Assembly (NCBI GenBank): GCA_002917775.1
Contig: KZ627152.1
Coordinates: forward strand, 340,158-404,157
Source: Glaciozyma antarctica PI12
Lineage: Eukaryota > Basidiomycota > Microbotryomycetes > Kriegeriales > Camptobasidiaceae
Length of the DNA stretch: 64,000 nt
Direction: 5' to 3'
Shown: positions 1 through 64,000 of the stretch, one piece after another
How positions within the stretch are numbered: position 1 is the stretch's first letter
How the letters are laid out: each line of letters begins with the position of its first letter
Position numbers and translations under genes: made by a program
Notes under the pieces: generated by a model
Told to the model about the DNA's origin: nothing
The model's input: the letters and a program-made list of their open reading frames with translations, nothing else
The model's database searches: none

Positions 1-3000
1 GATTCTCCTCGAGTGCTGCCATCACTACGCCAAAGTCCGAAGCGTTTCGATCCAGTACCTCAACGACCTTGTCACTAGCTTCCCCTCCCTCCTTTGCGAA
101 GCGACAGTCGTCAACGTCCTCCTCGAGATTCTCACCGTCCTTCGTCGAGCGTGCCAGGCCGAATTCGTCGACGAGGTGAGTCGCCGGTGGCTTCTCCGAG
201 CGAGTCTGCTGACCGCCTTGATTCCAGTACACGCCAGTCTACACCTTCCGCTCCGCTCGCGGTGGCTTCTCCCTCGTTCTTCCGGACGACTATGTCGTCC
301 GCAACGCTATCCTCTCGGAGATGCACCAGTACGCCAAAGCGTGGCTTAAGGCTGGAATTACGCGGGCGCCGTTTGAGATGCAGGGCCTGCTGCAGGTACG
401 CTCCTTCGCAATCGAGGCTCGCTCGAGTTGGCTAATTTTTGCTTTTGGCAGGACTACATCGATGGCTCGCACTCGGTTCGAGGCGAGCACAATCTCGGGC
501 CCTTGTCGGACGACGAGATGGGCAAGAGCGTCGCTATCGACATGGTGAGGTCGCTGTCAAGTAACGACAAAGAAGGTGCGAGCTCTGCCTTTCGCACTTT
601 CGCTTGCTCAGCTAACGCCTGCCACATTAGCTTCTCTCCCACGCTGGGGAGGCTGGAAGTCGGACAACTCGGCTCACTTTGCGAGGTCCTTCGGGAACCG
701 CAGCTACTATGGCGGAGACGCTTCGCATCTCGGTACGCGCTCCGCTCGAAGCTGGGCTTGTATCGTGGCTGACGGTCCTCCGGCAGACGATGCTGGTCGA
801 CAAGGTCTTCTCGCCGAATTGCAGCAGCTCGCGGAGGAAATTCGTTCGCACAAGCTCCACTCGAAGCTGGCCGACCTTCGGCCTCTCTTCTACCGCTGCG
901 CTGCGCATTTGGTCAACGCTAAAGAGGTGAGCGGAACTGGCTCGTCTGTGCGAGTTTAGATCTGACCACCTTGACTTGCCTAGCCCAACGTCGAGATTCT
1001 CCACCACATGGTCGCACTGCCTGTTCGAGTCTTCAGCGACGGCGCAGTGACTCTCGCGCAGGAGGTCTGGTCGTGGGTCGCAGACGCTCGGCCTGATCTT
1101 GAGGCGAAGTTGATGGTCGAGGTTGCCGAGGCATGGACACGCACCGTCCAGCACAAGCAGGGACTCTTCTCGGCCGCATTCAAGTACGTGCGATCTCATT
1201 TCCAGTAGAACAAGTCTGACCAGCTAAGCTTCTACAGTCGTCGCAACCCTCTCGACCAGGAGACGCAGTTCACTCCCACCGACAAGGACGCGATGACGAA
1301 GGAGTACACGCTCGCGACACGCGCTCTCCACCCGCACGCCGTCCTGCTCTCCTTCTTGTCGAGTCGCTTCCAGGCTTTCCGATACCGCGACCGAGACCTC
1401 GTCCTCAATTGCATGCGACTCCTGATGCGGTCAAGCATGGCTTCCGCGACGTGGAGGTGAGAGATTCGCACAATCTGGACATCGCGTGTGCTGACGCACC
1501 TCTTCTTTCCAGCACGCACCCTCTGGCACGGGAGCTTCGTATGCGACTGCTATCTTTCGGCTTCTGCGTTCTGCAAGGAAGCAAGGCGGAAACTGCTGTC
1601 GAGTTCAACTTCCGCACGACGCTCTACGACGCAGCTCTTTCGTGGTTTGCCATTCGTGCCGGGTGCGTTTAGCCTGGCTAGCTCGAGCGAACTCGATTTA
1701 CTGACGCCGACGCGGTTTCGCAGATGGTCGTTCGGCACGAACCGCATTCAGCTCAAGGCGGACCTCCAAGCAGTGGAAGAGCTTCAAACCGCGATCAAGT
1801 CGGATTCGCCCTCGTACAACTTCGTCTCCAGCTCGTCGGCCTCTGGCAAAGTCGCTGCTCTCCCAGGTCGGTCTGAGCCTACCTCATGCAGTTGCGCGTT
1901 CCTAACGATCACTGTCCAGGTCGTCTCTCGCTTTCGTCAGCTATCGTGCAGCAGGACAACCGTCAGCACCTGCTCGTCACCTTGCTCGACAGCGAGGTCG
2001 ATCGCCTGCGTCTCTGGATCAACCCGCTCTCGGATCCGGCTCGTGGACCTGTCGCAGCCACTCGCTCGACAGTTTCTGAGGTTTGTTCTGCCTCGCTTCC
2101 CTACGAACGGGACGCTGACGTCCGTGCCAGGCTACTTGGCGTCAGATGGCTCGCATCGCCTGGACTCTCAACCCGACGGTCGCCGTTCACCTCCCAGAGC
2201 GCTTCAAGGTCCCAGCCTTGACCAACGAAGTCACGCGCCTCGTTCGGAACGACCCTGGACAGGTGGAAGGAGTTGCTGAAGCCTTGGGCTTCTTCGTTGG
2301 CGACACGATCACGGCAGACATTCGGCATCAGCTTCGCGTGCGTGTCCTGCGTCCCTCGTTTGCCGTGGAGTCTACCCATCTGACGGTTCTTCGCGCAGCA
2401 CCTTCTCTACTGGGCTCCCGTCCCCGTCATCTCGGCTCTGCGATTCCTCTTCCCCAAATTCGGTGGCGACCCAGTTCTCCTTCAGTACGCGCTCCGCGTT
2501 CTCGAGCACCATCCCGTCGAGGTCACGTTCTTCTACATCCCTCAAGTCGTTCAAGCTCTGCGCACCGATGCTTTGGGTACGTGCAGCTCTTTCTACTCGC
2601 GATCTCGGCCCATACTGACCGACGTCTAGGCTACGCCGAACGCTTCATCTTCGAGACGTCCAAGATCTCGCAGCTCTTCTGCCACCAAATCATCTGGAAC
2701 ATGAAGGCGAACGCGTACCGTGGCGATGCTGGTGAGGAGGTGAGTCGTTTTTCTTTGGCTTGGTTTGCGCCTGACTGACTCTCGCTTCCCCCGCAGGCTG
2801 ATCCGATGAAGCCAACGCTGGACCGCATGGTGGAGATGATCGTCGAATCCCTCTCCGGCGAGGCGAAGGACTTCTTCCAGCGAGAATTCGCGTTCTTTGA
2901 CGAAGTCACCTCCATCTCCGCAAAGCTCAAGCCCTTCATCAAGGCGAGCAAGCTCGAGAAGAAGGTGAGCTCCTTTCCGTACGCCCGACCATCCTGGGTT

Positions 3001-4428
3001 CGCCTGACGCTTTCTCTCGTGCGCGCAGGCAAAGATCGACGAGGAGATGGCGAAGATCAAGGTCGACCCTGGCGTCTACCTCCCGAGTAACCCGGACGGC
3101 GTCGTCGTCGACATTGACCGCACCTCCGGACGCCCTCTGCAAAGCCATGCGAAGGTGCGATTTTCTCTCGGCGGCTTGTGAGCGAACGTTTCTGATGCGC
3201 TTGCTCGCCAGGCACCCTTCATGGCGACTTTCAAGGTTCGACGCGAGAAGAAGACCGATCACGCCGCTCAGGACGCCCTCATCGAGCTGGAGGAGAGTTC
3301 CGAGGACGCCGCGAGCGTCACTGGCTTCGATACCTGGCAGTCTGCCATCTTCAAGGTTGGCGACGACTGTCGCCAGGACGTGCTTGCGCTCCAGATTATC
3401 GCGATGCACAAGAACATCTTTACGAGCTTGGGACTCGACCTTCTCGTCACGCCGTACCGAGTCACGGCCACTGGACCAGGCGTGCGTATCTTTGCGCTGT
3501 TCGACGCTTTCGCTCAGCTAACTTTGTGCCTTCTCCTGCAGTGCGGTGTCATCGACGTGATTCCGAACGCGACGTCGCGAGACGAGATGGGTCGCGCCAA
3601 GGTCAACGACCTTCGCAGCTTCTTCATCCTCAAGTACGGCAGCCCCGACGGAGTCCACTTCCAAAAGGCGCGCACCAACTTCATTCAGTCGATGGCGGCC
3701 TACTCGTGCTACATCTACATCGTCCAAATCAAGGATCGTCACAACGGCAACATCATGATCGACGGCTTTGGCTGCATCACGCACATCGGTGCGTTCTGTT
3801 TTGCTCCTCCTGTCTGAACCACCCGCTGACCACCTCTTCCTGTGGCAGATTTCGGATTCCTCTTCGACATAGATGAGTCCTTTCTCCGAGCTACGGCCTC
3901 TACGCGCGTACTTACCTTTGACTCTCGTTGTTCTGCTGCTTACGTCCTGGCGTACGTTCCTTTCCGCGTTTCGCTGCGTCGTCTCCGCCTGGCTGACGAG
4001 CTCTTTCGCAGGGGGTCAAATTCGAGCCGAGCTCGTTCAAGCTCAGCCACGAGATGGTCGTCTTGATGGGAGGCCGCCACAGCGTCGGGTTCCGGCAGTT
4101 CTCTGAACTTACCATCAAGGCCTTCCTCGCCTGCAGGCCGTACGGTCAAGCTGTCGTCGATACTTCCAGCCTCATGATGGCCGCCGAATTCCCTTCGTTC
4201 AAGGGAGAGCCGACGATGACGAGGCTGGCGGAGCGCTTCAGGCTCGATCTTTCGGAGGCGGACGCGGCGGAGTACATGAAGGGCGTTATCGACAACGCGT
4301 GCGAGAACCCGAGGAGTATCGTCTACGACGAGTTTCAGAGGTTGACGAACGGTGAGTCTCGGCTCGAGGGAGGGGAGCGAGAGACGCAGCTAACGTCGAA
4401 ACTCTCAGGAATCCCGTATGTGCGATGA
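1..4428 (+). CDS. STT4: Phosphatidylinositol 4-kinase STT4 (PI4K alpha type), 5' end outside the window
   Basis: Type III PI 4-kinase that makes PI4P at the plasma membrane. The first exon fragment is open from base 2 (ILLECCHHYAKVRSVSIQYL), so the start lies upstream. Many exons follow. The C-terminal half carries the PIK helical domain and the lipid kinase domain. Visible motifs are the ATP-binding region with FKVGDDCRQDVLALQII (about 3350-3400), the catalytic loop KDRHNGNIMID (about 3732-3765) and DFGFLFDI (from 3848). Then comes KFEPSSFKLSHEMVVLMGG (from 4015) and the family-typical C-terminal ending NGIPYVR before TGA 4426-4428. Between DFG and KFEP the frame closes only if an AT-AC intron at 3873-3943 and an 8-nt exon are accepted (listed separately). 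Identity is firm; the exact exon map is hand-made. It converges on the next gene with about 120 bp between stops. Confidence 0.95.
3873..3943 (+). other. Putative AT-AC (U2-like) intron in STT4, followed by an 8-nt microexon
   Basis: The exon ending GAC ATA G at 3872 is followed by ATGAGTCC and the stretch ends TGCTTAC at 3943. That is GTGAGT...AG with G to A at the first base and G to C at the last. Removing 3873-3943 (71 nt), joining the 8 nt GTCCTGGC (3944-3951) and removing the canonical intron 3952-4011 restores a continuous frame. The result reads DFGFLFDIGPGGVKFEP, which matches the DFG...SPGG segment of PI4K alpha kinases. No GT-AG choice does this. Confidence 0.6.
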
Positions 4429-4552
4429 ACGGGGATAGATTTGTTGAGCGGTTCTGCAACGCGAATAAATTCGAACAAGGATATCATGACAAGCGAGAAC
4501 GCGCTTCGGTGGCGCGAACCCTGGACAAAAGACAGTGGCGTCGCTCCAGCCT

Positions 4553-5478
4553 CTAGTACGCCGGGGGTCCTCCCCTCCCTCTGTACCCTCCCCTACCCCG
4601 AGGTGCGCCACGATAAGGGGAGTAGCCCTGGTACTGCGAAACATGTCAGCCTCGTCGATTCGACCTGGTTCCGAGCAGAGAGGTACACTCACGCCGCCTT
4701 GGTAACCTCCACGGTAATCTCCCCTGCCACGTCCACCTCGTCCTCGCCCACGACCTCCTCGAGCACTCATTCCGGGCACGTTCGTGCGTTTAGGAGTCAC
4801 CTGCGGAGCGGAGAACGCAGTTAGCGTGCGAGAAAGGCCGGACTCGAGGAAGCGGAGCGCACCTTGAGCAAACGACCACGGAACATGGACTCGTTCAAAA
4901 GCACGGCGTTCGCCACGAGGGAAGGCTCAGCGAACTCGACGTAGGCGTAGCTGGAAGCGAAGGTGTAGCGGGTCAGCGAGAGCGGAGTTGGAGCTGGAGC
5001 AACGCGACGCACCCTTTGGGACCAGTGAACTTGTCGAAGAGGATCGTGACTCGGTTGATGGTTCCGCATGAAGCAAAGTGGGCCTGAATCTCCTCTGGAG
5101 TTGAGGCGTAGTCGACCTGCACGCGCAGGGAGAACCAGTCAGCTTCAGCTCCTCCAGCCTCCGTCGAAGGTCCAGCTCGCGCGAGCACCAGCGACTCACG
5201 TTCCCAACGTAGATACTCCTGCTGTCAACAGCCTCCTTCTCGTCGTCCGTCATACCAGCCGCTCCATTCTGCTCAGCTTCCACCTCGTTCGCAGCCGTCA
5301 TCTCCCTCAACTTGGCGGCCTCCTGCTCCATCTCTGCCACGCGGGCCTTCATCGCCATGATCTCGTTCGCCTCACGCTCTGCCTCGTTCGCCTCGTCGTC
5401 TCCGTTCATCGAGCCTCCGTCGACGTCGATTTCTTCTTCCTCCTCCTCGCGCTTCGGGCGGGATTCTGAGTCGGCCAT
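4553..5478 (-). CDS. pab2: Nuclear poly(A)-binding protein, PABPN1/Pab2 type
   Basis: RNA-binding protein that coats nuclear poly(A) tails. Read on the minus strand from ATG at 5478. The acidic N-terminus ([13 protein letters not shown]) is followed by a coiled-coil stretch (about residues 35-65: [20 protein letters not shown]). One RRM follows, with RNP2 IYVGNV, the strand [13 protein letters not shown] and RNP1 GYAYVEF split by an intron. An arginine-glycine tail comes next ([20 protein letters not shown]), ending GRGGPPAY at TAG 4553-4555. At least four introns are used, for example GTGAGT at the end of IYVGNV and GTGCGT after TGPKG. The order acidic region, coiled coil, single RRM, RGG tail is that of PABPN1 and fission yeast Pab2, and length (about 200 aa) fits. 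It is head to head with PBP1. Confidence 0.9.
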
Positions 5479-5821
5479 GGCTGGTAAAGGGACGGGGATA
5501 GTAGGGAGGGGTAGGACTGGTCCTGGCTAGGTGGTAGACGCTGTTAAGAGGAGTGTGGGAAGAGGAAGACGAGCCTCCCGAGCTCCCTCGCTGAGATTGA
5601 AGACGCCGTTCGCCCAAGCGCTTTTCTCCTCTCTCCCCCGCCGTTGCTCTTCCCCCGTGAAGCTCGCTAGGTGAACAGGCGACCGCACTCGAATCGAGCT
5701 CGTCCTCTCAACCGGTCGACACTCTTCTCGGGTGAGCTCACCTTCCTCCTCCCGCTTCTCCACGCGTCTCCCCCTCGCTGACCCTCCCGCGCCTCGACCT
5801 CCAGCTACAGCAGTCGTCACA
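5479..5821. promoter_or_regulatory. Shared divergent promoter region between the pab2-like gene and PBP1
   Basis: The 343 bp separate the two ATGs (5478 on minus, 5822 on plus). No coding frame with family similarity is seen. The stretch is pyrimidine-rich toward both genes. No TATA box was recognised. Confidence 0.6.
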
Positions 5822-8378
5822 ATGGCTACTTCGCCTAACGACCGGATCTGCCTCCTGCTGTGCGCCTTGCTTGTACGCCTTCAGATCTCTTGGGAAGGTG
5901 GCGCGCGCTGATTCATGGGTGACGGTGCAGGGCGCCAAGGTTATCGCGACTGTCAAGGGAGGCCTTCGCTACCAGGGAATCCTCTCAGCGGCCACCGGCC
6001 AGGGAGAGTTCAGCGTCGCCCTTCGACAGGCCCAACTCGTTGGAGACCCGCAGGCACCCCTCAAGGCGTCCCTCCTCATCCTCGCTCGCGACCTTCAGGA
6101 GCTTCAGGCCTTCGACATCAGTCTAGAGCAGCGTACGAGCGAGAGGGATGCCTTCAAGACGGATACCGACATCACGGGAGTCTTGGGAGACAAGCGTGAG
6201 AAGGAGCTACAGGCGTGGGGAGGCGACGGTGGGATCGAGGACAGTATCGGCGGTATGTCCCTCGACGAGGATAGGACAGGCCCGAACCGCTCCTGGGATC
6301 AATTTGCGACCAACGAGCGCCTATACGGCACGAGGACGGACTACCACGAGGAGATTTATACGACCAAACTCGACCGGAGCGGCGCCGACTATCGAGCGCG
6401 TGAGCAGCGAGCAGCTCAACTCGAGCGCGAGATCCTCAAGGTCCGTCGCTCTTCGAAGTGGCTGTCGTGTTCTGGGAAGCCTGGCTGACGGCGTGCACGG
6501 TTACAGGGCTCTGGCAGCGCGTCTCTCGCGAGCAACCGCCCACATGGGCGGAAGAGCGCGGTGTCGTAGACGACAGTGGTCTTGACGAGGAGGATCGGTG
6601 CGTTTGGTTTTAGGCACCTTGGGCTGCACTCGCCGCTGACACTTGGTCACGAACAGCTACGGAGCCGTCATTCGAGGACCGTCCGCATATGTCCCTCCTG
6701 GCGCGCGCAAGTCAACCGCCACTCGCCTGCCGCCTTCGTCCAACGGCTCTCTGGTGCCCTCTCCTCCTCCTCCTCAGGCAACCCCTCGCTTCCAGGAGCC
6801 TGTCGTAGCGGCTGCGCAACCCGCATCGGGAGTGCCGGCCGTCAAGGTATCGCAAGACGCTCCCACGGCTGGGCCTTCGCTCGATACGAGCTTCCGCCAG
6901 TTCGTCTCTTCCGAGAAGGAGCGTCTCACTCAGAAGCGCCAAGCTGCCGTCAAAGCAGCAGAGAAGAAGGAGCAGGACACTCGCCTCGCGAGTCTCCTCG
7001 AATTCAGTCACTCGTTCAAGGTGATCGTTGTACCTTCTCATCCTTAACAAACACTGACTCTCCACCTTCGCCAGCTCAAAGCTCCTATGCCTGCTGATCT
7101 TGCCGCCATCCTCGGACGAGACCCCAACAAGAAGCTCGAATCGGGCCACGACCGCCACGACTCCCGTCCAGTCTCCCGTCCCTCCTCCTCGCACCTTGAC
7201 TCCCTCCGCCAACTCGAAGCCCGCTCCACGCCTCTCCTCGGCAGTCTCCTCCCTCATCGCCGAAATTCCTCCCTTCAACCCCTCCAAGTCGAAGGCCGCA
7301 GCGACCCCCGGAACTACGTCTGCTCTGGCGCCCAAGACTCTCCCGAAAAACGGAACGGAGCCGACTGCATCGACGTCGAAGATCAACGCCAACGCTCCGG
7401 CGTTCGTCTTTCGCCCGAACCCGAACGCAAGCTCCTTCACTCCCGTACGTTTGGATTCCCGGCGTTGAGCTCAGCTCCTAGCTGACGTCTCCCTCGCAGA
7501 ACTTCGCGCCGGGTAGTGCTACTCCCTCGCCGTCGCGAAAGCCTGCTGAGCTGGTGCGGCGACTCGCTGCTTTATACACCAGATCCGTACTCATCATGCC
7601 TTCTCGCCCAGCCCGTCAATCCCTTTTTCGGTACCAAGCAGCTCAAGAAGGGCTCGTCGTCCATGCACGTCAAGGAAGACTTTACTCCCTTTAAGAACGG
7701 CGTCGTTCCTGAGCCCTCCTCCATCGGTGCGGTTTTCGTCGCCACTCTTTCCTCATTGAGCTGACGGTCGCTCCTCTGCAGGTCCTGCCTGGGCGTTCAC
7801 TGGCAAGCCGTACCGCTCCATGTACCCGCAAATTCCAACGCCAGCGTCCAACGAGGACGATCCCAACCTCTCCCTCCCTCCTCACCACGTTCCTGCTGGG
7901 TACGGCGTCTACCAGCAGTACCAGCCCGTCTTCAACCGCTTCCAGCCTTTGGTGCGTCTCTCCATTCTTCTCCTTCTTTGTATCACGCGAGGCTTATTCG
8001 CTTTCGCAGCAGCAGCAGCAGCACCAACAGCCGCCACCGCCGCCTCCGCCCATGCCTCACATGCCTCCTCCACCTCAGCTCAACGGCAACATGCAGTTTC
8101 AGCACTACCCTCCTATGGGATTCCCTCAGCAGAGTGAGTCGGTAACCGCCGTTGAGGAGCGCACGAGCTGATTCAATGATCAGTGTTCAACCCCAGTCCG
8201 AACCCGCAGCAAATGCAGCAGCAGCAGCAGCAGCAGTTCATGCGATACCCTCAGTTCCCTCCGAGTGCGTTCTCTCTCGTCTGACTCTCGTGGACGTCGT
8301 TTTGACGCGCTGTTTTTCTTCGCAGACGGGGTGCCGCTGGGCTTTGGGGGAGACGGAGGAGGGAGACCGGGGCCTTGA
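5822..8378 (+). CDS. PBP1: Ataxin-2 homologue (Pab1-binding protein 1)
   Basis: Cytoplasmic regulator of poly(A) length and stress granules that binds poly(A)-binding protein. The start is ATG 5822. Exon 1 (51 nt) ends before a 58-nt intron with a GCTGAT branch, giving NDRICLLLCALLGAKVIATV, the N-terminus of the ataxin-2 Sm-like domain. The LsmAD follows, with FKTDTDITG and WDQFATNERLYGTRTDYHE (about 6155-6350). A PAM2-like motif, INANAPAFVFRP (about 7384-7420), would dock the MLLE domain of poly(A)-binding protein. The C-terminus is rich in Pro and Gln, with two CAG tracts, and ends GGRPGP at TGA 8376-8378. Domain order LSm, LsmAD, PAM2, Q-rich matches ataxin-2 exactly. The neighbouring pab2-like gene is functionally related. 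Confidence 0.95.
8007..8021 (+). repeat. (CAG)5 tract spanning the 3' splice site of a PBP1 intron
   Basis: The intron that starts GTGCGT after NRFQPL ends in ttcg followed by CAG five times, then CAC CAA CAG. Any of the CAG units could serve as the acceptor, so splice choice would change the glutamine count in steps of one. Confidence 0.75.
8216..8236 (+). repeat. (CAG)7 microsatellite coding polyglutamine in PBP1
   Basis: Seven uninterrupted CAG codons follow CAG CAA ATG in the second-last exon of the ataxin-2 homologue and read as glutamine in frame. Confidence 0.9.
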
Positions 8379-8542
8379 GCGTGAGATTGAAAGGAAGCAA
8401 AGGCGTTTGGCTATGATATGAGGACTCTGTCTGGTGCGCACGTCGAGAAGGAGAGCGACCGTTGAGTGGGAGAGGAGCGCGTGTCGAGGATTCGAGCTCG
8501 ACGTGCGCGAGCTTGAGCTCTCTTGATCTCTCTCCGCTCGTC

Positions 8543-10254
8543 ATGTCGCCAGACAACAAGGTCGGCAACAAGGGCAAGCACCTCCCGCGAGTGCGAAGAA
8601 GGGCCACAGCTCTTCGGTACGCCATGAGCAAGCAGCTGGGTACGTGGTCCGCTCTCTCCATCCTGGCGTGCACAGGTGCTCACGCTCCCCACCTTGTTCT
8701 TCGCAGAGATCTCTCTCGCCATCCTCGTCTTCATCCTAGCAGGCAACGCCTTTGTCTCGCCAGATTACCGCCTCGAGACGCACTACACTCCCGACCCTTC
8801 CTTGCACCTCCACAACATCTTTTCCCGCTTCCTCTTCCTCTCGTTCCAGAACCCCGGCACGGAGCTGTACTTCAAAGGACGGGAGTGCGTAGAGCTTCTC
8901 GAGGTACCTGTGTGCTCGGGGAGGAGCTAACCACGCTCGCAGTGACGCCTACCTCATCGCGTTCTGGGTCGTCCTGTTCTGGTTCCTGCGCGAGGCTTCA
9001 ATGCGATGGCTATGGGAACCGCTAGCGCGCGCGGCGGGGATTCGGGACAAGCGATCAGTGGTGCGCTTTGCAGAGCAGGGGTGGACGTTGCTCTACTACG
9101 TCGTCTTCTGGACGTTGGGAGTGGTGAGTCGGTTCCGTCGCGTCGAGGAAGGAGCTAACGTGCAACGGTTGTCAAGTATATCATGCAGGGCTCGCCGTAC
9201 AGGAATTTGGACTCTAAGAACTACTACATTGGCTACCCGCACGACGCTCTGCCGGCCTTGACCAAGTGGTATTGTGAGTCTGGGGAGCGCGTTCAGGTGG
9301 GGGTTAGCTACGAGCTGATCTTGGTGGCCTGCAGATCTCGTTCAGACTTCCTGTGCGAATGCTCCGTTCACTGTTGTGGTCCAGATCTGACGCGTGTTGC
9401 CTGTGACAGTCTGGCTGCAGCAAATCATCGTTCTCAACCTCGAGGAACGTCGAAAAGACTATTGGCAGGTGCGGTATGCGTCGGGTCTCGCAGCGGGGCG
9501 AAACTAACTCCTTCTTACTAGATGTTTGCTCACCACATCATTACGACGACGCTGATGGCGTTCAGCTACGTGCTCAACTGGACTCGAGTCGGGAACGCCG
9601 TATTGTGCTTGATGGACTTTGTGGACATCCTTCTCCCGGTGAGTCCTTTTTGACGGGATTGCGAGCACGGCGTAACAAGCTGACGACGCTCCTCGTTCAG
9701 CTGGCCAAACTCTTCGTGTACACGAAGAAACCGCGGGCTGCAGATGCGATTTTCGCCATCTTTATCGTCGCCTGGATCATCACCCGCAACGTCCTCTACC
9801 CCAACCCCATATGGTCCGTCATCTTCGAGCTCCCGCGCCTCGTCCCGTACGGCTGGCGACCACGAGACGGGTACTTCAACAGCTTCGCAAGCCACCACGC
9901 CTTTTGCGGCCTCTTGCTCGCGCTGCAGGTCCTCATCCTCGTCTGGTTCACGATGATCTGCCGGGTGGCGTACCGTGCGATTACGGGGCAAGGCGCGGTG
10001 GACGATACGAGGTCAGAAGCGGGGTACGTTCCCTCTCCTCCCCCCACCCGCGGTTGGGTTGGGCGACGCGGGCCGAGCCGGGCGCTTTCGCTCCTTGTTG
10101 ACTCGCTAACATCCCTTTGAATCGCAGGGAGGATTCCGCTAGCGAGGAGGAGATTGTCATTGAGGATGGCGAAGCTGAGAGCCTGGTGCTGGAGAGCTTC
10201 GAGGGGGTCGAGCAGGCGGAGGAGGTGCTGCTGCTCGAGCGAAAAACCCGCTGA
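8543..10254 (+). CDS. LAG1: Ceramide synthase, TLC domain (LAG1/LAC1)
   Basis: ER multipass enzyme that acylates sphingoid bases with fatty acyl-CoA. The start is ATG 8543 (MSPDNKVGNKGK). Upstream in-frame codons lack an ATG. Several hydrophobic spans are visible (ISLAILVFILAGNAFV; LIAFWVVLFWFL; TLLYYVVFWTLGV; DAIFAIFIVAWIITRNVLY; LLLALQVLILVWFTMICRVA). The Lag1 motif is present around 9430-9580: LEERRKDYWQMFAHHIITT, followed by LMDFVDILLPLAK, including the paired histidines needed for catalysis. The C-terminus is acidic (EDSASEEEIVIEDGEAE), ending at TGA 10252-10254, as in yeast Lag1. It follows PBP1 in tandem with about 165 bp between. Confidence 0.95.
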
Positions 10255-10506
10255 GGGTGGGGACGAAGAGGAGAGGGACGTGGTTGTAACTGGCATAGAC
10301 TAATCGCATCAAAAGAAACAGCTCGAGAGAGATAGCCTGCGACGGAGGAAGAAGGAGCGGAAGTTGTTCTAGACGAAACTCGCTGCCCAAGTCAGCGTCG
10401 CTCTCCGCCTGAGCTTCTCTCCTTCCTCCCACATCGATTCGAACTGTCTTCCCTCTCAAGACTCGACTCCATCACCTCCCACCTCTCCCCAGCCAACACC
10501 TCAAAC

Positions 10507-12981
10507 ATGTCCAAGGCAGTGTGAGTAGCTTCAGCTCCTTTCCCGCCTTCTCGCGCCCGTCATCGATCCTCCCCCAACCAACTCGGCCAAGCTGACCAAA
10601 CCTCGCTCTTTCTCTACCTTCCGCCCTCCCTTGATGCAGTGCTGATATCGGAGTATGTTCTGCATCTGATGTTATCCACGAAGAGCCCTTGGCTGATCTC
10701 GTCTCCCTCCTCAGCTTATCGGTCTGGCCGTCATGGGTCAGAACCTCATCCTCAACATGTGAGCTCTCGACGCCCTCCCACGAGGTCATTACCAGACGAG
10801 CAGGAGCTGATTCCGGTACGTTTGCAGGGCCGACAAGGGCTTCACCGTTGCCGCGTTCAACCGCACGGTTAGCAAGGTCGACCACTTCATTGAGAACGAG
10901 GCCAAGGGTGCGTTTAGCTCCCCTCCTACCTGCTGAGAACGACCGGAACTAACGCCGTGCATTCAGGCAAGTCCATCGTCGGCGCCCACTCGATCGAGGA
11001 GCTCTGCAGCCAGCTCAAGACTCCCCGCAAGATCGTTCTCCTCGTCAAGGCCGGCCAGGCCGTCGACGACTTCATCGCGCTCCTCGAGCCTCACCTCGAG
11101 AAGGGAGATATCATTATCGACGGTGGCAACTCGCACTTCCCCGACTCGGTCAGGCGCACCACCGAGCTCGAGGCCAAAGGATTGCTCTTCGTTGGCTCCG
11201 GAGTCTCGGGTGGAGAGGAGGGAGCCCGTCACGGCCCCAGTCTCAGTACGTTTACCACTCATGGATTATCGGGTGGAAGCTAACGTTGCGCTTCTCTCAG
11301 TGCCCGGAGGATCCCCCGCGGCGTGGCCCGCCATCAAGGAGATCTTCCAGAAGACCGCTGCCCAGGTCGACGGCCAGGCGTGCTGCGACTGGGTTGGAGA
11401 GTCGGGTGCTGGCCACGTTCGTCCTCCCGCTTGCCTTGCTACGTTCTCTGCTAATATCGCTGTCTGCAGTACGTCAAGATGGTCCACAACGGCATCGAGG
11501 TCCGCTCAGCTGGTGCCTGCCCCGCACGTGGTAGTTCTGACTTTCTCGCCTGCAGTACGGAGACATGCAGCTCATCACTGAGGCCTACGACATCCTCAAG
11601 CGTGGCTTTGGCATGACCGAGTCTGAGATTGCTGATGGTGCGTTCAGTTCGAAGCAAGCGACGCGGCGCCCTGGCTGAACCCTCTCCCACACAGTCTTCG
11701 ACTCCTGGAACAAGGGCGTCCTCGACTCGTACCTCATCCAGATCACCACCGAGATCCTCCGCTACAACGACGACGATGGCGTGCCCCTCGTCACCAAGAT
11801 CCTCGACAGCGCCAGCCAGAAGGGAACCGGAAAGTGGACTGCCATCAACGCCCTCGACCTTGGCATGCCCGTCACCCTCATTGGCGAGGCCGTCTTCGCC
11901 CGCTGCCTCTCTTCCATCAAGGAGGAGCGCGTTCGCGCTTCCAAGGTCCTCGCTGGTCCTCAGATCGAGCCCTTCAGCGGCGACAAGAAGCAGTTCATCG
12001 ACGATCTCGAGCAGGCCCTCTACGCTTCCAAGGTGTACGTTCGCGTCCTTTTCTAACCTCATTCCGCGCTGATCGTGTCCATTCGTCTCCAGCATCTCCT
12101 ACGCTCAGGTGCGTCCCTCGTTCATCTCGTTCGTCGCGTTGCTGACTGCGTCTCGGAATGTAGGGCTTCATGCTCATGCGCGAGGCTGGTGTTGAGTACA
12201 AGTGGAACCTCAACTTTGCCGGTATTGCTCTCATGTGGCGCGGAGGATGCATCATCAAGAGGTGCGAGACGGCGTGTCGAGTTCGCAAACTTGGGTGCTG
12301 ACGCTGTCGCGCCTACAGTGTCTTCCTTGGGGACATCTCGGCGGCGTACAACAAGAACCCTCAGCTGGAGAACCTCCTCTTCGACGACTTCTTCAACAAG
12401 GCCAGTGCGTACCGTTTCGCATTCCGTCGAGGGGGACACTTTTTGACTTTTCGATCTTCGCAGTCCACAAGGCTCAGCCTGGTTCGTCCTTGCCCTCGGC
12501 CGTGCTCTATGCGTAGCTGACCTGTGAGTATCTAGGATGGCGCAGGATCATCGCCCAGACGGCGCTCTGGGGAATCCCCACTCCCGCGTTCTCGACGGCC
12601 TTGTCGTTCTTCGATGGCTACAGGACTGAGCGCCTCCCCGCATCTCTTCTCCAGGCTCAGCGTTAGTCCACTGCTATCTCTACGAAGGGTGGAGCTAAAG
12701 GGATGTCCAAAAAAACAGGAGATTACTTCGGAGCTCATACGTTCAAGGTCCTTCCTCAGTTTTTGGGTGGCAAGTGTCCGTAGCCCTCAAACACACTTCC
12801 CAGCTGTCTTCTCACTTTTACCACTGCAGACACCGCCGGCGACGACGTGCACATCAACTGGACCGGCCGAGGAGGAAACGTAAGCGACGACGATCTCATC
12901 CTTGGCTTCGCAAGCACAAAACTAAAGCCCGCTCTCTCTCCCCTCTTCCTTTAGGTCTCTGCGTCTACCTACGCCGCTTAG
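10507..12981 (+). CDS. GND1: 6-phosphogluconate dehydrogenase, decarboxylating
   Basis: Third enzyme of the oxidative pentose phosphate pathway. It converts 6-phosphogluconate to ribulose 5-phosphate with NADPH, in the cytosol. The start ATG 10507 lies in a very short first exon (MSKAV). About a dozen introns follow. Motifs are the NADP fold [18 protein letters not shown] with [40 protein letters not shown], and the catalytic [19 protein letters not shown]. Further on are [17 protein letters not shown] and a C-terminal helical domain ([20 protein letters not shown]). It ends [16 protein letters not shown] at TAG 12979-12981. Length (about 490 aa) is normal. It is a main NADPH source in oleaginous yeasts (established knowledge). 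Confidence 0.97.
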
Positions 12982-13602
12982 AATTGCAGTGCTCGTCTCG
13001 CGTCGACGTTGGGGGCGCCAAAATGGTCGGAAAGGTCGGAATACTAGCTTTCGTTGTTCGCACCCCAAACGCCCCGTTATCGCCCCGGTGCCTGCGCGGG
13101 CTCTCTTACGTCGTGTTGTGGTTCTCTTCGTTCGAACTCCTGCTTCTCGTCGACGGCTACTCGCTGCTTCGCCGCTTGCGTGCGATTTGAAAGCCCTGGC
13201 GCCGTCGAGACTTTGGTGAGTCGCGATCTGGGTCCCTGAGCTTCGCACTTGCTTCCACTTGCTCCCGCTCGTTTGCATCCTGGAGATTGGCGTGGCCGAC
13301 AGCCTGAAGCAAGGTCAACGGGGACCTAGGGAGAGCAGCGCCGTATCTTCGCACTCAGGTTCGGTTTCCGCTTCCTCCTGCGTGCATAGTTTCCGTTCGC
13401 TCTCTTGCTCTGGATTACTTCTACTTGTACAAGCCTCCACGATACCTCAACTTTGCGCGACCAAAAGCCTTGCGTGAGGCCAACGCAGAAGAGCGGAAGC
13501 CTCTTCGAAGTTTTTAGCCCCTAAACTTGTACTCAGCGCTCAGCCCCAGATCCTTCCTTCCACCTCAGCCCCACTCTGCCGCCTCTCCCCGAACGCAGCA
13601 CG
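12982..13602. other. Intergenic, GND1 3' flank and QRI7 promoter
   Basis: This 621-bp stretch has only short open frames without family similarity or usual splice signals. It probably holds the GND1 3' UTR and the QRI7 promoter. No repeat or RNA gene was recognised. Confidence 0.5.
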
Positions 13603-15062
13603 ATGCTAGCATTGGAGCTGAGATTCATTCTCGTCCGCTCGCTGGCCCGGAGCCGCCCTTCTTCAACCGCGCGTCCTCTCTCAACCTCGTCCGCCCTCGT
13701 CCGCCCTCTCACCATCCTCGGCCTAGAATCCTCCGCCGACGACACCTGCGCTTCGATCGTCACTTCAGAACGCAAGATCATCTCCAACGTCGTTCTCCGC
13801 CAGCATGGGATCCACGAGGATTTCGGTGGGATCCACCCGCTTTGTGAGCTGCACGCGCGTAAGGAGGAGGGGCGCGAGGAAGCTAACGCCGGTGTACGCC
13901 GTGCAGATGCACAGGAAGCGCACCAGCGGGGAATGCCTTTGGCGATCAAGGCAGCGCTTGAGGAAGCGGGACTGGCGCTGGGGGAGTCTTGATGGGATTG
14001 CGTTCACGCGAGGACCAGGGATGTACGGGTGCTTGAGCTGCTGCAGCGGAGCAGCGAAAGCGCTAGCAGCAGCCACAGGACTCCCTCTGCTCGGCGTGCA
14101 TCATATGCAAGGTGCGTCCTCTCCTCCTTCCTTTTGACCTGCTCCTGACGCTCTCTCACAGCTCACGCCCTGACGCCCTTCCTCACCGAGGAAGTCCCTC
14201 CCTCTTTCCCTTTCCTAACCCTGCTCGTAAGCGGCGGACACACTCTCCTCCTCCTCGCCCGCTCCGAATCAAGCTTCCAAGTCCTCGCAACAACTCACGA
14301 CGAATCAATCGGGTGCGTTCCTCTCAGCCCCTCCTACTCCACCCTGACGCCATTCTACAGAGCCGCTATCGATAAAGCCTCTCGAGCTCTCGCGATCCCC
14401 TGGTCCCTCGGCGCCGGCTCCCCAGGCGCCGCTCTAGAAGCCTTCGCCTCTCTCACCTCCTCTCCCCCTCCCTGGCCCTCCGCCCTCCCCTTCCGCAACG
14501 AATTATCCTTCTCCTTTGCCGGTACCCGATCAGCATTGACGAGGATCCTAGCGAAGGAGTCGGAGATGGGGGAGGAGAGGAAGAGGGAGGTGGCGAGGGG
14601 GGTTTATGGGGGCTGCGGTGGCGCAGGTGGAGGAGAAGATTGGGTTGGCGATTGAGTGGTGGGAAGGGAGAGGGGAGGAGCAGAAGCTCGGAGGACTGGT
14701 GGTGAGCGGGGGAGTCGCGAGCAATCAGTTCTTGAGGAGGAGGTGAGTGCTGATCCCGAAATGGACGAGACGGTGCTGAGGATCCCTGGATGTAGATTGA
14801 GGGAAAAGCTCGATGGAATGGGGCACAAGGACTTGCGACTCATCTTCCCTCCACCTCATCTCTGCACCGGTTCGCTCCTTCGCTCTATTCCTTCCTGCGA
14901 CGTCGCTCACCCTCCCTCGCAGATAATGCAGCGATGATTGCATCTGTCGGGATCTCTCGCCTGCAGCGAGGTAGGGTGGACGAGATCACGGTCATGCAGA
15001 AGGCCAAGTGGTCGATCGAGGAGTGCGAAGCCGATTTTGAGCAGAAAGTGGAATCGAGCTGA
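13603..15062 (+). CDS. QRI7: Mitochondrial tRNA N6-threonylcarbamoyladenosine transferase (TsaD/Kae1 family), with a frame break
   Basis: Organellar TsaD homologue that makes t6A37 on ANN-decoding tRNAs. The start ATG 13603 opens a basic, Ser/Arg-rich leader typical of mitochondrial import. Then come TILGLESSADDTCASIV, the metal-binding HQRGMPLAIKAALEEAGL, DGIAFTRGPGMYGCL, and LLGVHHMQAHALTPFL with the second His pair. LLVSGGHTLLLLA follows, with VSGGVASNQFLRRRLREKL near the end and a C-terminal VMQKAKWSIEECEADFEQK. Stop is TGA 15060-15062. After REVARG a run of six G (14597-14602) throws the frame off; with five G it reads FMGAAVAQVEEKIGLAIEWW, as expected for the family helix. Either an assembly error or a real mutation is possible. 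QRI7/OSGEPL1 rather than KAE1 is chosen from the leader. Confidence 0.88.
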
Positions 15063-15309
15063 GGGTTCCTGATACGGAGAGGGATTGAATTCCATCGCAT
15101 GTGATCATGTACAACAATCTGCTTTCGTGAGGCTTGCGTTCAGCTTTGCCTAGCGTCAGCGAGGCTTCTTGCGAGCTCGCTGCGACGCAAAAGTCAGCGT
15201 CAAGGTTTCTGGCCTGGGAGCCAAGATAGGACGTACCTGCGCTCCTTCAGTGCACTCCAGTACATCCCATGCTGCCTTCCGCAGCTCAAACGTTCACATC
15301 ACTGCCGAT

Positions 15310-16312
15310 TTAACGTCCCTCACTCCACCCCCCAACCTCAACCGCCATCATCTCCTCCCACGCCTCCGGTCCCTCCCCCATCTTTCCCGGAATAAGCGGC
15401 TGAACCGCCAACAAGCTCATCGCCGCCTGTAGCTCCTCGGGCTTGGGTCTCACGACCTTTTTCGCATCCTTGTCGACGATCTCCTCTTCGGCGGTTGGGA
15501 GAGGCGGAAAAGTGGTGAGAGTTTCGATGAGGATGTGAATCAGAGCGAGGGAGGGGGTGTAGAGAGCCGTTAAGTCTTGTATGCCGTCCGCTGCGAAGGG
15601 TTAGACGAGGTACGAGGGAAGAGATGGGGACGCACAGAAGCGGGAGAGGGGCCAGGTGACCCAGAGGGGATCGCGGAAGGCGAAGACGGTGCCGCGCGTT
15701 TTGGCGGCTTCGACGACGAGCGATTCAGTGCGTTCTGCGAGCTGGTTCATCGTTGATAGTAGCTCCGTCTGCGGTGAGAGCAGTGAGGTGGAGTTCCGGA
15801 GGCGAGGAGGGAACGAACGAGGGAGGATAGGACGGCGGTTATGGTGGAGATTTGCTCGCTGAGCTTTGCGCTCTGTGAGAAGAGGTACCCTGCTCGCACA
15901 GCCGTCTTCTGCGAGCTGTGGCCAGCTCCGTTCTTGTCTACATGCTTGATACCGTTCCTGTGCGCGTACGCCTGTGCTCGAACTCCTCTTCCAGCGAGCT
16001 GCCTGTACAGCTTAACAAAACGACGCACTCGATATCGGTCCACAGCTCAATAGCCGCCCTAGCTCTCGCCATGCACCCGCGCAGAACCAGCTCATTCCAC
16101 TCCTTCCGACACCGCTTATGCTCCTGAAGAATACTGCGCAGACGCTTGTGGTAGGAAGTCTCGGCGCTGGGCTGGAGAGGTCCTCGAGGGACTGGAGAGG
16201 CGGCGGCGGAAGCTCGGCGAGAGGTGGGAGTTGGTGAGGAGGGAGATGAGGGGGACGAAGGGCCGTTCAAGTCTCCGTTTCGGTTGTTCCTTGGGGTCGT
16301 TTTCGGCGGCAT
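15310..16312 (-). CDS. Conserved-looking protein of unknown function
   Basis: I do not recognise a family. Read from ATG 16312 (MPPKTTPRNNRNGDLNGPSS), with a Ser/Pro-rich N-terminus of about 50 residues. A helical, basic segment follows (YHKRLRSILQEHKRCRKEWN, then LRGCMARARAAIELWTDIE). A predicted 26-nt intron (16003-16028) is followed by a coiled-coil-like stretch (SAKLSEQISTITAVLSSL, TELLSTMNQLAERTESLVVE). The C-terminus runs AFRDPLWVTWPLSRF, DGIQDLTALYTPSLALIHIL and EEIVDKDAKKVVRPK, ending WEEMMAVEVGGWSEGR at TAA 15310-15312. Codon use is like the neighbours and four exons join in one frame, so it is a real gene. It has no signal peptide or clear membrane span. It is divergent from the golgin with 156 bp between ATGs. 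Confidence 0.75.
16003..16028 (-). other. Predicted 26-nt intron
   Basis: On the minus strand the intron reads GTGCGTC...TTAAGCTGTACAG, with the genome's usual donor, a T-rich centre and a TACAG acceptor. Removing exactly 26 nt joins WTDIE to QLAGRGVRAQAYAHRNGIKH in one frame. Later acceptors put the downstream exon out of frame. Confidence 0.55.
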
Positions 16313-16468
16313 TTGGCCGTAATCAAGCTGCTGGCTTGAGACGCTCGGAGGGAGTCGTGAAGCTGTGTCCGGCGGTGGAAGTCAAGAGGAAAGGAACGCG
16401 GTCGCGCCGGCTGTTCCTCCCTTTCATCTCACTCCAATTTCCACCGTCTCTCAAGCAGCTGGGACGCC

Positions 16469-19400
16469 ATGTTTTCCCAGCTCAAGTCGCTCGGAGGCAA
16501 GCTGGGCGAGTCCGTGCGAGAGTTCGAAGCCACCCTCGCCAATCCCGCCAACTCAGCACCCAACGCGCCTCCACGTCCTCTGGCCATCAACACCTCCAGC
16601 CCGCGTCCCTCCCTCGACAGTACCGACGCTCGTTCATCCTCCCCTCTCGTCAACTCGCCGTCGTCAGGACAGTCCGCCTCGCAGCTCGCGGATCAAGCTC
16701 TCGTGAACCTGAGGGCGTCCTTTAGAAAGGGGAGGGCCTCGATGGATTCAGCGCGGTCGGCGAGCACCGACGCCGTGCGCAAAGTGTCGGAGGATAGCGT
16801 GAGAAAGGTCGAGAAGGCGGTGGAGGAGGAAGTCGCGGTGGTCGTGGAACCGACCGCCAAGGCGGATGAGGGCGGCAAGGAGAGTACAGCAGAGGCGGAG
16901 GCGACGGTGGAGCCAGTGAAGGTGGCGGAGGAGGCTAAGAAGGACGAGACGCCGTCGGAGGAAACGCCGGTTGAAGGTGTTGAGGAGGAGGTACCATCGG
17001 TCGAGCTCACGGACGCAGCAGCTCCCGTCGAGGAACCAGCACCGTCTCCCCCGCAGCCAGAGGCTCCTCTCAACCCCCTCCTCCGCCCCTCTTCTCCCGA
17101 AATTCGATTCTCCATCTCCACCGCCGAGCCAACTCCCGAAGCGACACGCGCGTCGACTCCCGCCCCCGTCCTTTCCGACGTCGCAGCCCCCTCCACGCCA
17201 AACACCATTCCCGTCCCTCCCAGCTCTTCACCTCCCTCAGAAAAAACTGCCGAAGTGCCCTCTCCCACCGCCACTTCCCCGCCTTCGACCACAGATCCTC
17301 TCCCAGTCGCCGACAACGCGACTCCCGAGCTCGCCCCCACTCCCTCCGCAGCTGTCGTCGAAACTCCCTCCCTCTCACCGCCAACTCCAACAGTAGAGGT
17401 CCACGAAACTTCTGCCACCGTCGAGCCCTCTCCCGTTGCGCCCATCGAAGTGGCCATCGTCGAGCCTGCAGTCGTCGCAGAGCCGTCGCCGGAGCTCCCT
17501 GCACCTTCAACCAAGGACCCACGAATGACCGGTACGCTCTCCATCTACTCGCGCTGATCATCTGGCTGACCTACCGCCTGCTTTCAGAGATCAGCCAGGC
17601 GTACAAGCGACTGCAGACGCTCAAATCGACGCTGGACCGGATCGTTTCCGAGTTGACGCCGCTATCGGGCGTCTCGGACGTCGATGCCTTCGAGGGCGAG
17701 CTCCGGAATATGAAGTCTAAGACGACAGTGAGGATTTTGTTCCGCTCCTGCTGCATAGCGCTGAGCTTTGCGTGATTCGCAGATGTCGATGGCAGAGATT
17801 GGCCGCCTCACAGCTCAGCTCGCTCGTCAGTCCCTCCTATTGCCCATATTTTCGTCGACTAACGACCTCCTTTACCGCAGAGCAAAAGGAGCGAACCGAC
17901 GAGATCCGCGACATGCACCGACTCGAAACCAAATCCCAATCCGAGCAGATCGACACCCTTTCCACCCAACTCGTCGAGAAGGACGTTGCCCTCAAGCTCA
18001 TTGCGATCCAAGCCTCAAAAGCCGACGAAGCCGCCACCGCCGCGAAAGCTGAAGTCGCCGCCGGCGTCGAAGCGTACGACAAGCTCAAGATCGTCGCCAA
18101 GGAGGAGGAGGAGAAGCGAATCAAAGCTCTCTCCCTCCTCCGCGCTCTGCGACAGAAGCTCGTCAAATCGGAAAAGGACAAGGAGGAAGGCGAGCGAGAA
18201 CGGGACGCGCTCAAGGCCGCCGAACTGGCGGCGCAGGAGACGCTTCGCGCGGATCGTCAACGCTTCGACCAAGAGATCGTCTCGCTCCGCGCGGCGCAGG
18301 AACAGCAGCTCTCCAAGCTTCGCAACTCTTTCGACCGCGAGGCGGCGCAGCTTCGGACGCAGCATGAGCGGGAAGCGACGGCGCGGAAAGGGCAGTACGA
18401 GCTGGATGCGATCACGGTCAAGGCGACGCAGGCGAAGGAGCTTTCGGCGAAGGAGGCGAGGATCCAGCAGCTCGAAATGACGGTGCGGGAGATGACGACG
18501 AGTCGGGATGCGTTGTTCGACCAGTTGCAGCTCAAGACGGCCGAAGTGGAGAGCTCTTCTTCGCACCAGGAGTCGTTGCAGGATAAGACGGGGGAGCTAC
18601 AGTACGAGCTTAAGGAGGCGAAGGATCGTTCAGCGGCGCTGGTGGACGAGCTCGAGGAGGTGCGGAGGGCGCAGAGGGACGTTACGCGGGACGATACGAA
18701 TACGCGGAGACTGCTGCTCGAGGCGGAGGCGCGGCACAATGCCAAAGTACGGGATCTCGAGGCGCGGGCGAAAGGGCTGGAGAAGGAGCGGCAAGAGACG
18801 GAGGAGGAGATGGGGAGGAACTTGCAGGAGCGATTGAGGGAGGTCGAGCGGATGCGTCAGCAGATCGTTCAGAAGGATATCGACTACGCCGAGTCGGTCC
18901 AGTCGAGGCAGTTGCGCGATGCCAAGATTGCGGAAGCGGAGACGCAGAAGCGCGCGCTGGAGACGAAGCTCAAGGGGATGGACGGGATTCTCGTCGACTT
19001 GCGCGAGGAGCTGCAGAAGTCGTCGCAGGCTGAGGTGAGTCGAACCATTTCTCCTTCTGCCATCTTCCAGTACTGACTATCGTACCAGGCTGCGGTTCGG
19101 GAAGAGCTACACGATCGAATGCAGCGAGCATCGGAGCTCGAAGGACGTCTAGAGGAGATACAAACGAAGGAGTCCTCTCTTCGCTCGAACAACAAGGTCC
19201 GTCTCCTCTCTCCGCGCCTCCGTCTCCACACTGACCCTCTCTCAAAAGACTCTCCGCGACGAGCTCCGCAAGCTCCAATCCGGCGTCCTCCTCGCCGAAA
19301 AGCAGCGCAACCCCGGCGTAGGCTATTTCGCCTCGTACGCCCAACCGCAGTCCCAATCCTCGTCGAACCTTCCCGTCTCCCCGAACGGCTCGGAGATGTC

Positions 19401-19660
19401 GAGAGCGCCTTCGACGAACGGTGATTCGGGAGGTGCGAAGGAGAGCAGCAGTGCGGACGAGGCGCTCAATTTCGAGTACCTCCGGAATGTTGTCCTGCAG
19501 TTCGTTGAGCGTCCGGAGCGGAGGGTGCGTTCTCCTCATCGCTGCGTATTCCGAGATGCTGGCTGACGCGCTCTTCGTGCAGTCGGCTCTCGTCAGCGTG
19601 TTGGGAGTGATTCTGCACTTTACTCCGGCGGAGACGAGACGGTTGGCATCCAAGTCGTAG
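16469..19660 (+). CDS. IMH1: Golgin with C-terminal GRIP domain (Imh1 type)
   Basis: Peripheral trans-Golgi tether recruited by Arl1-GTP. The start ATG 16469 gives MFSQLKSLGGKLGESVREFE, an N-terminal helix typical of fungal Imh1-like golgins. A long Pro/Ser/Ala/Glu-rich low-complexity region follows (about 16560-17520). Then comes a long coiled coil (about 17600-19190), rich in Glu, Lys, Arg and Gln, for example QEQQLSKLRNSFDREAAQLR. The GRIP domain is at the end: NFEYLRNVVLQFVERPERR, with the tyrosine known to contact Arl1, an intron at about 19525-19583, then SALVSVLGVILHFTPAET. It ends RRLASKS at TAG 19658-19660. Length of roughly 950 aa fits. A 283-aa antisense open frame over the low-complexity part is a by-product of base composition. 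Confidence 0.9.
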
Positions 19661-19846
19661 ATCGAGCAGGGAGGTTGTTAGTAGGAGAGGCTGTATAATC
19701 ACTGCATTCTTCTGTGTGTCGTTGACGAAACCCGAGAGAGGCCAACGAGTGTGTCGGTGGGAGCGAGAGCGCGAGCAGGTAGAAGAAAGCAGTATGCGCA
19801 ACAGGTGGAAAGGATCGGTACAGATCAAACAAGCTCCTCCCATCAC

Positions 19847-20931
19847 CTACTCCTCCTCCTCCGAATATTCCTCGTCCTGCTGAGAGACGAATCGGACATT
19901 CGACGGCACCGCGACCGCCTCGCCCGTCCCCAGCACGCGCCCATGCAGCGCACCATACGACGGCGGCGCCTCGTCCGAGTCGTCAACGTCCATCGTACTC
20001 GCGTCCGTCCTTCCTCCAATAGCGGGATGTTCGTTCGCGTGCTCCATCGCTACGATAGCAGCAACCTCGTCGGCCTCCCTCTTCGCACGCGCTTCTCTCA
20101 CAATCTTGTCTGCTCCACGCGCATCAGCTCCCTCCCTCGCACACGTCAGCAAAAAAAACGTACCCCTCGCATCCTTCTCCCTCTTCAGCCTCCGATCCTC
20201 CTCGTACGCGAGCATAGTAGTCGCTACCCTCGCGGCCTGAGCGTCCTTCTCGCTCTCCTTGAACCTCGAATCCCTCGCTTCCACCTCTCGCGCCTTCTCC
20301 GCAACTCCTTTGAGAACGTAGTTGCCTACGCGAAGGAGGTGGAGCGTCTTGGGAGAGGGAGAGGCGGCGAAAGTGAGGTAGGGTACGAACTCGGTGGTGA
20401 TTTTACGGAATCCGGAAGCGACTGTTCGCTCGTTAGCAAGCGTGTGAACGGGGAGAAGAGGAGGACGGACCGAGGAAGTCGAATGCCCCTGGGACGTCGA
20501 CAATGTTACGCACGATACCAGCGTTCGTTAGGCGGACCTGTCGGTACTTGGACGCGATGGCGGGGTTGGGAGGGTCGAGGATGTTGGAAATGATGGTGAG
20601 GAGTCCTGTCGAGCGTCTTGACCGCCTGTGGTTTGGAGCACTCGGGGAGGAGCTGATAGGGAAGGTCAGCGTTCGTCCCCCCACCAAAGCCGCGTCATCC
20701 CTGCCCTGTCGACCGATAGAGCGACGCAGGGAAGTAGGGCTGGAGAGGATCACTCACATCTGTGTCGATGATACGGTGGAAGGGGAGCTTGTCGGCTGCG
20801 GAAGGGTTGAAGGGGAGGGCGGAGGAGTGTGCTTCGGCGGAGGTGGAGGGAGCTGGCTCGGATGGAGGGAGACGAGAGCGAGCTTCAGCAGCTGCTAATG
20901 CTCGCTGGATTGGTGTCAGTGGTGTTTCCAT
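19847..20931 (-). CDS. PUB (PUG) domain protein
   Basis: Read from ATG 20931 (METPLTPIQRALAAAEARSR). The PUB domain core is LLTIISNILD, SKYRQVRLTNAGIVRNIVDV and PGAFDFL. It continues in the next exon with GFRKITTEFVPYLTF and TLHLLRVGNYVLKGVAEKAR. PUB domains bind the C-terminus of the AAA ATPase p97/Cdc48, linking substrates to the ubiquitin system (family knowledge). After it comes a charged helical stretch (REVEARDSRFKESEKDAQAA), then an acidic tail ending DEEYSEEEE at the stop 19847-19849. No UBX, UBA or transglutaminase domain is visible, so neither PNGase nor UBXN6 can be claimed. The start at 20931 is the only ATG before the domain. Confidence 0.8.
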
Positions 20932-21297
20932 CTGAGTGCTGGTTAAGGTGGGGCAAGGATAAGTGAGAGCGAGAGCCAAGTCACCTCGACTCCGTAGTCG
21001 CGGGGCTTTGGCGCGTTGGGGCGCGTTCTCCTCTTCTCTCGTCTTGATCTCTGTAATACAGCAGGGGACGGCAGCTTGAACGAGCTCGACGTGGAAGACC
21101 TCTCAAGTCACGGAGAAGAATGAAGCGAATCGGTTCAGTGGGCGCTGTCCCAGAGTCCCTCGGTCGTTCCTCCCAAGTCCTCGTCCCCGCCAACACGAAA
21201 GCAGCAAGACCGGATTCCCTCAGCACCGCCGTTTATTCCAGCAAACCCAGCTGTACGTGCGCTGTCAAACCCTCGAAACGCCCTTGAAACCGCCGAC
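20932..21297. other. Intergenic between GCV3 3' end and the PUB-domain gene promoter
   Basis: This 366-bp stretch has no supported coding frame. It should hold the GCV3 3' flank and the promoter of the PUB-domain gene. Confidence 0.5.
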
Positions 21298-22014
21298 CTA
21301 GTGGCCGTCTCCTCCCTCGCAGTGAACCTTGTACGCATCCGCGGTCAAGAGCGCCTCGAACTCGGCGGGGCTGGTGAGCTCAATCTTGGCCAACCATCCT
21401 GCGAAAGACAAACACCATCAGCTCTCCCGTCATGACCCGCCGGACCGGGGACGCACCATCCTGCTCGGCACTCTTGTTCAAGAGTCCAGGCTGGTCCTCG
21501 AGGTTCTCGTTGACCTCGGTGATCGTGCCAGAGACGGGAGCGAAGATGTCGGACGCGGCCTTGACGGACTCGACGGCTCCAATTTGTTCTGCGGGGAGAA
21601 ACGAGGAGGGGGAGGTCAGCTCGTCCTTCCTCTCGTCCAACGACGCCTAGCACTGGCGCTACACTCCTTCCTGGTACTGCAAAGGGGAACAAGGGCTCAC
21701 CTGCGGCAGCAATCTGGGTTCCAACAGTCGGGAGCTCGACGTAGACGACGTCTCCAAGAGCCTTCTGCGCGTACTCGGTGATTCCAATCGTGCCAATCGA
21801 CGTGGCATCATCGAACGAGATCCACTCGTGGTCACTCGTAAACCGGGTGGCTGGCAACCGAACGCTCGCTCGTTAGCTTGGGTCTTCCGCGCGCTTGAGG
21901 AGGACTGGGCGTACAGACGAGGGTACGGAACTGGACGGGGGAAGGACGCGCGAAGGCGGGGGCAGCGCGGACGGACTGGCGAGCAGCTGAACGGAGGGCG
22001 GCGACGGCGAACAT
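21298..22014 (-). CDS. GCV3: Glycine cleavage system H protein, mitochondrial
   Basis: Lipoyl carrier of the mitochondrial glycine decarboxylase complex. It shuttles the aminomethyl group between P, T and L proteins. The start ATG 22014 opens an import leader, [20 protein letters not shown]. The mature part shows [37 protein letters not shown] and the lipoylation segment [18 protein letters not shown], in which the Lys of SVKAA carries lipoate. [20 protein letters not shown] and a C-terminal exon follow ([20 protein letters not shown]), ending VHCEGGDGH at the stop 21298-21300. Four or more short introns are used. Length after splicing (about 155 aa) is normal. It is divergent from the cysteine-rich membrane protein. 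Confidence 0.96.
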
Positions 22015-22395
22015 GGTGGTGGAGTGGGGACAAGCAAGACGAGCAGCTCCACGAGTCGAGCTGTTTTCTCAGGTGCCTTTTGTGGACTCCTCGCTTGTTC
22101 CTTCTCCCTCGCTCACCCCAGTTGCTTTCGACTCTGCTCTGCTCTTGCGCAACCTGCTGAAGCTCTCTGCTCCGCGGTGTCCTTGGAACGGGAGGGAGGA
22201 GCCAGGAGGGAGAAGGAGACGAGGTCTGCGTCCCCTTTGTTGTTCGGATTCGCAGTTCCCTTTGTACTCCGCACGCCGCACGTTGAGGCGAAGCAGCGCT
22301 CAAGCTTTCACTCTTCTGCTCTCCACACTATCGCCCCTGCGCGCCGAACGATCTCCCCGCGCGTCGCTGAACTTCAGCACCTCCTCGACCTCAGC
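22015..22395. promoter_or_regulatory. Divergent promoter region, GCV3 and the cysteine-rich membrane protein
   Basis: The 381 bp lie between ATGs at 22014 (minus) and 22396 (plus). Open frames crossing it have no ATG or family similarity. No specific site was recognised. Confidence 0.5.
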
Positions 22396-25207
22396 ATGAT
22401 CCCACGGCTTGGTGCCTACGCCGCCCTCCTCCTCTCCCTTGCCAATGCCGCTCCCGCCCCACCGTCTTCCTCTGTCACCGCCACCGCCACCGCCACTGCT
22501 AACCCGAACTTCAACGCCTCTCTCGCCTCCGTCTGCACGCCTTCCGAATGCGTTCAAGGCGCCAACACTCTCAGCGGTGCGTCTCCCTCCTCCTCCTCAA
22601 CGCACCCCACTGATTCCCCCACAGCTGGAAGCACGATCCTCACCCCTCTCAATTCGACCTTCCGCTCCACCGTCCTCCTCCCCGGAACCTACTCCTCCTA
22701 CTCCTCCGCAACCGCCAACTCCTCCTTCCTCGCTTTCGGCACCTCCTCCACCTCTCGCACCTCCCCCGGTTTCTCAAGCACTGGCACCATCGGATCATCT
22801 TATACCGTCATCCTCTTCCCAGGTCTAACGACCTACACCACCCCCCTCTACAAAGGGTTCGCCTCGTACTCTCCTCTCTCCAATTCCAGCAACGCGACGA
22901 CAGCTTCGATCGAGTCGTTCCTTCTTTCCGATAACGTTTGGGTGGTGCTGCAAGTGGGAGGAGCGTCGGGGAGGCGCATGGTGGCGTGGGATGGGGTCGC
23001 GGATGTGGCGAATCTGGTCGGCGGGAGCGGAGGCGTCGAGGTGGTTGATATGCAGAGCTCGAGCTGCTCGATCCCTTGTGCGAGTGGAGGAGTCTGTGTA
23101 TCTAATTCTACATGCTCTTGTAGCACCGGATTTACGGGGGCGACTTGCAGTGAGTCCAACGAAGTTTGCGAGGTCGGCCGGAGCTGACTTGGGTTCGCAG
23201 ATGCTTGCGCTCCTGGATTCTTTGGGAGGGGTTGTCGAGCTTGTCCAGCTGGATGCGGAACTTGCGATGAGGGGATCACTGGGACCGGTCGATGCCTCGT
23301 GACCGCAACGACGAACTCGACTGCTGCTGGTTCGTCGCTCCTCCCTCTTCAGTCAAACCGAAGCTGACCCGTCCCACACAGCGTGCAACTGCATTAACGG
23401 AGTCTGCGCTACATTAACCTCGACAGCGACCTGCGCCTGCAACGCCGGCTGGTCGAGAGCGGCGAACGGGACTCAATGCGCCGCCTGCGCCGTCGGCTAC
23501 TTCGCCAGCGCCTCAGGAGACTGCCTCGGTTCGTCTCTCTCTCGATCTACCGCTCACGACGGAGACTAATCCATCTCACAGCTTGCGATCCCTCCTGCGC
23601 GACCTGCACCGGCCCCACCGGCACTTGTCTCACCTGCCAGACCTCGCTCCAACCCCTCGCGACCGACGCCACGAAATGCACCACCGCCTCCTCCCAGCTC
23701 TCGAACGGGACTTTCGTCGCCTGCGCCGCTCGCACGTTCTTCGACTCGACGACGGAGAGCTGCGTGGCGTGCAACGCGCTGTGCGAGACGTGCTGGAGTG
23801 GAGGGAGTGGAGGGTGTTTGACGTGTCGCGCGCCGAATGGGTTGCTGGAGGGAGAGTGCGTGGGAGCGGGGGCTAAGACGGGAGTTTGTAACGCTTCGGG
23901 CGTCCTTTCGAGCTCGACGAGCGTGGTGGGAGCGAACGCGGGGTGGGTCTTTGATAATGTGAAGGGGGAGTGCGATGGTGCGTTCTTCCTTTCGCTCGCG
24001 AGTTGTGCCTTTACTGAATTTACTGTTCGTACAGCCCTCCCTGCGAAATGTACCGCCGGATCGATCGACAACTTCACCTCGGCGTCGACGCGAGCACAGC
24101 TTACTTGCTCAGCGTGCCTCGCTGGATCTTACCTCCACAACGGCGCCTGCGTCACCTCCTGCCCCGCTGGAACGACAACCTCGGAGGACGAAACGAGCTG
24201 CGAAGGTGCGTCGTCGTTGCCAGCGAGCTCGCTCGTGCTCTCGCTAACTCCTCGTCTTCGCAGCTTGCAATTCCTCCTGCTCGACCTGCAGCGGCTCAAC
24301 AACCTACTGCACGTCATGCTCCGAATCGACTCAACTCTCCCTCGACGGCAGCTGCATCCCCGGCCCCTCCTGCCCCGTCTCCTACTTCGCCCCTCCCAAC
24401 AACGCCACCTGCTTGTCCTGCCACCCAGACTGCGCGACCTGCGGTACGACCTTCGACACCTGCCTCACCTGCCCCTCCTCCCGCCCCGTCCTCAGCTCCT
24501 CTGGCACCTGCCTCCAGACGTGCTCGACGAACGAGTACTTCGACACGGCGAAGGGATCGTGCGTCGCTTGCTCGAGCGAGTGCGCGACGTGCTCGGGCGG
24601 AGGGGATGGAGCCTGCATGAGCTGCAGCTCTACGACGACGCTCAAGCAGGGAACATGCGTCGCAGCAGACTGTACCGTCGTCGTTAGCTTCGGCGTCTGC
24701 CTCTCCTCCCTCGTCACCGTCTCCGCCATCTCCACCACCTCGTCCACCGAATCCTCCATCCTCCTCCCCTGGTGGACAATCCTCCTCATCATCCTCGGTT
24801 CGCTCGCCCTCCTCGCCCTCGTCGTCTTTTGCTGGCGCCGCAAGGAGCAGAAACGTCGTCGACTCCAAACGGCGAGGTTCGCAAACGACTTGGGGAACAA
24901 GGAAGTCGACATGAAGCTACGAGCTCTTCCGACCCGAGTCGCCTACCCTCCTCCTCCAACAGCGGAAGAAGTGGACGAGGTCCCTCTCACGCCGCGGTTC
25001 GTCGTCGAGGATCACAGGATGCAGGACCTGCAGGAGCGGCCGACCAGGTGGTCCGAGTCGAGCTACGGCTCGAAGCGGACGTACGCGATCCCTCCTCTCG
25101 TTCCGCAAGAGACAGGGGCGTCGCAATACTCGCAGCGGTCGGGATTCACGACGGCGTCGGGGAAGAAGTTGGCTTGGGGGGACAGGAACCCGTTCAACAA
25201 GGCGTAA
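22396..25207 (+). CDS. Cysteine-rich type I membrane protein with EGF-like and furin-like repeats
   Basis: No close family is recognised; the layout is receptor-like. The start ATG 22396 gives a clear signal peptide, MIPRLGAYAALLLSLANAAP. A Ser/Thr/Asn-rich domain of about 200 residues follows, with many N-glycosylation sites. Next is an EGF-like module (CASGGVCVSNSTCSCSTGFT), then cysteine modules such as CAPGFFGRGCRACPAGCGTC and CINGVCATLTSTATCACNAG. A run of furin-like repeats extends over about 23580-24690 (CDPSCATCTGPTGTCLTCQT; CVACNALCETC; CHPDCATCGTTFDTCLTC). A single membrane span (WWTILLIILGSLALLALVVF) and a basic cytosolic tail (CWRRKEQKRRR) follow. The tail is 120 residues with Pro, Tyr and Ser motifs, ending RNPFNKA at TAA 25205-25207. 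No kinase domain is present. Confidence 0.85.
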
Positions 25208-25297
25208 ATTATCGTAATATAGACACTCTTCGCATTTGTCGTCGTCGAGAGAAATCGGAAAGGGTACAACAAATGACGAGCCCAGCTCTCTCCCTCC

Positions 25298-27166
25298 TCA
25301 CCAGAGGAGCTTGGACGGCAGTACGTCCTCCTCCTCCTTGACCGCCTCCTCTCTCCCGTCCTCCTCCTTGACCTCCTCCTTAATCTCCGCGTCTCCCTCC
25401 TCCTTCACGCCATCCTCAATCGCTCCCTCCCCAATCTCCACCTCGACCTTCGGCCTCCCTCCCGCCCTATCCGCATCTTCCTCCTCAGACGACGAAAGCC
25501 TGCGCTTCTTGGAAGGCGTCGCCCGCTCCTTTTTCGGCGAGACGATGCGGGCGGAGGGGCAGAGGTTTCGTGCCGAGATGTCGCAGAGGTCGCAGCGCGG
25601 CGAGACGGGCTTGCAGATGGATTGGCCGAATCCGACGAGCATGAGGCTGCGAAGGCGGTTAGCTTCGTTATTCCGCAAGCGATGAGGTGGCGCACTTGAT
25701 CTTTGGGTGGAGCTGCGACGACAGATGGGATCAGCAGGCACACCAGGAATACCGGCGAAGGTACGTACGTGTTTGGGGAGCCAAGATTCGAGGTTCAGCC
25801 TGCGATTCGAAGGAGAATGAGCCAGAGTTGCGGTGCGGCGCCTGTTCGAGGGCTCACCTGGTCTGTTCGGGCGTCGAAGTCGCAGGTTTGTGCCAGCCGA
25901 GTCGGTTGGAGATGCGGTGAACTGAGAGAGGTAGGAAGAAGACGAAATGGAGTATCAGAACGGGAGAAGGAAGGAGAAGAGCCCCGAGAAATGCTCACCG
26001 TGAACGTCTACTCCAATTCCCACCTGCGAACACAACGTCGGTCAGCTGAGATCACCCCTGGGCGGATGAGTGCTTCGAACATTCTGTCCAATCGCCTGCA
26101 GGAAAAGCTGGAGAAAAGAAGGTGTAGAAGATTCGAAGAAGTAGCGAGAAAGGAAGGCGGAGAGGGGGAGGAGTTAACGCTGCTTCGGGAAGAGGTTGAG
26201 GAGAGGAACGCACGATTGCCATCTTGGGGCCGACACCGTTGATCTTGAGGAGAGATTCTGAGCGAGCGGAAGAGACGTGAGAAACGGACGTGATTCGACG
26301 CGACGAAGCGACGCACCAAGATCCTCTGGAACCGCTCCTTTGTGCTCGTCCCTTAACCGCACCACGAGCTTCGCAAGGTTGGCTGTTTTTATGTTGTGGA
26401 ATCCGACCTGTAATTCAGCTCAGTATACCCCTTCTCCTCCCCGGCGGCTCCTTACCTTTGAAATGCACGCGTTGATCTCCTCGGGCGAGGAAGCGAGCAG
26501 GGAATCGACCGTCAGGCCGCCTGGGAGCATGCGTCGCAAGTTCATCGTCGCCTGATGAGTAACGGGATCCTTGGTCTGCGAGCTGAGCATGAGGGAGACT
26601 AGGATCGAAAGCCGGTGGTCCTGCACGCGAGGCGGTCAGCTCATCCCCTCAGCGCGCAGCCTCGAACGCACCTTGTCACTCGGCGGAGCTTCGTCCCGAT
26701 CCCGTCCTCCCTGCTCGCATCCCATATTGTCCACCGGCGCAACGATACTGAAGCAGAGGCGAGTCAGCTACCTCCTCCGTCCATCGCAGCCACGCGCTCA
26801 CGTAGCCCTCTGCTTCTCAATGATCCCATACACCTCCTCCCAGTTCTTTGGCGCCGGATGAGCCTTGTCCAAAGCGACTTTAAAAGGCGTAGGCTTGCGC
26901 GGCTTCGGCGTCTTAGGCGACGGCTTGGGCTTCTCCTCCTCGTCCACCTGCGTGATGGCGGAGGATTGGCGCGATCGAGTTCGAGGAAGGGCTGGAGAGG
27001 ATACGGGTTCGGCTTTGACGGCGGCTTTGCTGGTAGAGGAGGGAGCTGAGGAGCGCGATCGCTTCGCGGGAGTCGATGGTGAGGTGGGGGCGGCCGCCTG
27101 GGGAGCTGCAGGCTCGTACAGCGTGACGCGAGAGGAGAACTCGCTGCGTCGAGGACGGTTGGTCAT
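25298..27166 (-). CDS. NTG1: Endonuclease III homologue (bifunctional DNA glycosylase/AP lyase)
   Basis: Base-excision repair enzyme for oxidised pyrimidines, nuclear and/or mitochondrial. The start is ATG 27166 (MTNRPRRSEFSSRVTLYEP); the in-frame extension upstream begins at TTG only. A basic, Ser/Pro-rich N-terminus precedes the catalytic core: RLSILVSLMLSSQTKDPVTH, INACISKVGFHNIKTANLAK, and the helix-hairpin-helix KINGVGPKMA with the catalytic lysine. GVDVHVHRISNRLGW carries the catalytic aspartate. The iron-sulfur cysteines are CKPVSPRCDLCDISARNLC. An unusual long acidic C-terminal tail (VEVEIGEGAIEDGVKEEGDA and more) ends LPSKLLW at the stop 25298-25300. It contains many short introns. 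It converges on the membrane protein gene with 90 bp between stops. Confidence 0.93.
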
Positions 27167-27390
27167 TGCTGATAGACTCCGCTGGAGCTGGGCGCGGAAA
27201 GCAATCGCGAGCAAAGGAGGGAGGAAGGGAAGCTTGACGTGGCGGAATCAGCACGTCGAGCCGCGTCCTCTCGAAGCTCCAAGGCGTTGCTGGTGGTCTC
27301 TCTCCTGATCCCTGCTGGTTGGAGGATGAGACGTACTTGAGCAGTGGATCGTTCACGTAGTCCGCACAGCCCGAAAAGGACCGTTCTCGA

Positions 27391-27450
27391 GACGACGAGG
27401 GCGGAGCAGGATACGGAGCAGACGACGAGGGCGGAGCAGGATACGGAGCA
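27391..27450. repeat. Perfect 30-bp tandem duplication
   Basis: 27391-27420 and 27421-27450 are identical 30-mers beginning gacgacgagg. They lie in the 337-bp gap between the PFK-2 gene 3' end and the NTG1 start, where no coding frame is supported. Confidence 0.9.
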
Positions 27451-27503
27451 GACGACGACGAGCGCACAGGAGTAGCTACCAATATCATTCAAGGCAGAAA
27501 TAA

Positions 27504-30010
<2,507 letters not shown>

Positions 30011-30249
30011 CGTTTAAGGTGAAGAGGAGGAGGGACAGCGCATCGAGTCAACTCCGCTCCGACGACTCGCTCGCCGTGGGGACTCTCCTTGCCTCCGCCC
30101 GCAGCACCGCTCCCTTCGCCTTTCTCACCGATCCTAGCAAACGTTACTCAGCACAGTCACCCTCAACAGCCCCCAGTCGTTCAAGCGGACGCCGTTGTCT
30201 TGTAGCCGTACTCCGCAGCCCCACACCTCCTCCGCCCCCTTCCTCGCTC

Positions 30250-32322
30250 ATGACGATGGCGACCGAGGCGCTCGGCACTCCCACATCTTTCTATACGACC
30301 AACCTCACATTGCTGGCCATCTGTACAGTGGTCGTCGGAGTCGTCGAGCATCGTCTTGCTGCGGGCCGTAACTACGCACTTCTCCAGGCGGGCGTGGCGC
30401 TCGACAAGGATGAGACCGAGCTGGGGAGGGCAGTGGTGGACCGGTCAGAGCTGAACAAGTTCAAGATCAACTACTTGCTCGTGCGTGAGGTCCTCGGTGT
30501 CGGGATCGAGAGGGCGACAGCTGACGGCGTCTCCGCATCTCCACGTAGGTGTACGCGCTCGTCATGGGAAGCGACTGGCTGCAGGGACCTTACATCTTCT
30601 CCCTCTATCACGTCGAGTTCGGAATCGACCTTCACACGAGTGAGCCCGCTTCCGCTGAGACCGAGTACCGACTCCTGCTGACCCCCTCTCCCAGTCGCGA
30701 TCCTCTTTGTCCTAGGATTCCTCTCAGCAGGGCTCACAGCTCCCTATGTCGGTCAATGGTGCGCTGCTTCTCCCCTCCCCGGACTCCCAGCTAACCCCGA
30801 CACTCCAGGGCCGACCGGTACGGCCGCAAGCGCCTCTGCCTCATCTTCACCCTCGCCTACACCCTCTCCTGCTGCACCAAGATGTTCAAGCCCCTCATCT
30901 CCCTCGCCACAGGCCGACTCCTCGGCGGACTCGCCACTTCGATCCTCTTCAGCGTGTTCGAGAGCTGGCTCGTCAGCTCCAGCAAGTCCAAGGGGATGAC
31001 GCAGGGAGAGCTGGGAGAGCTACTCGGGAGGTGCACGCTCGTGAATGGGATCGTAGCGAGTGCGAGTGGGGTCGTGAGCGATGCAGCGGTCGCGTGGAGC
31101 GGGACGTACAAGAGTCCGTTCGTGGCGAGCGGACTGTTGCTGGTGGTGGCGGGATTGGTGATTCGCAGTACCTGGACGGAGAATTATGGGGGTGCAGGGA
31201 CGACGGGGGAGATGGGGGAAGAGCAGAAACGACCGCTGGCAAGGTCGATGGAGGTTCTTCGGAGTAGTAAGTCCTTATTCAACGAGTCGGGTACCGGGAG
31301 CGAAACTGATGCGATGGTTCGGCAGGTCCTTCGCTCGTCGTGCTGGCATTGGCGATGACAGTGTTCGAGACGTCGATGTATCTATTCGTCTTCCTGTGCG
31401 TCGCCTGCAGCTTTCGATAGGGACTTGGCTGACCCCTCGGACTCAACAGATGGGTTCCGACGCTGCAGGACAGCGCAAGCGAATTCGACGGACCTCTCCC
31501 TCTCGGCTCCATCTTCTCCGCATTCATGGTCGCGATGATGCTCGGCAGCATGCTCTGTACGGCATTCCTCTCCTTCCGCGACCTCAGCTAACACCCTCGT
31601 AGACAACGGCCTTCTCTCCCGCAACGCCCACCACCTCAACACCCCCTGCCCTCCCACCATCAAACCCCCCAACCCCCCACCACCCATCCGATCCTCCCCC
31701 TTCTCTGCCTCCAACGAACTCGCCGCGCTGGACGCCGAGATCGACGCCCTCGAGGACCACAAGGGCACGCCCCGAGACCCCTTGCTCAACCTCCCCGTTC
31801 ACGCGACGGACTTTACGCCGATGGATACGGCGATTCCGTTTGCGCCGTATGCGAGTCCGAGCATCCTATTTCACGGGAAGCTGTGTGCGGCGGTGCTGTT
31901 GGTCGCGGCGTGCGCGTTGGGGGCGAGCACGTATGCGAGTGGAGCGAAGACGAGGTTCTACTGCTTCCTCGTCTTTGAGGGGACAGTGGGGCTGTATTGT
32001 GCGTCTTCTCCTCGCTGGTGCTTTCTTCCGCTGACGCTGTCTGCAGATCCCATTCTCGGAACTCTTCGCTCAGCGATGGTGCCGGAAGAGTGTCGCGCAA
32101 CGGTTCGTCCTCCTCCTGCTCTCCCTCCGATCGCTACTGATGATTCCGCACCAGCTCTCGGCGCTCTTCCGCGTCCCGCTGAACCTCCTCGTCACTCTCG
32201 CACTCGTGACGGGCATGGAGAGTCGTCGCGTGCTGGTCTTCACGCTGTCGTTCTTGATGCTTTCGATGGGGAGTGTGGCGGTGATGGGGGTTATTGTGAA
32301 GAGGGCGAAGGGAGGGAGATAA
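30250..32322 (+). CDS. MFSD5: Major facilitator, MFSD5/molybdate-anion transporter type
   Basis: Multi-span transporter. Family members import molybdate in algae (MOT2) and are orphan carriers in animals; the substrate here is unknown. The start ATG 30250 gives MTMATEALGTPTSFYTTNLT, a first span (LLAICTVVVGVVEHRLA) and MGSDWLQGPYIFSLY. The MFS loop 2-3 motif (VGQWADRYGRKRLCLIF) and the family-typical GRLLGGLATSILFSVFESWL come next. Two halves are separated by a cytosolic loop rich in Pro and Asp (about 31615-31800). The second half has FHGKLCAAVLLVAACALGAS and LGTLRSAMVPEECRATLSAL, with RVPLNLLVTLALV before GVIVKRAKGGR at the stop 32320-32322. Upstream in-frame codons lack an ATG. It is divergent from the PFK-2 gene with 239 bp between starts. 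Confidence 0.9.
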
Positions 32323-32488
32323 TGGGCATAAAAAGCACCAAACTCGGCTCGGACTGCGAAGGGAGCGCACTGGTGGCGTTCTCCTTTCGCCTCCATATCC
32401 TTGAGTGCTTCCTCGCTCAAGTTTCAACTGCTCATCCCCGCTGCTCATTTTGTAGTCGCGCACTTTCGAACCAGATGAGCAAATCCAC

Positions 32489-35354
32489 CTAGAATTCGCA
32501 GTAGTCCTTCTCAAATCGCCCACGCCGAAGTCCTCTCCCCCCTCGAACCCCAACAACGAAAACTCTCCCCAATGCCCCCACCACGCCTCACTGGCCATCC
32601 CATGCGGGTAATCCGACTCGACTCCAATATCGGCCTGAAACGTAGCGGGATCCTGCAGCGTCGCTAGGAACTGACTGTCGAACGCTCCCTGCGTAAGACT
32701 CGTCATACCCCCGAAGCCGTTCGTCATTCGCGCTGGGGAGGTGCTGCCTTCCTCGTCCTTGGCCGTGCGGAGGAGCTTGATTACGCTCGCGCGGATTTTC
32801 TGCGCGAAGGACGGCGTTAGCTCGGTTCGACTGGTGAGCGACGACGAGAACGTACGTTGGGATCGACGTCGATGACTCCGCGAACGAGGTTGAAGTAGAG
32901 AAGGTGTAGCTTGGCGATGCCTTCGCACCAGCTTGACGCGATGGGATCTGTTTGAGAGGTTAGCGGAGTCGAGGACAGCGAGCCGATGGCGCGACTCACG
33001 AATCTCTTTCAGCGAAGTGAGGATACCGACGTCCTGCTCTAGATACACCGAGGCGTTTAGGATGTGTGGCGCCGAATGAGGCCAGAATTTGCTGGCGAGG
33101 AGCGACGAGTCAGAAAAAAACTCGCATTGTCGAACGATGGCGAGCACGTACAGATGGCAGTGAAGAGTTCCAGCGGCGAGAGCTGCGTAGCCAGCGAAGG
33201 GATGGGTGATCTGAGAGCCATGCTGCGTGAGGTGGGTGCAGAGATCCGAGATCGTGCCTGCAGCTTCGAACGCCACCGCCTGTCGCAGAAGTCGTTAGCG
33301 AGCAAATCCCAGAAAGCCGAGCCACCAAACGACTTGCGAGAGAGTGTTGCCACCAGTTTACTGGCGCCAGAGGTTGACCGTACAAAGGCTCGCCGTCGAT
33401 AGGTCCGTTCGAAGCCTGCAAATTAGAATTAGGACTTGAGGGATCCACCGACGACGAGTAACTCACCTTGAAGTCCATCGTTGGAAGGAAAGGAAGGTAG
33501 TCGCGATGAAGGATGAGAGTCGCGCAAGCGAAGAGGAGGTGCATCATGCCAAAGAGTCGTCCTTGCCCAATCATACAATGCGCAACGAGGTTCGCCTCGC
33601 TAAACTGGTAGATCCCAGGAAGCAACGAGCTGAACGTCCCTAGGTCCTGCTGCAGCGTCGCGAACGTCGATTCGGGGATCCAAGGCGCCCTCCTGTCAAA
33701 GTTCCGTCCTCCCGACGAGATGTACGTCGTGACCCGCTGCCAGATCTCGGCCACTCGCAGCGTCTGCCCGTAGAGATCCGCCTCGTGCTCGAGCGGCGCC
33801 GCCGCTTCCATTTTCGACGACAGGTTCCACCTTGGCGGGTTGGGATCGAACCTCGCGCCCAAGTGGCCCTTCCTGCCCAGCTGGAAGTCGGCGTCCGCGC
33901 CGGGCATTCGCAGGACGGAGGGAAGAGGCGCCTTGAGAGTACATGGTCGCTCCCTCCCGTCGGTGATGGTACGGTCGAGGAGGAAGCACGACCAGAACGT
34001 CCTGCGACGGATCTCGGACTGGAGAGGGTCGGCGCGCGACCGAGAAGCCGAGCCTTCGTCGTCGTCCTCGAATCCGAGGCGAAGGAGTTGAGCCATTCGA
34101 ATCGCCGTGCCAATCTTCATCCAGCCTCGGTTCTCGACGCCTTCCGTGCACTCGTACAGGCCGAGGAGGAGGAAGCACTGGCAGCGAACGAGGGAGATCT
34201 CCGAGTCGGCGGGGATGGGGGTGGCGGAGGTGGAGGGTTGGGAGGACGGGTAAGGAGGGTTGGCGAGGACTTGAGCGGCGAGGGCGGAGTAGTGTTCGGA
34301 AGCGGCGGAGGGGGAGGTGGGGTGGAGATCTTGGAGAGCCTGGCAGAATCTGCGAGAGCGAAGGGTTGGGCCCTGATCTTCCGATATGCGCGAGACAGCG
34401 ACTCACCGACCGGCGAATACGAGGATGCAGCAAACGAGCTCTTTTGGAGCCGTCCCGTCCTTGATCGCGTCCGTGAGTGTCGGGCGGTGGAGGAAGTAGA
34501 AAGTGTCGTAGCTAGGACGAAGGCGTCAGCGACCAAACGTCGCGGAAGAACCTGCGAGCTTACTTGTGAAGAAAGAAGTAATCCAGAGCTTCCAGCATGA
34601 CGTTGACGGGCGGAAGGATGGGCTCGAGGCTGGCCATGGGGAGAAAGTGGGCAAGGCCGAACGGTGCAGGTGAGCTGCGAGAGGAGCGTAGGGAAGTCAG
34701 CTTCTCCTCGTTTGCTCTGGCAAGTCTCTAATAGGACTTGCCCTGAAGCTGAGCCGCCATTCTCAGCGGGGTGGCCCTCGTAGACACAAGGAAGGTTGCG
34801 AGTCGAGCAGAAGACACATATAGGCCATTCCCCCGAGCAGCGCACCTTGCGTTTGCTGTGCACAGAGCCACGTCAGCTTCCTTCCCCACCCAATCGCAGC
34901 CTGCACTCAGAGCTCACCGACAAGTGCCACAAGCGATAGACGCCCTCGCCCCCACCTTGACCCTCTTGACCGCCGCCGGCTTCCCCGCCAGGTCGTCCGC
35001 CCCCTCCACCACAGGCAGCAGTCCCCCTAGTCCCGCAGGACTCGACTTGCGACTATTCCCACCCGACTCTTTCCCCAACTGCCTCCCTCGCTCGCGCTTC
35101 TTCCCACTCGTCGCCGTCTCTTCTCCCACCGGTCCTGCTACGGGCGAAGGAGCGGCGTTGGGAGTGCTCGTGGCGGAGGTTGAGGCGACTGGTTCGGCGG
35201 GGGAGGGTGGGCGCGAGTAGGATTGGAGGTGGGCGGGGAGGGGAGGGAGAGGTCGAGTGGCAGTCACGGGTACGGGGTAGCTGGCGCCAAAGTCGTTCGG
35301 GTCGTAGCCACCTCCGCCGTCGTTGGTAGGGCCGAAGTTGAAGCTATCTGGCAT
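32489..35354 (-). CDS. Zn2Cys6 transcription factor with fungal-specific TF domain; 3' end uncertain
   Basis: Nuclear regulator, target unknown. The start ATG 35354 gives MPDSFNFGPTNDGGGGYDPN. A Pro/Ser-rich region precedes the binuclear cluster, split by an intron: CGTC, then KRKVRCSGEWPICVFCSTRN and LPCVYEG. The middle-homology domain has MKIGTAIRMAQLLRLG, SEIRRRTFWSCFLLDRTITD and LPSVLRMPGADADF, with FSEANLVAHCMIGQGRLFGM further on. The last secure exon runs KIRASVIKLLRTAKDEEGST to EAWWGHWGEFSLLGFEGGED. From there the literal frame stays open to 32134, antisense to the last exons of the transporter. A one-base shift in a G-run near 32525-32545 would give FEKDYCEF and stop at 32489-32491, the end used here. 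Identity is secure; the terminus is not. Confidence 0.82.
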
Positions 35355-35534
35355 TGGCTTTGAGGTCGTTGGTGTTTGGTTCCTCGTCGAGTGTTGTCGT
35401 CGAAGAAGGAGGTCCAAACTGCGGAAGTTCCGAGGGCGAGGACTTGGGGGGTTTTCTTCTCCTCCTTCTCTCTCGAGATCCTGGGGCACACGAGATACTG
35501 ATCTAATCCTGGAACACACACACGACTACCACAG

Positions 35535-36890
35535 CATCATCTCCCTTCTCCCTGTCGCAAAAAAAAAAACGAATCCAACCTCGCTGTCCTCTCCGCAGCG
35601 TCCTCCGACCAACTCGCCGTAAGCTCGTCAAACGCCGCCTGATCCAAGGCGTCCCAAAAGACAGCCTGAGAAGTTCGCTAGTCCGATCTCACGACGTTCT
35701 CGAGCGCGGCGTTGTGAATCCGCCGACAGGTTCGCGTGAAGGTGCTGTTCATCGCACCTGCTCCGGTATAGATGAGGGAGAGGGTGTCACCGTTCTGCGG
35801 ACGAAGAACTTGAGCGAGATATATAGATAAAGAAATAAAAAGGCATCTCTGAGAATAGGAAGCTGTGAGCGGGTTCGAGGGAACGTCGTTGAGAGAAGCG
35901 AGCCCAGCGAGCCGAAGGTGAAGGTCGGTAGCCAGCGAGGACAAGGTCAATTGCGCAACGTTTCTTCTGTCTCGAAATCGGTGTAGACACCAATCCGTAG
36001 AGAAGTGAGCGAGAGTAGAACGAGAGCAGGATCGCACCTCCATTCACAACGCTCAAAAGCGCCGCCTCGGCACCGGCCCTGACCCCCCTCGCGCCACAAT
36101 GCCCCCAAACGAATGAATTTCCTCTGGACAAAAGCTCTTCGCAAGCTTGAAGGTGAATTCGAGCGGAAAGCGAGGAGCAGCAACGTGTTCCAGAGGAAGC
36201 GAGAATGAGAATGGTGGGAGGAGGTCCAGCGTGGGCGAGGGTCGAACGCGCTGCTCGATTCCTAAGCCGCAGAGCGAGCAGACTGGGAGTACTTGGTGAT
36301 GATGTCGACGCTGGAGTCGCCAGAGCAATGTCGTAGTTGAGGGATGGCGAGGCGAGGAGGTCGACGTCGGCGATCTTCCAGGTCCCATCTTCGTGACAGA
36401 GGCTCTCTGGATGGGTGTGGCTGCGACGCCGGCAAAGTAGCTTTGAGAGTGCTTGAACCTGGTTGACGGAGGTGAGGGCTGCGAGGAAGGTGTCTGCGAG
36501 AAGGGTTAGTGCGGAAAATGGAGGAAGGGAGCACGCGTACCTTGCTTGTCCTGCCTCAGAAATCCTGCGCATTCCAGTACGAGCCGCGTCGCTTGTCTCC
36601 CCCTGGAAGTCGCCAACGCAGCTGAGGAGCTGCGTGGAGATGGCGTTGGAGAGGAGTCTGGAATGCGATGAGGAGCCGAGGACAAGAGCAGTCGTCGTAA
36701 GTTTTCCAGTACGGTGGTTCCCGAAGCAGGCAGGGAGTGGATCTGCATCCGGGGCGGGCGAGAAAAAGAGATCAGGAGCAGGAGAGGATCCGAGGAGAAG
36801 AGCAGGGACGATGGACCGTGGACACCGCGGACGAGTGCCGCGAGCGCGGAGAGTGAAGCGACGTCCTTGTCGTTGTGCTCGTTGGCGCCG
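35535..36890 (-). pseudogene. Degenerate coding-like stretch, possibly a Sac-domain remnant
   Basis: No intact gene is readable, but coding signals are clear. On the minus strand there is a segment SNGANEHNDKDVASLSALAA without a good ATG. Three well-biased segments in different frames follow: LLSNAISTQLLSCVGDFQGE, DTFLAALTSVNQVQALSKLL with EDGTWKIADVDLLASPSLNY, and SSVDIITKYSQSARSAA with a stop at 36262-36264. Further on, RRNVAQLTLSSLATDLHLR and NGDTLSLIYTGAGAMNSTFT resemble the end of Sac phosphoinositide phosphatase domains. The catalytic CX5R motif is not seen. An exon ending LRQGEGR would stop at 35535. It could be a decayed gene, two small genes with very short introns, or a poorly assembled gene. 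Confidence 0.3.
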
Positions 36891-37039
36891 TTCGAGCTTG
36901 ACGACGACGACCAGGTCGGACGACGACGAAAAAGCTTTCGGGGCCTAGGCAACGAGCAAAGTCACGCCTGGCGGGCGGTGGGTGATCTCTCTCTTTCGAT
37001 CCCTCGATCCTCAGCGGACTTTCTTACTCAAGCGAGGCG

Positions 37040-38810
37040 ATGAACAACCAGGGAGGCGCCCCTTCGTCTGGGTACCCGCTCCTCTCAGACGACCAGCTGG
37101 CAGCACTCCTCCGCAACAACAACTTCGATCCTCCTCCTCCAGCTCAGCCTACCTACACTCACGGCGTGGACATGGCCTCCTACGCGAACGACCTCCTAGG
37201 CTCCTACTCCGCCGGGCAAACAATCGCTCCTCACCGTACTTCTCGTGGTGAGTGCCTTCACCATCGAGCGGAGACGCTCATGCTCTGAGGCCTTCCCGAT
37301 CGAGGAGCTAACTCGCTTCACCGTCTCCAGACAGCCTCACGGGACCTAGTCGACCAGCTCAGCAGCACTCTCTTCACCGGCGCGACTTCTCCAACTCGGC
37401 AGGAGGAGGACAGGGAGGATCAGGAGGAGGAGGGAGGGTCCAGACGGGACCGTACGCTCGGCCAGCCGAGTCGCACCACCGCGATGGAGGGAACTTGGGA
37501 CCGACGAACCAGGTCAAGGCTAGCAGTACGACCTCCGAGTTCACCAAGCGGAAGAACTGGTCCCAGCACATCATCGACGAGATCCAGGTGCGTGCGGTTG
37601 TGGATCGGGAGCTGGTGGGGGCGACTAGCTAACGAGGGGTACGCTCTCGCAGGACTTTATGCACATCCTCTCCCCTACCGGCAACATCATGTTCGCTACT
37701 CCCTCGATCCGCGAGCTCACGGGCTGGACGTCTGAAGAAGTGACGGGACGACCGATCGCCGACTTCATCCACACGGACGACGTTGAGAGCTTCCTACGCG
37801 ACTACCAGACCTCTCTCCTCGAAGGGAACGACTTGACGCTCTACTACCGCTTCCGGATGAAGGACGACCGGTACACCATCTTCGAAATTACTGGACACCC
37901 CTACTATGCCGAGGAGAACGGACAGCAGCGGTGCAAGTGCTTCTTCGCGATGGGACGGCCGTACCCGAGCAAGAATACGGCTATGCTCGATTCGTTCCTT
38001 GAACTCAAGATTGAGAACGAGCGACTGCGGCAGGAGCTGCAGGTCATGTACCGCGATATCGAGGGATCAGGAGGCTTGGGCGAGAACCGGAGCGGTTCAG
38101 CCTCTGCAAACGACTACGGTTCGTCCTTCCCGCTCTCTTGAAGTCGACGAAAGCTGACCTACGACTGCAGGACAAGACCGACGAGCCTCCTCCTCAGGAA
38201 ACCCCTACGGCCCTCCGCAACCCAGCTCCACTTCCCCTCGCTTCGACCTGTCCTTCCAGCAACAGCAGCAACAACAGCGTTCCTCCATCTCCTCCACTCT
38301 CGCAGGAAGCGTCATCGACCCCGCTACCGGCCTCGTTCAGGCTCACGCCCTCCTATCCTCAACCTCGAACACGTATGGCGCATTGGGGATTGGTATTAGC
38401 GTTGCGTCGAAGGGCGAAGGAGGGTCGGGGGATAAGAAGAAGAAGGTGCGTTGGCGTTGTGCTTCGAAAGCGACGAGATTGGGAACGGAAGCTGACGCGT
38501 TTCGCGTTCGCAGAAGCTGAGGGTCGAGGAGGGGGAGTTTGTCTGTCGCGATTGTGGGACGGTCGAGTCGCCAGAATGGAGGAAGGTGAGCTCGTCCTTC
38601 CGGTCGTTCGCCGTGGGAGGTGGGACTGATGCGCGCGCGTTCGCAGGGACCCGAAGGACCCAAGAGTTTGTGTAACGCTTGCGGTACGCTACCTCTCCTT
38701 ATATAGCGTACGTAGCGTTTACTCACGGAGGAGCTTCTCTACTTGCAGGTCTACGGTACGCAAAGCTCAAGTCGAAAGGCGACAAGCTTGCGAAGGCTGA
38801 GAAGAAGTAG
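37040..38810 (+). CDS. wc-2: White collar-2 type PAS/GATA transcription factor
   Basis: Partner of the blue-light receptor WC-1, acting in the nucleus on light-induced genes. The start ATG 37040 gives MNNQGGAPSSGYPLLSDDQL. One PAS domain spans about 37650-37960: DFMHILSPTGNIMFATPSIR, ELTGWTSEEVTGRPIADFIH and YRFRMKDDRYTIFEITGHPY. A short coiled coil (LDSFLELKIENERLRQEL) and a Gln/Ser-rich linker follow. A single GATA zinc finger close to the C-terminus is split over three exons: [32 protein letters not shown], with C-x2-C-x18-C-x2-C spacing. It ends KGDKLAKAEKK at TAG 38808-38810. PAS without the LOV cysteine plus one C-terminal GATA finger is the WC-2 layout. In red yeasts it is expected to govern light-induced carotenoid and repair genes (inference). 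Confidence 0.93.
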
Positions 38811-39191
38811 CCAGGACCCCACTCACCCCCTCCATCCTCCGCAATACCTTCCCCTCTCCTCACTCGTTATACCCCCTCATCAGTACCTTCGTTCCGTTGT
38901 TCTCCCTTCTCGCACCCCCCCCCCCCCCCCCTCATCTGTCAAACACCATATGTACTCACATCACGAGCGACCGATTCCTCGTCTTTGTGCTCTTTCGTTC
39001 TGCTCCGCTTTCTGTGATCCAAGAAGCTTACGCTCCTCTCGAGCTGCCCGTTGCAGGCCCTCCGCAGCCGTCCAAATCGAAACTCGCCGTCGTCGTCTGC
39101 TTTGTCCTCCAAAGCGGAGTTCCCCCTCGGGCGTGCCGGCGGCTACTTTGGCCTCTCCCCCCCAACCCCTCGTCCAGTCGAAAGCCACCTT
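38811..39191. other. Intergenic with a 17-bp poly-C run
   Basis: This 381-bp stretch lies between the wc-2 stop and the next ATG. It holds an uninterrupted run of 17 C at 38915-38931. No coding exon is supported. Confidence 0.6.
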
Positions 39192-41101
39192 ATGATCATC
39201 ATCAGAGCCGGTCGACCCTTCGTCTTCGCCAGCCGTATGTCCTCCACGACCCGACGAGTAGCGATGGTCAGCTCTCACTTGTCGACCTCCTCCTCCGCTT
39301 CCGCCGCGACTCCCCTCACTGGACCCGATGCTCCCGGCGTGAGTTTCCTCCTTCGTTGGTGCTTAGGAGAGGGCTGATGTAGTGCGCCTGCAGCCCGTGG
39401 TGGTGTTTGAGGCGCTGCACTCGCTCCGGAAAATGACCCTGAACCGCCCTAAAGCTCTCAACGCGCTCAACGCGGAGATGGTCAAGCTCATTCGGCCTCA
39501 ACTCGAGGTACGTAGTACGGTGGGGGAGTAGGGGGAGGGAAGCTGATGGCTCTGGTGCGAGCAGAAATGGGAGGCGTCGCCGCTTGCCAATGTCATCCTG
39601 TTCAAGGGCGCGGGGAGGAGCTTCTGCGCTGGTGGGGACGTTCTTAGTGAGTGTCTGGAGAGTGGCTATATGGGAGGGAGAGCTGAGCAGGTCGTTTCTA
39701 GCGTTGACGAACGAGCTCGGGGACGACCCGTCCACTTGGTCGAGGAGCAGCGAGTTCTTCCTACAGGAGTACGCGACGGACGCCTTCATCGCCAAGATGA
39801 CTACTCCTGTCGTTACGATCATGCACGGCAACACTCGTGAGGAGTCCCCGCACTTCCGCTTCGAACCCAGGAGCTAACGCGTGCGGTTCCTCAGTCGGCG
39901 GAGGCGTTGGTCTCTCAGCTCACGCTCCTTTCCGTATCGCTACCGAGTCTACCAAGATCGCCATGCCCGAGGTACGTCCCGCTGATTCCCGTTCTACGTG
40001 CGCCCCCTGACTTCCTGTGCGTAGACCGGACTCGGCCTATTCACCGACGTCGGAGCGACCTTCTTCCTTTCCCGCCTCGATGGACAACTAGGCCTCTACC
40101 TTGCCCTCACCGGTGCGCGGCTAACAGGAGCTCAAGCCTTCTTCGCCGGCATGGCGTCCCACTACGTCCCCGCCGAACGACTGGAATCTCTCGAGGCTCG
40201 TCTCGCGGAGCTGGATCAGGCTGCGACGAAGGACGATGTCAACGCTGCTATCGAGGAGTTTGCGGCGGACGCTGCGGAGCTCAAGGTCGCGTTGGAGGGG
40301 TACACTCTCGTTGGACCTATTCGTCGGGCGATCGATGTCATCTTCCAGCGCAAGACGGCCGAGGAGATCGTGGCCGACTTGAAGGCGCTCGCGGACGGGT
40401 CGTTGAGCTTGAACAAGATCCTGCGAACGGGAGAGGAGGAGCAGCATGCGGCGCTCAAGAAGTGGGCGAAGGAGACGGCTCAGACGATTGAGAACTCGAG
40501 CCCGACGAGCGTCAAGTTGACCTTCCTCGCCGTGAGGCAGGGAGCGGTGCTCACGATCGACGAGGCTTTCCAGGCCGATATGCGTATCGCCACTGCCTGC
40601 TGCGTGCGTTCTCCTCCTCTCCTCACCTCGACCGGACACGCTAACGAATCGCGCCCGCAGAACCCCGTCATCCACCCCGACTTCAAGGCCGGAGCGAAGC
40701 ACCTCCTCATCGACAAGAACCGCGTCGACCGCGCCCCTTGGTCCCCCGCCACCCTGGAAGAAGTCTCCGTCTCCGACATCAAGAAGATCTTCTTCTCCAG
40801 TCCTCCCCCCTTCGACCACCCTCCCGTCCCTCCTTTCCCCGTCTCGGACCGCGCCTACTCCCAATACCCTCATGCGCGCTTCTCCCTCCCGAGCGAGAAG
40901 GCGATTCGCTCCGTCGTGCGGGGCGAGGATCCGGCGAGTGGGAGTGGAGCTCCTTCGCTCGAGAACGTCGTTGAGATCTTGCAGCGCAAGTGGGGTGGAA
41001 AAGTTGGAGTAAAGGAGAAGGTCGAGGAGGTGGTGGCGAGGCAGTGCAAGGTTGATGAGGGCAAGTGGTTGACTTGGCCTTCGGGGAAGGATGCGAATTG
41101 A
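39192..41101 (+). CDS. EHD3: 3-hydroxyisobutyryl-CoA hydrolase, mitochondrial
   Basis: Crotonase-fold enzyme of valine breakdown that releases 3-hydroxyisobutyrate from its CoA ester. The start ATG 39192 opens a leader rich in Arg, Ser and Thr (MIIIRAGRPFVFASRMSSTT), consistent with mitochondrial import. The core shows ALHSLRKMTLNRPKALNALN, ILFKGAGRSFCAGGDV (oxyanion hole), TTPVVTIMHGNT and VGGGVGLSAHAPFRIATEST. MPETGLGLFTDVGATFFLSR follows, with the catalytic glutamate position. The HIBCH-type C-terminal half includes SPTSVKLTFLAVRQGAVLTI, DEAFQADMRIATACC and PDFKAGAKHLLIDKN. It ends EGKWLTWPSGKDAN at TGA 41099-41101. Length fits HIBCH/Ehd3 rather than plain enoyl-CoA hydratases, which lack the C-terminal half. 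Confidence 0.94.
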
Positions 41102-41236
41102 ACGCTCGTGTGAATCTGGAATTTCTCTCTCGACTCGACTCGACTGGCGGACTCGATGAGCAAAACGCGACACTGGATTTGACAATACTATGCGAGAGGA
41201 ACAAGCGACACGACCACCGGCGAGCGAGATCCTCCC

Positions 41237-43872
41237 TCAATCGGACCCCCACCCCTTCGCCTTCTTCTTCTGAATCTTGACCCACTCCTCGCGATCATCC
41301 GAATCCCAATCCTCATGATGCTTCGCCTCATACCACGGCTTTACTCAACATCAGCTCCAGCTCGAGCGAAAACGACAGCGCGAGTAAGCGCACCTTCTCC
41401 TCATCCGAATAGTCCTCATCCCCCTTCTTCCTCGGCTTGGCCTTCTCCTTCGGAAGAGCCGGTTTCGGCGGTGGCGGAGGCTTGAGGTTCTGATGCAATC
41501 GAGGAATGCTAGCCTTGTTCGAGAGGCCCGGGGCGTGCGAACCCCAAAGACCTTTACGCTCCATGACTCCCGCGAGGCCTTGTGACGACCGCGTGGTTAG
41601 CGATGAAGAGGGAAGAGGGGAGAGAGGACGTACCTCGGGATTTGGGAGTGCTGGTTGAGCTGGGAGTTCCTTTGGAGCCGAAGAGGCGGGGTTTGGCGAA
41701 GGCGTTGATGGGGGTTCCGAGAGCGGGCGTCGCGTCCTTTTTCGGCGGTACTTCGTTCTCCTGCGTCAGACCGAATCATCAGCAACTACTCAAAGCTCAG
41801 AAAAAGATCCTGCGCACCTTGAGCGGATCCTTCGCCGCGCCCTCCTCTTCCTCCTCCTCCTCCTCCTCCTCGACCCGTGCTCCAGCCTTCGCGGCGGCCT
41901 TCCGCGCCGCTTCCAACCCCAACGCGTCCTCGTCCTCCTCCGCCGCCCTCATCATCGCCTGAATCCTATCGTCCACCTTCTTCCCCTTCTTCACCAACGG
42001 AGCCTTCTTCTTCCCTTTCCCCCTCCCCTCCTCGTCGTCCGTATCGATCACAGAGGAACCACCATCGTCTTCGGAATCGGCGTCGGAGGAAGGGACGGCG
42101 CGGGCCTTGGGCTTCGCTTTCGTAGCCGGCGCTCGCTTCTTCGGCGCGACGACGACGGCGGAGGCGGCGACGACGGCGGAGGCGGCGACGACGGCGGAGG
42201 CGGCGACGACGGCCGGGGGAGCGTCGTCCTCGTCGTCCGATTCGACGATGCGAAGCCTCTTCGAGGTGGATTTGGCGGGGGCGACGACGGGGGCCGAGGA
42301 GGGGAGAGCGGGTTCGATGGCGGCGGGGTTCTCGGGTTCGACGGCGAGGACGGGGGACGGGGGGAGAGAAGTGGTGGTCTTGGACTTGCGTCCCCTTTTC
42401 TTCGGTTCCGCCTTGGGCTTCGGTGGCGCCTTTGCCTTCTTCGGCGCCTTCTTCGTCTTCGCCCCTCCTCCTCCTTCGAAATCAGAATCCCCTCCGTCCT
42501 GCTTCGCGTTCACAGCCTCGATCTCCCTCTGAAGCTGCTCTCTGCTCTCCTCATCCTCCGATATGGGCTCCTCCGATACGGACTCAGGTAGCCCTTGCTT
42601 CGGCTTCGCAGGCTGGCCGACGACGCTCGACCCGACGGAGGTGGAGCGGGAACGCTTGGAGGAGGAGGCGACGGGTTCGACGGGGGCTTGGACGATCTCG
42701 GGCTCGACGTCTGACTTGAGGGCGGGGGAGGGAAGGGGAAGGGAAGGACGTTTCGCAGGGCGAGGGAGAGGGGCCTCGCCGTAGTCGGTGAGGTTGCCGT
42801 CCGAGGGTCGCTTGTTCGTCGATCGTTCCGAAGTGGCGACGGAGGTGGCACGGCGAGGTGCGACCGTCTTCGCTGGAGCGGGGGTCACTGCCTTGTCGAC
42901 GTCCGAACTGATCGTCTCCCTCGATAGGACGCGACCGTCCGGAGCTGGGTCGACCTTGGGACGCTTCTTCGTGGCGGAAGCTTTGCCCTTCCCCTTCCCG
43001 TTCGTCTCGATCTCGACCACGAACTCGCGTCCTCGCTTGACGGTGGCGGGAGACTTGACGACAGGTGCGCCACCGTCGTCGCCGTCCAGAGTGGCGCGCC
43101 CGGCAGAGGTCGAGAAGATCTCGTCCGACTCAACAGCTGCAGTAACCGCACCGAATCAGCTCTCTACCCTCTCCTCGCGAACGCAGCAGACCAACGTACC
43201 TTGCCTCCCCCTCTCCCTCGCTGTCAGCCAAGATGAGCTGGAGCTCGTCCTCCCCTCGCGATTCCTCAGGTTCTTCCCTCTGCTGCATCTTGGACTTGAT
43301 AAATCCCACCGTCCTGCGCTCTAAAGACGCGCTGGAGAAGGACTGGATGTCGCTGGTCGAGACGGAGGGGAAGACGCCAACAGGAGTAGGGCGGTGGATG
43401 GTGGAGAAGGACGCGATGTCGTCCGTCGTCGAAGTGCTGTTGATGGCGAGTGCGGCGGGTGGGTGGGGAGCGCTGGAGGAGGTGGAAGGGTGGACTGGGG
43501 CCACGGAGGAGATGAGGCGCTCGTGACTGCTGCTTCTGTTGATCGTGGTCGAGGTGTCGGTCGTGTTGGGGTAGGTGGAGTTGCTGAGAGTGCCGTGGAG
43601 AATTGGGTAGTACGTGGGAGGAGGGGCGATGGCTGGAGAGGGTACGTGTGGTGATTCGAGCTGAGGAGGAGGTTGTTGTTCAGAGCGACGAAGCGTGTCG
43701 AGGAGAACTTCGTCGTCCTCCCGAGCAAGGCGTTGAAACACGCTCTCTGTGCGCGCCAGTGTTGCGATCCTGGAGAGTGTCGGGCGAGTGAGCTGAGAGA
43801 CCAAGAGGGGGAGAGGAAAAACAAGCTGAGGCCAGCGTGACTTGGGCTGACCTGCTCCTCCTCAGACTGCAT
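41237..43872 (-). CDS. Low-complexity, probably nuclear protein of unknown function
   Basis: Function not recognised. The start ATG 43872 (MQSEEEQ) ends a mini-exon. A 59-nt intron gives LTRPTLSRIATLARTESVFQ in frame. The body is Ser/Thr/Pro-rich, then alternates basic and acidic blocks: TKKAPKKAKAPPKPKAEPKK, IVESDDEDDAPPAV, KKRAPATKAKPKARAVPSSD, VEEEEEEEEEEGAAKDPLK. A threefold VVAASA repeat lies in the middle. The C-terminal exons look most conserved: TPINAFAKPRLFGSK, GLWGSHAPGLSNKASIPRLH and a final WYEAKHHEDWDSDDREEWVK, ending KGWGSD at the stop 41237-41239. Many Lys/Arg clusters suggest nuclear import. The conserved tail is the part to use for a homology search. Confidence 0.75.
42149..42213. 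repeat. 18-bp tandem repeat, about three copies, coding VVAASA
   Basis: The unit gcgacgacggcggaggcg recurs three times in direct succession on the plus strand. On the coding (minus) strand it reads the repeated peptide VVAASA inside the low-complexity nuclear protein. Confidence 0.85.
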
Positions 43873-44145
43873 ACAATCAGCCCTTCTGAGCTGCTTCTCT
43901 CCCTTGAAGTTGTCAGCCGGAGAAGCTCCCAAATCTGCTGGAGGATGACTGTATTCCTTGCAGCAACCCGTCCTCAAGACATCCGAACCGACTCGCTCAT
44001 TCCACAGCGCAACTTGAATCGTCCCAAACTCGCTCGCATCTCGCTCCCTCCCTTCAATCCTACGAAAGAAATCCAGTGTCCATTCTCTCCACTCCTTCCT
44101 AAACGACCAATTCCTCCGACTCCTCACTCTTCCCCCCCTCCACCC

Positions 44146-45961
44146 CTACCGCCCTAACACTGACCCTCGCTCCACACCCAACCTGGACCCTAAAGCCCCC
44201 CTCCTTCGTACAATCCCTCTCCTCCCACCTCGTACAACCCCTACCCTCTCCCCTACAATCTCATACCTCTCGGCCCATGCCGAACCCCTCCACGAGATCG
44301 TCCCATCGCCGTTCGACCAGGGTTTCGAGGGTGGGAGAGGCGTTGGGAAAGGAGGGAGGGGGAGACGGTTGATGGTGTAGGAGGCGGTGCGGATGGCGGA
44401 GATGATGGAGGCTTCGCGAGGGTCGAACTCACCGTGGTGTGGGGAGTTCCAGCCGGGGATGTCTGCGAGGGCGGATTATTAGGATGAGCAGCAGGAGGGA
44501 GAGGAGACGCACGGTAGGACCATTGGCCGTCGCCTTCGCCGTGAGTTTTGAACCCTCCTTGAGAGGAGTGAGGACGGAGAGACCAGATGAGAGAACCGGC
44601 GCCTGCGAAGCGATTTTAGCGAGGTTACGAAGGAGGGAGGGGAACGGAACGTACCACCGGCGGCGTCGATCGTGGAGAGGAAGGTGGCGTACTCTTTTGG
44701 ATTCGAGTAGAAGCCGTACTCGCCTGCGATGAATCTGCGAGAAGAATCGGATCAGCGCCATGCTGCGACGCCTTCGAGAGCGAGCGACTCACACTTTGCC
44801 ATGCTTCCTCGCCATCTCACAATCCTTCTTCAACCGCTTCGTCTCCCCAGTGCCATAGTAATGGTAGCTGACGATATCGACGCAATCGCTATCCAGCACC
44901 TCCCTCGGGAAGCAGCTCTCCATGTTATCCGTCCTCGCAAACGACCCATCCATAACGAGCGTGTTCGGTGCGCGGAGTTTAAGGTGCTTGGCGATGGTGA
45001 TGGTCCAGGCAGGAGGAGCGGCGCGGTTCCCTCGGTAGTTCATCTCGTTCCCTGCGAAGCGAGCGTGAGCGAAGTGTGAGCGAAGTGGGGGTGCGGACGG
45101 ACCCGTCTCCCAAGCAAGGATCGTGGGATCGTCTCCGTAGCGACGACCGTTAAGAGTGTTGATGCGGTTCAGGAGCTTGTCGATAATAAGCTTAAAGCTG
45201 GGGAGTGGATGGTCCGCGAGGTTTAGGAGGAGGGCTGCTTGATTGGACGCACCTGTCGATCATCTCGACGTCCGTCCACCAATCCACCTTCTTCGCCTCC
45301 TCGTACGTCGATATTCCTTTCCTCTGCATCAGAGTCAGTCACCTCTCGTCGCAGCGAGCGAGCACAGCCCTACATAGCGAATCAAGTCCGTCGTATCTCC
45401 CACCCAGTTCGTATCCTGCGATCCACAATCCTGGTTCACCAGCGGGATGATAAGCCGTACCCCCGCCTTCCACCTGCTCGTCAGCTCCCTCCTTCCACTC
45501 AAGCGGGCGAACCCACCTTGGCCGCCTCATCAAGGACCTCATCAATCTCCCTCAGCCTCCCCTCATCCCATTCCCAGTCCCCCCACTCGCTATTCCACCC
45601 ATTAATATGCCCTTTCGCAATATTCTTCGACCGAATCTACGTCCCTATCAGAAGCGTCTCCTCCAAGCGGAGAGACCCCTAAGCGTACCCTCAGCGTGTA
45701 AGTCCTCGTAACAGCTCGCGCGAACCCCATCCCCAAGCTCTGCATCGTATCCCTGCGCTCGAAGAGACCGTTCACGTCGCCATCTAGTAGTTCCGGCGCG
45801 TTGAGAGAGGCGAAGCGGAAGGGTTGGCCGTCGAGGAAGAGGGATCCGTCGTGCGCTGTTACGAATGATAGGAAATGGAAGAAGGGCGTTTGAGCGGCGT
45901 GGGCTTGCTGCATTCTGGGCTGGGGTGGAGGGTGGAGAGGGGTGGAGGAGGTGCAGCCCAT
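44146..45961 (-). CDS. Glycoside hydrolase family 5, endo-mannanase-like, without signal peptide
   Basis: TIM-barrel glycosidase. The start ATG 45961 gives MGCTSSTPLHPPPQPRMQQA, an MGCxxS N-myristoylation/palmitoylation signature instead of a secretion signal. The core shows DGSLFLDGQPFRFASLNAPE, GMGFARAVTRTYTLR and WVGDTTDLIRY. KGISTYEEAKKVDWWTD and DPTILAWETGNEMNYRG, with the catalytic acid/base Glu, follow. DCVDIVSYHYYGTGE and HGKVFIAGEYGFYSN, with the nucleophile Glu, come next. GH5_7 mannanases share this pattern (family knowledge). The C-terminal beta domain includes NGDGTISWRGSAWAERYEIV. The literal frame then ends at 44146-44148; shifting by one base gives GGFRVQVGCGARVSVRAVGV, ending ELVV at 44099, which looks more natural. 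Confidence 0.85.
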
Positions 45962-46327
45962 CGAGTTAGAGGACGAGGAAGAGCTGCGCGCCCTTGGCTC
46001 TCCTCAGCCTACGCACTCGATGGTTTCTCCCTCTCTCTCTCTCGCAATGCTCCTGACAAAAAAGACTACTGCAACTTTACAAATGGTATACAACGCTGTA
46101 AGGGAAAGAAAAGAAAGCGAGCTAAACAAAAATGCGGACCTCATCCAGTGTCCACTCGAAACGAATCCAACAACACGAACATCACGCCTCGACCGACCTC
46201 CCCTCACTCCTCGTCTCCTCGACGACCGCCTTGGTCGAATCGCTGTACGTGCTCGTCACGTCGTCCTCCTCGAGCGGCTCGTACCCCGTCGTAGACGAGA
46301 CGGACACTTGCTCGATTTCTCGATTTC
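45962..46327. other. Intergenic, GH5 promoter and SIP5 3' flank
   Basis: This 366-bp stretch has no supported gene. It holds an A-rich part (about 46050-46140) compatible with the SIP5 3' UTR on the minus strand. No other structure was seen. Confidence 0.5.
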
Positions 46328-48388
46328 CTAGTCGTTCGACGCCGTGGAGACGCCGCTGGTCGAAAGAGGGGAAGCGAGGGAGAAAGGAGGGGCGAGGGAG
46401 GAGGAGGTATCGAGGTCGAGTTGAGGGAGTTGAGGAGGGGAGGAAGTGGGTGGAGAAGGGGAAGAAGTCGTTCGCAGGGGCGTCGTAGCCGTCAATCCCG
46501 CTCCCACGATCCCCCTCGGCACTGAGATCCCCTCGGACGCCTCCTCCGCCTCCTGGGGGAACGCCGAGGGCGTCGAAAGAGATCCTACGCCGGCTGCCAG
46601 GCTTCCTCCGACGAGTGCGCCGAGAGTCGATATCGATCCAGAGGGGGTGCGACGATGTGGAGTTGAGGAAAGTGAGGCGGAGCAGAGGCGAGGGGCGGTC
46701 GAAGAAGAAGGAGTGGGAGAGGAGGTGGTGAGGGCGGAAGGCGTAGGTGTCGGAGAGGACGTCTCGAGCGACGAACGAGATCCTATCGGCGCCCCAATCG
46801 CTTCCGAGAGCATCGTCGCCGTCGTCGTAGGCGTCCTAGGTACCTCGAGCGTCTCCCTCGCCGCACCCTGCGCCGACGTCTCCGCCACCACTCCCCCGCC
46901 ACTCGCAACAAGCTTGGCCGCCTCCTCAGCCTCCTTCTTCCTCCTCTCCTCGTCCTCCGCCAAACTGAGCCGCATAGCCTCCTGAATCATCATCTCCTCG
47001 AGGTCCGGCCCGACTCCCACGCCCATACTCTCGAGGTACTGCGCCATCTGCTCGTTCCGTCGCCTCGTCGCTCGTCGTCCCTCCCTCCCACTCGCCGACG
47101 GATCCAACGCAGCCGCTACTTGGGCCGCAAACCCCGGAGGAAGAGCCGTCGTGCTCATCGTGGCGTTCGCTCCGTCGCCTGCCCGACCCGAGGTGATTCC
47201 AACAGGAATGAGGCGGTCGCCGACCTGGCGGAAGACGATACGACGGTTCGCGCGACGAGCGGCGGTGGCACGGATCGCTTCGAGCTTGTTTTCCCAGTCG
47301 GGGTGGATTTGGTCTGCGAGGCGAACGGAAAGTGGGTTAGTGCGTCGAAAGTGGGGAAGAGGAGAGGAGAGCTTGCCGGTCGTTACAACTTGCTTCTCGG
47401 TGTGGGCAAAGGACTTGCGACGAGCTTTTGGTTTGAGCGCTGCTGGGACGTCGGCCGAGGATCCGGAGCTAGTCGTCACAAGCGCGTTCGTCGAAGGTCG
47501 TCCCTGGTGGTGGTGGCGCGGTCGTCAGCTCTCCCTCCCCAGTCCTCCGCACACACAGGAATAAAACTCACCTCGTCCCTCTCCCGAACGTACATGCATC
47601 CAAAGTTCAGCTCCATGCAGAAGGGGCACGCCGCTGGCTCCGATTCGAGATGAGTCGCCGTGGGATCGGCGCGCTTGATCTGTACAAAGCATTCGGTGCA
47701 GATCGGTTGGTCGCAGCAGCGCGTATGCACGAGAGATGGTGGATAATATCTGCGTCGTGAGAGGAGATAGGGCGAGAGAGGGAAGAGAGCCGGAAAGAGT
47801 CAGCAGCCTGCGCCCCCCACCTCCCGCCCAACGATTACGGACTCACAGGAAGCAAATCGGGCACTCAATCGCCCGCCCCTGGTACAACCTCGCCTGCTCC
47901 ACCTTGTTACTCCACTGTAGCCCACCCCCTCCTCCCCGCTCCATACTCTTGACGAGGTCGGCGAGCCGTTCGCGATGCAACGCCGCTGCGGCCGCTGCCA
48001 CCGCTCCCTCCTTGCTCTTCCTCGACGCCGGCGGGGAAGCAAGCTGGTTCGCTTCCGCCTCCGCGACCGCCTCCGTCGCACTCGCCAGGGCTTCACGGAT
48101 GTTCTCGGTCGCCTGAAGCTCGCCCTCGTCCAACGCCGAAACGAGCCGGGCGAGGTCCCACTCTGGCTCAAAGTCGTTCAGGCCGAGGTAGAAGGGCGCC
48201 AGTCGGCGGTCGAGGATGAGCTTCTGGACTACGGGGCGGCTGTACTCGCACAGGGCCGAGGCGTAGAGGTGCGATTGAGGGTCGAGGAAGCCGCCGTCGA
48301 CGGTGGTGTGGACTGGCTCGGACGGCGAGCGGGAGGTACGGCGGTCGGGAGTCGAGGAGGACGAGGAGGAGGACTGGTTGTTGCCCAT
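46328..48388 (-). CDS. SIP5: SIP5-like RING-type protein
   Basis: Homologue of yeast Sip5, a Snf1 kinase-interacting protein involved in glucose response. The start ATG 48388 gives [20 protein letters not shown], again a myristoylation-type N-terminus as in yeast Sip5. The conserved N-terminal segment is [20 protein letters not shown] and [20 protein letters not shown]. An atypical RING split by introns follows: [29 protein letters not shown] and FVQIKRADP, with [17 protein letters not shown]. The central part is [20 protein letters not shown] and [19 protein letters not shown], and the C-terminus is long and Ser/Thr/Pro-rich. It ends [12 protein letters not shown] at the stop 46328-46330. 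Ubiquitin-ligase activity is plausible from the RING but not shown by sequence alone. Confidence 0.88.
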
Positions 48389-48956
48389 CGTGATGGGTCG
48401 CCGAAGGGCGAGAGGTTGCTAATACCGAGCGGCGGCGATTGGGAGGTGATCCGGGGTCGTGCGCCTTCAAGGAGGAGGGAGAGGCTTGCGGGGGTGGTGG
48501 GCGTGACTGGTGTGCTCTTGTGGTCGTGTCGAGAGTCGTTTAAGTTGAGAGGGGGAGAAAGGGAGGAAAGGGAGAAGGACTCTGACCAACTCGAACGAAA
48601 GAACAAGGGTCGGACGTCGGCCTACGCAAGGTGATCTTTCTGCGTCTTTTTGGGTTCTAGCCACAGGTTCGGTCTTGTTTCTCCTCTCGCTACGAACTAT
48701 CGTATTTACCATGGTTCGTTCGCTCGGTGAAGCAGGAGAATGACCACCGAAGAGGAAAGGCCGAGGAGAAGTGCTTCCTTCAAACTCTTTTGACGGAGAA
48801 GCAGGGCCAACGCCTGCAGTAGCTTCATACTAGGTCTACGTACGAGCAGAGCCCACAAAAATGAGGAAGAGAAGAAGATTAAACGCGCCTGAGCCGAGGA
48901 GAGGACGGCGCGCGACGCCCAAACTCGTTTCTACTGCTCACCCTCCTCGCGACGAC
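48389..48956. promoter_or_regulatory. Divergent promoter region, SIP5 and the ankyrin-MYND gene
   Basis: The 568 bp lie between ATGs at 48388 (minus) and 48957 (plus). No coding frame with family similarity was found. Individual elements were not recognised. Confidence 0.5.
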
Positions 48957-50302
48957 ATGGAAGGAATGAGCGACGAGCGAATGAAGGTAAACAAGTGTAG
49001 CTCCTCTTACACCTCTCTCTAACGCGTCTGCAGGCTCTCTACGAGTCCTTCACTCAAGGAGGGCGCCCTCTCGAGGAGCTCTTAAAGACCAAGGACGCGC
49101 TCAAAGGCGCCGAAGCTCAGCGTGTACGCGGTCATGCTACTTCCTGTAAGCTCTCTCGTCCCCCTCACAGCGCGCAGAGCTGACCGCTCGAGCGCAGACG
49201 GCCTTCATCCTGCAGACTGCGCCGATTTCGAGCTCGTGGCGGCGCTCATGACGGGCAAGCGCGCCAAGCTGGAGGAGCGGTTCGAGGCGGACGTGGAAAG
49301 CTTTGGAGGAGGTGCGGAGGGGAAGGCGAAAGCGGTGACCAAGTGGGAGGACTGTGCGTGTGCTTCCTCGGAGCGTCCTGGAAGGGAGCTCACGCGTGTG
49401 TGGTTGAGCAGACAGAGACTCGCCGAACCAGCTTCCTATCTACGATATCCTCCAGGTTCGTACCCACTTCTGGCTGCGGGGGCTGGAGCTGACTGCTGCT
49501 CAGATCGGCGCGTTCAGCGAGCTCATTCGACAGCACTCGATTCGCGACGCCTACTTAGACTCGCTCTCGTACCTCATCTCCCAAGGCATCTCAGTCGAAG
49601 GCACCGACGTAGCGGGCTACACAGCCTTACAGCACTCGCTCAGCTGCACTCCCCTCTGCCACGACTTCCGCTGGTCCACCCTCCTCCTCAACGCGTCAAA
49701 GGACCCCATCGCAGCGATCAACCACCGCAATCGCTACGGCGCGACAGCGCTTCATGAAGCGGCCATGTGCTACAAGCGACCGGGAGAGGAGGAGATCCGC
49801 CTCGAAGCGATCAAGTGGGCGATGGAGCGAGGAGCGAACGTCGATAGTGCGTCCTCGCTTTCATCTGCTTTGGCTCTCGCTGACCATCTCGCAGTTCCCG
49901 ATGGAGATGGATCTACGATTCGAAGAACGGCGGCGCGCTTCTCGTCGTTTATGAACCTGTTTGCGGAGCACGATAGCGCCGTCGCGCTGGATCACGGATG
50001 CGCGTTCTGCAGGCGGGGAGGAGTTGCGGGCAAGGGGAAGGGGAAGGTTGAGACGAAGGAGGTTGGAGAGGTGAGGGCGAGTTTGCGGTGCGGGCGATGC
50101 AAGGAGAGGAGCTGTGAGTGCGGCCTTTGCGAGAGACCGGAGCTGGAGCTGATGAACTTTGTTTGTAGATTGCTCGGCGGGTTGTCAAAAGGTGAGGGAT
50201 CTCGCAAACACAGCAGTACCAGAATCTGACGTGCGACCTTCTCAGATGGATTGGCTGGCACACAAGCCTCGCTGCAAAGCTGCCGCACCGCCAGTGGCGT
50301 GA
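48957..50302 (+). CDS. Ankyrin-repeat protein with C-terminal MYND zinc finger
   Basis: Likely a protein-interaction adaptor. The start ATG 48957 gives MEGMSDERMK, then ALYESFTQGGRPLEELLKTK and GLHPADCADFELVAALMTG. Ankyrin repeats follow: AYLDSLSYLISQGISVEGTD, VAGYTALQHSLSCTPLC, INHRNRYGATALHEAAMCYK and AIKWAMERGANVD. The MYND finger is CAFCRRGGV, LRCGRCKERSYCSAGCQKMD, WLAHKPRCK, with the usual Cys and His spacing, assembled from three exons (introns at about 50114-50168 and 50191-50246). It ends AAAPPVA at TGA 50300-50302. There is no SET domain, so it is not an SMYD methyltransferase. It converges on YME1. Confidence 0.87.
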
Positions 50303-50642
50303 GGAATGGAAATTGCCCGCGAAGGACCATTCCCATTCTCTTCACGTGCGTCTTGTACTCCTTCATTCTTGCCCCCGCTCTCCCACAAGCAGCTCTACCG
50401 CTTCGCATTCTGCTCTTCTCCCCACAACGGCTCTGGCGAGTTCAAACTCAATCGCGGTCCCCCTCGCTCCCCTCCGCAACACAGCCAGCGAGCCTCTTCA
50501 AAGGCTCAGGACGTGTGAGATGCAAGGCCGAGGAGCGAGGCTACGGCGTCCTGGAAGCAGATATTGAAGCAGAGTCTCGCGCATACAGATTCACCGCACG
50601 TCAAGGAAGGAGCGAAAGTGGTGCAGTTCATTCAGTCAAATA
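50303..50642. other. Intergenic between convergent genes
   Basis: The 340 bp lie between two stop codons. No gene, repeat or RNA is seen. It should hold both 3' UTRs. Confidence 0.5.
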
Positions 50643-53600
50643 CTATAACACGTCAAGCACGTTCTTGACGATCTTCTCGCCCTTGACAACTGCAAAACCA
50701 TCAACGTCAGCTCCCATCTTAAATGCGCACCCGCACCAGACTCACCCCTCTTGACCTCATTCAAATCCAGCGTCTCGTGCTCCACCAGCGCCCTCGCCAA
50801 CCGCTCCAACTCGACCGCCTTGAGCAGCAAAAGGTCCTTCGCACGCTGCTGCGCCGCCTCGATGAGCCCTCGGATCTCCGTCTCGATCGCCGCCTGCGTC
50901 TGAGGCGAGATGGGCGCATCTCCGTCCCCGGTGTGCGCGACGGGACCGATCACGTCCGAGAAACCGAAGCGGCGGACCATGTTGGAGGCCATTGAGGTCG
51001 CGTTGGAGATGTCGCTGCTGGCGCCGTCGGTGACGCTGGGTTTGGAGGTTAGCGAAGGTGGGATAGAGAGGAGGAGAGGCCTCACTTGTCCTTGCCGTAG
51101 ATGAGCTCTTCAGCAACGCGACCTCCCATCGCGACGTCGAGCCTGCAAAGAAGACGGTTAGCAAAGCTTAGGAAGCGACGTCAAGAGCACGTACTTCGCT
51201 CGGTACTCCGACAGCGAGTGCGAGTTCTTGTCCATCTCGGGAAGCATGAGCGTGTATCCCAGAGCCATTCCGCGGGGGACGACGGTGACGGATCTGCAGA
51301 GAGGTTGCGTCAGCTGAGAGCGAACGTGGAGCTGGCAAAGCGACGAACTGAAGAGGGTAGGCGCCAGGAGTGTACAAGGCGACGAGCTGAAGATGGAGAG
51401 GCATCAGCGTAAGCGCGAGCGAGAAGACCAGTCGTACTCACCGCGTGTCCTCCCTCGTGGTAAGCGGTAGCGAGCTTGTCCTTCTCGGTAATGAAGGCGC
51501 TCTTGCGCGCAGCTCCCATCATGATCTGCGTTCGACAGGACGTCAGCATTGCTCGAACAGCGGAGAATCCCCGCGGCTCACCCTCTCCTTCGCCCACTCG
51601 AAGTGACTTGCGCGAACAGCAGGTGCGTCCTCCGCCGACGCCTTGACAGCCGCCTGCGATCACCACAACATCAGCGACGCACTCCCACGCAACAAGACTG
51701 CGAGCACGTACCTGGTTGACCAGCGCCTGAAGGTCGGCTCCTGAGAATCCAATAGTTCCGCGTGCGATCATCGAGATGTCGACCTGCTTCTTGTCATAGC
51801 CGACGTTGCGCATGTGGTGCTGAAGAATCGACATGCGGCCGCGAACATCGGGGAGGGGAACGACGATGTGGCGATCGAATCGTCCAGGGCGAACGAGGGC
51901 CTTGTCGAGGGATTCGGGAAAGTTGGTGGCTGCGGTTCCCAGAGTCAGATAAGGAGACTATTGGGGAGAGAAAAGGAACGCACCACCGATGAGGATGACG
52001 CCCTCTCCGGGGTTGAATCCGTCTAGCTCGACGAGAAGCTGGTTGAGAGTTTGCTTCGTGTAGTGAGCATCGCTGAGATCAAAGTCAAATCAGCACGCGC
52101 CCGTCCTCTACGGAAGTCATAGACACGCACCGAGGCGATCGCTTGCCTCCAATCGCGTCCAACTCGTCGATGAAGATGATCGCAGGGGCTGCCTTGCGAG
52201 CAGCAGCGAAGAGCTCTCGGATCCGGCGCGCTCCTACTCCCACGTACATCTCGTCGAACTCGGATCCTGTGAAGGAGTCAGCACTGGCTGGCAAGCACTC
52301 ACGAGGAGCGGAATGGCTCACCCGAAGCTGCGAAGAATGCGACACCGGCTTCACCAGCGACAGCACGAGCGAGAAGGGTCTTTCCGGTTCCAGGAGGTCC
52401 TAAGAGATTCGACATTAGCCTTCCTGAAGCAGTCGAAGAGAGTCCCTGAGATAAGACGTACCAGTGAGCAACACACCGCGAGGAAGACGGCCTCCAAGCT
52501 TCTCAAAACGAGTGGGGTCCTTGAGGAACTCAACGACCTCGTAAAGCTGGAGAACAGGAATCAGCAAAGCAACCTCAACCCGTCACAGCTGCTCTGAAGA
52601 CGACTGACCTCTGCCTTGGCCTCCTACACAACGAAAGACACCGTCAGCTCGAAGCTCAGAATTCCACGTCAAAGGACCGCACCTCAACACCGTGAACGTC
52701 CTTGAAGGTCGTGCCTCGTCCAGCAGCATCGGTAGCATCTGGAGCAGCGGTCGCCGTGAAGGGGGTAGTTTGCGCGTTAGCGCCGCGGAGGATTCCAGAC
52801 GAGTCGAGAAGTAGCGACAGCAGGGAGAGTCTGCGCGAGACCGTCAGCTCGCCGTCCGCTCCCTCGCGCACACCAACTTACAGTAGGAACGAGTAGAGCA
52901 AAGTGACGAACAAGAACCGCGCTGCCCTCAAGGGGAGCGGGCTCTTGGCCTCCTCGACGATAACGCGGATAGGCTCCACCGCGCTCGCTGATGCAGCAGC
53001 CGCAGAGCCCATTCCGAAAGACGGGAGACCTCCGAAACTGCCTTGCGAAACGACCTTGGCCTCTCCGCCCTTACCTCGACCCGAGGCGCCGGAGAACAGG
53101 GCCGTGACGAGAGCTGCGGGGGAGAGGACTTGGGCGGGGGTGGGCGCGATCGGGGTGGTGGGAGAGGCGGGGTTGGCGGATGCTTCGGTTGGTGCGGGAG
53201 TAGATGCGGTGGTGGGATCCAGGAGAGCTGCTCGCTTTGAAGGCGCCGTGCTGAGCTTGGCGAAGAACGCCGGGGGGTCGGCGCTCGTGCTGGCGAGTGA
53301 TGCCAGTGCCCGCAGGTAGAGCTTGAAGGCCTCGTCGTCCTTGGTCAACGGGCGTACCTGCAGTACGTGTCAGTACACCTGAGGCTGACAGCAGCATAGG
53401 GACGCACAGCTGCCTCGGCTCCCTCTGCCCAGAACTCGGTCAGCTCCTCCCATCGTCCGATGAGCTCCTCCTTGTCCTTGATCTCGCCCGACTCCATGAG
53501 TTCCCGAAAGAGCTTGAGCTGCTTCTCCACGTCCTCTGGCGCATCGGTTGCGTGCTTCCTAAGGACGGGTAGGCGGAATCGGGTGGCAAGAGAGGTGATG

Positions 53601-53949
53601 GAGAGGGATCGGTGGGGCTGGGGAGAGGCGGGAGCGGAGGGCTGAGATCGGTGCTCTAGGAGGGAGGGAGTGGCCGATGGGGAGGTGCGCGGGCGTTTGG
53701 GAGAAGGGGTCGATCGGGAGGCGGAGGAGTGGTAGCTGTGGAGGGGGATGGAAGCGATCGGGCGAGGTGCGGCTCTGCGGCTTGCTTGAGTTACGGCCTG
53801 TGCAGTGAAAGGTCAGCAGCGTTCCTGCGCATCTCCGAAAGCGAAGCTGAGACGAGAGGACGCACCGATCCGTGTTGGCACGACCTGAGCCACGCAGCCT
53901 CTTTACCGAGGGCCAACCGTGGCAGCGATGCACCAAAGGGTGCAGCCAT
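50643..53949 (-). CDS. YME1: Mitochondrial i-AAA protease
   Basis: ATP-dependent zinc protease of the inner membrane, facing the intermembrane space, that degrades unassembled proteins and lipid-transfer proteins. The start ATG 53949 ([20 protein letters not shown]) and a long Arg/Ser/Pro-rich region form the import sequence. An N-terminal helical domain follows ([20 protein letters not shown]). There is one membrane span ([14 protein letters not shown]). The AAA module shows [20 protein letters not shown], Walker [21 protein letters not shown], Walker [18 protein letters not shown] and [18 protein letters not shown]. The protease site is [19 protein letters not shown] (HExxH present), with [20 protein letters not shown] and the third metal ligand in [12 protein letters not shown]. 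It ends IVKNVLDVL at the stop 50643-50645. A single span favours Yme1 over the two-span m-AAA. Confidence 0.95.
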
Positions 53950-54177
53950 CTGCAGCTGAGCTGTTCTAGAGAGTGTTTGAGAGGTTGAGAGTGAGTCGTG
54001 GCGCGTGGTAAAGGACAAAAAGAGGTGTCGGCGAACGCGAAGCTGACGACGCTCCAACTAGTGCCCAACTTCGCTGCTTGCGACGAGATCAGAGCTGCTT
54101 CGGGCTCCTCTTGCTGACAGTGTGATAATGATATGCGATGTTACGACAAAGTAGTGCTCCTCCCGACGTCTCCAAGA

Positions 54178-57100
54178 TTACCCTCCCTTTATCCTCCTCC
54201 TCTCCCCGCCAAACAGCTCCCCGCCGAAGGATACCCCCAGTGGCAGCCTCATCGCCATACTAACGAGCGAGAAGAACAGCGGTCCCTTCCTCTCCCACTC
54301 CTTCCCCTCCTTGAACAAGAACGCCTCGCGAACCTTGAGGAGGTGCGCTTGCATCTCGAACAGCGTCGCCTCGTCGTACGATTCGAGGATCTCCTCGACG
54401 CGGTCGGCCTCGTTCTCCGGAATGGTGACGGAGAAGCGCGAGTAGTCGAGGATGTCTTGGAAGGGGAGGCTGTTGCGGTCGACGATGAAGGCGGGGATGC
54501 AGCCGGCGTAGATGGCTTCGTACGTTCGCGTCGTCCTGCAGAAGAAGATTCGTCAGGAGATGCCTTTCGGCAAGAGAGCGAGAGACGAACCATGCGGGAA
54601 TTCCTCGAGGCAGCAAGCAGAACTTGGCCGTATTGAGCGTCCCGACGTAGCGCAACCCCGGCGAGAACTTCTGGTAGAGGATCCGGCTCTTCGTCGATGC
54701 CTCCGTTCGACCGCACCCGATCCTAGTCCTCGCGACCGCTCCGAAACCCCGTACGCCGCCAGTGAAGAAGCCGAGATGCTTGCGCGAGATAATCGGGGTG
54801 ATGCTGGCGATGCTGGCGTAGCTTTCGATGAGAGCTTTCGTGTGCTTGGTGACGGCGGGGATGACGACGTCGCGGTCGGGCTTGACGCAGTGCGTGTTGT
54901 AGTCGCCGTTGACCTTCGGCGAGCGTAGAGTCGTCAGAAAGCGAACTCGAAAGATAGGAATTCCTGCACGCACCTGCCACGCGACTGCTTGACTCATCGG
55001 GGAAAGCGGAGAGCGCCCAAGAACGTCCTCGAGTCGCGGCCACCAGCCCGTACACGATCCAAAGTCATGCGTAAAGGGGATCGCGACCCTGCTGGCAGCA
55101 ATCTCGGCAGCGGCGAGCTTCGGTTCGACGAAGCCAATCGTGTCGGCGAGCTTCTTGAACGTGTTCTCCTGGAGGTAGTTGTAGTAGCATCCCTTCAGAA
55201 GGTCGTCAGCGGTAATCTCCAGCTCGTTTCGCAACGAACGCACCTGGTAGTAAGGAACGACTACAAAGTCGGCGTCCTCGATAGCGACGGTCCTATTCCG
55301 AAGCGCCTCGACGAGAAAGTGATCTCCCAAGAACGGCAACGGCGACTTGTCGAGGTTCCAGCACGCCTCGGACTTGAGGTGCTCGTCGATCGTATCGGGG
55401 AGGTCGACGACATGCGCCTGCGGCAGCTCGTCGAGGGAAGAAGCGAATGCGCGCCTCGCTCCTGGAAGAATAACGGCGTCCCAAGGAATAGCGGCTACGC
55501 GCTCGACGAGATTGACTTGCGGGGCGGGTGGAGCGCTAGTGGTGTCGTACGAGAGGCGGTCGGAGTAGGCGAGGGAGTGGAAGGGTCCTTCGGAACGAGT
55601 GTCGCCGCACCGATCTCGAGTACACTTGCAAGCGTTCGAGGCGAGGCAGACGAGAGGGGCGGAGCAGTCGATCGAGCACACGGGCAAGTCCTTGGGAGCC
55701 CAGTCGGTCGCTTCGCCTCGAGGTGGATCGCAGAGCGGGCCAGAATTGGGGCTTTCGAGCGAAGTTTGAAGAGCGACGAGAGCGTCGTGCTCGGTTCGGT
55801 AGTCGCGGCAGCGCTGGACGGAGAGGGTCGATTCGGTGAGGGAGGTGCGGCCGTCTTCGGAAGGGTAGGTGACTTGGGAGGTGATGACAGCTGCGGCAGG
55901 GCGGCAAGTCAGCAAGGGAGTCGAGCTGCGAAAATCGGAACGAACTCACGATCGTCCTTGAAGAAGTCCCAGACGTCCTTTCGTCGCCGCCCATCAGGAC
56001 AGCAGATGGGATTGACGCGCCAGAGCAACGGCCTCGCGTCGTTTCCCGGCAGCTGGAAGAGGAGCTTCTTGCTGCTCGCATACGGATCCGCGAGCGAAAG
56101 CCTGTACTTTGGCTCGTCCCGCTCGTCGATATCCTCCGTCGGCGGCAGCGTAAGCGTGAACGCCCTCGAGTCGCGATGAACGAAATCAATCGAGTACCAC
56201 TCGGCGATAGCCCTCGCGCCCGGCGTGCTCTGCTCGACGAACCGCCCTCCCTCCTCCGTCTCGATCCAAATGACGACCTCCTTCTTCCCCTCCGCCTTCC
56301 CAACGACCGTCGATGCAGGGCAGCGGAGCTGGACATCGACTTTGCCCTCGAGTCCTCGCTCGACGAGCACTTCGACGCTCTGCACGCCCTCCTTGAGCGG
56401 GATGGCGCTGACGAGTCCGAGGGGCTTTTCTGAAGCACCTGCGAGTCCGGTGGAGCAGGCGAGGGTGTAGTAGGCGCCGTCGATGATGGTCAAGAACTGC
56501 ACGTTGCAGCTCGAGAGGGCGAGGATACCTTCCTCGAGGACGGGGACTGAGGGAGGGGAGGAGCAAGTGACTGAGATTCGGGCGGAGAGGTGGAGGGCGT
56601 GAAGTCGGAGGAGAGAGGACATGTACGCTTTGAGAGCCGTCCGCACCGAGAGCGCGGGGGAGAATCCTAGGACCTTGGCCGCCGTCTTGCGCGCCGCGAG
56701 CCTGCGCGCCTCCAGCTCCTTCGCCGAGACCTTCCCCTCCTCGAGCTCGTCCTCGAGGATCTCGGCAAAAGGCGACTGGCTCCTCGCAAGCGAAATGGCC
56801 GTCTTCGCGAGCGCTGCGGTCCCTCCATCCGCCGGAGGTCCTATGACCTGAACCTCGGCGACGAACGCCATTTCGCGAACGTAGTCCTTCCTCGATGCGA
56901 GTTCGAGCATGCGAGCGCCATGAATGATGGATCTCGAGGCGTCTGCGATCGCGAGGAAGGCTTCGGTGATCTCGGGGTAGGTGTAGACTTGGATGGGGAG
57001 GTGGCCGAGTGCGGAGTGGACGATGTGGGGAATGGGGTCGAAGCGAGGACTGTACGGGTCACCGATGATGGAGTGGGCTGAGGGAAGGTGGAGGAGGAGG

Positions 57101-58520
57101 GAATGGAGGGGTTGGGTGATTGAGAAGGTCTTGAGGAGGTCTTGCGATGCTGGTGTTGACAGGCGAGAGGCGTTCCAGGCGTGCGCTCCTTCGAACTGCG
57201 CGTCGATGCCAGGGGTTAGTTAAACTCTCATCCTTATGTCGCGAACGCAAACGCACCTCTCGCCAGCCATCCCCTCTCCGCGGCACCACCAACCACGGCA
57301 TCTCGCTCCTAGCCCGCATCCTGCTTCCACCGCATCAAACCCACTTAACGCCTCCAAAATTGACCTCATCCCCTCCGTCTCGACCGACTCGCAATCCCGC
57401 GGGTTCAGTCTACACGCCGAAGGCGAGTACGCCGCAAGATGAACGATCCCCGACACGGGCGGCAGGACGATCCCTCCCGCCGTCGTCCACCCCTTGACCT
57501 TGGTCTTGCGCGACTTTCCCCCGCTCGCCTGGAGATTCGCCGCCTGTTGCGCGAGGGAGATTTCCGTGTTGGAGGGGGACGCGGAGCCCGGTTTGAGGAG
57601 GGTCGCGATGAGCTCGGAATCGCGGATGTCGCCTATGATGACGCGAAGTTGGCCGGCGCGCTTGAAGCTCTCTACGGAGCGTTCGCTGGTCGTGAAGGAC
57701 TGCGTGCGAGGGTCGGTGCCTTTGATTTTGGTGGGGAGTTGGGGACCGGGGGAAGATTTGAGGAGGTAGTTGAGCTCGGGAGTGCGGTCGACGATGTCGA
57801 GGAGGGTAATGAGGACTTCTTCGTCGTTTATGCTGTCGTCGCTGTTCCAGCTCCCTTCGTCGGCGCTCTGAGTCCCCAAGAGCATGTCCCGAATGACATG
57901 CTTCCCTAGCGAGCCGAAGCCGCCAGTCACGAGGATGTGCCGCCGTCTTCGACCTGAGAAGGACTGGTCCTGGTCGTCTGCTTCGGCGGTGAAGCTGTCG
58001 AGAGCGGTACCGTGGCCGAGGACGCGGGTCGAAGTGAGGCGGAGACGGGCGATGGGGGTGCGCTGGTCGTAGTAGGCCGGTCTTGGAGAGGGATTCGAGG
58101 TGACGATGAGCTGGTTGTTGCAAGGAATGGTCAGTGCCTGCTCTCTCGCGTAGAGTACCCTTGCCCTGCAGCGCATGAACAGCTGGACGACAGTCTGCTC
58201 TCCCCCGCACCACTTCTTCGCCAAGCAGCAGCTCAACTCACCTCGTACAAGCTACCCAGCTTGGCTCTTCTTCCTCCCCAGCCCAACCCTCCCTTGATAA
58301 CACCCAGCCCGTCGCGGACTTTCCCCAATCCATCCCCCACCGCATCCGTGACGCCCGCCTCCCAATCCGCATAATGATCGAGTCCGAGGCGTTCGCTCCA
58401 GTTGTCCTCGACGTCGTCCGAGAAGTCGACGGGGGTGTTGAGCGTCGACGAGAGGAAGTGGAGGAGGGCGAAGCAGAAGACGGCGCCGAAGACGAGCGTG
58501 AGCTTCGAGATGGGCGGCAT
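54178..58520 (-). CDS. Type II membrane protein fusing an extended-SDR epimerase-like domain to an exostosin (GT47) domain
   Basis: Probable Golgi glycosyltransferase. The start ATG 58520 gives MPPISKLTLVFGAVFCFALL, a signal anchor. The extended SDR has HILVTGGFGSLGKHVIRDML (NAD-binding GxxGxxG), IVHLAAYSPSACRLNPRDCE and PWLVVPRRGDGWRE. SIIGDPYSPRFDPIPHIVHS and AFLAIADASRSIIHGARMLE, the SDR C-terminal part, follow. A linker, a beta-rich region and a cysteine-rich module come next (CSIDCSAPLVCLASNACKCT). The exostosin domain has RVAIPFTHDFGSCTGWWPRL, GTLNTAKFCLLPRGIPAW, TTRTYEAIYAGCIPAFIVDR and LPFQDILDYSRFSVTIPENE. It ends at the stop 54178-54180. The SDR frame breaks by one base near 57332, inside the domain. 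The classical SDR YxxxK could not be confirmed, so epimerase activity is open. Confidence 0.8.
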
Positions 58521-58952
58521 TGCCGAGGGGAGGGGAACGCGCCTTTGGCGGAGATGGGGAGGGGAGTGCGCCCGGCCTGTGGCAGGAGCTCTTGGGGAGG
58601 GGTACTGGAAGGCGTGTAGGTGGCAGAGGAGTAGCTGGATGGTTTGAGCGCGAGAATTAGAAGCCTTGGCGGGGTGAGTGTCCCGTGGTTCCCGGAATGG
58701 ATGAGGACGACTTGATGAGAGTACGCGTAGTAGACAGCTGTGCTTCACTGCTGGTGGGAGAGCGTAGAACGAGAAGGCAACGCGTGAGGAGACGCGAAGG
58801 AGGTGCCTCCAGCTCGCCTCGCTTGGCAGCTCCCCCTGCTCACTTCCTAGACACCAATGCAGGAACGGAGAACGACTGATTACACCCCCAAGCACCCCCT
58901 CCCGCTCAATCCCACCCTCTGACCTCCCATCTCCCGCTCCTCGTCGAGCCTC
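58521..58952. other. Intergenic, GT47-fusion promoter and metallothionein 3' flank
   Basis: This 432-bp stretch is without a supported gene. Open frames crossing it begin at non-ATG codons and have no family similarity. Confidence 0.5.
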
Positions 58953-59452
58953 CTAACAAGTGCAAGCGGCGCCCTTGCAGCTATCGCCACACTTGCAGCT
59001 CGAGCTCGTTCCACAGCAGCTCTTCTTCCCTCCGCAGCAGCTCTTGCTAGCCACAGTGCCGGACGCCGACTCGCCCTGGCAGGGGCAGGAGGCGCAGGTG
59101 CACTCTCCCTTGGGGCACGAGCAGCCGGAGCTCTTTCTGCGTTCGTAGATCCAGTCAGTGCCGTACCACCGGTTTAACAGGAGAAGACGAACCCCTCGGA
59201 AGCGGCACCGCACGCGCATCCGGTGGTCTTGTTGCAGCTGCAGCCCTGGCGGAACAAGCGCGTCAGATGTTGGCGCAGAGGCGTGCGGTGGGCGAGCCCA
59301 CCTGGAGATCACCAGCGGAGCAGGGAGTGCACTCGCACTTGGCGATAGAGCCGTCAGCTTGGGCAACGTCGGGGCATCCGCAGGCCTGTGAGATAGCGGG
59401 GGGTCAGCTGCGTTCGCCGTTCAGTGAGATCTGAGGCGAGACTCACAGGCAT
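58953..59452 (-). CDS. Metallothionein, 24 cysteines in about 108 residues
   Basis: Small metal-binding protein that buffers copper, zinc or cadmium in the cytosol. The start ATG 59452 sits in a 6-nt coding exon (ATG CCT) followed by a GTGAGT...CAG intron. The next exons give ACGCPDVAQADGSIAKCECT, PCSAGDLQ, GCSCNKTTGCACGAASEG and KSSGCSCPKGECTCASCPCQ. The last part is SKSCCGGKKSCCG, then SSCKCGDSCKGAACTC before the stop 58953-58955. Cys-x-Cys and Cys-Cys clusters dominate, aromatic residues are absent and Lys, Ser and Gly fill the gaps, as in metallothioneins. The metal cannot be told from sequence. It is divergently placed from SCT1. Confidence 0.9.
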
Positions 59453-59975
59453 TGTTGGTGATGAGTTGGTGGCGGGGTGGTGGTGGTAGTGGTGGTGCGG
59501 TTGTTGGGCGAGGAGAGTTTTTGAAGCGAGCGAGGTGTAGGAGAGAGAGAGAGGAGGGGAAGACTGCCGCACAAATAGCGCGGCTTCGCTCTTCTCGATG
59601 TCTCATCGTGTTCAGAATGTACGCAACATTTGTTACTGCTGGCAGCTGTGGAGTGTGTACATAGCGCTTGGTGACAGCTGCCATAAGCTCTGCAGAGCTC
59701 TCTCCCTCCGGACTCCGGACTCCGGCGAAGGCGCCCTGGTTATTTCTTGCCCCATCTCCGCCTTTCAGACTTGCTCTCGCCGGCTCTTCTAGCTACCCAG
59801 ATCAACGTGTTAAGAAGGCTTCTGAAACGACACGGAAGCCGGCAGGGAGAAGGGGAAATTAAGATCTTCGGCTCGAGACCGGCCCCGCCACAGCTTGCAC
59901 GCTCTCCGATTCAGTCCTTTCTTCATCCCCAACCGCCTCCCTAGGCAGTCACACAGGACGCCGTCGCCAGCAGGT
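59453..59975. promoter_or_regulatory. Divergent promoter region, metallothionein and SCT1
   Basis: The 523 bp lie between ATGs at 59452 (minus) and 59976 (plus). They include a short tandem CCGGACTCCGGACTCCGG at about 59708-59725. Metal-response elements were looked for by eye and none can be claimed. Confidence 0.5.
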
Positions 59976-62900
59976 ATGGATCCCTCGGTCGAGCAGGACG
60001 CTGCTCAGCCAGTCGCAGGCAAGCCGCAAGCCCAACAACTTCGAGTCCCCAACAGCGACGTTCTCCCCCCGATCTCTCCACGTCCAGGAACTCCTCTCCC
60101 TCGACCCAGTCACTCCTCTAGCAACCACACCACCCTTTTCCATCTCAACGACTTGCGTCCTACCGACCGCAACCGCTCAAGACGTTCAAGAAGGCGCCAC
60201 TCCCCTTCCCACCGCATCCCCTCCCACGTCCCCTACCGAGAGCCGCACTCCTCGCCACACCCACTTTGAGGATCGTCCCCGGTACACCTCCTCCGCACCG
60301 CTCAGTCGCGTCCCGTCGAGGTCCCACCCACGGCACGCGTCGACCTCGCGCAGCCCGGAACGGACGTACACCGCACCAACTTGGCATTCGACCAACCCTC
60401 GCCGCTCCCACTCTTCCTCCTCCCCTCCTCGCCCAACCGAACCCAGAGACCCTCCTCCGACCCTCGAGTCGACCGTTCAGGACCTCCGCACTCTCCTCAA
60501 GACCTTCCTAGTCGTCGTCCCGTCCTCCCTCCGCCGCCTTCGATTCCTCCTTCCCTCTCCCCTCATCCGCCTCGCCCGCGCCCTCATTCGCCGTATCGCC
60601 ATGGCTCTACACAAGCGTGGATCCCTCGCCTCCAACATGTTCTACGACCTCCTCGTCATGATGTGGAAGGCGATGATCAACCTCTTCTTTCGCGAGATCA
60701 GGAGTCGCGGAGCGTGGAAGGTGCCGAGGGAGGGAGAGGGAGCTGTTATCTTTGTCGTTGGTCCTCATCACAACCAGGTGCGTGCGCTCTCTCCGTGTGT
60801 ACGGGCGGGCGAGGCAGCTGGAGCTAACGGGACTCGTGTGCGCGTCACAGTTCCTCGATCCTCTCCTCCTCATGTCCGAGGTACGGCGCGAAGCAGGCAG
60901 GCGTATCTCGTTCCTCGTAGCGGAGAAGAGCATGCACCGTCGCTTCATCGGCCAGGCCGCCAAACTCATGCAGAGCAGTACGTTCCCCGTCCTTCCGCGG
61001 ACTCCATCCCCGCTGACCTCCTCTCAGTCCCCGTCGCACGCGCTCAGGATATGGCCAAGCCCGGCCATGGAACCATCACCCTCTCTGACGACGACCCTCT
61101 CATCGTTATCGGCGTCAACACCTCGTTCACCTCCGAGTTTGGCGCGCGCATGCAGATCATGCTCGCGCGAGGACTGGGGAACGCGACGGCCGAGGTCGTC
61201 GAAGTCCTCGACGACAACCGGCTTCGCATCAAGAAGGAGTTCAACAAGAAGGCGTCCGAGGGTCTTCGCAAGAAGCCCGAAGGCGTCTCGTTCAAGGTGC
61301 GCTCCCCATCCACTCTGCTCGACGCCTCGCTAACGCGACGACACACAGATCCTCCCCTACGTCGACCAAACGCGCATGTACAGCTCCGTCTACCAAAAGC
61401 TCAAGGAAGGCGGCTGTATCGGCATCTTCCCCGAAGGCGGTTCGCAAGACGGTACGGACGACCGTACCGACTCAAAGCCGGCGTCTCCATCATGGCTCTC
61501 GGCGCCCTTTCCTCGAATCCCTCCCTCCGTCTCCGCATCGTTCCCGTCGGCCTATCCTACTTCCACCCGCACCGATTCCGCTCGCGCGCCGTCGTCGAGT
61601 TTGGAAGCCCGATTGAGATCCCCCAGGAGTTTGTGCAGGACTTTGAGAAGGGGGGAGAGAAGAAGAGGGAGGCGATTGGGGGGATGATGGAGTTGGTTGT
61701 CGATGGACTCAAGAGCGTTACGGTGCGAGCGCCGGATTTCGAGACGTTGATGGTTCGTCCTCGCTTTTCGTTGCGGTTCGAGGGAGGGAGCTGACTGTGG
61801 TTTCGCAGCTCATTCAAGCGACGATGTATGGTTATCAGTCATCCTGGGCAGCATCTGACGCTCGGGCAGATCGTCGAGCTCAACAAGCGCTTCATCGCGG
61901 GGTACGAGGTCTACAAGGACGAGCCGAAGCTCAAGGAACTTTCGGCGCGCGTCAAGGAGTACAACACTCTCTTGCGGTACATGGGTCTCAAGGATCATCA
62001 GGTGCGTTCTTCGGTCGGCTCGTTTGGGAACGCACGAGCTGACCTCGCTACGCAGATCGAGCAAGTCAAGCGGCCGCTCTGGAGATCCCTGATCCTCCTT
62101 CTCTACCGATTCGGCCTGTTCAGCGCCTGGGGAGTCCTCGCCCTACCAGGCGTCGTCCTCAACGGTCCCATCTTCATCGCCGCCGGCATCATCAGTCGCC
62201 AGAAGGCCAAGGGTTCGTTCGGTCCTCGACATGGCGCGGACCTCGCTAACGCTTTTTCGCACGCAGAGGCTCTCGCGGCATCGACGGTCAAGATCAAGGG
62301 CAACGACGTCCTCGCCACCTGGAAAGTCCTCGTCGCTCTCGCTGGAGCTCCGGCGCTCTACAGCATCTACGCCGGGGGGGCTACCTACCTCGCGTTCAGG
62401 TACGACCTCCCGAGGAAGTACAAGATCTACGCACCTATCGCGACGATGGCGGGACTTCCTCTCATTGGCTATTCGGCGCTCAAGTTTGGCGAAGTCGGCA
62501 TGGACGTCTACAAGTGCGTCCCTTTCGTTCGAGTTTCGCGCGCCGTGAGCTGATGATCGACGCAGGTCTCTTCGACCTCTCTTCCTCTCCGTCGTTCCAG
62601 GCAACGAGAAGCAGCTCGACAAGCTTCGTACGATGCGCGCGTCGCTACAGCACGACATTTCAGTCGTCGTCAACGAGTTTGGGCCCCAGCTGTTCGAAGA
62701 CTTTAGGGAGACGCGCATCATTCCTCCGACGTCGGTACCGCCGCCGGTCATGCCAGCCATGTCAAGGAGGAGGTCGACGTACGGTCAAGGCGGGCAGGGG
62801 ACGTTCTTCAACCATCCTTTGAGTGCGTTCGCTTTCTCGTTTTGTGAGGGTGGGGCTGACGCGCTCAGCAGGTTGGGTCGACGAGTACCTCTTCGGCTGG

Positions 62901-63305
62901 TCATCACAGGCCAAAGCGAGCGCCCACGATTCGGACGGGCAAAGCGAAGGAGGCGCCACGCACTCAGGCTATGTCTCGGGCTACACCTCTGCCGACGAAC
63001 CCGATTACGACGAGGTGCGTTTCTTCTCTCCCTCTCCAGTGCATCGCTGAGTCCCGACGCAGGTCATCCACATTCTCTCGCGCGAGCAAGGCGGCGGCGA
63101 GACTCCCGCCACCGCCGCTTCCGAAACAGGCTCTCGCTACCGCCGCTCCGGACGTTCGCGTTCTCGCTCCCAGCTCGATCTTACTGCTCTCGACGCGGCC
63201 GTGGCGCGGGAGCAGACGACGAGCAAGGGGCTGGGAATGGCGATGAGTTCGGCGGTGGAGAACAAGTCGGCGGCGAAGAGGACGGCGGGGGAGGGGGAGG
63301 AGTGA
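59976..63305 (+). CDS. SCT1: Glycerol-3-phosphate/dihydroxyacetone-phosphate acyltransferase (Sct1/Gat type)
   Basis: ER enzyme for the first step of phosphatidate and triacylglycerol synthesis. The start is taken as ATG 59976 (MDPSVEQDAAQ). The low-complexity N-terminus changes frame before about 60262, after which FEDRPRYTSS leads into STVQDLRTLLKTFLVVVPSS and ATG 60601 (MALHKRGSLASNMFYDLLVM), an alternative start. Acyltransferase motifs are VVGPHHNQFLDPLLL (HX4D), ISFLVAEKSMHRRFIGQAAK and GGCIGIFPEGGSQD (motif III), with LRIVPVGLSYFHPHRFRSRA further on. The expected DRTDLLPLKAG segment after GGSQD is disrupted (see findings). Membrane spans follow (SLILLLYRFGLFSAWGVLAL; WKVLVALAGAPALYSIYAGG). 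The C-terminus is Ser/Arg-rich, ending AAKRTAGEGEE at TGA 63303-63305. Confidence 0.92.
61450..61469 (+). repeat. 8-bp inverted repeat with 4-nt loop inside the SCT1 acyltransferase motif
   Basis: CGGTACGG, loop ACGA, CCGTACCG forms a perfect hairpin exactly where the coding frame of the FPEGGSQD motif is lost. Confidence 0.8.
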
Positions 63306-64000
63306 GGGCTTGTGTTCTTGGTTTTCGGCTGTGTTTAGTTTAATCATTGATTGCAAGAAGTGGGTTGTAGCTGTTGTTTGGCAAGTTAGGCATGCTGCTG
63401 CTTGAGTTCTCTCTCGAGTGTTGTTCTCCCTGCCTTGCTCCACGCTCTGGAGAGCGAGGTGACTCAGGTTGATGCGGTTCCTTTTGTAACTTCAACGCTG
63501 GCTCACAAAATAAATTTCAAGCTTGGTAAAGCAGGCACCGAGAGGATCAGGGAAGGAGAGATTGAGCCTCTGGAGTCAAGAGAAGGGCCGGGTGAGGAAA
63601 TGTTGCGGGGACGGCAAAGAGGTTCGCGGCAATTCGCTTGGGATTGACTGCAAGGTTTTACGAGACGCAAGGAGAGTAAATCTGGGAGGTGAGCGAGCTC
63701 GACCGAGGGCCGAGGACCGAGATATCTGTGATGAAACTCCGGGGATGCCAGGATCGGTAGTCGAACCAAGTAAAGGTCCCTTGGCTCAGGTGAGTGTTTC
63801 TGAAAGTGTAGCGCTGTGTAGCACTGTAATTGAGTGAGAGTGTGGTCAGAGGTGGCAGCAGTCCTCAAGCTCACCGCACAGAGGTGAACCATGGTGTTGC
63901 GCGAAGGCAGACACCCACGATGGCACTGCAGGCAGTAGGGCAGAGACTTGGAACTGCTAAGCTCACAGTGAGCAGTACACGCCAAAGGTCACCAAGGAGA
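63306..64000. other. Non-genic end of window
   Basis: This 695-bp stretch after the SCT1 stop has no supported coding exon, tRNA or repeat. The longest open frame (63503-63985, minus) begins at a TTG and lacks the codon preference of the neighbours. Confidence 0.5.

Follow-up and report, generated by a model that had tools for sequence, protein, structure and literature searches.

Kinase gene and proposed exons of the activation loop

The window analysed here, a stretch of 64,000 nucleotides, lies on contig C7 of a 19.98 Mb genome (18 contigs). Positions 1–4428 of its plus strand belong to the 3' portion of a phosphatidylinositol 4-kinase gene of the STT4/PI4KA type, as seen from an ab initio gene model, a match to PI4KA in the PDB and the Pfam domain PF00454. 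The kinase translated from the AT-AC model described below has human PI4KA as its best PDB match (271.1 bits), with PI4KB next (166.2 bits), and contains PF00454 with 126 bits, in agreement with the kinase family named by the first-pass annotation. With 4.3 kb of upstream flank added, this model has 38 predicted introns and encodes a protein of 2112 aa; 36 of the introns (35 GT-AG and one GC-AG) were taken unaltered from our gene finder. In the upstream flank, the gene finder predicts a GC-AG intron at −2542 to −2487 relative to the window start. The gene finder was trained on 264 kb of the genome, its last round using 588 introns with a median length of 55 nt, and its trained intron signals are GTRMGT for the donor, GCTRAC for the branch and GCAG for the acceptor.

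Around the activation loop, an exon at 3849–3872 codes DFGFLFDI plus the first base of the next codon and ends in ATAG. It would be followed by a 71-nt AT-AC intron at 3873–3943 (ATGAGT...GCTTAC), proposed on the basis of its letters, its donor context and the homology of the loop; by an 8-nt exon at 3944–3951 (GTCCTGGC), which would code the middle of G-P-G-G; by a canonical 60-nt intron at 3952–4011 (GTACGT...CGCAG, branch GGCTGAC); and by an exon at 4012–4351 coding (G)GVKFEPSSFKLSHEMV... of the C-terminal lobe (all on the plus strand). The letters at 3871–3878 are AGATGAGT, giving the donor context AG/ATGAGT. The letters, coordinates and intron lengths of the first-pass annotation match the sequence. 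Joining the exons of the AT-AC model results in DFGFLFDIGPGGVKFEPSSFKLSHEMV without a stop, with DFGFLFDIGPGGVKFEPSSFKL as the activation loop, and reproduces the spliced peptide DFGFLFDIGPGGVKFEP that had been put forward. The terminal letters are as read, and we infer that AT and AC serve as the splice boundaries; the mRNA would then code DIGPGGVKFEP, a normal loop.

The proposed exon of 8 nt compares with a median of 110 nt for the internal exons predicted by the gene finder. Out of 581 predicted internal exons, 19 are at most 12 nt long (three of the 19 have length 0 and are artefacts), and tiny exons may not be unusual in this genome.

Reading frame and loop homology

It had been claimed that no GT-AG solution keeps the frame at this place. 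We found otherwise: when GT, GC and AT donors were combined with AG acceptors, six single GT-AG introns stay in frame without a stop (3908–4011, 3927–4000, 3930–4000, 3944–4011, 3956–4011 and 3968–4011). In these options GPG is replaced by 12 to 32 residues, which makes the loop 9 to 29 residues longer than in the AT-AC model, and none of the six gives P-G-G or the loop length of the family. The donor at 3952 is in frame only after removal of some upstream stretch. A pair of GT-AG introns flanking a small exon gives no open solution, because no AG starts between 3890 and 3998 and a GT-AG intron thus cannot end ahead of the 8-nt exon. Because six in-frame GT-AG options exist, the argument from the frame has to be exchanged for an argument from the homology of the loop.

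Human PI4KA has the loop FESSPGG-NLGWEP, with PGG at the equivalent place. A PI4K-beta/PIK1-type paralog is found in the same genome (PIK1 being a name by resemblance; its kinase domain gives 261 bits to human PI4KB and 152 to PI4KA), and its loop DFGFLLSNSPGSLGFEAAPFKL aligns without gaps with DFGFLFDIGPGGVKFEPSSFKL, the P and G of PG being invariant. A loop score based on three reference loops puts the AT-AC structure first of 45 (GT/GC-AG and AT-AC structures only) with 196, the next having 168, and PGG is present in the AT-AC structure alone among 12 listed of the 45. With any dinucleotides allowed at the intron ends, 40605 structures are in frame, of which two reach 197 and another two equal the 196 of the AT-AC structure; we know of no precedent for the intron ends of these four. 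We also made dinucleotide shuffles of 3879–3989, keeping the ATGAGT donor in place and making no demand on splice-signal quality: 10 of 2000 reach 196 with some allowed structure, each of them through a different AT donor, at 3869, and PGGVKFEP occurs in the best structure of 14 of the 2000.

Comparison with PI4KA by phmmer, covering the AT-AC model and three of the nine alternatives, gives 271.1 bits for the AT-AC model, 265.3 for an intron from AT 3873 to AG 4000, 255.0 for 3908–4011 and 247.8 for 3956–4011. Pfam scores fail to separate the models (126.0 bits for AT-AC versus 126.0, 125.3, 124.9, 123.5 and 121.2, with six of ten models scanned and a spread of 0 to 4.8). The PGG in the DFGF...PGG loop of the STT4/PI4KA kinase itself depends on the AT-AC model. 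As judged from these alignments, it is homology, not the splice signals, that decides for the AT-AC reading.

Splice signals and competing structures

Relative to 631 predicted introns, the AT-AC intron at 3873–3943 has its donor context at the 89th percentile, its acceptor at the 22nd and its branch point at the 13th, a strong donor thus standing beside weak signals for branching and for the 3' end. Its AT donor scores 4.82, and 11 of 12750 AT dinucleotides (both strands, 264 kb) reach at least 4.8. For the intron at 3952–4011 the corresponding percentiles are the 37th (donor), 97th (acceptor) and 52nd (branch point), and its donor scores 2.66 versus −0.53 for the donor at 3956. Two weak candidate branch sites may serve the AT-AC intron, both on the plus strand: TACTTAC at 3910–3916, the best by the model trained on this genome, whose A lies 29 nt upstream of the end of the intron, and CTTTGAC at 3916–3922, with its A 22 nt before the end (versus a genome median of 16 nt). 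The first AC downstream of CTTTGAC forms the proposed 3' end, with no intervening AG.

When the gene finder was offered AT-AC introns, 3873–3943 gained 3.6 nats at zero penalty and was left unused at penalties of 4, 8.5 and 10. At least 15 other dinucleotide pairs gain more than AT-AC on the kinase gene, and five of the top 15 share the donor at 3873. Splice signals and frame alone thus do not force AT-AC, and they favour the donor at 3873 more than the TTAC end; if the rarity of AT-AC is taken into account, a GT-AG model comes out ahead on splice signals alone. No excess of AT-AC was seen in the 264 kb relative to 12 decoy pairs: the gene finder used AT-AC 11 times at penalty 3 (decoys 4 to 15) and 24 times at penalty 0 (decoys 14 to 67).

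Considering loop and signals together, we regard it as very likely, from the sequence, that the AT-AC intron at 3873–3943 is removed by the ordinary U2 spliceosome and is followed by the 8-nt exon and an ordinary intron. The core of the first-pass annotation, an AT-AC intron plus an 8-nt exon, therefore stands as the best-supported structure (196 among 45 structures; 271.1 bits versus 265.3, 255.0 and 247.8); its frame argument is false, and signals alone favour GT-AG. Use of an ordinary GT-AG intron, either 3956–4011 or 3908–4011 (28 or 12 residues replacing GPG in the activation loop), appears improbable. Both keep the frame intact without a stop, and 3956–4011 is what the gene finder chooses when AT-AC is withheld or carries a penalty of at least 4, but both lack PGG, with loop scores of 64 (3956–4011) and 128 (3908–4011) versus 196, and fall below the AT-AC model on PI4KA by 23.3 and 16.1 bits, respectively; the donor at 3956 is at the 6th percentile and the one at 3908 scores −2.66. 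A rough sum of approximate scores against 3956–4011 (3.6 nats, plus about 16 nats for the 23.3 bits, minus about 8.6 because the class makes up 0.019% of introns) comes to about +11.

Alternatively, the donor at 3873 could be right and the 3' end another one, either in a single AT-AG intron at 3873–4000 or with a different non-canonical end. The AT-AG intron keeps the frame, loses 5.8 bits on PI4KA and makes the tiny exon unnecessary, and in Ganoderma the accessible part of one report counts 21 AT-AG versus 13 AT-AC introns (PMC11590231). It would however give DIALSQGVKFEP, in which PGG is gone and the loop score falls to 145, and its AG at 3999–4000 lies three bases beyond the branch site CTGAC. 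The ends TC, TG, GT, TT and CT combined with donor 3873 gain more in the gene finder, yet they are absent from the top 25 loop scores, and we give a different 3' end little chance of being right. That a normal GTGAGT...AG intron was altered by an error in the sequence or by damage particular to this strain, as could be imagined with each end one base off the consensus, is hardly credible: this needs two substitutions on exactly the two terminal bases, creating a known compensating pair, while the remainder of the predicted kinase gene is open.

Type of spliceosome and known cases

The 5' site AG/ATGAGT is one base off AG/GTGAGT and agrees with the U12 site RTATCCTT at 2 of 8 positions, which fits the U2 type proposed at the outset. 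Removal by the minor spliceosome as a U12-type AT-AC intron is extremely unlikely in view of this 5' site, despite the AT-AC ends and a best U12-like branch match ACCTTTGAC (6 of 9 positions of TTCCTTRAC). Minor snRNA genes are reported in one fungus, Cutaneotrichosporon oleaginosum, in the accessible text of PMC7072748, and the accessible parts of two other sources report no minor introns in Basidiomycota (PMC10639083, PMC2846911). At E<=1, the genome showed no match to U11, U12 or U4atac; for U6atac there were two sub-threshold matches, one of them on a U6 gene, and such matches also occur in 8 of 14 control genomes. As for the controls, U6 and U4 were found, U1 was found twice below the cut-off and U2 was missed, so that this search does not demonstrate a lack of minor snRNAs. 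A PDCD7-type minor spliceosome protein matched neither in this genome nor in the controls, making that search uninformative. The fungus probably lacks a minor spliceosome. Both U1 matches have the normal 5' end ATACTTACCTG, and hence no altered U1 pairing with A+1 is seen.

In the proposed mechanism, ATGAGT would be read as a variant of GTGAGT with one base changed, and A at the first base would be acceptable since C, not G, stands at the last position, the terminal bases presumably still being in contact at the second step. In yeast suppressor work, a first-base A is rescued by a last-base C. The most likely origin would be a GTGAGT...AG intron that acquired two compensating changes. We infer the AT-AC splicing path, its branch point and this origin from the letters of the locus.

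The lengths of the exon (8) and of the AT-AC intron (71) are not divisible by three. The predicted distance of truncation from the DFG Asp is 39 residues with the exon skipped, 52 with the AT-AC intron kept and 25 with the next intron kept, and on this model a complete kinase requires accurate splicing. Since exon skipping or retention of either intron would remove the C-terminal lobe, the AT-AC intron and 8-nt exon could be thought of as a control point of this lipid kinase of the STT4 type, at which slow or regulated removal of the AT-AC intron would set the amount of in-frame mRNA; such a role seems improbable to us. In Trichoderma virens, the Xlr2 gene likewise has a microexon of consequence, and according to the portion of the paper available its inclusion is regulated, whereas inclusion of the 8-nt exon would be required for the full kinase domain (PMC11121469).

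The intron had been described as rare in fungi, and this fits two surveys, cited here from their accessible parts: AT-AC makes up 0.019% of annotated fungal introns in one (PMC7072748), and in the other 13 AT-AC introns (0.014%) were counted in Ganoderma lingzhi, one of which was verified by Sanger-sequencing PCR products (PMC11590231). RNA-seq of fungal pathogens, in the part of the article available, gives 0.09–5.19% (PMC6176087), and the rarity of AT-AC introns thus depends on the survey. Like our case, the Ganoderma lingzhi intron is an AT-AC intron in a basidiomycete, but it lies in another gene, no tiny exon is mentioned in the accessible text, and the kinase intron is a prediction from sequence (PMC11590231). 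For Phakopsora pachyrhizi, Table 2 of PMC2846911 has two AT-AC introns that are backed by ESTs and fall outside the U12 class, again in a basidiomycete. Animals also have U2-type AT-AC introns, and those of C. elegans are processed by U2 machinery according to the available part of PMC3033335; common to both are the AT-AC ends, the presumed lack of minor snRNAs and probably the use of U2 machinery, but C. elegans is an animal and its case is backed by EST alignments (PMC3033335).

Among the papers listed for Rhodotorula or Rhodosporidium, nothing concerned this kinase gene, and no ortholog of the kinase locus was found in scans of viral and genome contig collections. The kinase AT-AC intron with its 8-nt exon, as predicted, is very probably a rare instance of a kind already known. 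The picture of splicing is unchanged by it, as basidiomycete AT-AC introns are already in print. If the structure is true, automatic annotation of this gene can err at the catalytic loop, as the gene finder built here did, and the locus offers a natural experiment on how the first and last intron bases pair in a fungus probably without a minor spliceosome.

There were also some side observations. The two U1-like genes with the normal 5' end (C2:611437–611612 and C2:634732–634907) lie about 23 kb apart in opposite orientation, and both are under the Rfam cut-off. Neither U2 snRNA nor the aromatic lyase family PF00221 had a match anywhere in the genome, meaning that the search is blind to them here or that the assembly is without them. 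Two copies of the U6 gene were seen. The copy at 1501–1621 (+) of locus L012 (C4:334443–334563) has an uninterrupted ACACATGCAGTCAGA. In the copy at about 1432–1579 (−) of locus L011 (contig C13, near 264049), the match stops after ...GACAC, which is followed by AT, then by a GTGAGT...CTACTAG stretch of about 69 nt, and then by GCAGTCAGA. From its letters, this interruption looks like an mRNA-type intron within U6; U6 introns occur in basidiomycete yeasts.
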